64,000 nt of DNA from Flavobacteriales bacterium (GTDB taxonomy: Bacteria; Bacteroidota; Bacteroidia; Flavobacteriales_D; Sanyastnellaceae). Numbering within the stretch: the first letter of the stretch is position 1; each line of letters starts with the position of its first letter. Made by a program: the position numbers and the translations under genes. The stretch covers positions 62,001-126,000 of the forward strand of contig JAIXWX010000008.1 in assembly GCA_027491075.1 (NCBI GenBank), written 5' to 3'. The notes under the pieces are model-generated. The model did no database searches. It saw nothing but the letters and a program-made list of their open reading frames with translations, and was not told the origin of the DNA. Positions 1 to 64,000 of the stretch are shown here, one piece after another.

Positions 1-954
1 ACGGTATCTTAATTTTTGACCTTCTCTGATAATGGAGGTCTCTCTCAGCTTATTCAACTTGCACAGAGCCGAAACAGAAGTGCCTCTCTTTCTCGCAATA
101 GCGCTAAGGGTTTCTCCTCTTTTTACAGTGTGGAATTTCTTGGATTCCCTGCGTGCCTTAGAGGCATCTTTATTGAATTCTGCAACCGCTGCACTATGAT
201 TGAAGTGAGACTTGTGCAATACAAATTCCCAATCACGCAAAGATTTTTGATTCGGGTCCACCAATAATGCTGGATTGATGGCATCCCCCATGAATCGCAC
301 CTCAAAGTGCAAGTGCGCACCGTATGAACGACCTGTATTTCCACCCAAACCTATTTGATCACCAGCCTGCAAGTAATCTCCAGGTTTTACATGTCTTTGA
401 CTCAAGTGTGCATAAAGGGTTTCAAGACCATTGGCGTGGCGAACCACCACTACATTTCCGTAAGAAGCATGGTATTGACTGATTCTCACCATTCCTTCAA
501 ATGCAGCCCAAACAGGATCACCCGTCTCCAAATCGATGTCCAATCCGTAGTGCATTCTGCCCCAGCGTGGACCAAATGGGGAGGTGATCAACCCATTGGC
601 TGGATAAACAAAATCACATGCTTCTCTACATAAAACAATGCTAAGAGGCTCTGCAAGGGCGTCCTTGGCCTCTTTTTGCTCAAAGAGGTTTTTAGTATCC
701 CAGTCGCAATACATATCGTATGCAGGGATACGCTCTAGAGAATCTTCTAGACTCCATAAACCCAAATCAATACTTTCTTCAGAATATAAAGATACGTTGT
801 CCAGATCACTTTCTAATGTCCCTCCAACATGTGGCTCATAATTCTCCCATGAAGCAGTATCCTCCATGAGTTCTATAGCGCTTTGGGTATATGCCTGATT
901 GGCATACAACACCATGGCGATTATAGCAATAGTATATGAGCGGAGCAGGTTCAT
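1..954 (-). CDS. LysM-containing M23 family metallopeptidase (C-terminus cut by window edge)
   Basis: Predicted exported peptidoglycan endopeptidase of the LytM/M23 type, which cleaves peptide cross-links in the cell wall. Reading from the ATG at 954, the first 318 residues are visible. They comprise an N-terminal signal-like segment, an acidic spacer, and an M23 domain at about residues 115-225 with the zinc motifs HYGLDID and HLHFEV. A LysM domain follows at about 265-318 (HTVKRGETLSAIA...) and runs off the window edge. The order catalytic domain then LysM is common in Bacteroidetes. The frame has no stop before base 1. A TAnnTTTG element lies just upstream, so it probably has its own promoter, divergent from bshB1. 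The family call is secure; the exact substrate bond is not visible. Confidence 0.92.
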   Translation of the reverse strand, partial: MNLLRSYTIAIIAMVLYANQAYTQSAIELMEDTASWENYEPHVGGTLESDLDNVSLYSEESIDLGLWSLEDSLERIPAYDMYCDWDTKNLFEQKEAKDALAEPLSIVLCREACDFVYPANGLITSPFGPRWGRMHYGLDIDLETGDPVWAAFEGMVRISQYHASYGNVVVVRHANGLETLYAHLSQRHVKPGDYLQAGDQIGLGGNTGRSYGAHLHFEVRFMGDAINPALLVDPNQKSLRDWEFVLHKSHFNHSAAVAEFNKDASKARRESKKFHTVKRGETLSAIARKRGTSVSALCKLNKLRETSIIREGQKLRYR

Positions 955-962
955 TCCGGCGG

Positions 963-993
963 CAAAAGTATTCTTTGAGCCTATTCTCGCCAA
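963..993 (-). promoter_or_regulatory. Bacteroidetes-type promoter for the M23 peptidase gene
   Basis: On the minus strand a TACTTTTG (-7 element, 963-970) is preceded by TTG (991-993) at 20 bases. This fits the TTTG/TAnnTTTG consensus of Bacteroidetes housekeeping sigma factors. It ends 9 bases before the peptidase ATG. Confidence 0.55.
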
Positions 994-1091
994 CTAAAAC
1001 TTGTCAACGAAACGTTAATGCGCCTACTACTCGGCAAATGTGTCGACCAATCGAGGCTAACGTTCGATGAAAATGATTTTATGATTCGTCG

Positions 1092-1099
1092 TACTTTTG
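1092..1099 (+). promoter_or_regulatory. -7 promoter element upstream of bshB1
   Basis: TACTTTTG matches TAnnTTTG and lies 17 bases before the ATG at 1117. It lies inside the extended reading frame that begins at 1018, which argues for the downstream start. No clear -33 element was found. Confidence 0.5.
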
Positions 1100-1116
1100 C
1101 ACCCGAAACAAGAGGT

Positions 1117-1818
1117 ATGAAACTAGACATTTTAGCCATTGCAGCGCATCCCGACGATGTAGAAATTAGCGCCGGAGGTACCATCATACGAGCAGTGAAT
1201 GAAGGAAAGAAAGTAGGAATTGTTGATCTAACCAAGGGTGAAATGGGAAGCAGAGGCAATGGAGAACTTCGACTTCAAGAAGCGGAGCATGCTTCGAAAA
1301 TATTAGGTATTGAGGTCAGAGAGAATCTTCATTTAGCCGATTGTTTTTTCACCCACAACGAAGAATCACTAAGAGCAATTATTGCCGCAGTTCGAAAATA
1401 CCAACCCGATATTGTCTTGACCAATGCCCCCAGCGATCGTCACCCCGATCACGGAAGGGCGTCTAAGTTGATTCGTGATGCCTGTTTTTACAGCGGATTA
1501 AGAAGAATAGAAACCAACCAAGAACAATGGAGACCGAAGGCGGTGTACATGTTTAACCAGGATTATTACAACGCACCAGATTTCGTGGTGGACGTCACCG
1601 ATGTATGGGAACAGAAGATTCAAGCGCTGAAAGCATATAAAAGTCAGTTCTTCAACCCAACAAGTCCAGAGCCTGCGACTCCCATTTCTGGTTCTGAGTT
1701 TTTCGATTTTCTAAAGTCAAGATGCATGGATTTTGGACGTCCTGCGGGATTTTTGATGGCAGAGGGATTCTTGGTTGACCGGACGCCTGGCGTTCGAAGT
1801 CTCTTTGATTTGATTTAA
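1117..1818 (+). CDS. bshB1: Bacillithiol biosynthesis deacetylase BshB1 (LmbE/PIG-L family)
   Basis: A zinc-dependent deacetylase of 233 residues that removes the acetyl group from GlcNAc-malate, the second step of bacillithiol synthesis in the cytoplasm. The LmbE/PIG-L metal motif is visible as AHPDD (H11, D13, D14), followed by TKGEMGSRGN and a later HPDHGR motif, all typical of BshB1. I chose the ATG at 1117 because the family motif starts 10 residues later and a promoter element sits between 1018 and 1117. The upstream 33-residue extension has no family resemblance. The other bsh genes are not in this window. BshB1 rather than a general PIG-L protein is an inference from the motif set. 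Confidence 0.88.
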   Translation: MKLDILAIAAHPDDVEISAGGTIIRAVNEGKKVGIVDLTKGEMGSRGNGELRLQEAEHASKILGIEVRENLHLADCFFTHNEESLRAIIAAVRKYQPDIVLTNAPSDRHPDHGRASKLIRDACFYSGLRRIETNQEQWRPKAVYMFNQDYYNAPDFVVDVTDVWEQKIQALKAYKSQFFNPTSPEPATPISGSEFFDFLKSRCMDFGRPAGFLMAEGFLVDRTPGVRSLFDLI

Positions 1819-1825
1819 CAGAGCA

Positions 1826-2965
1826 TTATCCCAAGGACTTTTTATAGACTGCATCAAACTTTTTTGCTACGGCAATAAAACCATATTGCATGTCTGTGGA
1901 AATTTTCAATGCCTGTGCTTTGGTTTCATCGTAAGGTTCATTTGCGATAGATTGAAGGCCATGAACAAGAGCTTTTTCGTCTCGTTTGGGAATCAAAATG
2001 CCATTTCCATCATGAACACATTCCGAAATGCCTCCGACATTGGTGGCAATCACTTTCATACCTGAACTGAGGGCTTCAATCATAACGCAAGGCAGATTTT
2101 CATAATTACTGAATATGACCAACGCGTGAGCCATTGCCATCATCTCTGCAATTTCCTCCCAAGATTTTTTTGAAAAAAATGTAATAGAGTCGGAGCGAAT
2201 ACCGAGAGAATGGGCGTAGTTTTTAGCTATTGTATTATCACCATCACCTCCAATTAGGAGCTTGACATTGCTTTTTTCTTGAGAAAATTCTTTCCAAGCT
2301 CTTAATATCCCTGAAATATTTTTTTGCGCTTCATCAAATGTGGATACATGAAGAAACACTTTTTCGGAGTTGTTTTTTTCTCCTATGTGGAATAAAGATT
2401 CGTTTACGACATTAGGAACCGTGATATAATTTCCATGAATCCCTTGTTTTTTCATAGCCTCGCCCAGGTTGGATGATACCGGCATAATGGCAGCTGCACG
2501 CTTACCAATAAAACGTGCCAAGAACTTAATCTTCCAAGGAAGTACGCCTCTTTCATCTTTATCAAATCCAGTCCAATGTTCAGTAATAACGTAGGGAATT
2601 CCCCATTTTCTTGAAGCTAGATATGCTTGCCACCCCTCTGGCCAAATCACATTGTGATGAATGATATCAAACGAACCAACTTTCTTAGATAGTTCGTCCA
2701 TAAGAGATTGAAAGATCCTCACCTTATAAAAGACTCCTTTATTAGAAGGAATATACGCTGTGGTATGAGGAATATCTTCCAAATGACCGTGATCGATATG
2801 CAAAGAGGTCGATTCGGAAGGTGCTAGGTATAGCACATAAACGTCGTGCAAAGTAGAAATGGCTTGGGCATGTCGGTGCACGAAGTTGCCCAATGTTGGG
2901 GAGCTCTTGTGGGGAAACCAAGAACTTAAAAAGAGGACTTTCAGGCGATGTTTGGACTCGATCAT
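1826..2965 (-). CDS. Family 4-type glycosyltransferase
   Basis: A 379-residue GT-B fold glycosyltransferase of the GT4/group 1 class. The N-terminal half has the typical opening LKVLFLSSWFPHKSSPTLGNF and a VITEHWTGF segment. The C-terminal half has the donor-binding region with the conserved E-x7-E-like patch around NLPCVMIEALSSGMKVIATN. It probably acts on the cytoplasmic face in capsule, exopolysaccharide or glycolipid synthesis; donor and acceptor cannot be told. The start is the ATG at 2965; four extra codons upstream would need TTG. It is convergent with bshB1, with 7 bases between the stops, and stands alone rather than in a sugar operon. Confidence 0.85.
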   Translation of the reverse strand: MIESKHRLKVLFLSSWFPHKSSPTLGNFVHRHAQAISTLHDVYVLYLAPSESTSLHIDHGHLEDIPHTTAYIPSNKGVFYKVRIFQSLMDELSKKVGSFDIIHHNVIWPEGWQAYLASRKWGIPYVITEHWTGFDKDERGVLPWKIKFLARFIGKRAAAIMPVSSNLGEAMKKQGIHGNYITVPNVVNESLFHIGEKNNSEKVFLHVSTFDEAQKNISGILRAWKEFSQEKSNVKLLIGGDGDNTIAKNYAHSLGIRSDSITFFSKKSWEEIAEMMAMAHALVIFSNYENLPCVMIEALSSGMKVIATNVGGISECVHDGNGILIPKRDEKALVHGLQSIANEPYDETKAQALKISTDMQYGFIAVAKKFDAVYKKSLG

Positions 2966-3064
2966 ACGCGGTGCCAAGGTAATAAAAGAAGGCTAGCGCG
3001 GATATTTACGAAAAAACCGCTTGCATAAGTCGAGGAAAGGTATTTTCTTTGCAGCCTCGTAAAT

Positions 3065-3138
3065 GGTGGTCGTAGCTCAGCTGGTAGAGCCCCGGTTTGT
3101 GGTTCCGGTTGTCGTGGGTTCGAGCCCCATCGATCACC
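3065..3138 (+). tRNA. tRNA-His (GTG anticodon)
   Basis: A full cloverleaf can be folded. The acceptor is GTGGTCG (3066-3072) paired with CGATCAC (3131-3137), with an extra G at 3065 opposite C3138, the G-1:C73 pair diagnostic of tRNA-His. The anticodon GTG is at 3099-3101 and the T-arm is GTGGGTTCGAGCCCCAT. The CCA end is not encoded. Positions 31 and 39 would be a T-T mismatch at the base of the anticodon loop. Confidence 0.95.
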
Positions 3139-3149
3139 CTAGAGAAAAA

Positions 3150-3178
3150 GGGTCGCGTAAGCGGCCCTTTATTTTTTA
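3150..3178 (+). terminator. Terminator after tRNA-His (likely bidirectional)
   Basis: GGGTCGC-GTAA-GCGGCCC hairpin (3150-3167) followed by a T-rich run on the plus strand. On the minus strand the hairpin is followed by CTTTTTCT, so it can also end the DUF1003 transcript. Confidence 0.8.
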
Positions 3179-3873
3179 TTTGATTCTTCTTTGATGGCTT
3201 TCATTAAATCTTCTAAGTAGTCGGCTTGAATCTGTTGTATCTCCAATAATCTTTTATTCTGATGACTTAGCAAGTAGTCTATCTTCTCATTTAATAGTTT
3301 TATTTCTAACTCCGCCTTTAAGTTGACTTTATAATCATGCTCGGCTCGAATCCTGTCTTTTTGTTCTTGCCTGTTTTGGCTCATCATGATAATTGGTGCC
3401 TGTATTGCAGCAATGCACGACAATATAAGGTTGAGAAGAATAAACGGATAAGGATCAAAAGATTTTCTTTGAAGAACCCATATGTTGGCGATTATCCACA
3501 ACAAGATAAATCCAAAAAAGAATAGAATAAACGTCCAACTTCCTCCAAAGCTAGCCACGCGATCGGCAATGTGTTGGCCGAATGTGGATGCAGTCTCTAT
3601 CTCATCTTGGATGTTCTCTGAAAGAATGGAATTGTTTTTTATTGAGTCTAAAACGGTGTTGTCGAGTGCTTCAACTCCGCCTAAATCTTCCGCAATGAGA
3701 TGGGTCAAGTAGAGTCGTCTCATTTCATTATGCTCATGAAGAGAAATGGAATCTGACTTTTGAATGCCGGGATAGTGCTCTTGAATGAAGTAAAACATTC
3801 TTTCGCGCAGATCTTTCATATCTACCTCTTCACCAGAAGAGATAACAGTCTTGGAAATATAGCTAGTTCGCAT
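3169..3873 (-). CDS. DUF1003 family inner-membrane protein
   Basis: A 234-residue protein with the DUF1003 core. An amphipathic N-terminal half contains the conserved TFGQHIADRVASFGGSW stretch just before the membrane part. Two hydrophobic segments follow (about residues 115-135 and 143-165), then the family sequence PIIMMSQNRQ and a charged coiled-coil tail rich in Lys and Glu. DUF1003 proteins are cytoplasmic-membrane proteins of unknown function. The start at 3873 is an ATG; a second in-frame Met is at residue 19. Its 3' end overlaps the bidirectional terminator shared with tRNA-His. No operon partner is apparent. Confidence 0.85.
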   Translation of the reverse strand: MRTSYISKTVISSGEEVDMKDLRERMFYFIQEHYPGIQKSDSISLHEHNEMRRLYLTHLIAEDLGGVEALDNTVLDSIKNNSILSENIQDEIETASTFGQHIADRVASFGGSWTFILFFFGFILLWIIANIWVLQRKSFDPYPFILLNLILSCIAAIQAPIIMMSQNRQEQKDRIRAEHDYKVNLKAELEIKLLNEKIDYLLSHQNKRLLEIQQIQADYLEDLMKAIKEESNKK

Positions 3874-4140
3874 GGATGCAATGTAGGTTATTCTACGGAT
3901 TCGATTTAGAGTTTAACGTAATTATAAATCAAGCTATTTCTTTTTTTTAAGAGGAACTCATTTTCTTCTTAGAAGGAGAGAAGGATAGATTAAGAAAAGT
4001 ATTTTTATTGTTTCCGTTTATACACTACCTATTGGTTTAAGCATAAATGTTGCGATGGAAAATTGGGCATGCGAAGATGCATAAACAGAATAGGATAATT
4101 CAGTAAAGAGCGCGGTATAATTTTTTGGAATCAAGTGTTT
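3874..4140. other. Largest gene-free gap, nothing recognised
   Basis: A 267-base A/T-rich interval between the DUF1003 gene and the VanY-like gene stop. I see no open frame of note, tRNA, hairpin or promoter with a matching gene. Confidence 0.5.
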
Positions 4141-4848
4141 TTACTCAATGCCTTTAACGTATTCTTCGATGACACGATTTTCAATTGCAAATTCACTTCC
4201 GCTAAATCCGATCAGGTCGCCGTATGAAATATTTTGGAGATAGGCTTCGAGCATGGGTCGGGCCAATGGCAAATAACTCCAGTGCCATTTTTCTTCTTCA
4301 TATCCCGTTCTGCTTTTTTTCTTATTCGTATAGGTTTGATAGAAACCATACATACCTGCGTTTTTGACCATCCACTCGTATGTTTTTTTACCTTCTCCAG
4401 AAAGGAAGTAGTTATTTTCTAGGCTATTAATATCTATATCCGTTCCCCAGTGGTGTCGACTCGTTCCAGGCATTGAGGAGTATTTCATTATCTCCCTTAC
4501 GCGCTGCGCAGGAGAAAATTTACTATAGTCGGCACGGATCCATTTTTTTTCCCAAATCACTTTTTGAGCATCGAAAGTTCTTGTAGCAGAAATGATGACG
4601 ATGTTCACACCTTCTTTCTTGGCGGCGTTGTGCATTTCAACGAAAGCATTGTATGCTTCTTTTCTTAAGTAAATGTCAGGTTTGGTAGTTAAGGATTTAT
4701 CAATACGCACAAACGAAGTATCCGACGCAGGCTTTATTTTTCCCAAGAGTTGTTCTTTAGAAAAGGTTTGACTGAAGGCAAGCAACGAAGCAAGAAAAAA
4801 GGTCAGCGCGAGGGCCGACCTTTTTAGATATTTTTTTGAATACGTCAT
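4141..4848 (-). CDS. VanY-like D-alanyl-D-alanine carboxypeptidase (M15 family)
   Basis: A secreted M15B-type peptidase, expected to trim D-Ala-D-Ala ends or peptide stems of peptidoglycan in the periplasm. The ATG at 4848 gives a clear signal peptide (MTYSKKYLKRSALALTFFLA, cleavage near AFSQ). Zinc-site motifs are visible: SATRTFDAQ, SRHHWGTDIDIN (the HxxxxxxD site) and EKWHWSYLP (the catalytic Glu and third His ligand). The total length is 235 residues. The longer frame from 4908 would run back into trxB and has no signal peptide. It starts 5 bases after the trxB stop, so the two are probably co-transcribed, although their functions look unrelated. Confidence 0.85.
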   Translation of the reverse strand: MTYSKKYLKRSALALTFFLASLLAFSQTFSKEQLLGKIKPASDTSFVRIDKSLTTKPDIYLRKEAYNAFVEMHNAAKKEGVNIVIISATRTFDAQKVIWEKKWIRADYSKFSPAQRVREIMKYSSMPGTSRHHWGTDIDINSLENNYFLSGEGKKTYEWMVKNAGMYGFYQTYTNKKKSRTGYEEEKWHWSYLPLARPMLEAYLQNISYGDLIGFSGSEFAIENRVIEEYVKGIE

Positions 4849-4853
4849 TTTTT

Positions 4854-5804
4854 TTAGTGAATTCCTTTTGATGCCAAATATCGTTCCGCATCTAAGGCAG
4901 CCATGCATCCCGTCCCTGCTGCGGTAACCGCTTGACGGTAAGTTTTGTCTGCGGCATCACCAGCCACAAATACCCCTTCTACATTTGTTTTGGAGGTTCC
5001 GGGTATATTAAGGATGTAGCCCGTTTCATCCATGTCGATGTACGGTTTGAATACATCTGTATTTGGCTTGTGTCCAATAGCCACAAAGAATCCAGTGATA
5101 TCGATTTTTCTTTCTTCTCCAGTTTTATTATTGACAATAAGAGCACCTTCAACTCCTGTTTCTCCTAGGATTTCCTTAGTTTCAGAATTCCATAGGATTT
5201 CGATATTTGAAGTTTGTTCTACGCGATGTTGCATGGCTTTAGAGGCGCGCATTTTATCACTACGAACAATCATATAGACTTTTTTACAGAGTTTCGCAAG
5301 GTAAGTAGCCTCTTCAGCTGCGGTATCACCAGCACCAACAATGGCTACATCTTGGCCGCGATAGAAGAAGCCATCGCATACTGCGCACGCGCTCACTCCG
5401 CCTCCAGCTTCTCGTAATCTTGTTTCGCTTGGAAGGCCCAACCATTTGGCAGAAGCTCCAGTTGAAATGATAATCGCGTCGGCGCTAACAGTATGTTTTC
5501 CATTGTCAATTTCTACATAATGCTTTGGGCCAGTAAAGTCGACTTTTGTAATGAAACCATTGCGAACATCTGTTTCGAAGCGCTTGGCTTGCTGAAGCAT
5601 ATCCTCCATCATTGCTGGACCATGAATTCCATTGGGATACCCTGGGAAGTTATCGACATCTGTGGTGTCCATTAACTGTCCGCCCGGCTGCATTCCTTGA
5701 TACATCACAGGCTTCAGGTCTGCTCGCGCAGCATATATAGCCGCAGTATAACCAGCAGGTCCACTTCCAACTATAAGGCATTTTACATGTTCTTTCGCTT
5801 CCAT
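4854..5804 (-). CDS. trxB: Thioredoxin-disulfide reductase
   Basis: A cytoplasmic FAD enzyme passing electrons from NADPH to thioredoxin. It has 316 residues, the usual length for the low-molecular-weight class. Visible motifs are the FAD site GSGPAGYTAAIYAARA near the N-terminus, the redox-active CAVC (C140, C143), the NADPH site VGAGDTAAEEA, and a C-terminal FVAGDAADKTYRQAVTAAG FAD-binding segment. It is followed within 5 bases by the VanY-like gene, and a TATATTTG promoter element lies 30 bases upstream. Thioredoxins elsewhere in the window (the cytosolic one at 23729) are plausible partners. Confidence 0.96.
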   Translation of the reverse strand: MEAKEHVKCLIVGSGPAGYTAAIYAARADLKPVMYQGMQPGGQLMDTTDVDNFPGYPNGIHGPAMMEDMLQQAKRFETDVRNGFITKVDFTGPKHYVEIDNGKHTVSADAIIISTGASAKWLGLPSETRLREAGGGVSACAVCDGFFYRGQDVAIVGAGDTAAEEATYLAKLCKKVYMIVRSDKMRASKAMQHRVEQTSNIEILWNSETKEILGETGVEGALIVNNKTGEERKIDITGFFVAIGHKPNTDVFKPYIDMDETGYILNIPGTSKTNVEGVFVAGDAADKTYRQAVTAAGTGCMAALDAERYLASKGIH

Positions 5805-5833
5805 TTTTGCGATTGTAATTTTATTAATGAAGG

Positions 5834-5841
5834 CAAATATA
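5834..5841 (-). promoter_or_regulatory. -7 promoter element for trxB
   Basis: Minus-strand TATATTTG fits the TAnnTTTG consensus and lies 30 bases upstream of the trxB ATG. No convincing -33 element is seen. Confidence 0.45.
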
Positions 5842-5928
5842 AGTAGCCTTGATAAGTGAATTTCGGGCTTCTAATTTGCCGTTGATAAGTTGATTGTTTT
5901 GCATTCCACGAATGACGAATCTTTCGAT

Positions 5929-6702
5929 TCAATGCGGCTTTTCTAGGGAAATTTTGAGAAATTCATCCCAAAGCACATCCTCTGGTGGAGGCGCTATGAT
6001 GGTGATGGGAATTTGTTTAACTGGATGGATGAATTCTATTTTACGTGCATGCAAGTGTATGCTCGCATTATCGTTGGTTCTGCGACTTCCATACTTTATA
6101 TCCCCTTTTATTGGACAACCCAATGAAGAAAGTGTTGCACGGATCTGGTGATGACGTCCAGTTTTGGGATATACCTCCATAAAGGTATAATTCTCACCTT
6201 GGCCAATCACTTTGTAGCTCAATTCTGATTCTTTCCGATTTGACGCAGGCTCATTAAAAGCAAATGTTTTGTTTTGCTTTTCATCTTTCCATAGGTAATT
6301 TACAACTCTATCTTCTGCTAGAGGAGGAAGCCCCTTCACCACGGCCCAATACGTCTTTTGTACTTCCCTATACTTAAACATGTTGGTGAGTCTGTTAAGG
6401 GCTTTGGTGGTTCTTGCATACAATACTACACCGCTTACAGGTCTATCTAGGCGATGTACAGTGCCAATGAAGGCTAAACCGGGTTTATTGTATTTGTATT
6501 TGACATACCCTTTAACAACATCACATAGAGTGGTGTCGCCTGAAATGTCGCTTTGAATGATGTCGGAGTTGCGTTTATTGATGGCAATGATGTGATTATC
6601 TTCGTAGAGGACTCTCAGATTATCTACATTGCTCATTACGATGGGTTCTTTGGGAACCGTAGTCCATTCCCTCCCAACTTTGGGAGTGCCTTGATTTTCC
6701 AT
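5929..6702 (-). CDS. RluA-family pseudouridine synthase
   Basis: An RNA-modifying enzyme that isomerises uridine to pseudouridine in rRNA or tRNA. The catalytic-loop motif HRLDRPVSGVVLYART carries the nucleophilic Asp, and PKTGRHHQIRATLSSLGCPI is the conserved motif III region. There is no S4 domain, as in the short RluA/TruC-like Bacteroidetes members. The frame opens at an ATG at 6702 (257 residues), but an internal ATG at 6636 (residue 23) begins exactly where family similarity begins (MSNVDNLRVLYEDNHIIAIN), so the true protein may be 235 residues. It lies 51 bases downstream of panB on the same strand, possibly in the same transcript. The target site is unknown. Confidence 0.88.
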   Translation of the reverse strand: MENQGTPKVGREWTTVPKEPIVMSNVDNLRVLYEDNHIIAINKRNSDIIQSDISGDTTLCDVVKGYVKYKYNKPGLAFIGTVHRLDRPVSGVVLYARTTKALNRLTNMFKYREVQKTYWAVVKGLPPLAEDRVVNYLWKDEKQNKTFAFNEPASNRKESELSYKVIGQGENYTFMEVYPKTGRHHQIRATLSSLGCPIKGDIKYGSRRTNDNASIHLHARKIEFIHPVKQIPITIIAPPPEDVLWDEFLKISLEKPH

Positions 6703-6753
6703 TTACTTGTTTAGATATTATGCGGTGTGGTCCGCTTCTAGGATGCAAAAATA

Positions 6754-7569
6754 CTAATATTGTTCGCTGTCGTTTGGGAATTCTACATTTTTCACATCCT
6801 TCACATAGTGTGATACAGCCTCCATCATCATTTCCCCAGCGTTCATATAGCGCCTTAGAAATCGAGGAGAAAATTCTTGTGTTATGCCAAGCATGTCGTG
6901 AAGTACGAGGACTTGTCCGTCGACAGCAGCTCCAGCGCCAATTCCGATGACCGGAACACGCACTTCTTTTGCAACTCTTTCGGCGAGATTTGCGGGTATT
7001 TTTTCTAATACGATTGCAAAACATCCGCATTCATCCAAGAGCTTGGCATCATGGATAAGTCGGTCTGCCTCTTCTTGATCTTTCGCTCTTACTTGATACG
7101 TTCCAAATTTGTAGATGCTTTGGGGAGTAAGACCCAAGTGTCCCATGACAGGAATTCCCGCCGTTAGAATGCGTTGTATGGAATCTTTGATTTCTTCACC
7201 GCCCTCCATCTTAACAGCATGCCCTCCTGTTTCTTTCATAATACGAATGGCGGAGTTGAGAGCTTCTTTAGAGTTTCCTTGATAAGATCCAAAAGGCATA
7301 TCTACCACAATTAGGCTGCGTTTGGCGGCGCGAACGACGCTTTGTGCATGGTAAATCATTTGATCCAATGTTATAGGCAAAGTTGTTTCGTGACCAGCCA
7401 TTACATTAGAGGCGCTATCACCCACCAATATGACGTCAATCCCTGCTTGGTCTACGATTTTTGCCATAGAATAATCATAGGCAGTAAGCATGGATATTTT
7501 CTCCCCTCGATTTTTCATCTCTTGAAGAGTGTTCGTGGTGATGCGCTTTACTTCTTTTTGAACTGACAT
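6754..7569 (-). CDS. panB: 3-methyl-2-oxobutanoate hydroxymethyltransferase (PanB)
   Basis: It transfers a hydroxymethyl group from methylene-tetrahydrofolate to 2-oxoisovalerate to give ketopantoate, the first step of pantothenate and coenzyme A synthesis. The 271-residue length matches the family. Characteristic segments are [36 protein letters not shown] (metal and substrate site), [18 protein letters not shown] and [20 protein letters not shown]. The ATG at 7569 is preceded at 4 bases by a CAAAGATA (minus-strand TATCTTTG) promoter element. No panC or panD is adjacent; the downstream neighbour is the RluA-type gene. Confidence 0.96.
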
Positions 7570-7573
7570 AGGA

Positions 7574-7581
7574 CAAAGATA
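7574..7581 (-). promoter_or_regulatory. -7 promoter element for panB
   Basis: Minus-strand TATCTTTG matches TAnnTTTG and ends 4 bases before the panB ATG. If real, the mRNA would have almost no leader. Confidence 0.4.
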
Positions 7582-7696
7582 TACAAAGCTAGATGTGTTA
7601 TTTTTACATGAATTGTGGGTAACTAGGCAATACTTGATGTTGGAAGTTCGTTGAGATTTAGTATTTTAGCCCTAAACCATATCTAAACCAGTAAGA

Positions 7697-8611
7697 ATGA
7701 AGAAGTCATTGGTCTTTTTCGTTATCGTAATAATGTTTTTTTCTTGTAGAAAAGAGAAAGAGGAAGTCGTCTTTCAGGACAATACAATTCCATACTTCGA
7801 TCAAGTTCCTAGAATCCTATTGGAAAATTATGTGAATCGCGTTTTCATTGATCTAATTGGTCGTGAGCCAACGGATGTGGAAATGAATACTCAGGTAGAT
7901 TTGCTGCGATCAACAAATGCGTCTGAACCATCTCGAATAGCATTAATTCAGCGACTCATGTTTGATACGACTCAAGTGCCTGGAGATGGAAGTTATCGCG
8001 AGGCGTATATCCGAAAATTTTATGAAGATCAAAAGGGAAGATTTCTCGAAGGAGCTTCAGAAGGAACACTTCAGGACGATTATAATCTATGGAAGTTTTT
8101 AGCTTACCAAGATTCCCTTAATGGAAACATGATCGGTTACGAAATTTTTAATAACGAAGCCAGCAAGATGCTCGCAGTAATAAACAGTCGAGTGCAGCTA
8201 CAAGAGGACAGCATTTTTTTTGAAGAGATGTGCAGAAGGATGATGTTCAATTCTCTTTATGATGAAATCAATATGAACACCTTCAATTTTATCAATGCGA
8301 CTTTTGATGATAGTTTTGGAAGATTCCCAACTCAATCTGAATATGACGCGGTGGAAGATGCTATTGAGTTCAATGGCAGCGGACTGCTGTTTGGCCAAGA
8401 TGTTTCAAGCAAGGTGGCTTACCTAAACGTTCTGGTTGGTTCTGCTGAATTTGATGAAGGATTTCTTCGTTGGGCATTTAAAGCTTATTTAGCAAGAGAG
8501 GCCACATCCTCTGAAGTGTTTACAAAAGTAGATCTCTATAGGAGTGGGTCGAATTATTCATTATTACAACAATATATCTTAACTACTGATGAATACGCAG
8601 GTTTCCAATAG
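7697..8611 (+). CDS. Lipoprotein with DUF1549/DUF4214-like segments (first gene of exported-protein operon)
   Basis: The product is a 304-residue predicted lipoprotein: a short signal peptide ends in FFSC (lipobox Cys at about residue 17), followed by charged residues. I do not recognise it with confidence. Around residues 45-75 it has NRVFIDLIGREPTDVEM, which resembles the opening of planctomycete DUF1549 or the repeat unit of DUF4214 (a xLGRxPt core). A second similar unit (AYLAREATSSEVFTK) closes the protein. It is mostly helical in composition. It begins a run of seven plus-strand genes; the next gene overlaps its end by 23 bases. The DUF1549-like call rests on the short motif and on the DUF1501-like partner downstream. 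Confidence 0.6.
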   Translation: MKKSLVFFVIVIMFFSCRKEKEEVVFQDNTIPYFDQVPRILLENYVNRVFIDLIGREPTDVEMNTQVDLLRSTNASEPSRIALIQRLMFDTTQVPGDGSYREAYIRKFYEDQKGRFLEGASEGTLQDDYNLWKFLAYQDSLNGNMIGYEIFNNEASKMLAVINSRVQLQEDSIFFEEMCRRMMFNSLYDEINMNTFNFINATFDDSFGRFPTQSEYDAVEDAIEFNGSGLLFGQDVSSKVAYLNVLVGSAEFDEGFLRWAFKAYLAREATSSEVFTKVDLYRSGSNYSLLQQYILTTDEYAGFQ

Positions 8612-9131
8612 TTGTCAGCAAGATGATAACAACCAACAAGCGGGCTTGGGAAAGTTGGCCCTTCTAGCAACCGCTGCTGCTATAGCGGTACAGGGTTGTA
8701 AAAAGGAGAAAGAAGGGATCTATGAACTCAATGATGTGCTGATTGCAGATCAGGATGCAGTAAAAGATCGAATGAAAACGAACGAGCAGTTTGTTTCCAT
8801 TCTTTTTACAAATCTGTTTCAATCAGGAATTTCTAGTGACATCGTTTTTGAGCTCAATCAGTGCTTTTTAAGTATCGGTGATCAAGAGCTGGCAAGAGAA
8901 GTGTTGATTTCGAATTTCTTCAATCAATCCAATGTACAACTGCCATCGGTAGAAGTCATGATGCAGGATTTGGACTTATTCATCATTGATACTTATAAAC
9001 GATTTTTTGTGAGGCTGCCCTCAGAAGGCGAAAAGACCTGGGTAAAGAATTTCATCTTGAGTAATCCATATATGACACCAGAACTGGTGTACTTCAGTTT
9101 CGCATTGAGCAACGAATATTTATATTACTAG
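8589..9131 (+). CDS. Small lipoprotein, likely partner of the preceding gene
   Basis: Encodes up to 180 residues. The ATG at 8589 overlaps the upstream gene by 23 bases and gives an odd polar N-terminus before a hydrophobic stretch ending in AVQGC and a KKEKE tail, which looks like a lipobox. A TTG at 8646 would instead give MGKLALLATAAAIAVQGC, a textbook lipoprotein signal, so the true start may be there. The C-terminal part (about residues 135-180) has RFFVRLPSEGEKTWVKNFIL and ends SNEYLYY, echoing the end of the upstream protein, so the two may be distant paralogues. Function is unknown; context suggests the outer or inner membrane with the DUF1501-like protein. Confidence 0.6.
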   Translation: MNTQVSNSCQQDDNNQQAGLGKLALLATAAAIAVQGCKKEKEGIYELNDVLIADQDAVKDRMKTNEQFVSILFTNLFQSGISSDIVFELNQCFLSIGDQELAREVLISNFFNQSNVQLPSVEVMMQDLDLFIIDTYKRFFVRLPSEGEKTWVKNFILSNPYMTPELVYFSFALSNEYLYY

Positions 9132-9136
9132 GAGGG
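9131..9136 (+). promoter_or_regulatory. Unusually strong Shine-Dalgarno before the DUF1501-like gene
   Basis: GGAGGG lies 3 bases before the ATG at 9140. Such clear purine-rich sites are rare in Bacteroidetes, where most genes in this window lack one. The spacing is short. Confidence 0.4.
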
Positions 9137-9139
9137 CAC

Positions 9140-10462
9140 ATGATACGTAGAGACTTTATAAAGAAAACAGCATTAACGACTACTGCGGCCATGGCCATGC
9201 CTTACATTCTTCCGAGCGGCAGATTGTTTGCAGCGAGTGGAAATAGATCGGCTTCTCATGTGGTGCTGGTTATGTTTGCAGGAGGCGTGAGGCATCAAGA
9301 GTCTGTTGGAAGGCGATACCTGGAGGGTAGTCAGGCCAACGAACCTTACGAAGGAAATATCATGTATAACATGCTCAGTGGCGGAGCACCGTCAATGAAA
9401 ATAGTTTACGGAACAGGTGAAGGAGGAATCAATCCAATTCCATCGATTCTATCTACGCCTCTCGAGCAACAAGGAAGATTATTTACGGAAGTAGAAGCTC
9501 TTTCGGCGGGTCATTTTGGAGGTTTGAATTCTATTGTTCAAGGAAGTGATTTTGCCGGCCAAGGGCTCAAGCAACGCCCTATTAATCCAACTGTTTTTGA
9601 ATACCTAAGAAGACATGGCGGATATGCAGCTACGGATACTTGGTTTGTAGGAAATGGTATCGGAGGATCATTACCACTTTTAAATTATAGCAGTCATCCT
9701 GAGTATGGGATAAAGTATGGCGGAAACTTTTTTGCACCGCTTATCACGTTCAGTGAAACAGGTTATGAACTCTTGGGTAACGGAAAAGTGTACCATCCAG
9801 AAAACGAATTGGCGCCGATGTATCGATTGAAGGCATTCTTAGATAACAACTTCGCGAATAATGGTGCAATGCTCGACTCTCTTGGGAACACGGAAGAGGA
9901 AAAGCAAAGCATTAAGGAATTTATGAATTTGATGTATGAGAAAGTACAGAATGGTTCGTTGCTTTTACCTCCCATTACAGATAATGGCGATACAGCGACC
10001 ATAGGTTTTGCATGCGAAGTCTTGAATTGGTTTAAACCTGCATTTACAGTAGTCAACTTAAGTGCCGTGGATCAGTGCCATAGTGATTTTACAGGTTATC
10101 TGAAATCATTGCATAGAGCAGATCACGGAGTGGGATGGTTATGGAATTACATTCAAACGCAGATACCTGAAATGGCAGGAAATACTACAATTATTTGTAT
10201 TCCTGAATGCGGAAGAAATCTCTCTCCCAATGCTATTTTAGATGATAATAACTGGCTAGCCTACGATCATAGTGACGCCAATGCTTTGAGAGTTTTCAGC
10301 CTGATTGCAGGCCCCGGAGTTCAAACGGGAGTGGTTGGAAGCGAGGGCAATCCGGTGGGTTCTGTTCGCGACGTGGTTCCTACAGTACTGGAAACGTTAG
10401 GTGTTTCCGCAGCTAGTGTACCTTCTGGTTTAATTTCAGGGATGTCCTTTTTAGATTATTAA
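9140..10462 (+). CDS. Tat-exported DUF1501-like (alkaline-phosphatase-superfamily fold) protein
   Basis: A 440-residue protein with a twin-arginine signal (R3-R4-D-F-I-K-K) and a hydrophobic segment ending before residue 35, so probably exported folded. The body resembles DUF1501 proteins, distant relatives of the sulfatase/alkaline phosphatase fold: HVVLVMFAGGVRHQES near the start, a central VNLSAVDQCHSDFTGYLKS segment, LHRADHGVGWLWNYI, IICIPECGRNL, and YDHSDANALRVFSLIAGPG with candidate metal-ligand Asp/His residues. Catalytic activity has not been shown for most of the family. In planctomycetes, DUF1501 genes pair with DUF1549/cytochrome genes, and the same pairing recurs here. It is followed 3 bases later by the cytochrome-like gene. 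Confidence 0.75.
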   Translation: MIRRDFIKKTALTTTAAMAMPYILPSGRLFAASGNRSASHVVLVMFAGGVRHQESVGRRYLEGSQANEPYEGNIMYNMLSGGAPSMKIVYGTGEGGINPIPSILSTPLEQQGRLFTEVEALSAGHFGGLNSIVQGSDFAGQGLKQRPINPTVFEYLRRHGGYAATDTWFVGNGIGGSLPLLNYSSHPEYGIKYGGNFFAPLITFSETGYELLGNGKVYHPENELAPMYRLKAFLDNNFANNGAMLDSLGNTEEEKQSIKEFMNLMYEKVQNGSLLLPPITDNGDTATIGFACEVLNWFKPAFTVVNLSAVDQCHSDFTGYLKSLHRADHGVGWLWNYIQTQIPEMAGNTTIICIPECGRNLSPNAILDDNNWLAYDHSDANALRVFSLIAGPGVQTGVVGSEGNPVGSVRDVVPTVLETLGVSAASVPSGLISGMSFLDY

Positions 10463-10465
10463 ACT

Positions 10466-11437
10466 ATGAGAAAAAAAATAGCAATGATATTTTTCTACCT
10501 CATCACGGTTATGATGTGGTGGGGTTGTGAATCTGAAGAGCCAGATAATCCATACGATGATCTAGAGTATCCAAGCACCTCTAATGCGGCAGCACAAATA
10601 AACATTCCAGAAGGAAATTTTGCTTGGCTGCATGCGAAGGTGTTTAAGCCGACATGCAGTAATTCCGGTTGTCACGATGGAACTTTTGAACCTGATTTTC
10701 GAACCATTGCGGGCAGTTATAATTCGCTCGTATATCAACCTGTGATCGCAAATGATCAAGCAAACTCATTCGAATTTCGCGTAATCCCAGGCAATCACCA
10801 AAGTTCATGGCTTCATGAACGTTTGACGGTAGATGTAATCAATACTTCAGGAATGATGCCCTTGGTAGTGGATACAGGCTCGACAGATTGGATAACTCAA
10901 AAGAATTTCTACATAGAGAAAATAAAAGCATGGATCGACAGCGGTGCTCCAGATATGTATGGCAATTTGCCTGTAAATAATCAACCCAATCCTGCTCCTT
11001 TAGTGTATGGTATGTTGGCTTTTCCAAATGGAAATACCACAAATCCTTATGAAAGGGAACAAACTCCATCTCTGCCTATTGGTAGTGTACTAATTAATTC
11101 TGGGTTGGTGGATTTCTGGTTTGTTGCTTTCGACAATATTGCGGGCTTAACAAACTATAGCTCATTCACTGTAAAGGCTTCTTCTAGTCTTTCAAATTTT
11201 GAAAATGCTGTGGACGTGCCTTGTGTATTGAGTAGCCCCGTTCAAGGATTGGATTTTACTGGTTCTCCGGCGATGTTCTATTACAAAGCGACACTTGACT
11301 TTAGTGCACTTCCTTCTGGTGAAACAATGTTTTTGAGAGTCAATGTAAGCGACGGCGTTCAAACTTTGCCAACAGAGGTGCCGAATGAGTCCTCGAATTA
11401 TTTCTGGTATTTATTATTTTCAGTAAAAGCACAATGA
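10466..11437 (+). CDS. Cytochrome-c-like lipoprotein with CX4CH motif
   Basis: A 323-residue predicted lipoprotein with a signal peptide ending WWGC (Cys at about residue 21). A haem-site candidate C64-SNSG-C69-H70 lies in a region like the planctomycete PSCyt1 cytochrome domain. Supporting marks are a later SGMMPL (possible distal Met) and IKAWIDSGAPD, the WIxxGA signature of that class. CX4CH is a non-standard but documented haem c spacing. The C-terminal half (about 180-323) looks like a beta-sandwich of unknown type. It sits between the DUF1501-like gene (3 bases upstream) and a small lipoprotein that overlaps its end by 4 bases. Haem attachment is inferred, not proven. Confidence 0.65.
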   Translation: MRKKIAMIFFYLITVMMWWGCESEEPDNPYDDLEYPSTSNAAAQINIPEGNFAWLHAKVFKPTCSNSGCHDGTFEPDFRTIAGSYNSLVYQPVIANDQANSFEFRVIPGNHQSSWLHERLTVDVINTSGMMPLVVDTGSTDWITQKNFYIEKIKAWIDSGAPDMYGNLPVNNQPNPAPLVYGMLAFPNGNTTNPYEREQTPSLPIGSVLINSGLVDFWFVAFDNIAGLTNYSSFTVKASSSLSNFENAVDVPCVLSSPVQGLDFTGSPAMFYYKATLDFSALPSGETMFLRVNVSDGVQTLPTEVPNESSNYFWYLLFSVKAQ

Positions 11438-11871
11438 GACCAATTCATTTAGTTTATATAGTTATTACTACACTTTTACTTTCTTGTAAGAAAGATGAGG
11501 CAGACCCCGTGGCACCCATCATTAAATTCGTATCCATTACTACCACGCAAGTCGAATCTTTTAACAACGAGGTGAAAGTGGTTTTTTCTTATGAAGATTA
11601 TCAAGGAGATTTAGGAAATGAAGATCCAGATATACTTTCCGTCCGAGTGAAAGATTCGAGATTGGCCTCACCGGATCTTTATCATATTCCTCCAATGACT
11701 CCGAATTCCCAAGAGTTGCGAATTAAGGGAGAGTATGAGTTGGCTTTAGAAACACTTTTCCTAATAGGAAATGGAAACTCTGAAACAGCAACTTTCACCA
11801 TCGAAGTAAGAGATAGAGCTGGAAATTGGAGCAACAGCATCCAAACTCCTGCCGTAACCATTACTCCATAA
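11434..11871 (+). CDS. Small lipoprotein of unknown function
   Basis: A 145-residue predicted lipoprotein: signal MRPIHLVYIVITTLLLSC with a lipobox Cys at residue 18 and an acidic KKDEADP spacer. The rest is predicted beta-rich, with a single Ig-like or Big-type sandwich suggested by alternating hydrophobic residues and a C-terminal TIEVRDRAGNWSNSI strand pair. I do not recognise a family. The ATG overlaps the stop of the cytochrome-like gene (ATGA) and the next gene starts 4 bases after its stop, so it is translationally tied to the operon. It may be an accessory surface lipoprotein of the secreted 1158-residue protein. Confidence 0.65.
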   Translation: MRPIHLVYIVITTLLLSCKKDEADPVAPIIKFVSITTTQVESFNNEVKVVFSYEDYQGDLGNEDPDILSVRVKDSRLASPDLYHIPPMTPNSQELRIKGEYELALETLFLIGNGNSETATFTIEVRDRAGNWSNSIQTPAVTITP

Positions 11872-11875
11872 CAGA

Positions 11876-14800
11876 ATGAACATTCGGGGAATCATTTTAT
11901 TCTTCATCCTATCTGCGGTAAGAATAATTGTTGTTGCCCAAGAATTGCCTGAATACGATATGTCGGACACTACCTTGACCGACTGCAAAGGCATTCTTTA
12001 TGACGACGGTGGAGAGGATGGTTTGTATTCAAACTTCGCTAACTTCACTACTGTTATTCAAACTGGTGGTCCCATCGTATTAACATTCTCAGGTGAGTTT
12101 GTTATAGAGCCTAATCTAGATCTTCTTTTAATATACGATGGTCCCGACATCAACTCTCCTTTACTAGGAGCTTTCGACGACCAGAATTTGCCACCTGTCC
12201 TAACAGCAAATTCCGGAGCTGTAACACTTGTTTTTACCTCTGATCAAAGTGCCGCTTATGCGGGATGGACAATGGAATGGGAAACAATTGTGCCACCACC
12301 CATTCCGCCTCAATTGAATATCCTTCCAAATCCAGTTTGCCAGGTGCAAATGCTTCAAGCGAACTTCAATTATGATTTCTATTGTGAGTGGTTAAACTCT
12401 GCGGTTTTCGAGGTAAACTTAGAGGGAGAGACGTTAGATGTTTCTTCAGTGGATTGGAATTGTGTTGATGATAGTGTGGGATTTGTAATGCTTAATTTGG
12501 AAAATCCTATTGATGTTAATTGCACCTATGAGGTAGTGATGGAGATTACCATTCCTGATGTTTGTGGAACTCCTTATTTTTTCATTACAACCACAGACTT
12601 TGAAGTGGATAATTGTCCCATTGACGGCGCGATTGAAGCACAAGAAGATACGATTTGTCCAGGAGCCTGTACATTTATTGAGTTTGTTTCATCGGGATGT
12701 AATGACTACCAAATCACTTGGAATAATGGATTGCCATCAGGACCTGGTCCATATGAAACATGCATTGACACGACTACTATTTACATTGCGAATGTTACTG
12801 ATCTTGTCAGCGGTCAAAGCGCAGTTTTTTCTTATGCAGTAAATACTTTTTCAAGCGGTATATTATCAGAGAATTTGAGTGTGTGTCAGAGCATTGATGG
12901 GTTCGAAATTCCCTCGGATACTGTTGGTTTCTGGAGTGGTCCGGGTATTCAAGATGATGAGACCGGTCTGTTTGAGCCCGATAGTGCTCAAGCGGGTGTG
13001 AATGTGATTTATTTTGAAGCACTCGGATGTATCGACAGCATAGAGATCTTCGTGGAAGCTATATCTACAGAAAACTTCGATGCAGCCTGTCCAGGTGCGG
13101 ATCCATTTTCGCTAGCCGCTTTTCCTTCTGGTGGTATTTGGTCAGGACCGTTTACAACCCCTCAAGGTTTATTCAATCCAACCGATCAAGGGAGTTTTGT
13201 CGTTTACTATTCAGTAAATGGATGCAGCGACAGTGTTAATGTTAACGTTGACTCCATAGGAGGGCAATTTCAATTGGATACGTTGTGTCAATCTGTTTGG
13301 ACCGATACACTTTTATTTTCTCCTTTGGGTGGTTATTGGGAGGGCATTGGAATTTTAGACTCATTGTATGGAGTATTTGCGCCTCAAGAAATGCCTAGTG
13401 GAGATTATACCTTTGTTTATAATATTTATGGGTGCTCACAAGATTATACAGGGCACATACTCCCTGTTTTTGCAGGAGACAGGAATCATAGTGTTTGTCC
13501 TTTAGAAGAACCACAAGTTTTTTATGATGATCCACCAATTCCTTCTGGAGGCATTTGGAGCGGTGATGGGATTATTGATTCAGAAAGTGGATTTTTTGAT
13601 CCTTCGATTCCCGAAGACGGTAGCTACGTTGAGCTTCTTTATACAGTCGAAAATGGATGTGTGGATACCATGTATGTATACGTAAAGCTAACAGAAATAG
13701 GACTCGATACCTTGTTTCTTTGTGTGGGCGATGATGCGGTCATTCTCAACGAAGAAAGTGTTGCAAACGATCCTTCATGGGGTGGTGATTGGTTGGGCGA
13801 GAATATCGTTTACGAGAACGAAGAATGGGTTTTAAATGTGCCGACTCAGGAGTCGGTATTTCAGGTCACCTATTTGCGGAATACTTGCACAGATTCAATG
13901 GTGGTGGTGGTGTATGAACCAGAAATTTTCATACAACCAGATACATTGTGTAGCACTGACAATCCTATAACGCTTTCTCAAACCTCTATGCCTGGACAAG
14001 CATGGCAAGGAAGTGGCATAACCGAATCATCATTCGGGATATTTGATCCGTCAGTGAGTGGACCAGGCGAACATGAACTAATCCGCACCAATCGTGGTGG
14101 TTGTGCGGATACTTTGTACCTCATTGTTGAAGAATTTCTTCCAGCTGCTATTACAGGTATCAATCCTACCTATTGTTTTGAAGATATTGATCATCCTGTT
14201 TTTTATTCACCCGAAGGAGGACAGGCTAGCGGAAGTTTTACTGATTCGATTTTAAACACCACTGTAATCGGAGCGGGTGAATTTGAAGTGATCTATATTT
14301 CTCCTTCACAAGTATGTCCTAGTTCTGATACAGTTGTTTTTTCTGTTTATCCTGAATTGATAACTAGTGTGACAGTGACTGATACGACCTTATGTGATCA
14401 GCAATCAGCCACAATTGTAATTACGGCAAACGGAGGTAATCCAGCATTTCCAGTCACGTATGAATGGTCCAATGGAGCCTTTCCTATTAATACTCAGACA
14501 ACTGCCCCGCAAGAAAGTATTTGGATTGTCGCCACCACTTCAGATGGATGTTCGGACGATGCTGTAGACTCAGTATATCTGGAGGTATTGCCTCCGATAG
14601 AATATGCGATAAATACGAGTGACACATTATGTTTTGGTGACATTGGATTTGCCAATGCAGTGCCTTTGTCAGATGGAGGGCCATATCAATTGATTTGGAA
14701 TGGTCAAGAACAGTCATCAATAGATGCTGAGGCTGGAAGTGCTTTGCAATTTGAAATCGTTGACTTGATTTCTGGATGCGAACAGGATACCACTGTCCTA

Positions 14801-15352
14801 TTACCTTCTTATCCTCCGATTTTGGCCAATTTCTCTTTGAATCCAAATCTCGATTGTATACCTTACGACGAGCGTGAAGATATTCAAATAATTGATTTTT
14901 CTCAAGGAGCCATAAGTGGTGAATGGAATTTAGGCAATGGTGTGACATCATCTTATGTTCCAGGCAATGCTCCTCTTATGTCATTTGTCGGGGCGGGTGA
15001 AACGGTCATATCACTTATTGTTTTTAATGAAGGAAATTGCAGCGATACAGCATTTTCGAACGTTTGTATTTTACCTGCAGATCCTTTGTTTATTCCAGAT
15101 ATTTTCTCACCCAACGATGACGGTAATAATGATCTATTCTTGGTTCGAGGAAGAGGAATCGTGGAGCTTGAACTATCCATTTACAATCGATTTGGACAGC
15201 GAGTTTTCTTTACCAATGATAAAGACGAAGGATGGGACGGACGTCTATTGGGCTCAGCTCTGCCTTCGGGAAATTATGTCTACGTAGCCATTATTGTGAT
15301 GGATGATGGAGAAACAAGAGAAATGAAAGGAGAGGTGGTGCTAATACGATGA
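11876..15352 (+). CDS. Large T9SS type B-sorted surface protein with CUB-like domain and tandem repeats
   Basis: An 1158-residue secreted protein. The signal peptide ends near VVAQE. A CUB-like domain follows at about residues 30-140 (DCKGILYDDGG...LLLIYDGPD). Residues about 335-825 hold roughly seven units of 70-80 residues built around GGxWSGxGI...GxFdP and a closing GCxDsxxVxV, with regular Cys residues. A PKD-like segment lies near residues 985-1055. The C-terminal 85 residues (IPDIFSPNDDGNND... to VVLIR) are the gliding-motility-associated type B sorting domain recognised by the type IX secretion system. The next gene, a PorP/SprF protein, overlaps by 4 bases, the usual pairing for type B cargo. 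Likely a cell-surface adhesin or scaffold; ligand unknown. Confidence 0.85.
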   Translation: MNIRGIILFFILSAVRIIVVAQELPEYDMSDTTLTDCKGILYDDGGEDGLYSNFANFTTVIQTGGPIVLTFSGEFVIEPNLDLLLIYDGPDINSPLLGAFDDQNLPPVLTANSGAVTLVFTSDQSAAYAGWTMEWETIVPPPIPPQLNILPNPVCQVQMLQANFNYDFYCEWLNSAVFEVNLEGETLDVSSVDWNCVDDSVGFVMLNLENPIDVNCTYEVVMEITIPDVCGTPYFFITTTDFEVDNCPIDGAIEAQEDTICPGACTFIEFVSSGCNDYQITWNNGLPSGPGPYETCIDTTTIYIANVTDLVSGQSAVFSYAVNTFSSGILSENLSVCQSIDGFEIPSDTVGFWSGPGIQDDETGLFEPDSAQAGVNVIYFEALGCIDSIEIFVEAISTENFDAACPGADPFSLAAFPSGGIWSGPFTTPQGLFNPTDQGSFVVYYSVNGCSDSVNVNVDSIGGQFQLDTLCQSVWTDTLLFSPLGGYWEGIGILDSLYGVFAPQEMPSGDYTFVYNIYGCSQDYTGHILPVFAGDRNHSVCPLEEPQVFYDDPPIPSGGIWSGDGIIDSESGFFDPSIPEDGSYVELLYTVENGCVDTMYVYVKLTEIGLDTLFLCVGDDAVILNEESVANDPSWGGDWLGENIVYENEEWVLNVPTQESVFQVTYLRNTCTDSMVVVVYEPEIFIQPDTLCSTDNPITLSQTSMPGQAWQGSGITESSFGIFDPSVSGPGEHELIRTNRGGCADTLYLIVEEFLPAAITGINPTYCFEDIDHPVFYSPEGGQASGSFTDSILNTTVIGAGEFEVIYISPSQVCPSSDTVVFSVYPELITSVTVTDTTLCDQQSATIVITANGGNPAFPVTYEWSNGAFPINTQTTAPQESIWIVATTSDGCSDDAVDSVYLEVLPPIEYAINTSDTLCFGDIGFANAVPLSDGGPYQLIWNGQEQSSIDAEAGSALQFEIVDLISGCEQDTTVLLPSYPPILANFSLNPNLDCIPYDEREDIQIIDFSQGAISGEWNLGNGVTSSYVPGNAPLMSFVGAGETVISLIVFNEGNCSDTAFSNVCILPADPLFIPDIFSPNDDGNNDLFLVRGRGIVELELSIYNRFGQRVFFTNDKDEGWDGRLLGSALPSGNYVYVAIIVMDDGETREMKGEVVLIR

Positions 15353-16341
15353 TGAAGCATATTTTAAATATCGCGTTTGTGTTGGCTGGATTGATTCTTA
15401 GTTGTCCCGGCATTGGGCAAGATGCTTCTTTCTCACAGTTTTACCATTTAGGTCATTGGTATAATCCAGCGAGGGCTGGTGCAATGCAACAGCAGGTGAA
15501 AGCAGGAGTTCATTATCGACGACAGTGGGCTGCGGTAGGGGATGGATTTCGTACCAATGCTTTTAATGGGGAAATAAGGTCCTTGAAGTCACCTTTTTCA
15601 GCGGGATTGTTGATTGTGGATGATAAAGCTGGAAAGGCACAATTGAAGACTTTTCAGGCCCAACTTTCCTTAGCGTATGTTATAAAAATAAATTACAAGA
15701 GTTTCTTAGCTGCTGGCTTACGTGTTGGATTTTTCCAAAGAAGTATTGACATGAATGGTTTGAAGTGGGATAGCCAGTACAACGGTTATCAATATGACCC
15801 AACATTGGACAATCGGGAATTGGTATTTGCATCCACTACGGGCTCTGTGCTGGATGTGGGCGCCGGTACTTTTTACAGGAAAGACGGAAAGTATCGCTGG
15901 GGCGCTGGCTATGCGTTTCATCATACAGGCCAGCAAATCACGTATCTCCAAAACGGAAATGATTTTTTGCGAATTCGACAAGTTTTTATGGGTTTTGTAG
16001 AAACAGATTATAGAAGGTTTACAGGCAGACTGGATGCGATCGTCCAACGTCAAGGAGGTGCTATGGAGGTATTGGGATTTGCTCGCGGTGAATATCGTTT
16101 TGGAGCAGAAAGTCGCTACACGAAAGAAAATAATAGTTCTGCTGTTTATCTCGGTTGTGGATTTAGGGCTACAAATGCAATTGTGCCGATGATTGGATTT
16201 GAATGGGAACGTATTCTAGAAATTGGTTTCTCTTACGATATCATGCTTTCAGGAATTGCAAGAGCAACAACTTTTTCTGGTGGTCCAGAAGTAGCCTTGA
16301 TCTATCGGTATTCTATTGATAAGCGCATCAAGATTCACTGA
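15349..16341 (+). CDS. PorP/SprF family type IX secretion membrane protein
   Basis: A 330-residue outer-membrane beta-barrel of the PorP/SprF family, which helps surface attachment or secretion of the T9SS type B protein encoded next to it. It has a signal peptide (cleavage near GIGQDAS), the family opening DASFSQFYHLGHWYNPARAG, and HYRRQWAAVGDGFRTNAF. The barrel ends in alternating hydrophobic strands (EVALIYRYSID). The ATG overlaps the stop of the upstream repeat protein, so expression is coupled. It closes the seven-gene operon that begins at 7697. The family is secure; specificity for the neighbouring cargo is inferred from position. Confidence 0.9.
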   Translation: MMKHILNIAFVLAGLILSCPGIGQDASFSQFYHLGHWYNPARAGAMQQQVKAGVHYRRQWAAVGDGFRTNAFNGEIRSLKSPFSAGLLIVDDKAGKAQLKTFQAQLSLAYVIKINYKSFLAAGLRVGFFQRSIDMNGLKWDSQYNGYQYDPTLDNRELVFASTTGSVLDVGAGTFYRKDGKYRWGAGYAFHHTGQQITYLQNGNDFLRIRQVFMGFVETDYRRFTGRLDAIVQRQGGAMEVLGFARGEYRFGAESRYTKENNSSAVYLGCGFRATNAIVPMIGFEWERILEIGFSYDIMLSGIARATTFSGGPEVALIYRYSIDKRIKIH

Positions 16342-16430
16342 TCGCTTTTCACCGTCTCATTGTTTGCAAATAATTCATTTTTATTGGCGGTAGGGGCGGT
16401 CAAGTTCTTTTTTTTGAGAAAAAATACGTT

Positions 16431-17738
16431 ATGTCATCTTTTGAAATTGTAGGTGGAAATAAACTTAAGGGAACTGTTATTCCTCAAGGTGCTAAGAACG
16501 AAGCCCTACAAATTATTTGTGCGGTATTGCTCACGGCAGAAGAAGTGACGATTACCAATATACCTGAAATCGTGGATGTCTTGAAGTTGATAGATTTATT
16601 GCAAGACATGGGTGTTAAGGTGAAGAAATTGGCAAAGGGTCATTATGTATTTCAAGCGGATGCAGTAGATATGGAATTCTTGAAGTCTGCGGATTATAAA
16701 AAGAAAGCAGCAGCGTTACGAGGTTCTATTATGGTGGTTGGACCCCTTCTTGCTCGATTTGGAAAAGGTTATATTCCAAAGCCGGGTGGAGATAAGATCG
16801 GTCGAAGAAGATTGGATACTCACTTTCTTGGCTTTCAAAATTTAGGAGCCACCTTCCACTATGATCAAGGCGATAGTTTTTACAGCGTGGAAGCTTCGAA
16901 TCTAAGAGGTACCTATATGCTTTTGGATGAGGCTTCTGTTACTGGAACGGCAAACATTGTAATGGCTGCCTGCATGGCAGAAGGAACTACAACCATTTAT
17001 AATGCTGCTTGTGAACCTTATCTTCAGCAATTGTGTGGAATGATTAATCGCATGGGTGGAAAGATAACTGGTTTAGGATCGAACTTACTTGTTATAGAAG
17101 GCGTGAGTAATCTTGGCGGGTGCACGCACCGCTGCCTGCCCGATATGATTGAAATAGGAAGTTTTATAGGAATGGCCGCAATGACTCGAGGAGAAATTAC
17201 CATCAAAGATGTGGGCTACGAACATTTGGGAATCATTCCAGAGGTCTTTAGAAGAATGGGTATAACTGTGGATAGAAGGGGAGATGACTTATACATTCCA
17301 GAACATGACCACTACGAAATAGATACTTTCATTGATGGTTCAATCATGACTATCAGTGATGCACCTTGGCCTGGATTTACACCTGATTTGATTTCTATAG
17401 CATTGGTTACAGCTACTCAAGCAAGAGGTAGTGTCCTCATACATCAGAAAATGTTTGAAAGCAGACTTTTCTTTGTGGACAAACTCATTGATATGGGTGC
17501 GCAAATAATCCTTTGTGACCCGCACCGTGCGACGGTTATTGGCTTAGATCGTCAAAGCAGCTTAAAAGGAGTGACCATGACTTCTCCCGACATCAGGGCC
17601 GGAGTGAGTCTTCTTATTGCTGCCTTAGGAGCGAAAGGCAAATCAATAATTCACAATATCGAACAAATCGATAGAGGTTACCAAGATATCGAGCAAAGAC
17701 TGCAAGCATTGGGAGCAGATATTAAAAGAGTAAATTAG
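16431..17738 (+). CDS. murA: UDP-N-acetylglucosamine 1-carboxyvinyltransferase (MurA)
   Basis: It adds enolpyruvate from phosphoenolpyruvate to UDP-GlcNAc, the first committed step of peptidoglycan synthesis, in the cytoplasm. It has 435 residues, the usual length, with the N-terminal IPQGAKNEALQ substrate motif. The active-site loop reads PGGDKIGRRRLDTH, with Asp (residue 121) where E. coli MurA has Cys115. The Cys-to-Asp form is active and not alkylated by fosfomycin in enzymes where it has been studied. The C-terminal GxxxxHNIEQIDRGY region is also present. It appears monocistronic: it follows the PorP/SprF gene by 89 bases and precedes a separate promoter at 17771. Confidence 0.95.
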   Translation: MSSFEIVGGNKLKGTVIPQGAKNEALQIICAVLLTAEEVTITNIPEIVDVLKLIDLLQDMGVKVKKLAKGHYVFQADAVDMEFLKSADYKKKAAALRGSIMVVGPLLARFGKGYIPKPGGDKIGRRRLDTHFLGFQNLGATFHYDQGDSFYSVEASNLRGTYMLLDEASVTGTANIVMAACMAEGTTTIYNAACEPYLQQLCGMINRMGGKITGLGSNLLVIEGVSNLGGCTHRCLPDMIEIGSFIGMAAMTRGEITIKDVGYEHLGIIPEVFRRMGITVDRRGDDLYIPEHDHYEIDTFIDGSIMTISDAPWPGFTPDLISIALVTATQARGSVLIHQKMFESRLFFVDKLIDMGAQIILCDPHRATVIGLDRQSSLKGVTMTSPDIRAGVSLLIAALGAKGKSIIHNIEQIDRGYQDIEQRLQALGADIKRVN

Positions 17739-17770
17739 AAACTCATATTTTGGGATCCTTTGGCAGAGTA

Positions 17771-17804
17771 TTTGGCAACGGATTGCAGTAATTTTTTAAT
17801 TTTG
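17771..17804 (+). promoter_or_regulatory. Bacteroidetes-type promoter for the TlpA-like gene
   Basis: TTTG at 17771-17774 and TAATTTTG at 17797-17804, with 22 bases between, close to the TTTG-N19-21-TAnnTTTG consensus. The ATG is 17 bases downstream. Confidence 0.6.
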
Positions 17805-17821
17805 ACCGTAATTTATATCAC

Positions 17822-18388
17822 ATGAAGAAAGTAATTGTATCCCTATTAACTGTTGTCGCAATAGCTTCAGCTTATAGTTTTACTATTGAAAAAGAAAACG
17901 CTAGCGCTCCAAAAACAGATAGACCCCAGCCAAAGGTTGGAACTGCCATTGGTGATACAGCTCCAGAAATTGAATTGATGGGAGTGGATGGAAAGCCTCA
18001 GAAATTGAGCAGCTTGAAGGGTAAAATGGTGCTGATTGATTTTTGGGCAAGTTGGTGCGGACCTTGTCGCAGAGAGAACCCGAATGTAGTGGGTGCTTAT
18101 AAAAAATATAAGAAGGCGAAATTCAAGACAGCTAAAGGGTTTGAGATATTTAGTGTATCACTCGATAACAACGCTGAAGCTTGGAAAGCAGCCATTGCAA
18201 AAGATGGCCTGGTTTGGAAAAATCATGTTAGTGATCTTAAAGGTTGGAATAGTTCTGCCGCAGCCTTGTATGGCGTGTCTAGCATTCCAATGAGCTTCTT
18301 GATTGACGAAAATGGAATTATTGTAGCCAAAAACCTGAGAGGTCTTGAGCTACACACGAAGATTGACGCTTATGTAAAGTCCCTGTAA
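17822..18388 (+). CDS. Exported TlpA/ResA-like thioredoxin-fold protein
   Basis: A 188-residue periplasmic thiol-disulfide oxidoreductase. An N-terminal signal segment (MKKVIVSLLTVVAIASAYSF) is followed by an AhpC/TSA-Redoxin-type fold with VLIDFWASWCGPCRRENP (C79, C82). SIPMSFLIDENG contains the cis-Pro loop. A short insertion (KKAKFKTAKGFEIF) is typical of Bacteroidetes TlpA proteins. Such proteins reduce disulfides in cytochrome c maturation or envelope proteins; the substrate cannot be told here. It has its own promoter and a terminator hairpin that overlaps its stop codon, so it is monocistronic. Confidence 0.88.
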   Translation: MKKVIVSLLTVVAIASAYSFTIEKENASAPKTDRPQPKVGTAIGDTAPEIELMGVDGKPQKLSSLKGKMVLIDFWASWCGPCRRENPNVVGAYKKYKKAKFKTAKGFEIFSVSLDNNAEAWKAAIAKDGLVWKNHVSDLKGWNSSAAALYGVSSIPMSFLIDENGIIVAKNLRGLELHTKIDAYVKSL

Positions 18389-18401
18389 CAGGGACTTTTT
18401 T
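18376..18401 (+). terminator. Terminator overlapping the TlpA-like stop codon
   Basis: A 10-bp perfect stem AAAGTCCCTG / CAGGGACTTT with loop TAA, followed by further T residues. The three-base loop is the stop codon of the upstream gene (18386-18388). Confidence 0.85.
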
Positions 18402-18474
18402 GTATCTGCCAATTTTTCCAACTTCTTGGCGCTGGCTTGGAAGTTGAATATCCGCGATTAAAATAGAATTCGTC

Positions 18475-19056
18475 ATGACAAACGAGAAGTTCGAAACCAA
18501 CGAATCACCAGCAGAGTCTCAGGCAGCGGAGCAAAATCAAGAGGCGCTTCATCAAGAACAGCCTGTCCAGGAAACGGAGAAGGCTGACAGCACATCTGAA
18601 CAAATGTCAGAGTCTGATCAATTGAAGAAAGAACTCGCCGATTGGAAGGATAAATACACCAGACTTTTTGCGGAGTTTGATAATTTCCGAAAGAGAAATG
18701 CAAAGGAGCGTATTGAGATACTTCAAACAGCAGGTAGCGATATCATCAAAGAGCTCTTGCCCATCTTGGATGATTTTGACAGAGCGGCGAAAGCCAATGA
18801 AAATCTTGAAGATGTTGTGGTAATCAAAGAAGGATTTTCTCTCATTCACCACAAACTATACAAAAGACTTGAATCAAGAGGGCTAAAACCAATACAGTGC
18901 ATGAATCAGCCTTTTGATACTGATTTTCACGAGGCCATTACTTCTATTCCGGCACCAGAGGAATCTCTTAAAGGAAAGGTAGTAGATGAAGTGGAGAAGG
19001 GTTATGTACTTCACGATAAAGTAATTCGATTTTCAAAAGTGGTCATTGGCCAGTAA
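18475..19056 (+). CDS. grpE: Nucleotide exchange factor GrpE
   Basis: A cytosolic co-chaperone that releases ADP from DnaK. It has 193 residues. A long acidic, Glu/Gln-rich disordered N-terminus (about 1-55) is followed by the dimerising coiled coil (LKKELADWKDKYTRLFAEFD) and the conserved NFRKRNAKER helix. The C-terminal beta-domain has ESRGLKPIQ, FDTDFHEAI and a closing GYVLHDKVIRFSKVVIG, all diagnostic. dnaJ starts 9 bases downstream, so the two form an operon; dnaK is not in this window. No CIRCE-like inverted repeat was noticed upstream. Confidence 0.96.
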   Translation: MTNEKFETNESPAESQAAEQNQEALHQEQPVQETEKADSTSEQMSESDQLKKELADWKDKYTRLFAEFDNFRKRNAKERIEILQTAGSDIIKELLPILDDFDRAAKANENLEDVVVIKEGFSLIHHKLYKRLESRGLKPIQCMNQPFDTDFHEAITSIPAPEESLKGKVVDEVEKGYVLHDKVIRFSKVVIGQ

Positions 19057-19065
19057 AAGAATGAT

Positions 19066-20190
19066 ATGGCAAAAAGAGATTATTATGATGTTTTAGGCCT
19101 TTCGCGTAGCGCATCGGAGGCGGATATTAAAAAAGCCTATCGACAACTGGCCCTGAAATATCACCCCGATAAGAATCCCGGAAATAAAGAAGCTGAAGAT
19201 CGCTTTAAGGAAGCTGCGGAAGCCTATGACGTGTTGAGTAGCCCAGAGAAAAAACAGCGCTACGATCAATTTGGACATGCTGGAATGGGTGGTAGTGGCG
19301 GCTTTGGTGGTGGTGGAAGCATGAATATGGATGATATCTTCTCGCAGTTCGGAGATATCTTTGGCAGTGCCTTTGGTGGTGGATTCGGAGGTGGCTTTGG
19401 CGGCGGTGGATCACAAGGACGAAGAGTGAAAGGTTCGAACCTGCGAATCAAAGTAAAACTTAACTTGGAAGAAATAGCTCTTGGTACTACCAAGAAGATC
19501 AAGGTCTTTAAATTAGTAAATGCAGAAGGTCTCACCTATGATACTTGCGCAACGTGCCGCGGAGCAGGCCAAGTGAGACGAGTAACCAACACCATCCTTG
19601 GTCAAATGCAAACTACAACTACTTGTCCAGCCTGTCATGGTGCTGGAAAAGTCATTAAGAGCAAGCCGAAGGATGCCGATGAACATGGTCAAAAGAGACA
19701 AGAAGAACTAATTGAAATAAATATTCCCGCGGGTGTTGCAGAAGGAATGACCCTAAATGTTGCGGGTAAAGGAAACGCGGGTCCGTATGGAGGGGTGCCA
19801 GGTGACTTATTGGTCCAAATAGAAGAGGAGGAGCATCCAGAATTGAAGAGAGAAGGAAATAATCTTTATTACGACTTGTATATCAACTTTGCGGATGCAG
19901 CTCTAGGCTGTTCTGTTGAAGTGCCTTTGGTGAAAGGAAAAGCTCAAATTAAACTTGAGCCTGGAACTCAAAGTGGAAAAATCCTTCGCTTGAAAGGCAA
20001 GGGTGTTCCCGAAGTGAACTCTTATGCTACAGGGGATTTGCTCATCAACGTTAATGTTTGGACTCCTGTAAAGTTAAATGAAGAAGAAAGAAAGTGGTTG
20101 GAGAAGCTCAGAACCTCTTCTAACTTCCAACCAACTCCTTCTGGAAAGGACAAAAGCTTTTTCCAAAAAGTTAAAGAAATGTTTGGATAG
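19066..20190 (+). CDS. dnaJ: Chaperone DnaJ with reduced zinc finger
   Basis: A J-domain co-chaperone that stimulates DnaK ATPase. The 374-residue protein has the J domain at 1-70 with HPD (KYHPDKNPG), a long Gly/Phe-rich linker at about 75-125 and the peptide-binding beta-domains. The zinc region keeps only two CXXCXGXG motifs, CATCRGAG (C161) and CPACHGAG (C187), instead of the usual four, so only one zinc site can form. The spacing sequence [14 protein letters not shown] is typical of Flavobacteria DnaJ, where I believe this half-finger is common. The C-terminus ends [12 protein letters not shown]. It is co-transcribed with grpE. Confidence 0.95.
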
Positions 20191-20235
20191 TATTTTTATG
20201 CCTGATTATCTGTATCATTGATAAAAATAAGGTTT

Positions 20236-20943
20236 ATGAATAGCTTGAAGTTTTTGATCCCAGCCGTCATGATTTTCTCATGTACTCAGAAAGTCGCAGA
20301 GAGCACCCAAAAGAAAGATGTGAGAATTTTCGAATCGACCGCTGCATTTTCGAAAACAGCTTTAGTTGGGATAGGAATCATTGAGCTCGCTCGTGGATTT
20401 GATACATACCAAATGAGCCCAGTAATTCGTAAAGAAAACGATAGAAATTGGGTTGATTTTGATGATAAGCGAAAATACCTAGGAGAGATTTATCAAGGCG
20501 TGACAGCTTCTTCAGAAGGACTCGATATGCGCCTTTCTCCGCGCCTATTAAATGTAGGCCCAGACTTCGTAAGTATAGCCTTTGATTGTGTGAGAGTTAC
20601 AGAAGATAGTTATGTTGTAATGATCAACAAGCAGACAGCCGAGCTCGCAGAGATTAAAAAAGATGACGCTCGTTTTACCTACTTAGATTTGAATACCTAC
20701 GCGCAAGAACACACCAAATTTGGTTTTGAGTTTGACCCATCAACCAATCCTCTTCGTACTGCACCCTCAGATGATGCATCTTTAGCAATATCTGATAAAG
20801 GAGACTCAGCTTGGAAAAATGCCAAAAGCAGTAGAATAGAGGCGGAATGGATGGAAATTCAAGTGAGTGAAACCCAGGAAAAAGGGTGGATTCGTTGGAG
20901 AAATGGAGAGGATATGCTTATTCGTTTTAACGAAGGCTGCTAG
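20236..20943 (+). CDS. Predicted lipoprotein of unknown function
   Basis: Starting at the ATG at 20236 it encodes 235 residues with a lipoprotein signal MNSLKFLIPAVMIFSC (Cys16). A longer frame from TTG 20218 adds six residues. I recognise no family. The mature part contains an AALVGIGIIELARGF-like start, a central VGPDFVSIAFDCVRVTEDSYVV segment and a C-terminal GWIRWRNGEDMLIRF that looks like an SH3-like strand pair. It stands alone 45 bases after dnaJ and converges on paaD with 4 bases between the stops. There is no clear link to either neighbour. Confidence 0.6.
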   Translation: MNSLKFLIPAVMIFSCTQKVAESTQKKDVRIFESTAAFSKTALVGIGIIELARGFDTYQMSPVIRKENDRNWVDFDDKRKYLGEIYQGVTASSEGLDMRLSPRLLNVGPDFVSIAFDCVRVTEDSYVVMINKQTAELAEIKKDDARFTYLDLNTYAQEHTKFGFEFDPSTNPLRTAPSDDASLAISDKGDSAWKNAKSSRIEAEWMEIQVSETQEKGWIRWRNGEDMLIRFNEGC

Positions 20944-20947
20944 TTTC

Positions 20948-21436
20948 TTAAATGCACTTAAAATAATCGAAAGGTTCTAGGCAATCTCCACATTTGTAGA
21001 GTGCTTTGCAAGCAGTGCTGCCAAATTGCGAAATCATAACCGTGTTCTTTGAGTTACAATGTGGGCAGCGAATATCTCTGATTTTGCCCATCAATAGCGA
21101 TTTGTCTGAGGAAGTACCTACAGGCGGAGCAATACCAGTTTGCCGAAGTTTTTCTTTTGCTTCATCAGTCATCCAATCCGTAGTCCAGGCCGGGGAAAGA
21201 ACTGTTTTTATAGAAAATGGGGCAATGTTTTTTTCTACCAAGATTTCCGCGATATCTTCTTCGATGGTCTTCATGGCAGGGCAACCGCTATAGGTGGGTG
21301 TAATTGTCACAACGACTTCTTGAGCGTTGATTTCCACGTTTCTTACAATTCCCATTTCCACGACATTGATCACAGGGATTTCTGGATCTTCAACTTCTGA
21401 TAAAATATCCCAAATCGCTTCTTCGCTGTACTTCAT
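20948..21436 (-). CDS. paaD: Phenylacetyl-CoA epoxidase accessory protein PaaD
   Basis: A 162-residue protein with an N-terminal MIP18/DUF59 domain (about 1-100: VEDPEIPVINVVEMGIVRNV and TITPTYSGCPAM) and a C-terminal zinc-ribbon-like segment (CPHCNSKNT...CKALYKCGDCLEPF). This architecture is PaaD (also called PaaJ), thought to help iron-sulfur or diiron maturation of the PaaABCE epoxidase. It is the last of paaB-paaC-paaD on the minus strand, 34 bases after paaC. The ring-opening and beta-oxidation genes of the pathway are not in this window. Confidence 0.93.
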   Translation of the reverse strand: MKYSEEAIWDILSEVEDPEIPVINVVEMGIVRNVEINAQEVVVTITPTYSGCPAMKTIEEDIAEILVEKNIAPFSIKTVLSPAWTTDWMTDEAKEKLRQTGIAPPVGTSSDKSLLMGKIRDIRCPHCNSKNTVMISQFGSTACKALYKCGDCLEPFDYFKCI

Positions 21437-21470
21437 GTTTTTTAAAACTTGTAAAAGCGAAAAGTGTTCT

Positions 21471-22226
21471 CTACCACTTGGAGTTTGGATAGGTTCTTTG
21501 TAGAAACTGCATGTCCGCTAGGATGTAGCCCAGGTGTTCGGTGTGCTTTCCATGTTTTCCTCCCTTATGAAACCATGCGTCGACAGGTTTTTCCAAAGTG
21601 GCTTCTCGAATGATTGAGGAAATCATGAGGTCCCAATCAGATTTGAGTAAAGATAAATTGACTCCGATACCACTTTCAAAAGCTACTTCATCAAGAGCGT
21701 CGTTCAAGAACATTTCACCTGTAAATTCCCAAATTTCATTCAAGGCGGTTTGCAATCGTTGATTCGATTCTTCTGTGCCATCACCAAGGCGCTTCATCCA
21801 GTCAGCACTGTGTTGCCAGTGGTATCTTACTTCTTTTATGGACTTTTCAGCAAATCCTTTAAAAAACTCATTTTTAGAATTCGAGAGTTCTCTCAAAAAA
21901 AGATAATAGAAAGAGGTGAATAAGAACTGACGAGCAATCGTGTATCCATAATCACCGTTGGGTAGTTCTGCGATAAGAAGATTTTTGAAATCAGGGACGT
22001 CGCGCAAAAACGCAAGTTGATCTTCATCCCTTCCTAGATTTTCAATCTCAGCTGCATACTTGAGCATGTTCGTGGCTTGACCGAGATAATCCAAAGCAGT
22101 ATTTGTAAGTGCTATATCTTCTTCTAAGGCCGGACCATGCCCGCACCATTCACTCAAACGCTGTCCATAAATAAGAGAAGTATCTCCTATTCTCAGTGCA
22201 TATTCAAAGATTTGTTCCTTTGTCAT
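21471..22226 (-). CDS. paaC: Phenylacetyl-CoA epoxidase subunit PaaC
   Basis: The structural, non-catalytic partner of PaaA in the multicomponent epoxidase that converts phenylacetyl-CoA to its 1,2-epoxide. The protein is 251 residues of ferritin-like helical fold. Family segments seen are GDTSLIYGQRLSEWCGHGPALEEDIAL, NYLGQA-type helices, SFYYLFL and EVRYHWQHSADWMKRLGDGTEES. It starts 1 base after the paaB stop. Complex formation with PaaA, encoded 2.7 kb away on the same strand, is expected from the family. Confidence 0.95.
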   Translation of the reverse strand: MTKEQIFEYALRIGDTSLIYGQRLSEWCGHGPALEEDIALTNTALDYLGQATNMLKYAAEIENLGRDEDQLAFLRDVPDFKNLLIAELPNGDYGYTIARQFLFTSFYYLFLRELSNSKNEFFKGFAEKSIKEVRYHWQHSADWMKRLGDGTEESNQRLQTALNEIWEFTGEMFLNDALDEVAFESGIGVNLSLLKSDWDLMISSIIREATLEKPVDAWFHKGGKHGKHTEHLGYILADMQFLQRTYPNSKW

Positions 22227-22227
22227 A

Positions 22228-22515
22228 TTACATGTGACCTATTTCAGGTGGAATATCATAGAAAGTTGGGTGGCGATATACTTTATCATTCGCAGGATCA
22301 AAGAGGATTTCCTTTTCATCTGGAGAGGATGCGGTAATTTCATTGCTAGGAACTACCCAAATACTTACTCCTTCCATTCTTCGCGTATAAACGTCTCTTG
22401 CGTTTTCTATTGCCATTTTAGCATCAGCAGCATGCAGACTTCCTACATGCTTGTGCGCCAATCCACTTTTGCTTCGGATGAATATTTCAAATAGAGGCCA
22501 ATCTGCTTTGCTCAT
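22228..22515 (-). CDS. paaB: Phenylacetyl-CoA epoxidase subunit PaaB
   Basis: A small bridging subunit (95 residues) that links PaaAC heterodimers in the epoxidase complex. It matches the family from WPLFEIFIRSKSGLAHKHVGSLHAADAKMA to YTRRMEGVSIWVVPS and a C-terminal DKVYRHPTFYDIPPEIGHM. It lies directly upstream of paaC with 1 base between. paaA, usually the gene just before paaB, is instead found beyond a plus-strand cassette that starts about 220 bases upstream of this ATG. Confidence 0.95.
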   Translation of the reverse strand: MSKADWPLFEIFIRSKSGLAHKHVGSLHAADAKMAIENARDVYTRRMEGVSIWVVPSNEITASSPDEKEILFDPANDKVYRHPTFYDIPPEIGHM

Positions 22516-22739
22516 ATGATGAAAGAATTGTCTAAATTAGAGGGCTAAAATAACGGAGAATTTGTTGTTTTCTCTATGATTTTTGTTGGTATTATGGAAA
22601 TAGGTCAAGAATCACAGACGTATTTAGTAGATTCAGCTAGAATCAGAAATGAAGTTCTCAAAAGTTTAGGTTGTGTGTGACTTTTGTTACCGCCTTATAA
22701 CCAGCGCTTGCTTCAAATTTGCATAAAACAGAAAAGAGA

Positions 22740-23033
22740 ATGCAACTTCATGAAATTTTAAAGCAACCTAATGTGCGAATTATAGATGTGCGCAGTGTGG
22801 CGGAATTCAGCGGCGGCCATGTCATCGGCAGTACAAATATTCCTTTGAATGAAATTCCTAACAGAATTTCTGAATTGAGGGAAGTCACAGGACCCATAGT
22901 TCTATGTTGTGCCAGTGGTAACCGTAGCGGTCAGGCCACGACTTATTTGGAAGGCCTCGGATTTAACCAAGTCTATAATGGCGGTTCTTGGCTGGATGTA
23001 AATTATTTTTCTTCTAAAAACGGTACAATATGA
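22740..23033 (+). CDS. Cytosolic rhodanese-like protein 1
   Basis: A single-domain rhodanese (sulfurtransferase) of about 97 residues from ATG 22740; an upstream ATG at 22719 would add seven. It has the IIDVRSVAEFSGGHVIGSTNIPLNEIP opening and the active-site loop CASGNRS with catalytic Cys. There is no signal peptide, so it is cytosolic. It transfers a sulfane sulfur between thiols; the physiological donor is unknown. Its stop overlaps the ATG of the next rhodanese (ATGA). It begins a five-gene plus-strand cassette lying between paaB and paaA. Confidence 0.88.
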   Translation: MQLHEILKQPNVRIIDVRSVAEFSGGHVIGSTNIPLNEIPNRISELREVTGPIVLCCASGNRSGQATTYLEGLGFNQVYNGGSWLDVNYFSSKNGTI

Positions 23034-23326
23034 TATCAACAATAAAAAAATTCTTTGGAATGGAGTCGGTGGATATTGCCTCTTTGATTTCAGCAGGAGC
23101 TAAGGTTATTGATGTGCGCACCCCAGGGGAGTATGCAAGTGGCCACTTTAAAGGTTCAGTGAATATTCCATTGGATTCGATATCTTCCAAAATGAAATCC
23201 TTAGATAAAAGTAAGACTTACGTTTTGGTTTGTAGAAGCGGAATGCGCAGTTCAAGCGCTACAAAAATGCTGAAGGCAGCTGGATTTTCCAACGCCTATA
23301 ACGGAGGCAGTTGGACCAATATTTAA
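23030..23326 (+). CDS. Cytosolic rhodanese-like protein 2
   Basis: A 98-residue rhodanese domain with VIDVRTPGEYASGHFKGSVNIP and the active loop CRSGMRSSSATKML. A short N-terminal extension (MISTIKKFFGMESVDIASLI) is not a convincing signal peptide, so it is probably cytosolic. It overlaps rhodanese 1 by 4 bases and precedes rhodanese 3 by 10. The protein is clearly related to both neighbours, suggesting local duplication followed by divergence, including a change of cell compartment for the third copy. Confidence 0.88.
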   Translation: MISTIKKFFGMESVDIASLISAGAKVIDVRTPGEYASGHFKGSVNIPLDSISSKMKSLDKSKTYVLVCRSGMRSSSATKMLKAAGFSNAYNGGSWTNI

Positions 23327-23336
23327 ATTAATTTTT

Positions 23337-23732
23337 ATGAAAAAGGTATTATTAGTTTTCTCGATTGTGTTTACTTTGGTAGGAATACTTACCTCTTGCA
23401 ACGCACAAAGCCCTGGAGGTTCTGATTTAAAACCAAACGACTTTAAAGCACATGTGGATCAAACCAATGTACAGTTGCTGGACGTAAGAACACCGGAGGA
23501 GTATAGCGCTGGGCACATAAAAGGAAGTGTTAATCTAGATTGGTACGATGCTGCATTCAAGACGAAAGCTGCGACTTTAGATAAGTCTAAACCAGTTTAT
23601 GTTTACTGTGCGGTAGGAGGGAGAAGTGCACAAGCGAAGAACTTACTTCAATCTCTTGGGTTTACTTCAGTATTCAATCTTTCTGGGGGAATAGAGGCTT
23701 GGAAAAAAATGAATTTACCAATCGAAAAATGA
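23337..23732 (+). CDS. Exported lipoprotein rhodanese (rhodanese 3)
   Basis: A 131-residue rhodanese preceded by a lipoprotein signal: MKKVLLVFSIVFTLVGILTSC, Cys21 in the lipobox, then NAQSPGG. The domain has LLDVRTPEEYSAGHIKGSVNLD and active loop CAVGGRSAQAKNLL with the catalytic Cys intact. It is therefore expected in the periplasm or outer membrane, unlike the two upstream copies. The thioredoxin gene overlaps its stop (ATGA). A sulfur-handling chain across the membrane is conceivable but not shown. Confidence 0.88.
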   Translation: MKKVLLVFSIVFTLVGILTSCNAQSPGGSDLKPNDFKAHVDQTNVQLLDVRTPEEYSAGHIKGSVNLDWYDAAFKTKAATLDKSKPVYVYCAVGGRSAQAKNLLQSLGFTSVFNLSGGIEAWKKMNLPIEK

Positions 23733-24040
23733 GCGAGCAGAAAGAAACATTTGGGGATATTATCAAAGGATCCATTCCTGTGCTCGTAGATTTCTATGCA
23801 ACCTGGTGTGGTCCTTGTCAATATCAGTTGCCCATTATGGATGAAGTTGCATCGGAAGTGGGTTCCAAAGCTCGAGTTTTAAAAGTAGATATTGATAAGA
23901 ACCAAGCATTGGCCGGTCAACTCGCAATTCGCAGTGTTCCAACATTGATGATTTTTAAGAGTGGCGAAGTGAAGTGGAGAGTGAGCGGGGTGAAAACCAA
24001 GGAAGAGTTGGTACAACTTCTAAATAATTATGCATCATGA
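23729..24040 (+). CDS. Thioredoxin
   Basis: A 103-residue cytosolic thioredoxin starting at the ATG overlapping the rhodanese 3 stop. It has VLVDFYATWCGPCQYQLPIM with C27 and C30, the buried Asp in VDIDKNQALA, and the cis-Pro IRSVPTLMIF. There is no signal peptide. The frame can be extended 10 codons upstream into the rhodanese gene, but the overlapping ATG is the family start. It may recharge or reduce the rhodanese persulfides; this is inferred from linkage only. The next gene overlaps by 4 bases. Confidence 0.92.
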   Translation: MSEQKETFGDIIKGSIPVLVDFYATWCGPCQYQLPIMDEVASEVGSKARVLKVDIDKNQALAGQLAIRSVPTLMIFKSGEVKWRVSGVKTKEELVQLLNNYAS

Positions 24041-24921
24041 GTTACTGGGAAATTTTTCAAAACAGTTTCTTCGGCTACGCTTCTTATTTGAAAGATCAAA
24101 TCATTCATCCAACATGGCATAGCTACTTTTGGTGGTTAGTTGGCCTTTCGCTTTTTGCATGGAGTTTAGAGCTGCTTTTTCCTTGGAGGAAAAATCAAAG
24201 AGCGATACGCAAAGATTTCTGGCTGGATGGTTTCTATATGTTCTTTAATTTCTACATCTTCTCGTTGATTGGGTATACCGCTGTGAGCGATGTAGTCGTA
24301 GTGGCGATTAATAATGCACTTTCGAGTATCGGAATTACCAATACTGTCGCCATAAATGTCTCAAGCTGGCCTGTTTGGGGTCAGTTTCTGCTAATGTTAG
24401 TGGTAGTTGATTTTGTTCAATGGAATATTCATCGCTTGCTGCATCGTATCCCTTTTCTATGGGAGTTTCACAAGCTTCATCACAGCGTAGAGGAGATGGG
24501 CTTCGCGGCTCACTTGCGCTATCATTGGATGGAAACAATAGTATATAAGTCAATACAATATATCCCCCTTGCGTTTTTAGGTTTTGGATTGTTGGACTTC
24601 TTTGTGATTCATATTTTCACGATCGCTATTGGCCATTTGAATCATAGCAATTTACGCGTTACTTGGGGTCCACTGAAGTATATATTGAACTCGCCAGCTA
24701 TGCATATCTGGCACCATGCTAAAGAGTTGCCGAAACACCCTTATGGTGCAAATTTCGGACTTACTCTTAGTGTCTGGGATTACCTGTTTGGAACAGTCTA
24801 TATGCCTCGGGATGGAAGAGACATTCAGCTCGGATTTGACGATATGAAAGACTATCCGAAGTCGTTTTTTGGTCAAATATTTTATCCGCTTATTAAGACA
24901 AAAAAAACAGGAGCCAAATAG
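24037..24921 (+). CDS. Sterol desaturase/fatty acid hydroxylase family membrane protein
   Basis: A 294-residue membrane-bound diiron oxygenase. Hydrophobic segments lie around residues 30-50, 65-90, 105-130 and 180-205. The family histidine clusters are HRLLHR, WEFHKLHHSV and HIWHHAKELP, matching HxxxH, HxxHH and HxxHH. Such enzymes hydroxylate or desaturate sterols, carotenoids or lipids; the substrate is unknown. It overlaps the thioredoxin gene by 4 bases and ends the five-gene cassette, converging on paaA with a terminator between. Association with rhodaneses is unusual. Confidence 0.88.
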   Translation: MSYWEIFQNSFFGYASYLKDQIIHPTWHSYFWWLVGLSLFAWSLELLFPWRKNQRAIRKDFWLDGFYMFFNFYIFSLIGYTAVSDVVVVAINNALSSIGITNTVAINVSSWPVWGQFLLMLVVVDFVQWNIHRLLHRIPFLWEFHKLHHSVEEMGFAAHLRYHWMETIVYKSIQYIPLAFLGFGLLDFFVIHIFTIAIGHLNHSNLRVTWGPLKYILNSPAMHIWHHAKELPKHPYGANFGLTLSVWDYLFGTVYMPRDGRDIQLGFDDMKDYPKSFFGQIFYPLIKTKKTGAK

Positions 24922-24940
24922 GTTCCTGTTTCTTTTTATT
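24902..24940. terminator. Terminator between the desaturase gene and paaA
   Basis: AAACAGGAGCC-AAATA-GGTTCCTGTTT hairpin (24905-24931) with an A-run before and a T-run after. It can serve both convergent genes and includes the desaturase stop codon. Confidence 0.75.
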
Positions 24941-24951
24941 TCTTTTTGAGA

Positions 24952-25908
24952 TTAACCTGCTTTTTGCGATTCTATCGACTCCTTGGCTCTCTGCTTTTCA
25001 GCATAGGCCATCGCTGCTTCTCTTACCCAAATACCTTCAGAATAAGCTTTTTTTCTTGCTTCAATCCGCTGCTTATTGCAAGGCCCATTTCCTTTAACAA
25101 CTTCATTGAACTCGGTCCAGTCGATTTCTCCAAAATCATAATGTCCTCTAGCATCATTCCATTTGAGGTCTTTGTCTGGAATGGTTAAACCCAAATATTC
25201 GGTTTGAGGCACAGACATATCAACGAATTTCTGACGAAGTTCATCATTGCTATGTCTTTTAATCTTCCAGGACATATTTTGAGAGCTGTGTGCAGATGCT
25301 TTATCGCTTGGGCCAAACATCATCAATGAGGGCCACCACCAACGATTAAGGGCATCTTGTGCCATTTTCTTTTGAGCCTCAGTGCCTTTTGCAAGAGCAA
25401 TCATGATTTCATAGCCCTGACGCTGATGAAAGCTCTCTTCCTTGCAAATGCGGATCATCGCTCTGCTATAAGGACCAAAGGAGGTTCTTTGCAAACTAAC
25501 TTGATTAACGATAGCCGCTCCGTCCACTAACCATCCAATGGCTCCGATATCTGCCCAACTCAGTGTAGGGTAATTAAATATACTAGAGTATTTGGCCTTT
25601 CCTTCATGCAATTCATTGATGAGTGTATCTCTATCAACACCAAGGGTCTCTGCTGCGCTATATAAATAGAGGCCATGGCCCGCTTCGTCTTGCACTTTTG
25701 CCAGGAGAATGGTTTTTCTTCTCAAAGAGGGCGCTCTTGTGATCCAATTACCCTCTGGAAGCATACCCACTATTTCACTGTGAGCGTGCTGAGCTATTTG
25801 TCGAATCAAGGTTTTACGATACCCTTCAGGCATCCAGTCCTTAGCTTCTACTTTATTTTCCGCATCTACGTATTGCTGAAATTTTTCTAGCAAAACACTA
25901 TTCTCCAT
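24952..25908 (-). CDS. paaA: Phenylacetyl-CoA epoxidase catalytic subunit PaaA
   Basis: The catalytic diiron subunit of the phenylacetyl-CoA 1,2-epoxidase. It has 318 residues from the ATG at 25908 (a TTG one codon upstream is unlikely). Two carboxylate/His iron motifs are visible: [18 protein letters not shown] and [18 protein letters not shown]. Other family segments are [21 protein letters not shown] and [13 protein letters not shown]. It is on the same strand as paaBCD but separated from them by the plus-strand rhodanese cassette, so a separate transcript is likely. paaE is divergent, with about 145 bases between the two starts. Confidence 0.96.
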
Positions 25909-26012
25909 CAATTTAACCTTTTAGCGACAACAAGATTAATAAAAGAAATGTTCAACAAACAAAGAATTCCTCTGATTTATATCAATACTGGCACAAACTA
26001 TAGCCGTTTGGC

Positions 26013-26020
26013 TACATTTG
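26013..26020 (+). promoter_or_regulatory. -7 promoter element for paaE
   Basis: TACATTTG fits TAnnTTTG and lies 33 bases before the paaE ATG at 26054. It overlaps a longer TTG-initiated reading of the gene, which it argues against. Confidence 0.55.
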
Positions 26021-26053
26021 CGACCTAGAAATCAAACGGAGGCAAGATACATC

Positions 26054-27136
26054 ATGAGACCTAAATTTCATCCATTGAAAGTCAAAGAGATCCGCAAGGA
26101 AACAGCGGATTGCGTTAGTATTTTGTTTGATGTTCCGAATGAATTAGCCCAGGAGTACCAGTTTAAGCACGGTCAGTATTTGACCCTTCGCGAGACGATT
26201 GGGGGAGAAGATATCCGTCGCTCTTATTCCATTTGCAGCGGAGTGTACGACGGAGAATTGCGTGTAGCTGTGAAAAAAGTCGAGGGAGGAATATTTAGTT
26301 CATGGGCGAATGAATTGCTTAAGGAGGGAGATGTTTTACGAGTGATGACGCCAATGGGTGCATTTACATCTGAAATTGAGCCAGAGAAAAAGAAGAAGTA
26401 TCTATTGGTTGCCGCAGGAAGTGGTATAACGCCCGTGTTATCTATTGCTAAGACAGTGCTAAAGTCGGAGCCGGGTTCCGAAGTTTGTCTTATCTACGGA
26501 AATCGATGGTTCAATACCATTATTTTTCGAGATGAATTAGAGGATTTGAAAGACCGTTATTTAGGTCGATTCAGAGTATTTCATGTTCTAAGTGGAGAGC
26601 CTAACGAAATACCATTGTTTCATGGTAGAATCGATGGCGAAAAGTGTGAGGGATTTGGCAAGGCATTCATTGATTTAAAAAGCATAGATCAAGTTTTTAT
26701 ATGCGGTCCAGAGCCGATGATTCGTTCGGTTTCTGAAAGTCTAGAAAAGGTAGGCGTGAACAAAGAAAATGTCCATTTTGAACTTTTCGCATCACCCGGT
26801 CAAATAAAACCGAAGGATACTACGGTTATTGAGAAAAAGCAGCCATCTGACAGGATGTCTAAGGTCAGTGTTGTTTACGATGGTCAGCAAGTGGATTTTG
26901 AAATGCCAATGAATGGAATGCCCATTTTGGATGCGGCCCAAAGACATGGAATGGATATTCCCTTCTCTTGTAAAGGTGGAATGTGTTGCACATGCCGAGC
27001 GAAATTGGAATCTGGTACTGCAGAAATGATTGTGAATTATGCTTTAGAACCCGGCGAAGTAGAAAACGGATTTGTACTCACGTGTCAGGCAGTGCCCACT
27101 TCTGATGAAGTGTTAGTCAACTTCGACGTTCAATAG
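26054..27136 (+). CDS. paaE: Phenylacetyl-CoA epoxidase reductase PaaE
   Basis: The NADPH-dependent reductase feeding electrons to PaaA. It has 360 residues. An FAD-binding domain (RRSYSICSG), an NAD(P)-binding domain (LLVAAGSGITPVLSIAKTVL, VFICGPEPMI) and a C-terminal plant-type 2Fe-2S ferredoxin domain (PFSCKGGMCCTCRAK plus distal VLTCQAVP) are in the usual order. The ATG at 26054 follows a promoter element; the longer frame from TTG 26018 overlaps it. It is divergent from paaA and convergent with the ABC-F gene, with 2 bases between stops. Confidence 0.96.
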   Translation: MRPKFHPLKVKEIRKETADCVSILFDVPNELAQEYQFKHGQYLTLRETIGGEDIRRSYSICSGVYDGELRVAVKKVEGGIFSSWANELLKEGDVLRVMTPMGAFTSEIEPEKKKKYLLVAAGSGITPVLSIAKTVLKSEPGSEVCLIYGNRWFNTIIFRDELEDLKDRYLGRFRVFHVLSGEPNEIPLFHGRIDGEKCEGFGKAFIDLKSIDQVFICGPEPMIRSVSESLEKVGVNKENVHFELFASPGQIKPKDTTVIEKKQPSDRMSKVSVVYDGQQVDFEMPMNGMPILDAAQRHGMDIPFSCKGGMCCTCRAKLESGTAEMIVNYALEPGEVENGFVLTCQAVPTSDEVLVNFDVQ

Positions 27137-27138
27137 CG

Positions 27139-29001
27139 TCAAACAAATTCGCTGAGCTCGAGCCATCTCATGCCTTTGTTGTCTAAGTCGGATATAACTT
27201 TGCCTAGTTCTGCGGTGGTTTTTTCTAGTTCTATGTGGTCGGTAAGACCTGAAGCAAGTTTTGTTTCCAGTTCTTTCTTCTTTATTTCGAGTTCAGGTAT
27301 CTCTTTCTCAAGCTGATCAAATTCAAATTTCTCCTTGAAGGTAAGTTTAATTTTTGACTTTGTATCAGACGTTTTTTTATCCTCCTCGGGAAGAATAGTT
27401 TGTTTTTGTCGAAGAGCTTCTTGCTTTGCCATATCGTCCATGGCCATCCGATATGCAGCATAACTTCCGATAATATCTTTTACATTGCCATACCCATCCA
27501 ATACAAATACATGATCAACCAGTTTGTCTAGAAAATATCTATCGTGACTCACGATCAATAAACATCCAGGATATTGTTGAAGGTATTCTTCTAAAGCACT
27601 TAATGTAAAAACATCTAGGTCGTTGGTTGGCTCATCGAGAATAAGGAAGTTCGGATTTTTCATCAAAAGCAAAAGAAGCTGAAGGCGCTTTTTTTCTCCT
27701 CCACTAAGCTTTTCAATGTAGCTGAAGTGCATTTGCTTTGGAAAAAGGAATCGCTCGAGCATCTGAGCGGCAGTGATGGTTTTGCCTTTCTTCAAAGGAA
27801 CGAACTCAGCAATTTCTCTCACTGCTTCGATCACTCGTTGTCCATCCTTCAATGGAATTCCCGTTTGGCTGTAATATCCATAAACGACGGTATCCCCGAC
27901 AATCACTTTCCCCCCGTCTGGTGAAATTTGTTGAGTTATTAAGTTTAGAAAGGTTGATTTTCCAGTGCCATTTCTTCCTACGAGTCCTACTTTCTCCCCA
28001 GTTTTAAATACGTAGTCAAAACCAGCAAGAATTTGTTTTTCTCCAAAGCTTTTCTTTACTTTATGTAGTTCTAAAATTTTACTTCCTAAACGGTTGATGT
28101 TGATTTCCAACTCAAGCGCATCCGGATCGCTGTTCTTTTTTACTTTTTCTTTGAGCTCTGCGAATGCATCCATTCTGCTTTTGCTTTTGGTAGTCCTCGC
28201 TTTCGGCATTTTTCGAGCCCATTCCAATTCCCTTTTAAAGAGGTTCATGTTTTTTTCTCTCGAACTTTCTTCCAGCGCTTCGCGCTCCGACTTTTTCTCC
28301 AAATAATAACTGAAATTGCCTTTATAACGATAGATGCTTAAATTTTCTAATTCCAGTATCTCATCCGTAATGTTTTCTAGAAAATAGCGATCGTGAGTTA
28401 CCATGAATATAGTCATGTTCGATCGATTCAAAAACTCTTCCAACCATTCGATCATATCTAAATCGAGATGGTTGGTAGGCTCATCTAAGAAAACAAGATC
28501 GGGCTCTTCTATAAGTACTTTAGCTAAAGCAATTCTTCTTTTTTGCCCACCGGAAAGATTTTTTACGATTTTTTCCAAATTATGAATTTCTAATCCTCCA
28601 AGAATTTGCCTGGCTTTGGCTTCGTAATCCCAAGCTCCTGTTTGATCCATTTGGTCATGAGCTTTTTCCAGTCCTTCATGATGGAGAAGAGCTTTTTCAT
28701 AAGCGGCAATCGCACGCGTCATGGGATTATCTGCATTGAATATGTTTTCCAATATGGTGAGTTCGTTGTCCAATCCATGCTCTTGAGCCAAAAAGCCAAT
28801 GCGCACTTCTTTGTTAAAACTAACATTACCGCTGTCTGGACTTTCCTGTCCCACGAGTATTTTAAACAAACTTGACTTTCCAGTACCATTGCGTGCTACG
28901 AGTGCTACCTTTTGTCCTTTTTCTATTCCGAATGTCAGATTTTCAAAAAGCACTCTTTCTCCATAAGATTTGGAGAGATTTTCTACAGATAAATAATTCA
29001 T
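27139..29001 (-). CDS. uup: ABC-F ATPase, Uup-like
   Basis: A soluble tandem ABC ATPase of the ABC-F class acting on ribosomes or, for Uup, linked to DNA and ribosome maintenance. It has 620 residues. There are two ATPase cassettes: Walker A ARNGTGKSSLF and GRNGTGKSTFLN, signatures LSGGQKRR and LSGGEKKR, Walker B LVFLDEPTNHLD and FLILDEPTNDLD. The inter-domain linker (about 225-300) is charged, and the final 90 residues form a coiled coil (FKEKFEFDQLEKEIPELE) as in Uup rather than EttA. The start ATG at 29001 lies 7 bases after a TATCTTTG promoter element, and no membrane segment is present. It is divergent from the ElaA-like gene. Confidence 0.88.
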   Translation of the reverse strand: MNYLSVENLSKSYGERVLFENLTFGIEKGQKVALVARNGTGKSSLFKILVGQESPDSGNVSFNKEVRIGFLAQEHGLDNELTILENIFNADNPMTRAIAAYEKALLHHEGLEKAHDQMDQTGAWDYEAKARQILGGLEIHNLEKIVKNLSGGQKRRIALAKVLIEEPDLVFLDEPTNHLDLDMIEWLEEFLNRSNMTIFMVTHDRYFLENITDEILELENLSIYRYKGNFSYYLEKKSEREALEESSREKNMNLFKRELEWARKMPKARTTKSKSRMDAFAELKEKVKKNSDPDALELEININRLGSKILELHKVKKSFGEKQILAGFDYVFKTGEKVGLVGRNGTGKSTFLNLITQQISPDGGKVIVGDTVVYGYYSQTGIPLKDGQRVIEAVREIAEFVPLKKGKTITAAQMLERFLFPKQMHFSYIEKLSGGEKKRLQLLLLLMKNPNFLILDEPTNDLDVFTLSALEEYLQQYPGCLLIVSHDRYFLDKLVDHVFVLDGYGNVKDIIGSYAAYRMAMDDMAKQEALRQKQTILPEEDKKTSDTKSKIKLTFKEKFEFDQLEKEIPELEIKKKELETKLASGLTDHIELEKTTAELGKVISDLDNKGMRWLELSEFV

Positions 29002-29007
29002 CGTTTG

Positions 29008-29015
29008 CAAAGATA
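29008..29015 (-). promoter_or_regulatory. -7 promoter element for the ABC-F gene
   Basis: Minus-strand TATCTTTG (plus CAAAGATA) fits TAnnTTTG and lies 7 bases before the ATG at 29001, overlapping a TTG that could be misread as an earlier start. Confidence 0.5.
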
Positions 29016-29058
29016 GGCCCGCATTCTCCGATATTGGTGCCCGATTTCAAAGGATGTA

Positions 29059-29511
29059 ATGAAAATTAATTGGCATTGTAAAACATGGGATGCTCTTTCC
29101 AAGGAAGAGTTGTATGCAATCATTCAATTGCGGATTCAGGTATTTGTGATCGAGCAAAACTGTCCTTATCAGGATTTGGATGGAAAAGATTTGAAAAGCA
29201 AACATCTTTTTGCCCTGGCTGAAGATGGTTCCTGTGTTGCATGCGCCAGGTTAGTTCCGCCAGGGGTTAGTTACGCTAATTATTCAATTGGAAGAGTAGT
29301 AAGCGCTTTGCATCGCAGAGGAGAGGGCCTAGGAAGGGAATTGATGGTAAGGTGCATTGCTGCAATTCGCGAAGAAAAAGATGCCAACGAGATTCGCATT
29401 AGTGCTCAGTTATACTTAAAAAAATTCTATGAATCTCTTGGTTTTATTGCGGTTGGAGAGGTTTACCCTGAAGATAATATTCCACATATTCAAATGTATT
29501 TGAACTTATAG
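29059..29511 (+). CDS. ElaA-like GNAT acetyltransferase
   Basis: A 150-residue GNAT-fold N-acetyltransferase of the ElaA type. It shows the ElaA opening (LYAIIQLRIQVFVIEQNCPYQD, LDGKDLKSKHLFAL), the acetyl-CoA motif A IGRVVSALHRRGEGLGRELM, and a closing LKKFYESLGFIAVGEVY with DNIPHIQM. The substrate of ElaA proteins is not established. It is followed 12 bases later by the DinB-like gene, so they are probably co-transcribed with the O-antigen-ligase-like gene. Confidence 0.88.
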   Translation: MKINWHCKTWDALSKEELYAIIQLRIQVFVIEQNCPYQDLDGKDLKSKHLFALAEDGSCVACARLVPPGVSYANYSIGRVVSALHRRGEGLGRELMVRCIAAIREEKDANEIRISAQLYLKKFYESLGFIAVGEVYPEDNIPHIQMYLNL

Positions 29512-29523
29512 TTACATTGCAGG

Positions 29524-30057
29524 ATGATAAAAATCTTAGAGGATAAGTTTCTAGAGCTCGAAAGTCGCACAGAGCACTTGATTTCATTGACATCTTCTTT
29601 TTCAACGGAGCAATTGCAAAGACCAGAGAATCAAGATGCATGGAGCGTAATTCAAGTATTTCAGCATGTGTTGTTTAGTGAAAGCGGCACCTTGGGTTAC
29701 ATCATGAAAAAGTCATCTGGTGGCTGGGACATGCTGGAAACTGAAGGTCAACAAGAGAGAGAGAACGCCATGAAGTTGGTACAAAGATTGGCCTCCAATG
29801 AACGCTACAAAGCACCAGACGTTTTGCCTGCGCCTCCAAATAATGAATCGCTGGAACAAATAGTGGAAAGGTGGAAAGAGTTGAGAGGTAAGTGGAAGAC
29901 TTTTTTAGAAGTCTTTGAAGAACAGCATTTGGATAAATTAGTTTTTCGTCAGCCTGCCGCTGGAATGATTACAATGGATGCAACCATGGACTTTTTACTA
30001 CACCATTTGGTGCATCATGAACCTCAAATAAATCGTATTCTTTCTTCCATTAAATGA
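29524..30057 (+). CDS. DinB superfamily protein
   Basis: A 177-residue four-helix bundle protein of the DinB/YfiT-like superfamily. A helix with WSVIQVFQHVLFSESGTLGY carries the first His, and a C-terminal MDFLLHHLVHHEPQINRIL carries further His residues that could form the metal triad. These families include thiol S-transferases, including bacillithiol-dependent ones; a link to bshB1 at the start of the window is only suggestive. The next gene overlaps its stop by 4 bases. Specific activity unknown. Confidence 0.78.
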   Translation: MIKILEDKFLELESRTEHLISLTSSFSTEQLQRPENQDAWSVIQVFQHVLFSESGTLGYIMKKSSGGWDMLETEGQQERENAMKLVQRLASNERYKAPDVLPAPPNNESLEQIVERWKELRGKWKTFLEVFEEQHLDKLVFRQPAAGMITMDATMDFLLHHLVHHEPQINRILSSIK

Positions 30058-31295
30058 AGTGGGGAGAATATATATCTCTGGAAAAGGGTCACTACAATTT
30101 TTGCATGTGGATTGCTTTCTTTATCCCATTGCATAAAAAAACGGTGACTTTTTTAATCGGTTTGTTCGTGATGTATACCATCATTTATTTCATTCGGAGA
30201 AAGAGCACTTTGAGCTGGGTATTCCAGCCAGCGATGTTTTTTTCAGCCTTGCTTTATACAATGCTTTTTGTAAGTGCATTTAATTCTTCTTTTCCGGAAG
30301 TGGCTTGGAAAGAACTAGAGTTTAAGGCGAGTATGTTTGTATTTCCACTTTTGGCTTTGTTGCATCCTGGGCTCAGTAAAAATGAGCTGTATAGAATATT
30401 TAATGCCTTCACGACGGGCACTTTGCTTTTCGCACTGGTCGCATTGAGTTATGGTATTTATAGAGTAAATCAATATGGCTCTTTGGATTATCTGACATAT
30501 AGCAAGTTAGGAATAGTTTTTCATCCAACGTATATGGCGGTTTATCAGAGTTTAGCGCTATTGTGGATTTTGATGCGTGGGGTACGGCAAGATTATTTCT
30601 TTTCAATCAAGTGGATACACTGGATCGCCGGAGGATTTACCGTCTTATTCATCTCCATGCTCGCTTCAAAGGCTGGGATAATATCTGCAGGAATTTGTAT
30701 ATTCCTTGCTGGTTTCGCTGCGCATAGAAGATACATCATTCCCAGGCATTATATCCTTGTTTGTCTAAGTTCTTTAGTTTTTTTGTTTGCTACCTCGATG
30801 TTGCTTCCTCTCACTGCTTCTCGATTTGAACGTTCAGCAAAAGATATTGCAACAGCTCCGGTCGGAGAAAATTCTCCAGCATATTCTAGTACAGAACTTC
30901 GAAAGGTTACATGGGCGGCTTCTTTTGAAGTGTTGCGCGAAAATCCTTTTGGATTGGGCGCAGGTAACGTGGGCGCAAAGCTGGAGGAGCTATACGAACG
31001 CGATGGAGAAACCTACGCTGCAGAACATCAATTGAACACACACAATCAGTTTTTACAAATTGCAGCCGAGTTGGGGTGGCCTGGCCTGTTCTTGTTGATC
31101 TTAATATTTCTTCTATCCTTCGTTCAATCTATAAAATCGGGAACTTTTGTATTTCCAGCATTTATTTTGGTAACCGGGGTTAATTGTCTTTTCGAGTCAA
31201 TGCTGGAAGTACAGGCGGGAGTGGTATTTTTCTTTTTCTTTCTTATGGTTTTTGTCAAAACAGATTTTAAATCCGAGGGAAATCATTGGGTATAA
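30054..31295 (+). CDS. O-antigen ligase/polymerase-like membrane protein
   Basis: A 413-residue polytopic inner-membrane protein, about 11-12 hydrophobic segments, with the Wzy_C/WaaL-type periplasmic loop at residues about 255-330. This contains ELRKVTWAASFEVLRENPFGLGAGNVG and the hallmark NTHNQFLQIAAELGWPG. Members ligate or polymerise surface polysaccharide on an undecaprenyl carrier or lipid A core. It overlaps the DinB-like gene by 4 bases, an unexpected neighbour. Ligase versus polymerase cannot be distinguished. Confidence 0.8.
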   Translation: MKWGEYISLEKGHYNFCMWIAFFIPLHKKTVTFLIGLFVMYTIIYFIRRKSTLSWVFQPAMFFSALLYTMLFVSAFNSSFPEVAWKELEFKASMFVFPLLALLHPGLSKNELYRIFNAFTTGTLLFALVALSYGIYRVNQYGSLDYLTYSKLGIVFHPTYMAVYQSLALLWILMRGVRQDYFFSIKWIHWIAGGFTVLFISMLASKAGIISAGICIFLAGFAAHRRYIIPRHYILVCLSSLVFLFATSMLLPLTASRFERSAKDIATAPVGENSPAYSSTELRKVTWAASFEVLRENPFGLGAGNVGAKLEELYERDGETYAAEHQLNTHNQFLQIAAELGWPGLFLLILIFLLSFVQSIKSGTFVFPAFILVTGVNCLFESMLEVQAGVVFFFFFLMVFVKTDFKSEGNHWV

Positions 31296-31343
31296 ATGAA
31301 TTAAAAGGTTTTTCACACCTGCCAAATATGGGGTTATAAATTG

Positions 31344-31351
31344 TACATTTG
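31344..31351 (+). promoter_or_regulatory. -7 promoter element for the E2 acyltransferase gene
   Basis: TACATTTG matches TAnnTTTG and lies 23 bases before the ATG at 31375. Confidence 0.55.
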
Positions 31352-31374
31352 CGGCACCTCTTAAGGAATATCGA

Positions 31375-32724
31375 ATGTCACAAATAGAGCTTTTACTTCC
31401 CAAAATGGGCGAGAGTGTAGCTGAGGCTACTATAATAAAATGGGTAAAAAAAGAAGGCGATGCGGTGAAGGCCGATGAGCCCATTATTGAAATTGCCACA
31501 GATAAGGTGGACAGTGAAGTGCCTGCTCCAGAAGATGGAGTTTTGTTAAAGTGTCTTGTAAATGAGGGCGATGTTGTTCAAGTTGGACAGCCTATTGCAC
31601 TTATTGGTACCGGCGCTAGTTCTTCGGTAGTTGAGGCTCCTGCAAAACCTGCGGCTCCCGCAGTTCATAGCAATGGAGCAGTATCCTCACCCGTTCAAGT
31701 GGCAGAAATTGCCTCGGTTGGTCAAGAGATTCAGCTCGCTGAAGAAATTCTTAAAAGTGGACCAAGCGGTAAGTTTTATTCTCCTTTGGTTCGAAATATT
31801 GCGAAGGCGGAAGGCATCAGCCTGACAGAACTGGAGAAGATCACTGGGACGGGCCAAGGCGGTCGAGTGACTAAGACAGACATCCTTCATTACGTAGAAA
31901 ACAAGACTTCAGCACCGGTTTCCGCTCCTGTTGTCGCTTCAACCTCGGCCTCACCTTCTGCACCAAAGGTGGCTGCAGTGGAGAAAAAGTCGAAGCCAGC
32001 GGTGTTTATTGGAGCAAATGACGAGGTAGTGGAAATGGATCGAATGAGAAAACTCATTGCCGATCATATGGTAATGAGTAAGCAGACCTCTCCGCACGTT
32101 ACGTCTTACGTCGAAGCGGATGTTACCAACATTGTGATGTGGCGTGAGAAAATCAAAAAGCAATTTGAGCAAAAACATAAAACGAAGTTAACCTTCACTC
32201 CTTTGTTTATTGAAGCGCTTGTTCGAGCCATCAAGGATTTCCCTGGTGTGAATGTCTCTGTAGACGAAAATAAGATTATATATCGCCGGGACATAAATAT
32301 CGGAATGGCAGCTGCGCTTCCGAGCGGTAATTTAATTGTGCCAGTCATAAAGAATGCCGATATGTTGAATCTCGTTGGAATAGCCAGCAAAGTGAATGAT
32401 CTGGCGGATAGAGCGAGAAATAATAAGTTGAGTCCAGATGAAATTCAAGGTGGAACCTATACGTTGACCAATGTTGGAACATTTGGAAATGTGATGGGTA
32501 CTCCAATCATCAATCAACCACAAGTCGCTATCATGGCAGTTGGTGCAATACGAAAGAAACCCGCAGTAATTGAAACACCCTACGGTGATACTTTAGGAAT
32601 TCGCCACATGATGTTCTTATCTCATAGCTACGATCACAGAGTGGTAGATGGAGCATTGGGAGGTTCTTTTGTTCGCCGCGTTGCCGACTATTTGGAAGCA
32701 TTTGATGTAGATCGTGAAGTATAA
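31375..32724 (+). CDS. 2-oxoacid dehydrogenase E2 (dihydrolipoamide acyltransferase)
   Basis: The 449-residue E2 core of a 2-oxoacid dehydrogenase complex (branched-chain or 2-oxoglutarate type). A single lipoyl domain at 1-76 has EIATDKVDSEVPAP with lipoyl Lys44. A Pro/Ala-rich linker leads to the E1/E3-binding domain (SPLVRNIAKAEGISLTELEKI, about 138-175), a second linker, and the catalytic domain (about 220-449) with the active-site HSYDHRVVDGALGG. E1 and E3 genes are not adjacent, which is common in Bacteroidetes. Substrate class is undecided from sequence alone. It has its own promoter element. Confidence 0.92.
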   Translation: MSQIELLLPKMGESVAEATIIKWVKKEGDAVKADEPIIEIATDKVDSEVPAPEDGVLLKCLVNEGDVVQVGQPIALIGTGASSSVVEAPAKPAAPAVHSNGAVSSPVQVAEIASVGQEIQLAEEILKSGPSGKFYSPLVRNIAKAEGISLTELEKITGTGQGGRVTKTDILHYVENKTSAPVSAPVVASTSASPSAPKVAAVEKKSKPAVFIGANDEVVEMDRMRKLIADHMVMSKQTSPHVTSYVEADVTNIVMWREKIKKQFEQKHKTKLTFTPLFIEALVRAIKDFPGVNVSVDENKIIYRRDINIGMAAALPSGNLIVPVIKNADMLNLVGIASKVNDLADRARNNKLSPDEIQGGTYTLTNVGTFGNVMGTPIINQPQVAIMAVGAIRKKPAVIETPYGDTLGIRHMMFLSHSYDHRVVDGALGGSFVRRVADYLEAFDVDREV

Positions 32725-32783
32725 AATTTGAAAATCAGTAACTTTACGACCTCACTAAGATTAACACTCGAAATTTAATTGAT

Positions 32784-34943
32784 ATGAAATCCGCTCTTGG
32801 TTTGATTTGTTTTCTATTGATCGCGTCTTTCACTTGGGGCGCTGAACCCCCAAAGGATCGAGGAGACTACACTGCTCGTTTCATGGAAGGTAACAAGCTC
32901 ATGGAGGAAAAACTATGGTTGCAGGCCATTAAAGAGTGGAAAACTATTTTAGAAATAGATCCCAACAATGCAAATGTCAATTACAAGTTGGGGTATTGTT
33001 TGTTGCAAACAGCTAATGCGAAGAAAGAGGCATTGAGTTATTTAGAAGTTGCGACCGCTAAAAAGGTTTCTAAAAACTACGATCCATTTGATTTAGGAGA
33101 GAAAAGAGCGCCCGTTGATGCACTTTACTATTTGGGTATTGCTCAGCATTTGAATTATAAACTGGACGAGTCCATTGAATCTTTTACCAAACTTAAGAAA
33201 ACGCTTAATAAGAAACACAGGCTTCAGGGCTTGGCAGATATTGGGCTTTCTCAAGCTGAAGAAGCAAAGAGACAAATCGCAGATCCAAAGAATTATATCA
33301 TTACCAATTTAGGTCCTGTTGTAAACGGTGCTGAGAATGACTTCAGCCCAGTGCTTTCATTGGATGAATCTTCTTTGTTCTTCACCAGCCGAAGACTTCG
33401 TCCTGACTCTACCAATTCTCGTATCATCAACATTGAAACTGGAGAGTTTAGAGATGATATTTACGTTTCTTTCAAAACTGCTGAGGGCGAATGGGGTCCA
33501 CCCGAAACACTCAATCTAAATTCGGATGATCACGATGCCACAATTAGCGTATCACCAGATGGCCAAACACTTTTTGTCTACCGAGACAGTCTCGGTGATG
33601 GTCGTGTTTTGTATTCGAAACTTATTGGTGAAATATGGAGTGATCCAGCCAAATTAGGTTCAGACATCAATACTGCTTCATGGGAGACACACGTCACGAT
33701 CACTGCAGATGAGAATACGCTTTACTTCGTAAGTGATCGTCCTGGAGGATTGGGTGGTCGAGATATTTATAGGTGTGTAAAAATGCCAGATGGTACTTGG
33801 AGCCGTGCACTGAACGCTGGTCCAACAATTAATACCGCCTTGGATGAAGATTCTCCATTCTTAACTCCTGACGGAAAAGGAATGTATTTCGCCTCTCAAG
33901 GTCACAATAGCATGGGAGGATTTGATTTGTTTTATGTTAAGCAAGGAGCAGATGGAGAGTGGGGCAAACCTGAAAATATGGGGTATCCGTTGAATACCGT
34001 AGAAGATGATGTGTTTTTCCAGCCTATGGCGGACGGAAAACGCGCTTATTATTCTTCTGAACGCGATGGAGGATATGGAAAGAAAGATATTTATATGATC
34101 GATCTTCCAGACAATAGCGGTGCAAGCCAGTTGGCTGTTCTGAAAGGTTATATCATAGGGGAAGAAGGTCAAGAGCTTCCCTCTGATTTGAAGATTGTAG
34201 TGACCAACACCAAAACAGGTGAAGTCATGGAGTACAAGCCTAGACAGCGCGATGGAGGCTACTTGGCAATCTTGAATCCATGTACAAGTTACCATATCGA
34301 TTATTTAAAGGGAAAAGAGAAAATCAAGCAAGACGACATCAATGTACCTTGTGAAACAAACTTCCAAGAATTAGAAAGAGAAGTTTACTTGATTCCAGTG
34401 AAATTGGATGAGGCAAAGAAAGAGGAACCAAAAGTGGAACCAAAAGTGGAGAAGAAACCTGAACCAGCTCCAAAGGTTGAACAACCTAAGAAAGAAGAGA
34501 CAAAAGTTGATTTAGGCTATGATCCAAAGAACCCTATTAAGACGCAGTTTATCGAGTCGTTAGGTTATGCGGAGTTCTCTAGATATTTTGTGTATGACAG
34601 CAAAGACTTTGGCGCTAAAGAAGTGAAGTTCCAACAGTTTGTGAAAGACATCCAGAAGATACTTTATGATAAGGGTAAAGTAACCATCAGTGTTGAGGCG
34701 AGTGCATCGCGTGTTCCTTCATCTAAGTTCAAAAACAACGATGAGTTGGCTGCATTCCGTGCGCAATCTGCAGAAGATATGATTGCAGGAGAGCTCGAGA
34801 AGTTAGGTTATAGAAGAGGAGAGCATTTCATGTTTACTGTGTCCCGTAAACTTGTTCAAGGTAAGGCCTACGAGAAGGATGCAACTACCAATAAGAGCGT
34901 TTACGAACAATTCCAATACATCAAGATTAAAGTAGAAGGATAG
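32784..34943 (+). CDS. TPR/PD40 beta-propeller/OmpA-like envelope protein (PorE-like architecture)
   Basis: A 719-residue exported protein. Its signal peptide (MKSALGLICFLLIASFTWGA) lacks a lipobox. TPR-like helices occupy about 25-160 (WKTILEIDPNNANVNYKLGYCLLQ). A PD40/WD40-like propeller spans about 170-455 with repeats such as YFVSDRPGGLGGRDIYR. A carboxypeptidase-regulatory-like domain lies at about 460-545, then a Lys/Glu/Pro-rich linker and a C-terminal OmpA-like domain from about 585. This domain order matches PorE, a T9SS-associated protein of Porphyromonas that binds peptidoglycan, but many paralogues share it. The OmpA part lacks the canonical NxxLSxxRA motif (it has LAAFRAQSAEDM). 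It is followed by a strong terminator. Confidence 0.8.
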   Translation: MKSALGLICFLLIASFTWGAEPPKDRGDYTARFMEGNKLMEEKLWLQAIKEWKTILEIDPNNANVNYKLGYCLLQTANAKKEALSYLEVATAKKVSKNYDPFDLGEKRAPVDALYYLGIAQHLNYKLDESIESFTKLKKTLNKKHRLQGLADIGLSQAEEAKRQIADPKNYIITNLGPVVNGAENDFSPVLSLDESSLFFTSRRLRPDSTNSRIINIETGEFRDDIYVSFKTAEGEWGPPETLNLNSDDHDATISVSPDGQTLFVYRDSLGDGRVLYSKLIGEIWSDPAKLGSDINTASWETHVTITADENTLYFVSDRPGGLGGRDIYRCVKMPDGTWSRALNAGPTINTALDEDSPFLTPDGKGMYFASQGHNSMGGFDLFYVKQGADGEWGKPENMGYPLNTVEDDVFFQPMADGKRAYYSSERDGGYGKKDIYMIDLPDNSGASQLAVLKGYIIGEEGQELPSDLKIVVTNTKTGEVMEYKPRQRDGGYLAILNPCTSYHIDYLKGKEKIKQDDINVPCETNFQELEREVYLIPVKLDEAKKEEPKVEPKVEKKPEPAPKVEQPKKEETKVDLGYDPKNPIKTQFIESLGYAEFSRYFVYDSKDFGAKEVKFQQFVKDIQKILYDKGKVTISVEASASRVPSSKFKNNDELAAFRAQSAEDMIAGELEKLGYRRGEHFMFTVSRKLVQGKAYEKDATTNKSVYEQFQYIKIKVEG

Positions 34944-34962
34944 TATAAGAGTTTATAAAATC

Positions 34963-34999
34963 GAAACCCTCGGAGACTCCCCTCCGAGGGTTTCTTTTT
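34963..34999 (+). terminator. Strong intrinsic terminator after the PorE-like gene
   Basis: A perfect 12-bp stem GAAACCCTCGGA / TCCGAGGGTTTC with an 8-base loop, followed by TTTTT. Confidence 0.92.
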
Positions 35000-35009
35000 G
35001 CTACCCTTC

Positions 35010-35026
35010 GCCGAACGGTGTTCGGC
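35010..35026. repeat. Short perfect inverted repeat
   Basis: GCCGAAC-GGT-GTTCGGC, a 7-bp stem, 11 bases after the PorE-like terminator and upstream of the exonuclease gene. Neither T-rich nor obviously an operator. Confidence 0.4.
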
Positions 35027-35107
35027 TTGCTACTCTGTGAATGAGAAACGCATAAGTATAAAGGATATTTTATTGGGCTTTCGAGTTAGGTGATTTACCT
35101 TGCGCGA

Positions 35108-35115
35108 TATATTTG
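35108..35115 (+). promoter_or_regulatory. Possible -7 element immediately upstream of the exonuclease gene
   Basis: TATATTTG fits TAnnTTTG exactly, but ends only 3 bases before the ATG at 35119, which would give a leaderless or nearly leaderless transcript. It could be chance. Confidence 0.3.
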
Positions 35116-35118
35116 AAT

Positions 35119-35940
35119 ATGAAACTTCACCTTCAAAAACCGCTTGCATTTTTTGACTTAGAAACCACTGGCACCGATGTGGCCAAGGATCGAATTGTGG
35201 AAATTGCAATCGTGAAAATAATGCCTGATGGGCAAATCAACACCCTGCCATCAGAATCAGGAAGCGCTCATCGCTTTCTTATCAATCCTGGAGTACCCAT
35301 TCCTGTGGAGGCTTCGATGGTTCACGGTATCTATGACGCGGATGTGAAGGATGCGCCTACCTTTGAGCAAGCTGCTCCAAAGCTTTTCAAGTTTTTATTC
35401 GATTGTGATCTGGGTGGTTATAATTCAAATAAATTCGATATCCCTCTTCTAGCAGAAGAGTTCCTTCGCGTAGGGATTGACTTTTCCATAGAAGGAAGAA
35501 ATCTTATCGATGTGCAAGTAATTTATCACTTGATGGAACCCCGGAATCTCAAGGCGGCATACAAGTTTTATTGCAATAAGAGTTTAGAGGATGCACACGA
35601 GGCTCTTCCGGATGCTAGAGCTACTTATGAGGTGTTTGAGGCTATGCTAGAAAAATATAAGGATGTTGAAGTGGAGGATGGAAAAGGCAGTATGATAAAG
35701 CCGGTTCAAAATGATATGCAGGTTATTCATGCATTAAGCGAAAGAAGAAAGAAGGCTGATTTGGCTGGCCATCTTATTTACAATGAGAAAGGAGAGGTAG
35801 TCTACAATTTTGGAAAGTACAAAGGCATGTCTGTTAAGGATATTCTCATTAAGGATCCTGGTTATTATAGCTGGATGCAGAATGCTGAGTTTCCTCTCTA
35901 TACCAAAAAAGTACTAATGAAAATCAGAGAAAACGGATAG
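35119..35940 (+). CDS. DnaQ-like 3'-5' exonuclease with ExoX-like C-terminal domain
   Basis: A 273-residue DEDD-family exonuclease. Exo I motif FFDLETTGTD (D13, E15), Exo II YNSNKFDIPLLAEEF and Exo III HEALPDARATYEVFE (DEDDh-type His) cover about 1-185. The last 60 residues have VYNFGKYKGMSVKDIL and DPGYYSWMQNAEFP, the domain found at the end of ExoX-like proteins. It may act as a proofreading or repair nuclease; substrate is not visible. The start is the ATG at 35119; a TTG two codons earlier lies inside a promoter-like element. The glycosyltransferase gene follows 13 bases downstream. Confidence 0.9.
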   Translation: MKLHLQKPLAFFDLETTGTDVAKDRIVEIAIVKIMPDGQINTLPSESGSAHRFLINPGVPIPVEASMVHGIYDADVKDAPTFEQAAPKLFKFLFDCDLGGYNSNKFDIPLLAEEFLRVGIDFSIEGRNLIDVQVIYHLMEPRNLKAAYKFYCNKSLEDAHEALPDARATYEVFEAMLEKYKDVEVEDGKGSMIKPVQNDMQVIHALSERRKKADLAGHLIYNEKGEVVYNFGKYKGMSVKDILIKDPGYYSWMQNAEFPLYTKKVLMKIRENG

Positions 35941-35953
35941 TCCATATCACTAG

Positions 35954-37072
35954 ATGATTGAACCTTCCAAGCATATAACGGTGTTGGTGTCCAATGATCT
36001 CGAATTCGATCAGCGTGTTGCCAAGGTTTGCACTACATTATTGGAACAAGGCTATAGCATCTCGTTGGTGGGGGTGTTGAAGAAACAGAGCAGAGCTTTT
36101 TCAAGAGATTATCAAATAGTACGTCTACGGGTCTTTTTCAGCGCGGGCGCTTTATTTTATGTCTTTCTTCAAATTCGTCTTTTCTTTTTCTTGTTGTTCA
36201 AAAGAACAGATGCCATTTTGGCTAATGACTTAGATACCTTGTTACCAGCATTTCTTATCTCTAAGCTCCGCGGAAAAATATTGGTTTATGATAGTCACGA
36301 GTACTTTACAGAGGCAGAAGGTTTAACTGGTCGCCGTCTTGTTAAGGCCATTTGGACTAGAGTTGAGCAGTATATTTTTCCGAAGCTTCAATGGGTATAT
36401 ACAGTGAATGAAAGCATTGCTGAAATATACAGGAAGAGATATAAAGTTGATGTTGGGGTGGTACGAAATGTTCCATTTTTGAAGGATTGCCCTCCGACTA
36501 TCGAGAGACCGAAGGATCGTTCGGTTAAGCAAATTATTCTTCAAGGTGCTTACCTCGACCCAGATAGAGGGGGTAAAGAGGCTGTGGATGCCATGAGTAT
36601 GGTGCAACATGCTCGTTTGCTCATTGTCGGCAGTGGACGGGAAATGCCTGAAATTCGAAAGCGTGCTGGCTTGCTTCATGATCGTGTAGAGATATTGGGA
36701 AAACTACCATTTTCAGAATTAAGAAAGCACACCGCAAACAGCGATATAGGCTTGTCATTGGATAAGCCCTTGCATGACAATTATAGACTGTCTCTTCCAA
36801 ATAAACTCTTTGACTATATTCACTGTGGTGTACCAGTGATTGGTAGCGATCTGCCAGAGCTCAAGCGGATTATTGAGCAATATAAGATTGGATGGCTCGT
36901 CAAGGAAATCACTCCAAGTGCGATAGCCGACGCTATCAATCATGCACTGTCCGATGAGCAATATGACGAATTTGTTGAGAACTGTTTAAAGGCCCGCGAG
37001 GAGTTGTGTTGGGAAAAGGAAGGTCAGTTTATTATTGAGCTATTCAGAAGAGCTTTTTCAAAATATACTTGA
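35954..37072 (+). CDS. Family 4-type glycosyltransferase
   Basis: A 372-residue GT-B glycosyltransferase. The N-terminal half has ITVLVSNDLEFDQRVAKVC (a common opening of Bacteroidetes GT4 proteins) and LVYDSHEYFTEAEG. The C-terminal half has IILQGAYLDPDRGGKEAV, LLIVGSGREM and LPNKLFDYIHCGVPVIGSDLPELK with the donor-site Glu. It is likely cytoplasmic or membrane-peripheral and part of glycan synthesis. Its last 29 bases overlap the end of the convergent GT2 gene. Sugar specificity is unknown. Confidence 0.86.
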   Translation: MIEPSKHITVLVSNDLEFDQRVAKVCTTLLEQGYSISLVGVLKKQSRAFSRDYQIVRLRVFFSAGALFYVFLQIRLFFFLLFKRTDAILANDLDTLLPAFLISKLRGKILVYDSHEYFTEAEGLTGRRLVKAIWTRVEQYIFPKLQWVYTVNESIAEIYRKRYKVDVGVVRNVPFLKDCPPTIERPKDRSVKQIILQGAYLDPDRGGKEAVDAMSMVQHARLLIVGSGREMPEIRKRAGLLHDRVEILGKLPFSELRKHTANSDIGLSLDKPLHDNYRLSLPNKLFDYIHCGVPVIGSDLPELKRIIEQYKIGWLVKEITPSAIADAINHALSDEQYDEFVENCLKAREELCWEKEGQFIIELFRRAFSKYT

Positions 37073-37775
37073 ACGGAATGCTCAGCGCGTTGATGATTAG
37101 CCAGTGTAACGGTAAGATTTCGCTTTTCATTTTCCATTCTTCTATATACAATTTTGATTGAAATTGTTTAGAAATTCCTGTTGCACTGCATGTTGCGATC
37201 ATGGTATTGGTTAGTCCTACCTTGGAGTTTTTTATTTTGAAAGATAAATGTGTTGCATAGTCTGCCAATACTTTCAATTCTGGCTTGAAAGGGGGATTTG
37301 GTAATGCACTCTTTTTGTAGAGAGCACCTTGTTGATGAATGGTATTTTTGAGAAAGATTTTTAATCCGAACGAAGGCTCAAATGTTGTTGGCACAAGAGG
37401 ATGATTGGAATGTACATTTTGAATTCTACCAGCAAGAAGTTCTATATCTGCCTGTAGCAACGGCATGATTCGTTCGAATACATTGGGATCTGCTAAATAG
37501 TCATCAGCCCCTAAAACATAAATCCACGAACCGCTGGAGTATTGAATTCCTTTGTTGATAGCGTCATATACTCCCTTGTCTTTCTCACTGATTAGTTTTG
37601 CAATTTTACCTTCAAATTTTTTTATTACAGAAAGAGAATGATCAGAAGACATTCCGTCAATGACAAGAATTTCAATATTGGGAAGTGTTTGATCTAAAAC
37701 AGAAGTAATTGCTTTCTCAATGGTGAGCTCAGCATTATAACACGGAATGATAACGGAGATAATCGGGCTCGACAT
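37044..37775 (-). CDS. Family 2 glycosyltransferase
   Basis: A 243-residue GT-A glycosyltransferase. PIISVIIPCYNAELTIEKAI at the N-terminus and an EILVIDGMSSDHSLSVIKK segment form the nucleotide site, and VLGADDYLADPNVFE has the DxD-like metal motif. It resembles WcaA/WfgS-type enzymes that extend surface glycans. Its ATG shares a base with the ftsE stop (TAATG), so the two are translationally coupled despite unrelated roles. The 3' end overlaps the convergent GT4 gene by 29 bases. Confidence 0.88.
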   Translation of the reverse strand: MSSPIISVIIPCYNAELTIEKAITSVLDQTLPNIEILVIDGMSSDHSLSVIKKFEGKIAKLISEKDKGVYDAINKGIQYSSGSWIYVLGADDYLADPNVFERIMPLLQADIELLAGRIQNVHSNHPLVPTTFEPSFGLKIFLKNTIHQQGALYKKSALPNPPFKPELKVLADYATHLSFKIKNSKVGLTNTMIATCSATGISKQFQSKLYIEEWKMKSEILPLHWLIINALSIPFKYILKKLF

Positions 37776-38458
37776 TAGGTGGTCACTTTTTCGACAAGAG
37801 ATCCATTTTCACAAACAATGATTCTGCTATTAAATTTTTGCATGGTTTCATAATCATGCGAGGCCATTACTATTGCTGTTCCTGATTGTGCGATGGCCAA
37901 CAGTAGGTTGAGAATTTCATGGCTCGTTTGAGGGTCAAGATTTCCAGTTGGTTCGTCGGCAAGAATCAAAGAGGGGGTATTGAGAAGTGCACGTGCAATG
38001 GCAACACGTTGTTGCTCGCCTCCAGAAAGTTGATGTGGCATTTTTGTGCCTTTGCCTTCCAACTGTACTAATTCCAGAACACTTTGCATTCTGCTCTGAA
38101 TAGCTTTTTTATCATTCCAGCCCGTGGCACGCAAAACAAACTCGAGATTATCATTTACAGAGCGGTCAGTGAGCAATTCGAAATCTTGAAACACAATTCC
38201 CAGCTTTCTTCTTAAGAAAGGAACTTTAGAAGCATTTAAATGATGCAGTTCGAAACCGCAACAATACCCCTTTCCAGAAGTGAAAGGAAGTTCTCCATAT
38301 AAGAGTTTTAGAAGTGAACTTTTACCGCTACCAGTTCTACCGATAAGGTAAACGAATTCGCCGCCGTTTACTTCTAGATTGACATGATCTAGAATCACAT
38401 TGTCACGTTGCATGATGCGAACGTCTTCTAGTTTGATAACTGTTTCTGAGAAGGACAT
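37775..38458 (-). CDS. ftsE: Cell-division ABC transporter ATPase FtsE
   Basis: A 227-residue ABC ATPase that partners FtsX at the division septum to activate peptidoglycan hydrolases. It has Walker [19 protein letters not shown], a Q-loop [15 protein letters not shown] typical of FtsE, signature [16 protein letters not shown] and Walker [14 protein letters not shown]. FtsX is not adjacent; in Bacteroidetes the two are often unlinked. LolD/MacB-type ATPases are close relatives, so assignment is by the Q-loop segment and length. It is co-transcribed with the GT2 gene and preceded 12 bases upstream by the barrel gene's stop. Confidence 0.85.
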
Positions 38459-38470
38459 GCGGTGCGAAGT

Positions 38471-39127
38471 TTAGTTAAAATAAATTCTTAATGATATATA
38501 ATCGCGAAAAACACTATTAATGCTTTCACTGTATTCATTCCCGATTTCAGGACTGTGCAAATTGGATGTGCCTCGGCTATACAGGAGCTCAAAACGCATC
38601 GCGTTCTTTTTACCAAGTGTGGTTCTTTTCGAAAGTCCTGCTTCGAAGTTGGGAGTAAAAGAAGTGGTGGGAGGTTGTACGCTTTTCAGGCTGTTGTTAG
38701 CAAAGATCGCTCTTGCGCCAATAAGAATATCTGGAACAAATTTCTTATTGAATTTGTACATCACATGAAAAGGTACTTCAATGCTGACTGGGTATATATA
38801 GCCTTCTTCTTTCAGGGTTTTTTGAACATCGTATTTGATATGCGAATTAATGATAGATGCTTCGATAGCCGGTCGAAAAATCCAGTTTTCTTTTTCTATA
38901 TTATAAAAAACACCAGCATGAATTCCCCAAACACTTACCGGAGATGCGCTAAGCACTCTAGAGGTATTGGGAATAAACACTGCACGGCTATCCAATCGTA
39001 AAACACCTTGTGTAGCGCCCAACAAAAAGCCGAGGTTCTGAAATTTCGGTTGATTCGTAGTATCCTTTTGGGCCTTACTCGCTGTTACAACTAAAATGAG
39101 GGTAACTAGGATGAGTGCTTTCTTCAT
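38471..39127 (-). CDS. PorT-family-like outer-membrane beta-barrel protein
   Basis: A 218-residue exported protein with a signal peptide (MKKALILVTLILVVTASKAQ) and an eight-strand-type barrel pattern (OMP_b-brl_2 class). Family-like segments are NLGFLLGATQGVLRLDS, SVWGIHAGVFYNIEKEN, an IEVPFHVMYKFNKKFVPDILIG strand pair and a final Asn-terminated strand (YISLRIYFN). The PorT T9SS component belongs to this class, but many paralogues exist and the usual PorT neighbour (ubiE) is absent, so I do not name it. It lies 12 bases upstream of ftsE on the same strand. Confidence 0.72.
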   Translation of the reverse strand: MKKALILVTLILVVTASKAQKDTTNQPKFQNLGFLLGATQGVLRLDSRAVFIPNTSRVLSASPVSVWGIHAGVFYNIEKENWIFRPAIEASIINSHIKYDVQKTLKEEGYIYPVSIEVPFHVMYKFNKKFVPDILIGARAIFANNSLKSVQPPTTSFTPNFEAGLSKRTTLGKKNAMRFELLYSRGTSNLHSPEIGNEYSESINSVFRDYISLRIYFN

Positions 39128-39152
39128 GCATTTGGGTTAGTGGGGTAAAAAT

Positions 39153-39190
39153 AAAAAGTCCCGACACAGTATTTGCATCGGGACTTTTTA
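39153..39190 (-). terminator. Terminator after the SPFH lipoprotein gene
   Basis: AAAAAGTCCCGA / TCGGGACTTTTT inverted repeat with a 13-base loop. It is symmetrical, so it works in both directions; its main use is the minus-strand gene ending at 39203. Confidence 0.8.
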
Positions 39191-39202
39191 TTTATTCAAT
39201 AC

Positions 39203-39976
39203 TTACTCGTTGATTAGAAAAGGAGCTTTTCCATCGGTAATGATCAGTTTGGACCCGGGCTGGGTGCTTATTTTTTCGAATGTTTCTAGGCTTTTGAACT
39301 TGATAATTTGTTCATTGAGGCCTTCAGAAACAATTCTATTGGCGTCTCTTACCCCTTCAGCTTCTACACGTTTGCGCTCAGCTTCTTGTTTTTCTCTTAA
39401 AAGAACGAATTCCATCCGCTGCGCTGCTTGTTCGGCTTCCATCTTTTCTTCAATGGCTCTATACAAATTCGGTGGAAGCTTGATGCTTTTCATAAGCACA
39501 TTTTCTACGATGATACCGCGAGCGAGCAGTGTTTCATTCATTTGGTTTTTAATGGCTGTTTCGATGGCCAAACGATTTCCAGTGTGCATGTCTTTGGCCA
39601 TAAATTTAGATGTAATGTCTGCGGAAGATGCACGGAACACAGGAAGGACAATGGTTCTTTCATAGTCTCGTCCGATTTCTTCAATGACTTTTGTAGCCAT
39701 CGTGCCATCTACATGATAGAGGATCGAAATTTCAGCTAGAACATTCACCCCTTCTTTAGAAGGTAAATCCAGGTTGACCTCGAGATTGATGGTTCGAGTA
39801 GGAACGGGAATGATGGTCGTCACAAACGGATTGAACAAACGAGGGCCTTCTTGAAGAACTCTTGGGTTGATTTTCCCTAAGGTTCTTTTTACACCGACTT
39901 CTCCCTGTCGGATCACTTTACATGAGGAGGTGCTGAGCGCTAAGATCGCCAGACTGAGGATGAGTATTTTTTTCAT
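39203..39976 (-). CDS. Prohibitin/SPFH-family lipoprotein
   Basis: A 257-residue protein with a lipoprotein signal (MKKILILSLAILALSTSSC, Cys19) and a prohibitin-like SPFH domain at about 20-200: VIRQGEVGVKRTLGKI, EGPRLFNPFVTTIIPVPTRT, VENVLMKSIKLPPNLYRAIE. The following region is a charged coiled coil (AEQAAQRMEFVLLREKQEAE). Prohibitin-like proteins form membrane rings and influence proteases. Lipid anchoring instead of a transmembrane helix places it in the periplasm or outer membrane, which is common in Bacteroidetes. It is monocistronic, with a terminator downstream. Confidence 0.85.
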   Translation of the reverse strand: MKKILILSLAILALSTSSCKVIRQGEVGVKRTLGKINPRVLQEGPRLFNPFVTTIIPVPTRTINLEVNLDLPSKEGVNVLAEISILYHVDGTMATKVIEEIGRDYERTIVLPVFRASSADITSKFMAKDMHTGNRLAIETAIKNQMNETLLARGIIVENVLMKSIKLPPNLYRAIEEKMEAEQAAQRMEFVLLREKQEAERKRVEAEGVRDANRIVSEGLNEQIIKFKSLETFEKISTQPGSKLIITDGKAPFLINE

Positions 39977-40064
39977 ATTTCGAAAAGTTTAATTTTAACA
40001 ATTAGACAGTCGAATATCAGTAAGAAGTTCTTCATGATTATCAGCTTTAACAGCGTTTAACGAA

Positions 40065-40098
40065 AAAGCCGCGCTAAACTGGGATTTAACGCGGCTTT
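40065..40098 (-). terminator. Terminator after the M16 peptidase pair
   Basis: AAAGCCGCG / CGCGGCTTT inverted repeat with an A/T-rich loop. On the minus strand it is followed by TTTTTCG, as expected for the M16 operon. Confidence 0.78.
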
Positions 40099-40119
40099 AG
40101 TATAAAAATTCCTAAAAAA

Positions 40120-42204
40120 TCAATCCACTTTGAATAGTGTGTCCTCTAGGGAAGGATTGATAATGATGTCCATGGTAGTAACATCGAATGCTTGGCCACC
40201 GGCATTGGTTTTTACAAGCGTCGGGAACTTCACTCCTCCAAACTCCTTGTAATCCTTGTAAATTACCTCAATGGTCATGGATTCGCCTCCTTCTGTTTGT
40301 GTGGCAAGATCTTTAAGTTTAAGACCTGTTTTCACGCTGAAGTAGGTGGTAGTCATTTCGCCAGTTTCATCAGTTATTTCCATCAAGTAGGCTTCCTCTC
40401 CATCAATGATATCAATTCCTTTTAGGTCTAACTTCGTTTTACCATTGGAATAGTTGGCCTCAGGAGCGATTTCTATTTGCTTTCTAATATCATTGATTTC
40501 ATCAGGTCCTAGATCTTGGCTTTGTCCCATTTGAGACATTTTACCCTTATCACCATCAAACACCTGTTTCATTAAATCCATTGCACCCATCTTCACGGTG
40601 GTCAGTAATTTTCTGTTGTCCTTCATCTTTACGTTCATGTCCAAGTTCATTGGACCCATTGCCATTTTCCCTGTTTGATCAAACGACTTAATGGATGAGA
40701 TTTTGGCCTTTCCTCCAAGTGCATTTACGTAGGCGTCGATAACGCTCTGTGCAGTCACGCCTGCTGGTACCGGCTTAAGATCTACGAATACAGTTCCGTC
40801 AGGGTTATACAAATCCACCTTACCACTTGCGGCGAAACGATTGAGTTTATCTACTACTTCCTTGTTTCCAACGATAGTGATATAAGCATTTTTGGGTTTG
40901 ATTAATTTTTTAGCTAATGCTTGTACATCAGCAGCAGTAATAGCATTTAATTTTTGAAGGTAGGTCTCGTAGTAGTCCTTTGGCAAACCATACTTTTCGA
41001 TATTGAATGCGAAATTTGCTATAGTTTGTGGTCTTTCCAATGAACGCGCAAAACTACCTGTCATGATATTCTTTACAGTTTGTAGCGTACTATCTGCTAC
41101 AGGTTCGTTAACGATACGTTCCATTTCGTAAAGGAATTCAACCACAGCACTGTCTGTTACTTCATTTCTAACACTGGCACCAGCGCTGAAGTATCCTACA
41201 AGTTCATCATTGCTTATTTCGGAATAAGCTCCATAGGTAAATGCTTTATCTTCTCGAAGATTCTGCATCAAACGCGCTTGAAAACCACTTCCACCAAGAA
41301 TATTGTTGAGCACATTTGCAACAATTGCCTCTTGTGTACCGGGCTTAAGATCGATTGGATACGTCACGTCTATAACGCTTTGTACTGCACCTGGAACAGG
41401 AACAAATGCTACTTGATTTGCAGCAGGTGCTACTGGTGTAGTGTATTTCATGGAGTTGACATTTCCTCTTTTCCAAGCGCCAAAATATTGATTGGCTTGA
41501 GCCTTGGCTTCTTCGGCGGTAATGTCTCCAACAATAACAAGATACGCTACGTTAGGTTTGAAGAAAGTATTGTAGTAGTTCACCAAATCATCGCGAGTAA
41601 TTTTTTCAAGCGTACTTTCTGTCATGAACTCTCCATAAGGGTGGCTCTTTCCATATTTCAGTAAAGATCCAATTTTCGAGCTGATGGATCCAGGATCCGT
41701 TTTCTCATTCACCAAAGAAGATTGTGCTTGTTTTTTTGACTTATCTAATTCTTCTTGAGGGAAGGTAGGATTTAAAAGCACATCAGACATTAGCGCTAGG
41801 AACTCATCATCGTGTTTTTTCAAACAAGAACCGAAGATACCATCCGAAGAAGTAGAAAGACTAGCTCCGAGGTAATCAGTTTGTTCATCGATTTGGGCCT
41901 TAGACTTAGATGCTGTTCCCGCCCCGAGTAGCTCGCCAGCAAATCCAGTGTAACCAGCTTTATCTCCTTCCAGAACTGGATCGATGTCTAAGTTGATACT
42001 GTAGGATACTCTTGGGAGTTTTCTATTTTCAACAACAATCACCTTCAACCCATTTTCTAGGGAGAACATTTGATATTGACCTATTTGAATTTTAGGCGCA
42101 GCACCAGGAGTAGGTATCTTGGATCGATCTACTGGAGCTGTTGAAGTGCAGGAAGCTAAAATGAGCGTTACTGCTGTAAGGGCGCTATATATTAATGTTT
42201 TCAT
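40120..42204 (-). CDS. M16 peptidase homologue with degenerate zinc site fused to a LolA-like domain
   Basis: A 694-residue lipoprotein (MKTLIYSALTAVTLILASC). Two M16 domains span about 45-470 (MFSLENGLKVIVVENRKLPRV, YLVIVGDITAEEAKAQANQY). The HxxEH zinc motif is replaced: the aligned positions read GFAGE (G88, G91, E92), so it should be inactive. The last 200 residues (about 490-694) resemble a LolA/outer-membrane lipoprotein-sorting-like domain (AQSVIDAYVNALGGK...YKEFGGVKFPTLVKT). Such inactive partners pair with an active M16 enzyme, here encoded 31 bases upstream. Substrate unknown; it probably acts in the periplasm. Confidence 0.88.
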   Translation of the reverse strand: MKTLIYSALTAVTLILASCTSTAPVDRSKIPTPGAAPKIQIGQYQMFSLENGLKVIVVENRKLPRVSYSINLDIDPVLEGDKAGYTGFAGELLGAGTASKSKAQIDEQTDYLGASLSTSSDGIFGSCLKKHDDEFLALMSDVLLNPTFPQEELDKSKKQAQSSLVNEKTDPGSISSKIGSLLKYGKSHPYGEFMTESTLEKITRDDLVNYYNTFFKPNVAYLVIVGDITAEEAKAQANQYFGAWKRGNVNSMKYTTPVAPAANQVAFVPVPGAVQSVIDVTYPIDLKPGTQEAIVANVLNNILGGSGFQARLMQNLREDKAFTYGAYSEISNDELVGYFSAGASVRNEVTDSAVVEFLYEMERIVNEPVADSTLQTVKNIMTGSFARSLERPQTIANFAFNIEKYGLPKDYYETYLQKLNAITAADVQALAKKLIKPKNAYITIVGNKEVVDKLNRFAASGKVDLYNPDGTVFVDLKPVPAGVTAQSVIDAYVNALGGKAKISSIKSFDQTGKMAMGPMNLDMNVKMKDNRKLLTTVKMGAMDLMKQVFDGDKGKMSQMGQSQDLGPDEINDIRKQIEIAPEANYSNGKTKLDLKGIDIIDGEEAYLMEITDETGEMTTTYFSVKTGLKLKDLATQTEGGESMTIEVIYKDYKEFGGVKFPTLVKTNAGGQAFDVTTMDIIINPSLEDTLFKVD

Positions 42205-42235
42205 TGTTATTTCTGAATCTATTTAAACAGCAGAA

Positions 42236-43567
42236 TTATTTTACCTCTGAGCTATTGGGATCATTAAGAAAGTATAGAACCACTCGATTGTCTTTTACAT
42301 AAAACTTTTGAGCAGCTTTACGAATATCTTCTTTTGTAACGGCCATGTAGCGATTGATTTCAGTATTGATCAAATTTGCATCGCCGTAATACATGTGATA
42401 ATTGGCAAGACTTTCAGCAATACCTGCTACGGTAGAGTTGGCTTGTACGAAATTGTTTTCCATTTGATTTCTCAGTTTTTGAAACTCATTTTCAGAAATC
42501 AACTCATTCTTCACTTTCTCGATTTCTTCATTCATCGCGTCTTCTACGACTTTGGGGTCAATGCCCATGTTCGCTAAACTGAACGCCATTGTCAAGCCGG
42601 GATCTTCTACATTATAGGTAAATGCACCACTAAAAAGAGCCAACTGCTTTTCTTCTACTAGTGCTCTATTCAAGCGTGAGCTTTCTCCACCAGCAAGCAC
42701 TTGGTTGAGCATATCCACAGCATAGAATTCTGTAGTGCCTTGAGATGGGATGTGATAAGCTTGTACAATCATCGCTAATTGATCTTTACCTAAAACCGTA
42801 TCTCTTACTTCTCCTTTATTCAAAGGCTCTTTCACAGTTGGACGAGGTACTTCTTTGGCCCCTCTAGGAATACCTGAAAAATATTTATTGATCCAATCTT
42901 TCGCTTCTTTGACATTGATATCACCTGCAATACTTAATACGGCATTGTTGGGTACATAGAACGTTTTGTAGAAGTCAACAAAGTCAGCTTCTTGTGCAGC
43001 ATTCAGATCCTCCATACTACCAATGGGTGCCCAAGCATAAGGATGCACGTCGAAAGCGGCGTCCAATGTTGCTCCAAATAAATTTCCATACGGCTGATTG
43101 TCGATACGCTGTCTCTTTTCTTCTTTGACTACTTCTCGCTGTGTTTCGATACCAATGTTTTCCACCTTTGCGTGCAACATGCGTTCGCTTTCCAACCAAA
43201 GACCTAACTCAAGCTGATTGCTGGGAAGAATCTCATAATAGAAGGTACGATCTTGTGAGGTGTTTGCATTCAACGCACCACCTGCATTTTCTACAAATTT
43301 GGAATATTGACCACGACCAATATTCTGGGATCCTTCAAACAGCAAGTGTTCGAAAAAGTGAGCCATTCCAGTGCGGCCTTTTTGTTCGTTTTTCGAACCT
43401 ACATGGTACATGACAGAAACAGCAACGATGGGTGTGCTGTGGTCTTCGTGAAGAATTACATGAAGTCCGTTGGGCAAGGTATATTGCTCAAATTTTATGT
43501 TTTGAGCACTTGCTGCCACGGTCAATCCACCGAAAACCAAAAAGAATAAGGATTTTATTGTTCTCAT
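42236..43567 (-). CDS. M16 family zinc metallopeptidase (active subunit)
   Basis: A 443-residue exported peptidase (signal cleavage near VAASAQN) of the pitrilysin/processing-peptidase type. The zinc motif MAHFFEHLLFEGS gives H70, E73 and H74, with the distal Glu in the downstream GxxxxEREVVKEE-like stretch (IETQREVVKEEKRQR). Two M16 domains are present, with YVPNNAVLSIAGDIN in the first. It is expected to pair with the inactive M16 protein encoded just downstream and to degrade peptides in the periplasm. The two genes form one minus-strand operon ending at the terminator near 40065. Confidence 0.92.
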   Translation of the reverse strand: MRTIKSLFFLVFGGLTVAASAQNIKFEQYTLPNGLHVILHEDHSTPIVAVSVMYHVGSKNEQKGRTGMAHFFEHLLFEGSQNIGRGQYSKFVENAGGALNANTSQDRTFYYEILPSNQLELGLWLESERMLHAKVENIGIETQREVVKEEKRQRIDNQPYGNLFGATLDAAFDVHPYAWAPIGSMEDLNAAQEADFVDFYKTFYVPNNAVLSIAGDINVKEAKDWINKYFSGIPRGAKEVPRPTVKEPLNKGEVRDTVLGKDQLAMIVQAYHIPSQGTTEFYAVDMLNQVLAGGESSRLNRALVEEKQLALFSGAFTYNVEDPGLTMAFSLANMGIDPKVVEDAMNEEIEKVKNELISENEFQKLRNQMENNFVQANSTVAGIAESLANYHMYYGDANLINTEINRYMAVTKEDIRKAAQKFYVKDNRVVLYFLNDPNSSEVK

Positions 43568-43709
43568 TTGGGGTTAATAATTTGGCGAAGCGAAGGTAAG
43601 CAAACCTGATCACTCGATTTCATTCCACCCCTCGAACGGTGCATATTTAGGTTGAACGGTTTATTGGATATAATTTTTGATATTTGTCCCCCCAACCAAA
43701 CGCATATAA

Positions 43710-45209
43710 ATGATTTATGAAATCCATCCAGATCACCCGCTGAGGGTGTCGGAAGTCAAGGACATACTCGTTCACGGAAGAGAACTAGTTCTTAGTGAGA
43801 AAGCCAAATCAAGAATTGTCGCTTGTCGCCAATATCTCGACGATAGAATGCAGTCGCAGAATGAACCCATCTATGGAATCAACACCGGGTTTGGAGCGCT
43901 CTACAATCAAACGATCGGGGAGGATGATTTAGGGACCTTGCAAAAGAACTTGCTCCTATCTCATGCTTGTGGAATGGGAGAGGAGGTTCCGGAAGAAGTT
44001 GTTCGGCTGATGCTATTGCTTAAGGTAAAAGGACTTTCATATGGACACAGCGGCGTTCAGCTAGATACCGTTCAGCGACTTATTGATTTTTTTAATAAAG
44101 GGATCACTCCTATAGTGTACACCCTTGGATCGCTCGGGGCTAGTGGTGATTTAGCGCCTCTTTCTCATTTATGCCTACCTCTGATAGGTGAAGGAGAGGT
44201 GCGATACAATGGCAATAGAATGACTGGCGAGGAAGCGCTCGCTGCTGCCGGTCTTTCACCAATTCAACTTCATTCAAAAGAAGGTTTGGCACTCATCAAT
44301 GGCACGCAATTCATGAGCGCTTTTGGAGTGCATATCGCAATGCGCGCAGGAACCTTGTTCAGAGGAAGTGAGTCTATTGCGGCGCTTTCTCTTGATGCTT
44401 TTGATGGGAGAATAGAACCCTTTGATGATCTGCTTCATCAAGTAAGAAATCATGCTGGACAGCGGAGTGTTGCTGCAAGATTCAGAAGCTTTTTAGAGGG
44501 TAGTCAGATTATATCACGCAAGAAAACACATGTTCAAGATCCTTATAGCTTTAGGTGTATACCTCAAGTGCATGGAGCTTCCTGTGACACTCTTTCTTAT
44601 GTAATAAGCGTTTTGGAAACGGAGATCAATTCGGTGACTGATAATCCGATCATATTTCCAGAACAAGACAAGATTATCAGTGGAGGTAATTTCCATGGAC
44701 AGCCATTGGCTTTGATTCTAGACCAGGTGGCAATAGCCATGGCGGAGATGACATCAATTTCGGAAAGAAGGGTATATAAGTTGATTAGCGGGCAGCGTGA
44801 ACTACCTGCTTTCTTAGTTTCAAATCCTGGGTTAAATAGTGGATTCATGATTCCCCAGTATACTGCAGCAAGCATGGTCAGTCAGAATAAGCAGTTATGC
44901 ACTCCTGCCAGTGTAGATACCATTGATAGCAGCAATGGTCAAGAAGATCATGTTTCAATGGGTGCAAATGCAGCAACTAAAGCTTATCGCGTACTCCAAA
45001 ATTTACGTAGGGTCCTGGCCATCGAGCTACTTACCGCTGCTCAAGCATTAGAGTTTAGAAGACCTCTACGCAGCAGCGATGAGCTAGAGGCACTGCATAC
45101 TCGATTAAGAAGGGTCGTTCCAATGACAAAAAACGATCATTATTGGAGCGAAGCACTTCAAAAAACCGAGTCCCAACTTGAATCCCTAGTAGGAGATATT
45201 TCTTTTTAG
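43710..45209 (+). CDS. hutH: Histidine ammonia-lyase
   Basis: It converts histidine to urocanate and ammonia. The 499-residue protein has the ASG triad that forms the MIO cofactor (A144-S145-G146 in YTLGSLGASGDLAPLSH), the substrate-selectivity Ser-His (S84-H85 in LLLSHACGMG), and the C-terminal family segment. Ser-His supports histidine rather than tyrosine as substrate. hutU, hutI and related genes are not adjacent, so it may be a solo enzyme or the pathway may be dispersed. Its end overlaps the convergent SprB-repeat gene by 4 bases. Confidence 0.92.
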   Translation: MIYEIHPDHPLRVSEVKDILVHGRELVLSEKAKSRIVACRQYLDDRMQSQNEPIYGINTGFGALYNQTIGEDDLGTLQKNLLLSHACGMGEEVPEEVVRLMLLLKVKGLSYGHSGVQLDTVQRLIDFFNKGITPIVYTLGSLGASGDLAPLSHLCLPLIGEGEVRYNGNRMTGEEALAAAGLSPIQLHSKEGLALINGTQFMSAFGVHIAMRAGTLFRGSESIAALSLDAFDGRIEPFDDLLHQVRNHAGQRSVAARFRSFLEGSQIISRKKTHVQDPYSFRCIPQVHGASCDTLSYVISVLETEINSVTDNPIIFPEQDKIISGGNFHGQPLALILDQVAIAMAEMTSISERRVYKLISGQRELPAFLVSNPGLNSGFMIPQYTAASMVSQNKQLCTPASVDTIDSSNGQEDHVSMGANAATKAYRVLQNLRRVLAIELLTAAQALEFRRPLRSSDELEALHTRLRRVVPMTKNDHYWSEALQKTESQLESLVGDISF

Positions 45210-47368
45210 TGAATTAAAATTTTATGTCTCCAAGTACCTAGAGGATGTTGAATGGATAGAAGATACAATCCAGATGATAATTGATCTGTTGAGATAAACT
45301 TATTATCTGGGCTTACTTGATCTTCATGTAGGATTTGTCCGTTCAGTGCGCTAATGGAATAAGAATGCATATCCTCGATATTGTCTACAATAATGGATTG
45401 ACCGCGTTCTACAGGATTGGGGTACACGCTAAAAGAGGTATTATTCTCTCTGTCTAGAACATTTCCCCCAGGGTTGTTAACTTTAATACCAGATATAGAG
45501 CATCCATTGGCATCTGTTATAGTAATTGTGTAAGGGACCTCATACAATAATGTTATCGGTTCTTCTGTCTCTGGAGCAGGGTCTATTAAAAAAGAATATG
45601 GAGCAACTCCACCATTAGGGAGAATATTCACCGCATAAAATGTGTCTTCCTCTAGGAGAATAAACTCGACATTTTGAGCAAGTAAACTTGGTGGATTGAT
45701 CACGGTATATTCTGCAAAAAAAGTACAACCTGACTCATCTGTAACCAGCACGGAATACTCTCCTGCGCAGAGATCCCCAATTTCACTAGACGTAGATCCG
45801 TTGGACCATTGATAGCTAATATCCCCGATTGCATTATTTGTTTGAACGGTGATTGAACCATTGCAGTCGTTGGAGCAAATGGGTTGCGATAAATCAATAA
45901 GTTCAAGGGATATTCCGTCTAAAGATTCCACGGTCAAGTTGGCCGTAGCAGTGCAGCCATTGGCATCGATAAATTCATAATTGTAGATACCGGGAGTATT
46001 CACCACTAGAGGAGAGGAGTCTGTTGCGTAAGGGGTTGTACCTCCTGAAAGCTCGAATGTGACTGTGGTTTCGCCTCCTATACATGGAATGGCATCGGCT
46101 TGAGCAGAAGCAAAGAATGCTACAGGTGACTCTATATTGAAAGTTTCAGAATAGGTATATCCGTTCGCATCCGTAATACTTACAGTATAAATTCCATTTA
46201 GTAAGTCAATTCGATCTTCATTGAGATTTCCATCGCTCCAAAGAAAAGTATAAGGCGCAGTGGCTCCACTTACGGTAAGTTGAATACTTCCGTTATTATC
46301 TCCAAAACAAAGATTGTTTGATGTGGTAGCTTCTACCGAATAATCATTCGGTTGTTCGATTACAAATGTTTCGGAAAGCGAGCATCCATTGGCATCTTCA
46401 ACGAATACTTGATACTCCCCAGCTGGTATTTGTTCCAGGTTCTCAATCGATGGGGAATAGGTTATAGACAGAGGGGCAGTGCCTCCAGACACATTGATGC
46501 TAGCACTTCCTGTTCCACCAAAAAACAGTGCGTTAGAAGTAGAAATGTCTACCACAATTTCTTCTGGTTGTGTAATTTCTAAATCAACCTCTACCACTTC
46601 ACCGAGATTATCAGAAATGATTGCATTGTAATTGCCTGCCGCTAATCCAGAAATCAAGAGGTCGGTGGAGCCATCGGCCCATTCGACTGAGTAGGGAGGA
46701 TTTCCACCAGATATAAAGAGTTCAATTTCTCCATTGTTGGAGTTGAAGCATTGATTCTGAATGATATTGTAATCTACAAGTAATGGCAGCGACTCGGTGA
46801 TGGTAAGGCTAGTACTTCCGCTATTGTCAAGGCTAGTGGAGCTATTTCCATTGACAGCATTTCCAGCAGCATAGAAACGTATGCTACCAGAGCCTGATGC
46901 AGGGGCGGTCCAAACACAATTGAATACATTGTTGGTGGTCACACCATTGTGTTCAATATAGGTTCTTCCTGCCACTGCGCCAACAGTGACGGTTTTTTGT
47001 TTTACGTTGGAGGCGAGCGAGGAATAACCCGCCAGTGGAAGATTTCCAGGGGTAGTAAGGGCAGTGAGCTGAAATCCATATCCAACAGGATTTCCTGAAT
47101 TATTGCTGACGGTTACTCTTAAGTTATACGATTCACCAGGGATATACGAGGTAACAGGTGTTGTGGTGCCTAAAAGAAACATTTGTATGGAAACGGATAC
47201 TGGTCCAAATGCTCCACCGTTATGACAATTTCCACATAACTGGCTTTCACCAGGCGCACCTGTATTTCCTGCATTAGCGGCGGTCGCTCTTCCATTCGAA
47301 GAAGACGTGGTGAAAAGAATCATTCCAATACCAATGACAAAAAGTGCTGCAACGAATTTTAACTTCAT
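45206..47368 (-). CDS. T9SS type A-sorted protein with CXXCH motif and SprB repeats
   Basis: A 720-residue secreted protein. A signal peptide is followed by a choice-of-anchor V-like domain (about 30-195) that begins TGAPGESQLCGNCHNGG, with a haem-c type CXXCH (C45, C48, H49). About six SprB-type repeats of 70-75 residues follow (about 198-640), each with GGxxPYxxxWSdG and GxYxVxITDxNGC motifs as in the gliding adhesin SprB. The last 75 residues (SVYPNPVERGQSIIVDN to KILIH) are a T9SS type A sorting domain. Likely a cell-surface protein; whether haem is attached is unknown. No PorP/SprF gene is adjacent, as expected for type A. Confidence 0.85.
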   Translation of the reverse strand: MKLKFVAALFVIGIGMILFTTSSSNGRATAANAGNTGAPGESQLCGNCHNGGAFGPVSVSIQMFLLGTTTPVTSYIPGESYNLRVTVSNNSGNPVGYGFQLTALTTPGNLPLAGYSSLASNVKQKTVTVGAVAGRTYIEHNGVTTNNVFNCVWTAPASGSGSIRFYAAGNAVNGNSSTSLDNSGSTSLTITESLPLLVDYNIIQNQCFNSNNGEIELFISGGNPPYSVEWADGSTDLLISGLAAGNYNAIISDNLGEVVEVDLEITQPEEIVVDISTSNALFFGGTGSASINVSGGTAPLSITYSPSIENLEQIPAGEYQVFVEDANGCSLSETFVIEQPNDYSVEATTSNNLCFGDNNGSIQLTVSGATAPYTFLWSDGNLNEDRIDLLNGIYTVSITDANGYTYSETFNIESPVAFFASAQADAIPCIGGETTVTFELSGGTTPYATDSSPLVVNTPGIYNYEFIDANGCTATANLTVESLDGISLELIDLSQPICSNDCNGSITVQTNNAIGDISYQWSNGSTSSEIGDLCAGEYSVLVTDESGCTFFAEYTVINPPSLLAQNVEFILLEEDTFYAVNILPNGGVAPYSFLIDPAPETEEPITLLYEVPYTITITDANGCSISGIKVNNPGGNVLDRENNTSFSVYPNPVERGQSIIVDNIEDMHSYSISALNGQILHEDQVSPDNKFISTDQLSSGLYLLSIQHPLGTWRHKILIH

Positions 47369-47432
47369 GGGTTAAGATTTGGAGAGTTTATATCGGGCAA
47401 GATACAACTTCTTTGAAGAGTACCAAATCGCG

Positions 47433-48845
47433 TTATTTACCGCTGCCTTTGATAACGATAAGCACGGTGTAGGCCAGGATTTTAAAGTCCATGGCTAGAG
47501 ACATGTTCTCTATGTAAAGTACATCAAACTTCAAGCGCTGAATCATTTGATCTACATTTTCTGCATATCCATATTTTACCTGACCCCACGAGGTGATTCC
47601 TGGTCGAACCTTTTGCAGGTGACGGTAATGCGGAGCGCGTTCCATAATTTTTTGAATGAAGTATTCTCTTTCTGGTCGAGGACCTACTAAAGACATATCT
47701 CCAATTATTACATTCCAAAATTGGGGTATTTCATCGATTCTTGATTTTCTCAAGATGCGACCAATTGGCGTAATTCTGCTATCCGTTGAGGAGCTCAATT
47801 GTGGACCATTTGCCTCCGCATTTTGAAACATGGTCCGGAATTTATAAATCTGAAATGGTTTACCATGTTTTCCAATGCGTTCTTGAGAAAAAATAATCGG
47901 TCCTGCAGAAGAAAATTTGATAATGATCGCAAGGGCAATGAACAATGGAGAAAGCACTATCAATGCGAGAAGAGATACACCAACATCAATCACTCGTTTT
48001 AGCGTGAATTGCCAAGCGGGCATTATCTCCGAGTTTACTGTAATGAAAGGCACACCGTAGATACTGTTTGTTTGAACAGATCCACTTACAATGTCATACA
48101 TATCAGGAATGATACGAATGTTGACGTTTTGATCCTCACACAAATTAATGATGGCTTCTAGGTAGTCATGGTCGGAGCTTTCAACGGCAATAATGATTTC
48201 CTCTATTTGATGTTCTTTTATTAAGCCTGGGAGTTCAATATATTTTCCTAAGAATGGAATGTGCTGACTAAGTAAATTGTCGGTACCATTAACCCTTACG
48301 AAACCAAGGAATTTAAATCCTGGTGATTTCTTCATGGCTATGATTTCTTGATACAGTGCCAGTGCTCTAGCATTCCCTCCAATGATCAGCGTATTAAATC
48401 CGATTTTTCCACTTTGAATACGAGCCACAGTGGTGGATGTGAGTATTAAACGTCCTGTTAGTGTAATGGTAAAATGACAAGCGAATAGGAAGAATATACT
48501 CTTGTAATAGCGATTGTAATGTCCGAGTTCATCATCAAGAAGAAGGGTAAAAAACAGAAAGAGTACACCAATAAAGGTTGCGATAAATACTTGTGTAAAT
48601 TCCTTGATGCGATAACGTCTGTAGATACTCAAGTAATGCCCGGAAAGAGTATACAGCAGCATCCAAAAGATACAAACAAATGTCAACCCGTAGTAGTAGT
48701 TTTTATCGAACTTTACTTCAATAGGATAACCGAAGTATTCCGATTCAAGGACTTTTTTACGATAAATAAAAAGAAGCGTCCACGCGACAACTGCACTGAT
48801 TAAGTCGGATAAGAGATATTTAATCGTTTGGAGTACCTTATTCAT
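47433..48845 (-). CDS. Polyprenyl glycosylphosphotransferase (WbaP/WcaJ-like)
   Basis: A 470-residue membrane enzyme that transfers a sugar-1-phosphate from a UDP-sugar to undecaprenyl phosphate, starting surface polysaccharide synthesis. The N-terminal half has about four membrane segments and a CoA-binding-like domain (LIIGGNARALALYQEII). The C-terminal bacterial sugar transferase domain has KRVIDVGVSLLALIVLSP, IYKFRTMF and DEIPQFWNVIIGDMSLVGPRP. The enzyme likely feeds the O-antigen-ligase and glycosyltransferase genes elsewhere in the window. It is 27 bases downstream of a lipoprotein gene on the same strand. Confidence 0.92.
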   Translation of the reverse strand: MNKVLQTIKYLLSDLISAVVAWTLLFIYRKKVLESEYFGYPIEVKFDKNYYYGLTFVCIFWMLLYTLSGHYLSIYRRYRIKEFTQVFIATFIGVLFLFFTLLLDDELGHYNRYYKSIFFLFACHFTITLTGRLILTSTTVARIQSGKIGFNTLIIGGNARALALYQEIIAMKKSPGFKFLGFVRVNGTDNLLSQHIPFLGKYIELPGLIKEHQIEEIIIAVESSDHDYLEAIINLCEDQNVNIRIIPDMYDIVSGSVQTNSIYGVPFITVNSEIMPAWQFTLKRVIDVGVSLLALIVLSPLFIALAIIIKFSSAGPIIFSQERIGKHGKPFQIYKFRTMFQNAEANGPQLSSSTDSRITPIGRILRKSRIDEIPQFWNVIIGDMSLVGPRPEREYFIQKIMERAPHYRHLQKVRPGITSWGQVKYGYAENVDQMIQRLKFDVLYIENMSLAMDFKILAYTVLIVIKGSGK

Positions 48846-48872
48846 AAGCAGCAGAGGCGAGCTGTTTTCGTT

Positions 48873-49730
48873 TTATGGAAAACGTACGAGCTTTAAGTTA
48901 TCAAGGTAAATATGAATGGGTTCACCTAAATCATCGGGTGCGGCTTCGAAGTAAATTTCGAAATACGAGGCGTTGGAGTTTTGGCTGATGATCAAGCCTA
49001 AGTCAATGTAAATTTTATTCCAAACAGGAGCGATGTCACCATCTGTTGTTGGATTAATAATAACAGCCATGTTTTTTCTTTCAGAGGTCCCTTCTCTTGC
49101 TATTAGACCTGTGGAGAATTGATTGTTGGAGCTATAGTTTAGCTCTAGAAAAACGACTTCTCCAGAATTGAACTCAAGATTTTGATCATCTTTAAATGCG
49201 AGCAGAGCATTTCCAGCTTCTAAAACATAATGACCACATCTCTCACCTTCAAATGCTATATTAGGGTCGTCTGCGATGAGCAACTGTCCTTGATTGGAAG
49301 AGAAAGAAACCATTGAAGGACTCGAGCCATCGTAATCTTTTTCCACAATTAATAAATCATTGAAGTAAGAAAATGTGGGAACTACGGTGTCGGTCTGCAA
49401 GGGTTTAAGAGTGGTTGAATAGGAGTAGCCGCTGTAAAATGGATATTTAATCCGCATTGAGCTCAATCCATTGTTTTTAATACCAGGGAAGATACCCACG
49501 TTTACATTTCCCGTTTCTAGTACGGGAATGCGAGCTGGAAGATCGGTGATTCCAACTACTTGATCGTTGATATATAACCACATTTCGGTGATTTTTTGAC
49601 TTGAGGTGCCTTCTCCAGGGGCGGTATTAAATTGAAAATCCTCAATGTAAATGAAAGCCGGATCCGGTTCATCGGGATTGCAACTATTGAATATAATCGC
49701 GCTGAGAATCAGCAAGAATGCGAATTTCAT
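48873..49730 (-). CDS. Predicted lipoprotein of unknown function
   Basis: A 285-residue predicted lipoprotein (MKFAFLLILSAIIFNSC, Cys17, then NPDEPDP). The mature part is beta-rich, with a carbohydrate-binding-like jelly-roll suggested by a final strand set (YFEIYFEAAPDDLGEPIHIY, YLDNLKLVRFP). I recognise no named family with confidence. The acidic residues after Cys are common in surface-exposed Bacteroidetes lipoproteins. It lies between the Gfo/Idh/MocA gene and the sugar transferase gene, both minus-strand, so a role in glycan biology is possible but unproven. Confidence 0.6.
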   Translation of the reverse strand: MKFAFLLILSAIIFNSCNPDEPDPAFIYIEDFQFNTAPGEGTSSQKITEMWLYINDQVVGITDLPARIPVLETGNVNVGIFPGIKNNGLSSMRIKYPFYSGYSYSTTLKPLQTDTVVPTFSYFNDLLIVEKDYDGSSPSMVSFSSNQGQLLIADDPNIAFEGERCGHYVLEAGNALLAFKDDQNLEFNSGEVVFLELNYSSNNQFSTGLIAREGTSERKNMAVIINPTTDGDIAPVWNKIYIDLGLIISQNSNASYFEIYFEAAPDDLGEPIHIYLDNLKLVRFP

Positions 49731-49831
49731 TGAGAGGCAAGGTTATAAGGGTCGCGAAAATAGCAATGGGAGGGCTATTTTCGGCTGTATAACTTCACAT
49801 TTATATCTTTATTGCCTATACGTTAAATTTT

Positions 49832-50824
49832 TTAGTCTTCAGCCAGGATCACACTTTGTTTCATTTTTTCCAGTACCATCATGGCCACCTCGAGGGCTTT
49901 GGTGCCATGCTCTAGGGGAACCTGTGTTGGTATATCATTGAGAATCGAAAGTGCAAAAGAGTGTAGTTCGTCTCGAATGGCATTACCTGTTTCAATGGTT
50001 GGCTTGTCAAAAATTATTTCTCGTTTTCCTTTTTGCCCAAGATCAATCATTATTGCGAATGGGTCCGGATCGCCTTGAACCTCCCTCATGCGCACGATTT
50101 CAGCTTCTTTTGTGAAGAAGTCGACACTTATATATGCGTCTTTTTGAAAGAACCGTGATTTGCGCATTGTTTTCAATGAAATTCTGCTGGCTGTGAGATT
50201 TGCCACGCATCCATTGTCCAGTTCTATGCGGGCATTGGCTATATCTGGGGTGTCACTCAAAACGGCTACTCCGCTGGCCGAAACTCTTCTGACGTTTGCC
50301 TTTGTTACAGCCAATACGATATCAATGTCGTGAATCATTAAATCAAGCACAACAGAAACATCGGTTCCTCTGGGGTTGAATTGAGAAAGACGGTGTGTTT
50401 CAATGAATTTGGGTTGATTGAAGTAAGGAATCGCGGCTAGGAAGGCTGGATTAAATCGCTCCACGTGTCCTACTTGTGCTTTTATCCCCGCCTCTGATGC
50501 AAGTTTGATTAATGTTTTTGCTTCCTCGACAGTATGGGTCACAGGTTTTTCAAGAAACACGTGCTTGAAGCGTCGAATGGTGGCCGTCGCGCATTCAAAA
50601 TGATGCGTCGTGGGAGTCACAATATCAACGACATCCACAGAGTCAATGAGAGATTCCATGCTGTAGAAAGGCATGATCTCAAACTCTGCAGCTGCTTCTT
50701 TGGCTTTTTGAATGTCGGGATCAAAAAATCCAACTAACTCAAAAACCTCCGGTAATTCCCGAATACATCGCATATGAATCTTGCCTAAATGGCCTGCTCC
50801 CAACACTCCGATTTTTAACTTCAT
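49832..50824 (-). CDS. Gfo/Idh/MocA family oxidoreductase
   Basis: A 330-residue NAD(P)-dependent oxidoreductase. The Rossmann motif GVLGAGHLGKIHMRCI at the N-terminus, the EKPVTHTVEEA motif (with the conserved Lys) and the C-terminal beta-sheet domain (HDIDIVLAVTKANVRRVSASG) are clear. Family members oxidise or reduce sugars, inositols and related compounds. The neighbourhood of sugar transferase suggests nucleotide-sugar metabolism (WbpB-like) but other substrates are possible. It is divergent from pcm, with 110 bases between starts. Confidence 0.88.
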   Translation of the reverse strand: MKLKIGVLGAGHLGKIHMRCIRELPEVFELVGFFDPDIQKAKEAAAEFEIMPFYSMESLIDSVDVVDIVTPTTHHFECATATIRRFKHVFLEKPVTHTVEEAKTLIKLASEAGIKAQVGHVERFNPAFLAAIPYFNQPKFIETHRLSQFNPRGTDVSVVLDLMIHDIDIVLAVTKANVRRVSASGVAVLSDTPDIANARIELDNGCVANLTASRISLKTMRKSRFFQKDAYISVDFFTKEAEIVRMREVQGDPDPFAIMIDLGQKGKREIIFDKPTIETGNAIRDELHSFALSILNDIPTQVPLEHGTKALEVAMMVLEKMKQSVILAED

Positions 50825-50922
50825 GTTCCTTATCTTCTGCTACAAATTTTGTGAGAACCTCCTTTTACAATGCACTGTTGATTTTTACTTTTCAACACCA
50901 CAACGGGAATGAATTCGTTTGG

Positions 50923-50930
50923 TAGTTTTG
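50923..50930 (+). promoter_or_regulatory. -7 promoter element close to the pcm start
   Basis: TAGTTTTG fits TAnnTTTG but lies only 4 bases before the ATG at 50935, which implies a very short or absent leader. Confidence 0.4.
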
Positions 50931-50934
50931 AACC

Positions 50935-51588
50935 ATGCTTGAAGACAATTACCGACATAAGGGGTTGAGAAAGAAGTTGCTTTCGGAATTGAGTGAGAAA
51001 GGAATCACTGATACGAGAGTCCTAGAGGCGATGAACAAGGTGCCTCGACATTTTTTCCTATCCAGTGCTTTTTTAGAATTTGCCTACGAGAATAAAGCCT
51101 TTCAAATTGGAGCTGGTCAAACGATCTCCCAGCCATTCACAGTAGCCTTTCAGTCTCAGTTATTAAAGATTGAGAAAGGAATGAAGGTTTTGGAAGTGGG
51201 AACTGGAAGTGGATACCAAACGGCTGTTTTATGTGAGATGGGCGCAAAAGTTTATTCCATTGAAAGACAAAAATTACTGCACGACAATGCCAAATCGCTA
51301 TTGATGAAAATGGGGTATCGTCCCAATTTAGTTTACGGTGACGGTTATAAAGGGCTTCCTTCTTTCGCGCCCTTTGATCGTATACTTATCACATGCGCAG
51401 CTCCTTCAATTCCAGATGAATTGCTTCTCCAAATGAAGCAGAAAGGGCTACTCGTGATTCCTTTTGGCGAAGGTGAAGTGCAGGAAATGATGGTAATACA
51501 TGAAGATGAACATGGTCATTTTCAATCAGAAGTGCATGGTAAATTTAGCTTTGTGCCTATGTTGGAGAAAAGAAATAGCCAACATTGA
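50935..51588 (+). CDS. pcm: Protein-L-isoaspartate O-methyltransferase
   Basis: A 217-residue cytosolic repair enzyme that methylates isoaspartyl residues in damaged proteins using S-adenosylmethionine. Visible are VPRHFFLSSAFLEFAYENKA, GQTISQPFTVAFQSQLL, the SAM motif VLEVGTGSGYQTAVLCEMGA and a KVYSIERQ segment, then a C-terminal family region (QMKQKGLLVIPFGEGE). The ATG at 50935 follows a promoter element closely. It is upstream of the OmpA-family gene, which has its own promoter element. Confidence 0.93.
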   Translation: MLEDNYRHKGLRKKLLSELSEKGITDTRVLEAMNKVPRHFFLSSAFLEFAYENKAFQIGAGQTISQPFTVAFQSQLLKIEKGMKVLEVGTGSGYQTAVLCEMGAKVYSIERQKLLHDNAKSLLMKMGYRPNLVYGDGYKGLPSFAPFDRILITCAAPSIPDELLLQMKQKGLLVIPFGEGEVQEMMVIHEDEHGHFQSEVHGKFSFVPMLEKRNSQH

Positions 51589-51660
51589 TACTGTTTAAAT
51601 TAAGTTCATAAATAACGTCATCTCTTGGTCGTTCGGCTTTCTTCAATGCACGCGGAAACA

Positions 51661-51668
51661 TACCTTTG
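51661..51668 (+). promoter_or_regulatory. -7 promoter element for the OmpA-family gene
   Basis: TACCTTTG fits TAnnTTTG and lies 8 bases before the ATG at 51677. Confidence 0.45.
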
Positions 51669-51676
51669 AGTACGGT

Positions 51677-52939
51677 ATGTTGCGCTCTATTACCATAGCT
51701 TTTATCTTGTTTTTTTTCTTCTCGAGAACCACTGTTGTGTTTGCTCAAAGAGAAGAGAACTCTATCGTAGTTGCACGATACCAACAAGCACCGAAAGTGC
51801 AAGTAGAGATACTAAGCGAGATGATTTCTCAGTCGATGCGGTTTTATATCCAACAACATTTGGTCAAAGAAAACGGTCAGTTACGCTGGGATAAAAGTGC
51901 TTCACTGGTTAAAAAGGAACTTGAATCCATTGTCAAGTATTCAGTTAAATATTATAAGTTTAAAGAACTCAATGCCTTTAAAGGGTTCTCAGACAGAGCT
52001 GGAACAGCCATAAGCAATCTGCATGGTCTAGCTTTCTCTGATAATGACCCCTTGCAGAAAAGTGACTCGGAGCAGGAACTTCTTCAAAAAGAATATATTT
52101 TTTTCCAATCGAAAGTGGAAGAATTGTATGTGATTTTGGACGTTGAACTGGGTATCTTTTCTAACGAGAACTTATACAGCATGAGTAGGTCGACAATCTA
52201 CGAAGGAGCGCCTACGGATAGTCTGTTGCGTTGGATCGAGTATAAAGAAGGTGTTGCCTTAGAGCCGCAGGATATTGAAATGAATGCTGCTACTCGAGCC
52301 CTATTAGAAAAGGGCGATGAGTCTCACATAGATATTGACCCCAGCATTGTGAACAATGAATCTTACAAGCAGGAAGTCTTGCGTTTAGTAGAAGATAATA
52401 GTCGCCAACTTGAAGAAATGCGATTGAAGATGGATCGGCTATTGCAAGGGCAGTTGGACTTGATGGAGGCTCGACAGAACGAAACCAATCAAATGCTTCA
52501 ATCCCAGATCAACGATCTTAGGTCTTTAGTGATTGAACTTGTGGGCGGTAATGAGAGCGCTGATCTTGCGGATGTCATTTCTGCACCAGGAAGTATGGAA
52601 ATTGAAGAACTTAATCTTCCTTCCGAGATCGATTTGTTTTTTGCAAAAAATCAGGTTCATCTAGATGGAGGTGCAGAGCTCATACTCAATGAGGTGATCG
52701 ATATACTCGCAAGGAATCCATCGCTTCAAGCTCTAATTACTGGAAGTGCTGATAAGTCCGGCAATCCACAGGTGAATCTGCAACTTTCAAAGCAAAGAGC
52801 TCAAAGTGTTAAAGATTTTATCATAGAAAGTGGCATTTCTTCTCAGAGATTGGTAACAAGGTACATTGGCGATTCACAATCTGAAGAAGAGGGATTACAG
52901 GAGAGAAAAGTGACTATAGAATTTATTCAATACAAATGA
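51677..52939 (+). CDS. OmpA-family protein with coiled coil
   Basis: A 420-residue exported protein. A signal peptide (MLRSITIAFILFFFFSRTTV, cleavage near VFAQ) is followed by a helical N-terminal region of unknown type (about 30-215). A coiled coil (about 225-285, VEDNSRQLEEMRLKMDRLLQ) leads to a C-terminal OmpA-like peptidoglycan-binding domain (about 310-415: DLFFAKNQVHLDGGAELILN, ITGSADKSGNPQVNLQLSKQ). It likely bridges the outer membrane and cell wall. The FAH-family gene overlaps its stop by 4 bases. Confidence 0.82.
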   Translation: MLRSITIAFILFFFFSRTTVVFAQREENSIVVARYQQAPKVQVEILSEMISQSMRFYIQQHLVKENGQLRWDKSASLVKKELESIVKYSVKYYKFKELNAFKGFSDRAGTAISNLHGLAFSDNDPLQKSDSEQELLQKEYIFFQSKVEELYVILDVELGIFSNENLYSMSRSTIYEGAPTDSLLRWIEYKEGVALEPQDIEMNAATRALLEKGDESHIDIDPSIVNNESYKQEVLRLVEDNSRQLEEMRLKMDRLLQGQLDLMEARQNETNQMLQSQINDLRSLVIELVGGNESADLADVISAPGSMEIEELNLPSEIDLFFAKNQVHLDGGAELILNEVIDILARNPSLQALITGSADKSGNPQVNLQLSKQRAQSVKDFIIESGISSQRLVTRYIGDSQSEEEGLQERKVTIEFIQYK

Positions 52940-53550
52940 AAATTATCTGCATCGGTAGAAATTATTCGGAACACGCTAAAGAATTGGGCAATTCCGTGCC
53001 AACAGAGCCAGTAATTTTTTGTAAGCCCGACTCATCGGTGCTACCAAGGAGTAATCCATTATACATCCCAGAGTGGACCAATGATTTGCACTATGAAGTC
53101 GAGTTGATTATTAAAATAGACCGACTTGGAAAGTTCATTGAGAAGCAGTTCGCCTCTCGATATTATTCTTCTGTGGGTCTAGGCATTGACTTTACTGCTA
53201 GAGATGTTCAGGAAGACCTAAAGAAAAAAGGTTTGCCGTGGGAGAAAGCAAAGAGTTTTGATGGAAGCGCGGTAATTGGAAAAGATTTTATCTCTATGGA
53301 TGATTTTCCAGACCGAATGAATATTCGGTTTGAATTGAAGAAAAATGGAGTGATTGTTCAAAAGGGTAACAGTGCGGACATGATTTTCGATTTTGATAGC
53401 ATCATTGAGAATACTTCGAAGTATTTTACCTTGAAAATTGGAGATTTGATTTATACAGGTACTCCTTCTGGAGTTGGAAAAGTTGAAGTCGGTGATGTAT
53501 TGGAAGGGTATCTCGAAGGGAAAAAAATGTTTCGTGTAGTGATTAAATAG
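52936..53550 (+). CDS. Fumarylacetoacetate hydrolase-family protein
   Basis: A 204-residue FAH-fold enzyme of the acylpyruvate hydrolase (YcgM-like) class. It opens MKIICIGRNYSEHAKELGNS and has PVIFCKPDSSV, a DLHYEVELIIKI metal ligand region, GLGIDFTARDVQ and a closing YTGTPSGVGKVEVGDVL. Members hydrolyse C-C or C-O bonds in 2,4-dioxo acids or decarboxylate oxaloacetate; the substrate here is not clear. It overlaps the OmpA-family gene by 4 bases and its end overlaps the convergent DAHP synthase gene by 8. Confidence 0.9.
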   Translation: MKIICIGRNYSEHAKELGNSVPTEPVIFCKPDSSVLPRSNPLYIPEWTNDLHYEVELIIKIDRLGKFIEKQFASRYYSSVGLGIDFTARDVQEDLKKKGLPWEKAKSFDGSAVIGKDFISMDDFPDRMNIRFELKKNGVIVQKGNSADMIFDFDSIIENTSKYFTLKIGDLIYTGTPSGVGKVEVGDVLEGYLEGKKMFRVVIK

Positions 53551-54664
53551 TCATATCCCCTTTGGAGTTCATGACTCGAGTTTGTGTGCGAATAGATTCT
53601 TTATGCAATTGCTCCAGATAGTTTTTTGTAAACTCATCAGTGAGGCCTACTTCTTTAGACCACTCAGAGCGTGTTTGCATGATTTCTTTCCACCGATCTA
53701 ATTGCAGGATAGTTATATTTTTTTCCTTTTTGTATTCACCAATTGCTTCAGCGATTTTCATTCGATCGCCAAGAAGTTCAATGATTTTTTCATCGATATA
53801 GTCAATTTCTTTTCTGTATTTCAGGAGTTCTTGGTCTACTATATCCTGTGGTGCGGAGGTATTGCGAATAGCGAGATTTTCAATCAGTTCTTGGAGTGTT
53901 TCTGGGGTAATTTGTTGTTTTGCATCACTCCATGCATTATCAGGATCGATATGCGATTCGATCATGAGTCCTGTCATTCCTAGATCCATGGCCTTTTGAG
54001 CGACCGATAAAAGCAAGTCTCTTCTTCCGCAGATATGACTTGGATCGCAGAAGATAGGTATCTCCGGGTGCAATGCCTTCAAAGAAATAGGGATTTCCCA
54101 CATGGGTTTATTTCGATAGATGGAAGGACCTTGAAAAGAGAAGCCTCTGTGTATTGCTGCTATCGAATGAATTCCAGCATGCATTATGCGCTCGATTGCA
54201 CCCAGCCACAGTTGTAAGTCCGGGTTAACTGGATTTTTAACTAATACTGGTATACTCACACCTTTTAAAGCATCGGCTATTTCTTGAACACTAAAGGGGT
54301 TTACAGTAGTACGTGCGCCAATCCAGAGCACATCCACCTTATGTTTTAGCGCGAGTTCTACGTGCTGGGCTGTGGCGACTTCCACAGTAGTGGGAAGGCC
54401 TGTAAGTTCTTTAGCTTCTGCGAGCCATTCCAGGCCAATTTCGCCTACTCCTTCAAAGCTATTAGGACGGGTTCTAGGTTTCCATATTCCAGCTCTGAGA
54501 AGTGCGGATTTATTGGATTTTTTAAGTCTCAATGCTGTTTGCAACACTTGCTCTTTCGTTTCGGCACTGCAAGGACCAGCTATCAAGAGCGGCTGTTGAT
54601 TAGTGGGCCACCATTGACTTATAGGAGAGATTTGTAATGTCTTATTTGAAGGATTCACTTTCAC
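53543..54664 (-). CDS. Fused DAHP synthase-chorismate mutase (non-ATG start)
   Basis: A bifunctional enzyme of about 370 residues for the first step of the shikimate pathway and the chorismate-to-prephenate branch. The N-terminal KDPG-type DAHP synthase (about 15-265) has LLIAGPCSAETKEQV, RAGIWKPRTRPNSFEG, WIGARTTVNPF and DPSHICGRRDLL. The C-terminal AroQ-type chorismate mutase (about 285-370) has LLKYRKEIDYIDEKIIELLG and KITILQLDRW-like sequence. The fusion is typical of Bacteroidetes. No ATG exists between the upstream stop and the family start; I chose GTG 54664. GTG 54658 and TTG 54685 are alternatives. Confidence 0.9.
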   Translation of the reverse strand: MKVNPSNKTLQISPISQWWPTNQQPLLIAGPCSAETKEQVLQTALRLKKSNKSALLRAGIWKPRTRPNSFEGVGEIGLEWLAEAKELTGLPTTVEVATAQHVELALKHKVDVLWIGARTTVNPFSVQEIADALKGVSIPVLVKNPVNPDLQLWLGAIERIMHAGIHSIAAIHRGFSFQGPSIYRNKPMWEIPISLKALHPEIPIFCDPSHICGRRDLLLSVAQKAMDLGMTGLMIESHIDPDNAWSDAKQQITPETLQELIENLAIRNTSAPQDIVDQELLKYRKEIDYIDEKIIELLGDRMKIAEAIGEYKKEKNITILQLDRWKEIMQTRSEWSKEVGLTDEFTKNYLEQLHKESIRTQTRVMNSKGDMTI

Positions 54665-54702
54665 GCAATATAAACAGCCCAGCAAGCAATAGGTTGTGAA
54701 TT

Positions 54703-54735
54703 AAAAAAAAAAGAGCAAGCCTTTCGGGTTGCTCT
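54703..54735 (-). terminator. Terminator after tRNA-Leu
   Basis: On the minus strand AGAGCAACCC-GAAA-GGCTTGCTCT (with one mismatch) is followed by a run of about ten T. It ends the tRNA-Lys/tRNA-Leu transcript. Confidence 0.88.
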
Positions 54736-54743
54736 GGGGAGGG

Positions 54744-54825
54744 TGCCCTGGACTGGACTCGAACCAGCACATCTTGCGAAATACGCCCCTCAAACGTACG
54801 TGTCTACCAATTTCACCACCAGGGC
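54744..54825 (-). tRNA. tRNA-Leu (GAG anticodon)
   Basis: Minus-strand cloverleaf: acceptor GCCCTGG (54819-54825) pairs with CCAGGGC, discriminator A at 54744. The anticodon loop is TTGAGGG, with anticodon GAG reading CUC/CUU. A long variable arm is present, as expected for tRNA-Leu, and the T-arm is CTGGTTCGAGTCCAG. CCA is not encoded. Confidence 0.93.
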
Positions 54826-54841
54826 AAAAGTTGGAGCTTAT

Positions 54842-54872
54842 GAAGAAACAGGGCCATTGGCCCTGTTTCTTC
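54842..54872 (-). repeat. Perfect inverted repeat between two tRNA genes
   Basis: GAAGAAACAGGGCC / GGCCCTGTTTCTTC, a 14-bp perfect stem with a 3-base loop (ATT). It lies in the spacer between tRNA-Lys and tRNA-Leu, both on the minus strand. It could be an attenuating terminator or an RNA-processing hairpin. Confidence 0.8.
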
Positions 54873-54885
54873 TTCCAAATTTCAG

Positions 54886-54958
54886 TGATCCCGCTGGGAC
54901 TCGAACCCAGGACCCATACATTAAAAGTGTATTGCTCTACCAGCTGAGCTACGAGATC
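54886..54958 (-). tRNA. tRNA-Lys (TTT anticodon)
   Basis: Minus-strand cloverleaf of 73 bases: acceptor GATCTCG (54952-54958) pairs with CGGGATC using one G-T pair. The anticodon loop CTTTTAA has anticodon TTT, closed by ATACA/TGTAT. The T-arm is CTGGGTTCGAGTCCCAG. Discriminator A is at 54886; CCA is not encoded. Confidence 0.94.
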
Positions 54959-54979
54959 ATCATTTCTTTTTTGCGGGCG

Positions 54980-54987
54980 CAAAGATA
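54980..54987 (-). promoter_or_regulatory. -7 promoter element for the tRNA pair
   Basis: Minus-strand TATCTTTG fits TAnnTTTG and lies 21 bases upstream of tRNA-Lys. It would drive both tRNAs. Confidence 0.5.
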
Positions 54988-55061
54988 GGTGACTTTGTAT
55001 GAAAGAAAAGAGAATATTTAATTTTTTTCTAAAAGTGCTCTAAAACAAGAGCTTAGAAGCA

Positions 55062-56225
55062 CTAATTTAAAGGGGGGCACCTTTCAAATGGTATACTCTC
55101 GTCGAAGTATTTACGATAAGTGATCAGTGTTCTGTACTTCTGAGCTTCGAGATTTTCGACAATCTTTAGCATTTTTGGATTGAAATCGCCGATCCATGTC
55201 AGTATGGTCTGTGAATATCTGTTTAACCTAGCAATCTCTTGTTCCCCATATTTGATGAGAGCGGATTCTACCCCTCGACCTTGAAACTCCTTAGATACAC
55301 CAAAGACCAATCCTACCATCGTTTCTTTCTTCCCGAAACATTTATAGTAGAGAAATTTTATTTTACCCCACCAGTTTAAATTGCCGTTAACATGTCTAAA
55401 AATCTCATTGAGCTCGGGGATGTTAATATAGAATCCAACGGGTTTATCTTCATAGTATGCAAAGACCATGATGTCTTTATCCATAATGGGCTTCATGGCT
55501 TTTACTATTTGCAAGGCTTGCTGATGCTCCATCCGTTTTAACCCTGCTGTTCCTGCCCAAGCGCTATTATAGACTTCACAAAAGTCAAGTGCAATTTGGC
55601 GATCACTTTTTCCTCTGACGTTTGTGATTTTGAAATTTGGATTATCAGAAATGGCTGATAGTTTTTTGTTGAACACCTCTAGAATAGGCTTATAGATATC
55701 TCTTCTAAAACACCACTGCTCAAAATAGGTTTGAAAACCATACGATTCGAATAGCTCTTTATAAAACGGTAGGTTATAATTCATCTTGTAGCTCGAGATG
55801 TCTTGAAAATTTTCCACCAGCAATCCCCAAAAGGCATCCCGTTCCCCGAAATTGATAGGACCATCCACTGCTTCCATTCCTTCACTTTTTAGCCACGAGG
55901 TCGCGGTATCAAACAGCAAATGTGCAGCGTCTTTATTGTTAATACACTCAAAAAAGCCGAGTCCACCGATCTTATGCGATTGGCCGACGGATAGTTTTGG
56001 AAAATGAAACGCTGCTATTCGCCCAATAACTTTTTGGGTGTTATCCATTAACAACCAGCGCTGAGCCTTTCCTTCCTTGAAAAGTTTGTTTTTTTGTGGG
56101 TCGAAAACCTTCTGTATGTCCTGTTTTATATGAGGAATCCAGTTTTTATCATCCTTATACAAAGCACGTGGCATTTGCAACCACATTTGGGAAGATTGGG
56201 GAGTATGTACTTCTAGAATTTTCAT
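55062..56225 (-). CDS. GNAT-like protein of unknown substrate
   Basis: A 387-residue cytoplasmic protein. The C-terminal half has a GNAT acyl-CoA site pattern (VGLVFGVSKEFQGRGVESAL) and a closing TWIGDFNPKMLKIVENLEAQ segment. The N-terminal half (QSSQMWLQMPRALYKDDKNW and IGRIAAFHFPKLSVG) resembles a second degenerate GNAT unit, as in tandem-GNAT proteins. Bacteroidetes have many such uncharacterised proteins and the substrate is unknown. It is monocistronic, with the tRNA pair downstream. Confidence 0.72.
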   Translation of the reverse strand: MKILEVHTPQSSQMWLQMPRALYKDDKNWIPHIKQDIQKVFDPQKNKLFKEGKAQRWLLMDNTQKVIGRIAAFHFPKLSVGQSHKIGGLGFFECINNKDAAHLLFDTATSWLKSEGMEAVDGPINFGERDAFWGLLVENFQDISSYKMNYNLPFYKELFESYGFQTYFEQWCFRRDIYKPILEVFNKKLSAISDNPNFKITNVRGKSDRQIALDFCEVYNSAWAGTAGLKRMEHQQALQIVKAMKPIMDKDIMVFAYYEDKPVGFYINIPELNEIFRHVNGNLNWWGKIKFLYYKCFGKKETMVGLVFGVSKEFQGRGVESALIKYGEQEIARLNRYSQTILTWIGDFNPKMLKIVENLEAQKYRTLITYRKYFDESIPFERCPPLN

Positions 56226-56334
56226 TCAAATGATCTAAACGGCCCAAAAGTATTCCATTTCCTAACTTTTTTACTTTGAAATACAACCGAGTCTCTTAAA
56301 TTCGCATCATCTCAAGGAAACCAAATTTGAATCG

Positions 56335-56751
56335 ATGAAAAAAATTCTTCTTGTGCTTTTATGTGTCCTTTCAATTAATGGACTCTTTGCACAACAACCT
56401 AACGCTAAGGTACTTCAAGCATTAAGCAATTCAGAAATAGCTAAACTCCAACCCGCGCAGGTGGATTATTTGAATTTTCTTTCAGAAAATCTGGTAATTA
56501 TCAGTTCGATGCCTGAAAAAGCAGTTGGACTCGCAGATTTTTCTACCATTCGCCGTAAAGACGGAAAAGCTACCGACCTGAAGACTTTGGATTTGAACCA
56601 ATTCAATCCACTGTTATTCGTAATTCCGATACAGAAGGATAAAGTGACAGCATACAAATTCGGTGATACAGGTAAAGTAATTACCGTTCTTTCTCAAGAT
56701 CGCTTGGATGTATTATACGAGCGTTATAAGTCTAATAACGCTAAGAAATAA
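56335..56751 (+). CDS. Small exported protein of unknown function
   Basis: A 138-residue exported protein with a Sec signal (MKKILLVLLCVLSINGLFAQ). The mature part has a helical start (VLQALSNSEIAKLQPAQVDY) and strand-rich centre (NPLLFVIPIQKDKVTAYKFG), ending in a positively charged tail. I know no family for it. It lies directly upstream of a T9SS type B gene with 4 bases between, so co-expression and a role at the cell surface are plausible but not shown. Confidence 0.65.
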   Translation: MKKILLVLLCVLSINGLFAQQPNAKVLQALSNSEIAKLQPAQVDYLNFLSENLVIISSMPEKAVGLADFSTIRRKDGKATDLKTLDLNQFNPLLFVIPIQKDKVTAYKFGDTGKVITVLSQDRLDVLYERYKSNNAKK

Positions 56752-56755
56752 AATT

Positions 56756-59035
56756 ATGAAAAAAATACTTTTAACACTCTTCAGCCTTTTTCTCTGCTTT
56801 ATTTCTTGGTCGCAGGAAGTAGGGGTTGGTTCTGTTCCTCTTATTGAGGATTGTGGATTTTTCTTCTTGGATAGTGGTATCAGTGCGAATGATTACACTC
56901 CTAATGAAGACTTAACTACCACCATCTGTACAGATGGCACAGGAGAGAATTTCGTCAATATCTACTTCGCGTTCGCCAACCTTGGCAATGGAGATACTCT
57001 TCGCATTTACGATGGGGATGATGCTACGGCACCTTCATTAGGTGTTTTTTGGGGAAATCAATTGAATACTACAAACATCACTTCCTCTGGACCTTGTATT
57101 ACAGTGAACTTTACTTCGAATGATGACCAATCGGTCGGAAGTTTTGGGGCTACTGTGAATTGTGAAGCACCTTGTAACCGCCCCTTCGTTATCGTGAACT
57201 CGAGCCAAGAAGTGCGCAATCCCAGTTTGGTGTGTGTGGGTGAGGAAATTACCTTGGATGCAAGTCCAACACAGTTCTTTGGAGATGCAGGTCTATCCAC
57301 TTGGGAATGGAATTTTGACGATGGAACGACGGACAATACATCTTGGCCTACAGTCACTCACTCATTTGATACACCAGGCGCCTACAAAATAGAACTTTCA
57401 GTTACTGATAACACGGGATGTGAAAGTGGGAACTTCATTACGGAGCTTATTTTTGTGGCGACTATTCCACAAGTAACAACGTCTATTGAAGATCCATTCG
57501 TTTGCACTGGTCAGGAGGTAGAGTTGATAGGAGAGGCTACTCCAGTAACTTATACCGATCTCCCTGATGGAAATTTCGGCGAGCCGATTTTCGTGCCGGA
57601 TGATCAGAACCAATGTTTTGCAAGTACTCTTACCTATCAAGCCTTTTCACCGGGCTCGTCATTATTGAATGTTGATCAGTTACTGGGAATAAACGTGAAT
57701 TTTGAGCACAGTTATATGGGAGATTTGGTCATCTCTATCATTTGTCCTGATGGTTCTGCCGTGGTTCTGCATCAACAAAATGGCGGTGGTACCTATCTTG
57801 GCGAACCTGTAGATGTGGAGGGGAGTGATGAGCCTGGAATTGGGTACGATTACACGTGGAGTCCGACTGCGACTAACGGGACATGGGCTGAAAACTCAGG
57901 TGGTACTCTGGAGCCCGGAACTTATGAATCAGCTAACAGCTTATCAGGTTTAGAAGGATGTCCCTTGAATGGAGAGTGGCAATTGGAGATTTGCGACTTG
58001 TTTGGAGCTGACAATGGATTTGTTTTTGGTTGGTCGATTGATTTTGATCCATCCTTGTATCCTGATATCATTTCTTTCACACCTTCTATTGGTATTGGTC
58101 CTGATTCAACATTTTGGTCTGGAAATGCGTTCTCTTCCTTGACCCCCAATATGGACACGGTTGCATTTACCATCGATCAGCCTGGAATCTACACCTATAC
58201 ATACAATGTGTTTGATAGCTTTGGATGCACGCATACTTATACCGAAACAGTGGAGGTATATCCAGGGCCACAGATCAATGCAGGTGACGATATTTTGTTT
58301 TGTGGTGAGCCGGTGGATGTTGAGGGTACGCTGCTAAATCCTGTTGGAGGTGTAAACTATACCTACTCATGGGGCCCGGCATCATCGGTAGTTGCAACTA
58401 ACGGAATTAACTCTACTGTCGACCAAGCTTTAGAAACGACCTCCATTTATTTTTCGGTAGTACCATCTACCGATCCTCAATGTATAGTCAGTGATACTTT
58501 ACTGGCAATTGTTCCATTAGTGCCTCCTACATGGCCTTTAGACTCGTTGGAATTCTGTTCTGGCTTTGGACTAGAGCTAGTTCCTGATACCTTGACCAAT
58601 GACTATGAGTATATATGGACGTATGCAGATCGTTTAGATACAATCCCATGGCAGATCGCCGAAACACAAGTCATCATTCCTGAAGCTACAGGTTATTATT
58701 ATTTGACTTTGGTAGAACCTTTGTGCGGTAAGTCTTCCATCACGCCATACTTTGTCTTAATGAAACCATGTGCTATTCGAGTACCTAACGTTTTTTCTCC
58801 CAATGGTGATAGCAAAAATGACAACTTCATTGTAGAGGGAATTCGTGAGTTTGATAACTCCACGGTTCAGATTTTCAATCGCTGGGGAACGTTGGTTTAT
58901 GAGAATGCAGACTATAAGAACACTTGGTCACCTGAAGAAAGTGAAATTCCAGATGGAGTTTATTACTACATCGTTGGAATCAACAAGCCTTCAGGCTTGG
59001 AGTATTTTAAAGGAGAGTTGACAATTCTTCGATAG
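56756..59035 (+). CDS. T9SS type B-sorted protein with CUB-like, PKD and P-domain-like modules
   Basis: A 759-residue secreted protein starting at ATG 56756 (a longer frame from 56708 would bury the signal). Signal peptide cleavage is near SWSQE. A CUB-like domain covers about 25-135 (DTLRIYDGDDAT). A PKD domain (about 155-235) has WEWNFDDGTTDNT and YKIELSVTDNTGC. A proprotein-convertase P-domain-like unit follows (about 285-425: FEHSYMGDLVISIICPDGSA, NGEWQLEICDLFG). The C-terminal 85 residues (VPNVFSPNGDSKNDNF to LTILR) are a type B sorting domain. No PorP/SprF gene is adjacent. Confidence 0.85.
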   Translation: MKKILLTLFSLFLCFISWSQEVGVGSVPLIEDCGFFFLDSGISANDYTPNEDLTTTICTDGTGENFVNIYFAFANLGNGDTLRIYDGDDATAPSLGVFWGNQLNTTNITSSGPCITVNFTSNDDQSVGSFGATVNCEAPCNRPFVIVNSSQEVRNPSLVCVGEEITLDASPTQFFGDAGLSTWEWNFDDGTTDNTSWPTVTHSFDTPGAYKIELSVTDNTGCESGNFITELIFVATIPQVTTSIEDPFVCTGQEVELIGEATPVTYTDLPDGNFGEPIFVPDDQNQCFASTLTYQAFSPGSSLLNVDQLLGINVNFEHSYMGDLVISIICPDGSAVVLHQQNGGGTYLGEPVDVEGSDEPGIGYDYTWSPTATNGTWAENSGGTLEPGTYESANSLSGLEGCPLNGEWQLEICDLFGADNGFVFGWSIDFDPSLYPDIISFTPSIGIGPDSTFWSGNAFSSLTPNMDTVAFTIDQPGIYTYTYNVFDSFGCTHTYTETVEVYPGPQINAGDDILFCGEPVDVEGTLLNPVGGVNYTYSWGPASSVVATNGINSTVDQALETTSIYFSVVPSTDPQCIVSDTLLAIVPLVPPTWPLDSLEFCSGFGLELVPDTLTNDYEYIWTYADRLDTIPWQIAETQVIIPEATGYYYLTLVEPLCGKSSITPYFVLMKPCAIRVPNVFSPNGDSKNDNFIVEGIREFDNSTVQIFNRWGTLVYENADYKNTWSPEESEIPDGVYYYIVGINKPSGLEYFKGELTILR

Positions 59036-59055
59036 AATATGATTACAAGAACTTC

Positions 59056-59084
59056 AAGGGACGCCTACAGGCGTCCCTTTTTTT
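59056..59084 (+). terminator. Terminator after the T9SS type B gene
   Basis: AAGGGACGCC-TACA-GGCGTCCCTT perfect 10-bp hairpin followed by TTTTT. The following helicase gene's ATG is only 14 bases beyond the T-run. Confidence 0.9.
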
Positions 59085-59097
59085 GCACCTTTGTTCC

Positions 59098-60972
59098 ATG
59101 ACAAATGCTATTTCCTATCTCGGTCGAATGGCCGAGTGGCTTCGAACAGAACAACAAGAAGATCTTCTCATTCACGAAGCAGGACTGAAGTCAAAAAGCA
59201 TTCAAAGCCGAAAAGAGGCAGGGATCACTTGGTATCCCTTGAAAGTAAATGAAACTGGTTTTGGTATTGGATCTTATCCATTTATCGTGGTGGAGCGCCC
59301 TGTTGATCGCCACAGACATGCTTTTCAATCTGGGTCACCTGTTTCTCTTTTTAGCAATCAAGAAGGAAACATGGAATGCTCTATTCAAGGAATAATTGGT
59401 TATGTGGATGAAGAGCGCATGAAAATTTCTTTTTATCTAGATGAACTGCCTGATTGGATAGATGATGGGAAAATCGGTGTTAACTTATTATTTGACACCA
59501 AAACTTACGACGAAATGTTTCGCGCTTTAAATGTGGTGATCAATGCTGAGAAGGGAAGAATTAAAGAGCTTCGAGAGTTGCTTTTTCTTGAGAGAAAATC
59601 GGAATTTTTAGTACTACCGAATATTCATTCGGTCGGCTTGAATGATTCACAAAATAAGGCGCTTCAAGATATTGTCGCTGCCGAGGACCTGGCTGTAGTT
59701 CATGGACCTCCAGGAACTGGGAAGACAACGACCTTGGTGGCTGCAATCGACATGATGGCCTCTGAGGGAAAGAAGCTACTGGTGTGCGCTCCGAGTAATG
59801 CGGCTGTGGATCATCTAACTCGATCCATCGCGGCCAAGGGAATTAAAGTCGTCCGAATTGGAAATTTAGCCAAAGTAGAAGAGCAAACTACAGGCTATAC
59901 AATAGATGTACTTCTGGCAAAAGAGAAGGAGTTCAAAAGAATTAGGGAGCTCAAGAAACAAGCAACAGAGCTCCGAAAAATGGGAGGAAAGTACAAACGC
60001 AGTTTCGGAAAGGAAGAGGCAGAACAAAGAAAACTTCTTTTTCAAGAGGCAAAAAATCTAAACCGTGAAGCACGAGAATTAGAATCCTACTTGGTAAGTA
60101 AAATTTTGGAGGAGTCACCAGTAATAACCTCTACTTTAATCGGTAGTACACACGAATTTATTAGAGACATTGACTATGATGTTGTGGTCATAGATGAGGC
60201 TGGTCAAGCTCTAGAAGCTGCTTGTTGGGTGCCTATTCTAAAAGGAAAGAAAGTTGTTTTAGCGGGAGATCCATTCCAGCTACCTCCAACAGTGAAGAGC
60301 AGAGAAGCGGCTCAAAAAGGTCTTTCTAAAACAATGTTGGAAAGGCTGGTATCAAACTTTGATCGTGTTAACCTTCTAGAGGTGCAATACAGAATGCATG
60401 AAGACATTATGATGTTTTCCAATGACCAGTTTTATTCAGGTAGATTAAAAGCCCACGTTTCGAACGCTGGACATTTGAATTTTGACGGTGATAAACCGCT
60501 GGAATTTTTGGATACTGCTGGGTGTGGCTATGAGGAAATGGAAGGGGAGGACTCGGAGTCGCGACAGAATATTGAGGAAGCCAAATTGATCATGCGCCAC
60601 TTTGAAAGATGGAGGCATTTGGCCAAGGGCGATGAAAGCATAGCGGTCATTTCTCCCTATCGTGCTCAAGTCAAAGCATTGGAGGAGTTGTTTTCTTCAG
60701 TTCCCAATGTCACAGTGAATACGATAGATTCGTTTCAAGGACAAGAAAGAGATGTGGTGTACATTTCGTTGGTACGTTCAAACGAGAAACAGGAAATAGG
60801 TTTTTTGAAGGACTACAGGCGAATGAATGTTGCGATGACTAGGGCTAGAAAAAAACTTGTCGTCATTGGTGATAGTGCCACGTTAGCATCTGATAAGTTC
60901 TATCGGGAGTTTATTGATTTTACAGAAAAGAAAGGTGCTTATTTTTCAGCATGGGAGTATTATGAAGGTTAA
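59098..60972 (+). CDS. DNA2/NAM7-like superfamily 1 helicase (IGHMBP2-like)
   Basis: A 624-residue SF1B-type helicase like IGHMBP2/SMUBP-2, expected to unwind DNA or RNA with ATP. An N-terminal beta-barrel-like region (about 50-160) is followed by Walker A HGPPGTGKTTTLVAA (about 203-212), Walker B VVVIDEAGQALEAA, LAGDPFQLPPT, and late motifs VNTIDSFQGQERDVVYISL and YRRMNVAMTRARKKLVVIGD. The start is ATG 59098; a TTG at 59083 lies in the terminator. Substrate and biological role are unknown. Confidence 0.9.
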   Translation: MTNAISYLGRMAEWLRTEQQEDLLIHEAGLKSKSIQSRKEAGITWYPLKVNETGFGIGSYPFIVVERPVDRHRHAFQSGSPVSLFSNQEGNMECSIQGIIGYVDEERMKISFYLDELPDWIDDGKIGVNLLFDTKTYDEMFRALNVVINAEKGRIKELRELLFLERKSEFLVLPNIHSVGLNDSQNKALQDIVAAEDLAVVHGPPGTGKTTTLVAAIDMMASEGKKLLVCAPSNAAVDHLTRSIAAKGIKVVRIGNLAKVEEQTTGYTIDVLLAKEKEFKRIRELKKQATELRKMGGKYKRSFGKEEAEQRKLLFQEAKNLNREARELESYLVSKILEESPVITSTLIGSTHEFIRDIDYDVVVIDEAGQALEAACWVPILKGKKVVLAGDPFQLPPTVKSREAAQKGLSKTMLERLVSNFDRVNLLEVQYRMHEDIMMFSNDQFYSGRLKAHVSNAGHLNFDGDKPLEFLDTAGCGYEEMEGEDSESRQNIEEAKLIMRHFERWRHLAKGDESIAVISPYRAQVKALEELFSSVPNVTVNTIDSFQGQERDVVYISLVRSNEKQEIGFLKDYRRMNVAMTRARKKLVVIGDSATLASDKFYREFIDFTEKKGAYFSAWEYYEG

Positions 60973-60973
60973 T

Positions 60974-60981
60974 TATATTTG
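60974..60981 (+). promoter_or_regulatory. -7 promoter element for the following lipoprotein gene
   Basis: TATATTTG fits TAnnTTTG; it lies 12 bases before the ATG at 60994 and overlaps a TTG that would add five residues. Confidence 0.45.
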
Positions 60982-60993
60982 AGAAAAAAAAGG

Positions 60994-61890
60994 ATGCAAG
61001 TGTTCTATCGATTTTTTGCGCTCCTTGCGTGCGTGATAGTCTTAAGTTGTGGAAAAGAAGACGAAGGGCAAGCTGTCCCGACTACGAATCAACCCACTCC
61101 GAGACTCATATTTAAGTTTAAGTTTGATTCAACTCAAGTTCGACTTAATAACTTAGGTCAAACAGCAAGCATTCCTGCAGGTCATGCAGGACAAAGTCCA
61201 GATTTTCATGGTATCAGCGCACATTACATTGAAATGATTACCACCCCATTTACCCAAATTGGCCAAGGTGAAGTGCTTTTTATTGGACCGGAAACCACTG
61301 CTGGAGGGCCATCTGCAATAGATATTTCCCAATCGGTAATTGTAGATGAAGGTGAAACATTCATGAGTTTTCCTCTTAGCAGTATTTCGCCAGGTTCCTA
61401 CGAATACATTCGGGTTTCGTTGTCCTATCAAAACTATGATATAGAGTTCTCTTCGAGTGGTATCGATTTTACTGGAAGGCTTGCGAGTTTTGTGGGATTC
61501 AATAACTATATTTCTTCTTATAAGATCAATACGCAAACGGTGGCATTGAACGATGATCGTTTGCAGGGATATTGGGGATTAGAAGTGCCCGTTCCCTTTT
61601 CCGATACTATTGTCTTTACTGGTCAGGCGCCAGCAGGAGCAACCACGGTACCAAATCCCTTAGCTGGCACCTCTGCTATACCTGCGGGTTCTTGCGTGGT
61701 AACAGGCTCCTTTGATGGAGATTTAACCATCACCGGAAACGAAACAGAGGATATAGTAGTTACACTTTCTTTAAGTACGAATAAGAGCTTTGAATGGTTA
61801 GATACCAATGGAGATGGAAAGTTTCAACCGCCTGGTGAAACAGTAGTGGATATGGGGCTAAGAGGTTTAATTGCTATCCGTGAAGACTAG
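60994..61890 (+). CDS. Predicted lipoprotein of unknown function
   Basis: A 298-residue predicted lipoprotein (MQVFYRFFALLACVIVLSC, Cys19, then GKEDEGQ). The mature part is beta-rich and resembles the uncharacterised Bacteroidetes surface lipoproteins: RLIFKFKFDSTQVRLNNLGQ, PSPAG-type loops, a central SPGSYEYIRVSLSYQNYDIE strand pair and a C-terminal FEWLDTNGDGKFQPPGE that resembles a dockerin/EF-hand-like Ca site. I recognise no named family. It follows the helicase gene but has its own promoter element. It overlaps the convergent small membrane gene by 4 bases. Confidence 0.65.
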   Translation: MQVFYRFFALLACVIVLSCGKEDEGQAVPTTNQPTPRLIFKFKFDSTQVRLNNLGQTASIPAGHAGQSPDFHGISAHYIEMITTPFTQIGQGEVLFIGPETTAGGPSAIDISQSVIVDEGETFMSFPLSSISPGSYEYIRVSLSYQNYDIEFSSSGIDFTGRLASFVGFNNYISSYKINTQTVALNDDRLQGYWGLEVPVPFSDTIVFTGQAPAGATTVPNPLAGTSAIPAGSCVVTGSFDGDLTITGNETEDIVVTLSLSTNKSFEWLDTNGDGKFQPPGETVVDMGLRGLIAIRED

Positions 61891-62276
61891 TCAAAGTCTT
61901 CAGGATTATTTCGAACAACTTTTACACGCGCTCCAAAGAGAGCATTAGCAATGCTGATAATCAGGGAAAGCCAGAGGGCTGGCCAAAATCCATCTACTCG
62001 AAATTGATTGTTTGGAATAATTTCTTTCGCTAACAAAATGATCAAAGCATTGATCACGAGAAGAAAAAGTCCGAAACTAAATAGGGTTGCCGGGATTGTT
62101 AAAAACACAATTAATGGCTTAACGAAGGTATTGAGAAGTGCCAATACTAAAGCAGTAACAATTGCAATCCATGGTGCACTAAAAGAAACACCATCAATCC
62201 ACCAATCCCCAACGAGTAAGGCGAGGGCGGTGACCATCATCTCTAACACATGTTTTTTTAATTTGTCCTCTGTCAT
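61887..62276 (-). CDS. Four-helix membrane protein (PF04020-type, annotated 'phage holin family')
   Basis: A 129-residue inner-membrane protein with four hydrophobic segments: about 12-30, 34-55, 60-85 and 100-118 (WPALWLSLIISIANALFGAR). It has LNTFVKPLIVFLTIPATLFSFGLF, characteristic of the PF04020 family. Such proteins are widespread bacterial chromosomal proteins; the holin label is historical and no phage gene is near. The ATG is 4 bases after a TAGATTTG promoter-like element, another near-leaderless case. Function unknown. Confidence 0.85.
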   Translation of the reverse strand: MTEDKLKKHVLEMMVTALALLVGDWWIDGVSFSAPWIAIVTALVLALLNTFVKPLIVFLTIPATLFSFGLFLLVINALIILLAKEIIPNNQFRVDGFWPALWLSLIISIANALFGARVKVVRNNPEDFD

Positions 62277-62280
62277 GGGA

Positions 62281-62288
62281 CAAATCTA
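62281..62288 (-). promoter_or_regulatory. -7 promoter element close to the holin-like gene start
   Basis: Minus-strand TAGATTTG fits TAnnTTTG and lies 4 bases before the ATG at 62276. Confidence 0.35.
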
Positions 62289-62336
62289 TGTGAAAAAAGG
62301 GCAATAACTTCTTTAGAAAACCAAGAACTCTGATGG

Positions 62337-62344
62337 TAATTTTG
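62337..62344 (+). promoter_or_regulatory. -7 promoter element for the FSA/transaldolase gene
   Basis: TAATTTTG fits TAnnTTTG and lies 16 bases before the ATG at 62361. Confidence 0.55.
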
Positions 62345-62360
62345 TAGCAAAATAGAACCT

Positions 62361-63029
62361 ATGAAATTCTTCATCGATACAGCGAACTTAGATCAAATTA
62401 AAGAAGCACACGAACTGGGAGTTTTGGATGGCGTTACTACCAATCCAAGCTTGATGGCCAAAGAGGGTATTTCTGGCAAACAGCGCGTCAATCAGCACTA
62501 TGTTGATATATGCAATATTGTGGGCGAAGGCGATGTTTCGGCCGAAGTTATATCAACGGATTTGGCAGGTATGATAAAAGAGGGAGAGGAGTTGGCCGCG
62601 TTGCATCCCAATATCGTTGTCAAGGTTCCGATGATCAAGGACGGTGTGAAAGCACTGAAGTATTTTTCAGACAAAGGCATACGCACCAACTGTACCTTAG
62701 TTTTCTCAGCAGGTCAGGCATTGTTGGCTGCCAAAGCTGGAGCTTCCTATGTTTCTCCTTTTATCGGTCGCTTGGATGATGTTTCTACCGATGGTCTAGA
62801 ACTCATTGAGCAAATCAGAGTGATTTATGACAATTATGGCTTTGACACGGAGATTCTAGCTGCATCTGTTCGTCATCCTATGCACATCATCAAGTGCGCT
62901 GAAATTGGCGCTGACGTGATGACAGGACCGTTGAGTGCGATCATGGCATTGCTGAAGCACCCTTTGACGGACTCTGGATTGGCACAGTTTCTTGCAGATC
63001 ATAAGAAAGCGGAAGAAGCAGCAAAGTAA
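62361..63029 (+). CDS. fsa: Transaldolase/fructose-6-phosphate aldolase-like protein
   Basis: A 222-residue class I aldolase of the small transaldolase/FSA type. It has [21 protein letters not shown] and [12 protein letters not shown] at the N-terminus, the Schiff-base Lys88 in [14 protein letters not shown], and [20 protein letters not shown]. Members interconvert pentose-phosphate pathway sugars or cleave fructose-6-phosphate; the short type in Bacteroidetes is usually transaldolase. The YrdC-type gene abuts its stop. Confidence 0.92.
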
Positions 63030-63665
63030 TTGAATGAGTTGATTGAAATATTTCCGGACAACATCGACCGCCGAAAGCTACAAAAGGTGGTCGATGTTCT
63101 GAAGGCTGGCGGAACTGTAATATATCCCACAGATACTGTGTATACTTTGGGTTGTGCGCTTTCCTCTCAAAAAGGACTCGAGAAAGTGTCGAAGCTGAAA
63201 GGCGTCAAGTTGGAGAAAGCTCGATTTTCTATTGTTTGCGCAGACCTATCCCATATTTCTGATTTCAGCCAACCGGTTTCTAATCCTGTATTTAAATTGA
63301 TGAAGCGATTGCTGCCAGGATCATTTACATTCATTCTCGAGGCCAATCGCAATGTTCCAAGAATTTTCGCAGCCAATCGCAAAACGATAGGCATACGTGT
63401 TCCTGATCATCCAGTTTGCATAGAATTGGTACGGATGCTGGGCGAACCGCTGGTTTCGACGTCAATCCACGACGAGGATGAAATTTTAGAATATTCCGTT
63501 TATGCCTCAGACATCTATGAGAAGTGGGGAGAGAAAGTGGAATGCGTCATCGATAGTGGGCCTGGAGGCTTGATTCCCTCTACTGTATTGGACTGTACTA
63601 CAGGAACTGCCGAGGTCATTCGCCATGGCAAAGGGATAGAATTGGTCCATGAGCTCTTTGATTGA
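63030..63665 (+). CDS. YrdC/YciO/Sua5-family protein (non-ATG start)
   Basis: A 211-residue protein of the Sua5/YciO/YrdC family, whose best-known members make threonylcarbamoyl-AMP for the t6A modification of tRNA. It has the fold opening AGGTVIYPTDTVYTLGCAL, the nucleotide site region (KLKGVKLEKARFSIVCADLS), LLPGSFTFILEANRNVP and TIGIRVPDHPV. The apparent start is a TTG at 63030 directly after the upstream TAA; TTG 63039 is an alternative and no ATG is available. It may be the YciO type rather than TsaC. It is co-transcribed with the aldolase gene. Confidence 0.85.
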   Translation: MNELIEIFPDNIDRRKLQKVVDVLKAGGTVIYPTDTVYTLGCALSSQKGLEKVSKLKGVKLEKARFSIVCADLSHISDFSQPVSNPVFKLMKRLLPGSFTFILEANRNVPRIFAANRKTIGIRVPDHPVCIELVRMLGEPLVSTSIHDEDEILEYSVYASDIYEKWGEKVECVIDSGPGGLIPSTVLDCTTGTAEVIRHGKGIELVHELFD

Positions 63666-63752
63666 TAACATTCTTTCGTTCGCAAGTTTCCCATTTTTTT
63701 AATAAACAATATTTGGCTGGGTTTTACTTTGTTCACGGTAAAGTCTGTCCAA

Positions 63753-64000
63753 ATGAAAATTTTGAAAATCATCGGTTTAGTGGCCATGCTATTTTGCGTA
63801 AGCGAGGTAAGCGCCCAAGAACCTACTGCGCTCTATGATAAAACCGCCATCTACAATGAAGGAGTGGGGCTTTTTGATCATGAAAAATATGTAGCCGCAA
63901 AACAGAAGTTTGAGGAATACATCGCTTTGGAAAAAGATCCTCAGCATGCTTTAAGGGTGAATGCAGAATATTACAAAGGCATTTGTGCCTTGTATTTGCA
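63753..64000 (+). CDS. TPR-repeat protein, N-terminal part only
   Basis: The first 82 codons of an exported protein. Signal peptide MKILKIIGLVAMLFCVSEVS with cleavage near SAQE. The mature part starts a TPR-like helical pair (AIYNEGVGLFDHEKYVAAKQ, KFEEYIALEKD, ALRVNAEYYKGICALYL). It resembles the long outer-membrane-associated TPR proteins found in Bacteroidetes. The frame stays open to the window end, so length and C-terminal domains are unknown. Confidence 0.75.
   Translation, partial: MKILKIIGLVAMLFCVSEVSAQEPTALYDKTAIYNEGVGLFDHEKYVAAKQKFEEYIALEKDPQHALRVNAEYYKGICALYL

Follow-up and report, generated by a model that had tools for sequence, protein, structure and literature searches.

Do seven adjoining genes of a Flavobacteriales bacterium, in which a set reminiscent of planctomycete PSCyt/DUF1501 modules is followed by a T9SS type B surface protein and a PorP/SprF gene, encode one machine of the cell envelope? 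They lie in a 64-kb stretch of DNA, analysed at its full length and called the window in the following, for which an earlier note had proposed one exported assembly of a Tat-signalled enzyme-like protein, a haem-like lipoprotein and a surface repeat protein. We consider it slightly better than an even chance that the seven genes encode a single two-layered cell-envelope apparatus, consisting of a PSCyt/DUF1501-type core and a T9SS rod. Clustering, folds and families bear out the outline of the proposed assembly in part, whereas its enzyme action and haem, like complex formation, disulfides and overall function, are what we infer. The export routes and the anchoring of the proteins are putative as well.

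Table 1. Features of the gene cluster, in window coordinates.
Feature	Position	Strand	Basis
g1: lipoprotein, all-helical, predicted PBS-linker/DUF4214-like fold, N-terminal YVNRVFIDLIGREPTDVE unit	7697..8611	+	ORF, AF2 model
g2: DUF4214-like lipoprotein, weak kin of the g1 C-terminal part	8589..9131	+	ORF, Pfam in members, hhalign
g3: Tat-type signal and predicted alkaline-phosphatase-superfamily fold; likely remote DUF1501 relative	9140..10462	+	ORF, model, profile comparison
g3 Tat-type signal region, RRDFIKK	9140..9235	+	residue conservation
g4: lipoprotein, class I cytochrome c-like domain, then C-terminal part	10466..11437	+	ORF, hhalign
g4 putative haem-attachment motif CX4CH	10655..10675	+	residue conservation
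g5: small lipoprotein	11434..11871	+	ORF
g6: T9SS type B surface protein, 1158 aa	11876..15352	+	CHU_C, CUB, Bac_Flav_CTERM matches
g6 CUB domain	12050..12277	+	Pfam-type match
g6 nine repeats, each with a cysteine pair	12884..14779	+	cysteine positions
g6 type B T9SS sorting domain (CHU_C)	15089..15334	+	domain match
g7: PorP/SprF-family outer-membrane protein	15349..16341	+	PF11751, TIGR03519 matches

From g1 to g7 the distances between neighbours are -23, +8, +3, -4, +4 and -4 bases. The earlier description (one strand, overlaps or gaps of 2-8 bases) holds for the strand of all seven reading frames and for the other distances, but g1 and g2 overlap by 23 bases. Lipoboxes can be read directly in the window proteins g1, g2, g4 and g5, so that g5 is a small lipoprotein as described; a Pfam search with this protein gave no match. 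Scans for consensus promoters (19 sites, shuffled mean 23.9) and terminators (4 sites, shuffled mean 7.0) both stayed below the shuffled sequences and are neutral on the question of one transcript.

The order is not specific to this strain, which would have spoken against the earlier note, but recurs in many genomes. After exclusion of 23 of 108 unique g3 loci whose flank on one side is shorter than 1800 bases, 85 loci are left, and at 83 of them g1-g2-g3-g4-g5 are co-directional and in order. This locus sample is tilted to close relatives, as the best 80 were kept and some regions were chosen by hand. The two exceptions are L113, where g4 is split in two, and L144, where g3 stands alone. Median gaps between the cluster genes in the locus set range from -14 to 10 bases. 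Because the gene order is conserved across families, the arrangement is more than chance. In an even sample of the phylum the cluster is rare, with 17 of 148 genomes matched and a strong match in 2 only. Confirmed g3 relatives in public genomes amount to 418 pattern stretches, which correspond to fewer genes because one gene could be matched by two patterns; the carriers named among these matches are nearly all metagenome-assembled genomes.

The first two proteins are weakly related to each other. The AF2 model of g1 (pLDDT 92.4) was compared with known folds, and PBS linkers take all of the first 32 rows, with Z 10.3-7.6 and alignments mostly over residues 86-287. For DUF4214/PBS linker (PF00427) there are 28 rows with Z 8.0-10.3 over 106-138 aligned residues at 11-23% identity, the rmsd being 2.0-3.8 for 27 rows and 8.1 for the remaining one. 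The predicted fold of g1, chiefly beyond its first 85 residues, is thus of the DUF4214/PBS-linker type, with the caution that helical folds can reach such Z values by arrangement alone; Foldseek by itself gave no match for the model at E <= 0.001 (best 0.08). The N-terminal domain of RsaA also appears in the fold list (Z 5.7, rmsd 3.8), too weakly to be used, and the accessible parts of papers on the methanotroph hauberk (PMC11784148) and the RsaA S-layer (PMC6978808) offered no usable link. In Pfam searches at E <= 0.1, DUF4214 was matched by g1 in 6 of 19 members (best 2.7e-5) and by g2 in 10 of 19 (best 3.6e-4); window g1 has no such match, and window g2 reaches 12.7 bits, under the cut-off of 23.2. 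Compared without their signal peptides, g2 and g1 align at 28-69% (hhalign). With signal regions included, scores among g1, g2, g4 and g5 are mostly signal-peptide artefacts, since pairs other than g1-g2 drop below 1% once these regions are removed.

Reference samples for the profile comparisons came from 59 example loci (DUF1501 25, PSCyt2 14, DUF1800 20), from which the ORF rule gave 17, 6 and 10 sequences; L168, L171 and L201 were excluded as apparent mis-picks, leaving 15, 6 and 9. The LGRxP-type helical unit of g1 aligns locally with PSCyt2/DUF1549 at 52% in hhalign, a value from a small sample of six PSCyt2 sequences. DUF1800, the other candidate family for g1 and g2, is ruled out at 1.5% or less, also on small samples. 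Of the two lipoproteins with xLGRxP-like units described earlier, both have the lipobox, but g2 reads VRLPSE and carries no LGRxP unit.

The fourth gene points to the PSCyt family. Class I cytochromes c carry a haem-binding CXnCH motif, usually CX2CH, and a distal methionine. In g4, the lipobox, CSNSGCH and WIDSGA confirm the lipoprotein with CX4CH and WIxxGA of the earlier note, and the domain aligns with PSCyt1 at 95.3% (hhalign), which agrees with its haem-like character, although haem binding itself is predicted from sequence. Residues C64, C69, H70, M131, P132, W156, G160 and A161 are invariant in all 93 g4 sequences of at least 260 aa, a set that leaves out short variants and fragments such as a 217-aa piece without the motif in L241. 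Without a length limit there are 92 unique g4 ORFs: 89 have CX4CH, one each has a spacing of 5 and 6 residues, and an 88-aa piece has no CXnCH motif. Thus g4 has the features of a PSCyt1/class I cytochrome c domain by its sequence, namely CXnCH with n=4 instead of 2, distal Met, C-terminal WIxxGA helix and profile match; in Pfam only 1 of 19 members matches PSCyt1, at 0.048. Cytochrome c assembly proteins are encoded in the same genome.

The Tat-type arginine pair of g3 is nearly invariant (R3 in 108 and R4 in 102 of 109 sequences). A TAT_signal match was obtained for 2 of 19 members, and TIGR01409 stays under the cut-off for window g3. TatC is present in the genome, as it is in 115 of 115 high-quality genomes and 192 of 200 relatives, and is no discriminating marker. 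The model of g3 (pLDDT 73, pTM 0.79) has 331 PDB matches at E <= 0.001. In a fold comparison the 50 rows listed have Z 22-25, with PafA at Z 25.1 and sulfatases at about 22-24. Its predicted fold is that of the alkaline phosphatase superfamily, which also includes NPP, whereas a sequence search of the PDB gave no E lower than 0.67. The metal-ligand pattern of this superfamily includes an Asp after the first strand. D311, H314, D376 and H377 are invariant in 109 of 109 g3 sequences and position 356 is always E or D, but, unlike in the superfamily, the Asp expected after the first strand is absent from all 109, so that catalysis may be lost.

As a plain member of Pfam DUF1501 (PF07394) g3 can be rejected, as none of 19 members gives a hit at E <= 0.1 and the sole match in its own genome lies on contig C25. 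In profile comparison g3 and DUF1501 align at 96% with the Tat region and at 57% without it, then over the C-terminal third only; the remaining profiles reach 2% or less. The g3 motifs RR, D-x-C-H, E/D-C/H-G-R and D-H have counterparts in the Bacteroidota DUF1501 sample (n=15), where RR, D344-x-H346, E387-F-G-R390 and D406-H407 occur in 14 or 15 sequences. Hence g3 shares the Tat signal and C-terminal motifs, while spacing and the F differ; the N-terminal Asp, found in part of the DUF1501 sample only, is replaced in g3 by R51, invariant in 109 of 109. From these sequence comparisons g3 is likely a remote DUF1501 relative, and of the Tat-signalled DUF1501-like protein of the earlier note the arginine pair and a likely remote relation hold, but not a score above the Pfam cut-off or the N-terminal Asp.

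Planctomycete-type PSCyt1-PSCyt2(DUF1549)-PSD1(DUF1553) proteins adjoin DUF1501 genes. Like these, the window brings together a PSCyt1-related domain, an LGRxP-type helical unit and a likely remote DUF1501 relative; it differs in lipoproteins that stand apart where the planctomycete type has a single fused protein, in the coupling to T9SS, in CX4CH against the CX2CH of the planctomycete sample, and in a g3 below the DUF1501 threshold. A second comparison is the DUF1800-DUF1501 pair, one of which lies in the same genome (C25:205172-207563). Here too a DUF1501-type protein with a Tat motif stands beside a partner gene, but the profiles of g1 and g2 are not DUF1800. Such genes, with the Tat motif in DUF1501, are reported beside bacterial chitin synthase genes, and the available text of that paper describes the pair without T9SS cargo (PMC5122149). 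PSCyt and DUF1501 proteins are recurrent in planctomycetes and related groups. The available parts of two further papers report the function of these proteins as unknown (PMC4452313, PMC5615132). The cluster is not described in the listed titles and abstract openings of the openly licensed literature that was searched.

In the proposed apparatus, g1-g5 would be a Bacteroidota relative of planctomycete PSCyt/DUF1501 modules, dispersed over separate proteins. The helical lipoproteins g1 and g2 may form a scaffold, the Tat-exported g3 an enzyme-like or ligand-binding part and g4 a redox or sensing part, with g5 as a further small lipoprotein. Most likely g3 would act on a phosphate- or sulfate-bearing ester, g4 would transfer or sense single electrons, and g6 would set the contact of both with the outside.

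A related reading, which we regard as unlikely, assigns the set to nutrient or polymer processing, in which the CUB head of g6 would capture a sulfated or phosphorylated glycan, g3 would remove the ester, and the haem chemistry would be of the PSCyt type known from planctomycete and verrucomicrobial clusters. The closeness of the g3 model to phosphatases and sulfatases is in its favour, as is the statement in the accessible part of a study of Verrucomicrobia MAGs that sulfatase genes often lie near genes of PSCyt-domain proteins (PMC5615132), whereas the missing metal-ligand position of g3 argues against it.

The two-layered apparatus adds g6 and g7 to the core. The 1158-residue type B protein followed by PorP/SprF is confirmed by matches of g6 to CHU_C (1.1e-15), CUB (3.8e-5) and Bac_Flav_CTERM (3e-15) and of g7 to PF11751 (2.7e-36) and TIGR03519 (3.4e-44). 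The cysteine pair in each of the nine repeats, whose borders were placed by us at the cysteines, is 45-55 residues apart; of the 32 cysteines of g6, 30 reach a conservation of at least 90% among 65 homologues, 59 of which have 1100 to 1300 aa. Following the export rules of T9SS, g6 and g7 have the features of a type B cargo with adjoining PorP/SprF gene, and secretion and anchorage are predicted from these known families. As in SprB-SprF and PG1035-PorP, the PorP/SprF gene lies directly downstream of a gene with a type B CTD, but the window adds a conserved five-gene core and a g6 of nearly fixed length. According to the accessible part of PMC9143113, PorP-like proteins are binding partners of proteins with a type B CTD. 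In the window's subfamily the core would be coupled to g6 as a dedicated surface rod, which carries a CUB head and nine repeats; T9SS would export this rod, and the g7 barrel would hold it by the C-terminal domain.

How firmly g6 belongs to the core was read from its distribution. Among 69 loci with more than 8500 bases downstream, 39 have g6 and g7, 17 g6 only and 13 neither. The larger group of the g3 tree (95 tips) holds the window, 76 tips with g6, 2 without and 16 undecidable, so that, in the subfamily of the window, g6 follows the core in 76 of the 78 loci for which this can be decided; the second clade (form II, 14 tips) has the g1-g5 core without g6 and g7, 13 tips being without g6 and 1 undecidable. 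Of the idea of one seven-gene set, the conserved cluster stands, but its core is five genes. The N-terminal part of g6 was matched (E <= 6e-23) in 43 of 51 relatives with g3 (E <= 1e-40) versus 4 of 149 without, and these four genomes are 77-88% complete. In the genus labelled g9, the best g6 match and g3 lie on separate contigs in G029, G040, G049 and G077; 10 kb downstream of g3 on the same strand in G029 (L127) contain no g6. Tree distances correlate at 0.65-0.85 for core pairs and 0.53 for g3-g6, values confounded by species history.

Less probable again is that g1-g5 are a biogenesis aid for the cysteine-rich g6, which they would fold oxidatively, check for quality or pass on to T9SS; g4 would then accept electrons, and g3 would be an inactive binding protein. 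The conserved cysteines of g6, its phyletic tie to g3 and the lacking N-terminal Asp of g3 would fit; form II, which keeps g1-g5 without g6, does not, an objection softened by three of its loci that have another type B protein nearby. Three further genus g9 genomes with g6 and no g3 match also speak against it, though incompleteness could explain them. That core and cargo-PorP pair are two modules kept together by neutral inheritance is quite improbable: form II, g6 genes that lie apart from g3 (in genus g9, in G135 and, for one of its copies, in G141), and 14 PorP/SprF genes in the genome (g7 being one) are compatible with it, but the g6 proteins from different families of the order form one specific protein family, the median g5-g6 gap is 2 bases over 76 loci, and g6 co-occurs with g3 as given above.

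For the single apparatus, a bolder formulation is tentative and rather doubtful: a new class of surface machine, a dispersed PSCyt/DUF1501-type complex for redox and ester handling in two paralogous subfamilies, one of which has as its outer arm a dedicated disulfide-stapled T9SS rod of nearly fixed length. If true, the machine would bring electrons or ester chemistry to bear at a defined distance from the outer membrane. Quick tests are limited, as nearly all carriers named among the public matches are metagenome-assembled. The PSCyt/DUF1501-related set is spread here over small single proteins whose genes keep a fixed order; their secretion routes are predicted and their surface partner is defined. 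Subunit-by-subunit deletion, pull-down and haem tests are thereby possible, and the set offers a possible partner group for a T9SS type B cargo. Neighbour genes that we take to be panB and murA serve for orientation, and the window contains three tRNAs (Rfam).

Seven open reading frames were found where the earlier note had placed a one-strand gene cluster (g1 to g7), all on the + strand and with neighbour distances of -23, 8, 3, -4, 4 and -4 bases. The gene upstream of g1 lies on the opposite strand and the next gene downstream begins 89 bases past g7. When 200 related genomes were searched with g3, 61 gave a match at E <= 0.001 and 51 at E <= 1e-40, and at the strong loci g1 to g5 (the core) lie around g3 to the limits of the contigs. 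Named genome contigs were also scanned with the g3 alignment, which gave 502 pattern stretches, 418 of them confirmed; the best 80 loci were retained. By title, nearly all carriers among these 80 are MAGs of Bacteroidota, with groups such as Flavobacteriales, Cryomorphaceae, Crocinitomicaceae, Saprospiraceae and Sphingobacteriales, and one is titled merely 'uncultured bacterium'. After removal of identical g3 copies the pooled loci numbered 108, and 85 had at least 1800 bases on either side of g3. The order g1-g2-g3-g4-g5 is kept on a single strand in 83 of these 85 loci, a sample biased toward close relatives; the order is not unique to one strain, an outcome that would have refuted the earlier note. 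The two exceptions are L113, with g4 in two pieces, and L144, with g3 alone. Counting against breadth, g3 matched in 17 of 148 high-quality genomes sampled evenly across the phylum, and just two of these matches were strong; in the class 103 of 295 genomes matched, weak partial matches counted. On one contig (L050 and L093) g1 to g4 are whole and g5, g6 and g7 are each broken into two ORFs, by decay or assembly error.

For g3 of the window no Pfam match was obtained up to E = 1. The twin arginine is conserved (R3 in 108/109 sequences, R4 in 102/109). In a Foldseek search the AlphaFold2 model (pLDDT 73, pTM 0.79) gave 331 matches at E <= 0.001 to the alkaline phosphatase superfamily; VIA-align reached Z 25.1 with PafA (292-295 residues, rmsd 3.6-3.8) and, among the 50 matches listed, Z 22-24 with sulfatases and others. 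Compared by profile with DUF1501 proteins sampled from Bacteroidota, g3 scored 95.8-96.2% over almost the whole length when the Tat region was kept and 56.9% over 114 columns when it was taken off; other profiles gave 2% or less. The C-terminal motifs D311-x-C-H314, E/D356-C/H-G-R359 and D376-H377 align to D-x-H, E-F-G-R and D-H of DUF1501. After the first strand g3 has G-G-V-R, with R51 in 109/109, and some DUF1501 sequences have G-G-N-D. Because of the model matches, the profile comparison and the aligned motifs, the predicted alkaline phosphatase superfamily fold is supported and g3 is likely a remote DUF1501 relative, though its active site may not be intact. The DUF1501-like label of the earlier note holds as likely remote kinship, not as a Pfam match. 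Two full-length g3 homologues (L144 and L148, 56% identical) had no g1, g2 or g4 to g7 found alongside, L148 having little sequence downstream. Other proteins of 312-515 aa, at L246-L250 and among weak matches in the class survey, match g3 weakly and mostly in its C-terminal part; the L246-L250 proteins have no g1 to g5 neighbours, three of the five look lipoprotein-like by eye, and that of L250 adjoins genes that look like SusC/SusD.

Window g4 likewise had no Pfam match up to E = 1. Its residues C64, C69, H70, M131, P132, W156, I157, G160 and A161 are invariant in 93/93 homologues of at least 260 aa, and in a separate count with fragments included CX4CH occurs in 89/92 unique ORFs. This is, at sequence level, the class I cytochrome c pattern with a wider attachment motif. 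In profile comparison, g4 stripped of its signal region reached 95.3% (E 2.1e-8) with the PSCyt1 part found in six proteins that contain PSCyt2, which together with the invariant motif supports a putative haem-like lipoprotein; the Pfam PSCyt1 model is weakly reached by 1/19 members. The window's genome has two matches to the cytochrome c assembly family. Short g4 variants of ~160 aa (L137, L138, L146) are roughly as long as the cytochrome-like part by itself.

No Pfam match up to E = 1 was found for g1 and g5 of the window, and g2 had matches below cut-off only. The top structural neighbours of the g1 model, which is of good quality (pLDDT 92.4), are phycobilisome linker domains, with Z 10.3 to 7.6, mostly over residues 86-287; the first 32 VIA rows come from phycobilisomes. 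Foldseek by itself gave the same families only at E 0.08 and above. Helical proteins can reach such Z values through a shared arrangement, but here the list is uniform, and DUF4214 was reached in Pfam at E <= 0.1 by 6/19 g1 and 10/19 g2 members. The N-terminal YVNRVFIDLIGREPTDVE of g1 reached 52% with a PSCyt2 segment in profile comparison.

The pairing of a type B T9SS protein (g6) with PorP/SprF (g7) proved correct: above Pfam cut-offs g6 has CUB and CHU_C and g7 has PorP_SprF, and NCBIfam gives a type B sorting domain and the PorP family, respectively. Gene g7 follows g6 at -4 bases and is one of 14 PorP/SprF matches in the genome. According to published work (PMC9143113), PorP-like proteins bind type B CTD proteins. 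Between the CUB and sorting domains of g6 lie nine units, each with a cysteine pair 45-55 residues apart. Among 65 homologues, only about 28-53% identical to window g6, 30 of the 32 cysteines are conserved at >= 90%, from which we infer disulfides; 59 are 1100-1300 aa long (median 1165, one up to 1730). This would fit a rod with a nearly fixed unit number.

Features of the cluster and of related loci
Feature	Location	Strand or basis
gene upstream of g1	6754-7569	opposite
g1	7697-8611	+
g2	8589-9131	+
g3	9140-10462	+
g4	10466-11437	+
g5	11434-11871	+
g6	11876-15352	+
g7	15349-16341	+
gene downstream of g7	16431-17738	
CUB domain of g6	residues 59-134 of 1158 aa	Pfam
type B sorting domain of g6	residues 1072-1153 of 1158 aa	Pfam
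g3 homologues	L144:8626-9963; L148:4844-6181	
choice-of-anchor L protein gene near form II	L237:14746-16824; L238:2004-4118; L242:1406-3520	divergent
form II cluster and adjoining genes	L060:9106-18000	
DUF1800-DUF1501 pair	G000:C25:205172-207563 (L001, L198)	

With the 283 N-terminal residues of g6 as query, full-type matches (E <= 6e-23) occur in 47/200 relatives, namely 43/51 with g3 and 4/149 without (Fisher p 8e-31, overstated because the genomes are related); weaker matches elsewhere mostly cover the CUB part. The four (G044, G057, G064, G071) are 77-88% complete; G057, G064 and G071, which gave no g3 match, are members of genus g9. In this genus G010 has the full cluster, and in G029, G040, G049 and G077 the best g6 match and g3 are on different contigs; in G029 (L127) no g6 was found downstream of g3 despite room there. 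Five other genomes (G017, G026, G095, G098, G150) likewise have g6 and g3 on separate contigs, but in these the g3 contig stops within ~1.4 kb. In G135 g6 lies apart from the form II cluster, and G141 has a second g6 outside its cluster.

Forms I and II are the two sides of the midpoint-rooted g3 tree. Form I has 95 tips, comprising the window, 76 with g6, 16 cut by contig ends and two without g6 (L033, L127); form II has 14, 13 without g6 and one undecidable. Both occur together in some genomes, e.g., G506, G576 and G345. Since form II has the core without g6, this gene's product is more plausibly an outer arm that was added on than the reason for the core. Near three form II clusters (L237, L238, L242) the opposite strand encodes another protein, which combines a choice-of-anchor L domain with a type B sorting domain (above the curated cut-off in one of three) and is perhaps form II's own surface partner. 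In L060 the form II cluster is followed downstream by genes that by eye resemble an alternative complex III operon, an adjacency that may be chance.

That the order is constant and the gaps are small suggests that the genes are expressed together, and their products probably form a complex. Because of their signals, g3 would be exported folded by Tat, g1, g2, g4 and g5 as lipoproteins, and g6 through Sec and then T9SS, to be anchored by g7. In such a complex g1 and g2 would be the scaffold; in the most likely chemistry g3 would handle an ester and g4 would transfer or sense single electrons. Every recognised part is of an already known kind, and the cluster resembles planctomycete PSCyt/DUF1501 modules, here dispersed into single proteins; as far as we searched the openly licensed literature, it is not described there. 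Outside the window the same genome carries a DUF1800-DUF1501 gene pair, and the window cluster is therefore an additional, distinct relative.
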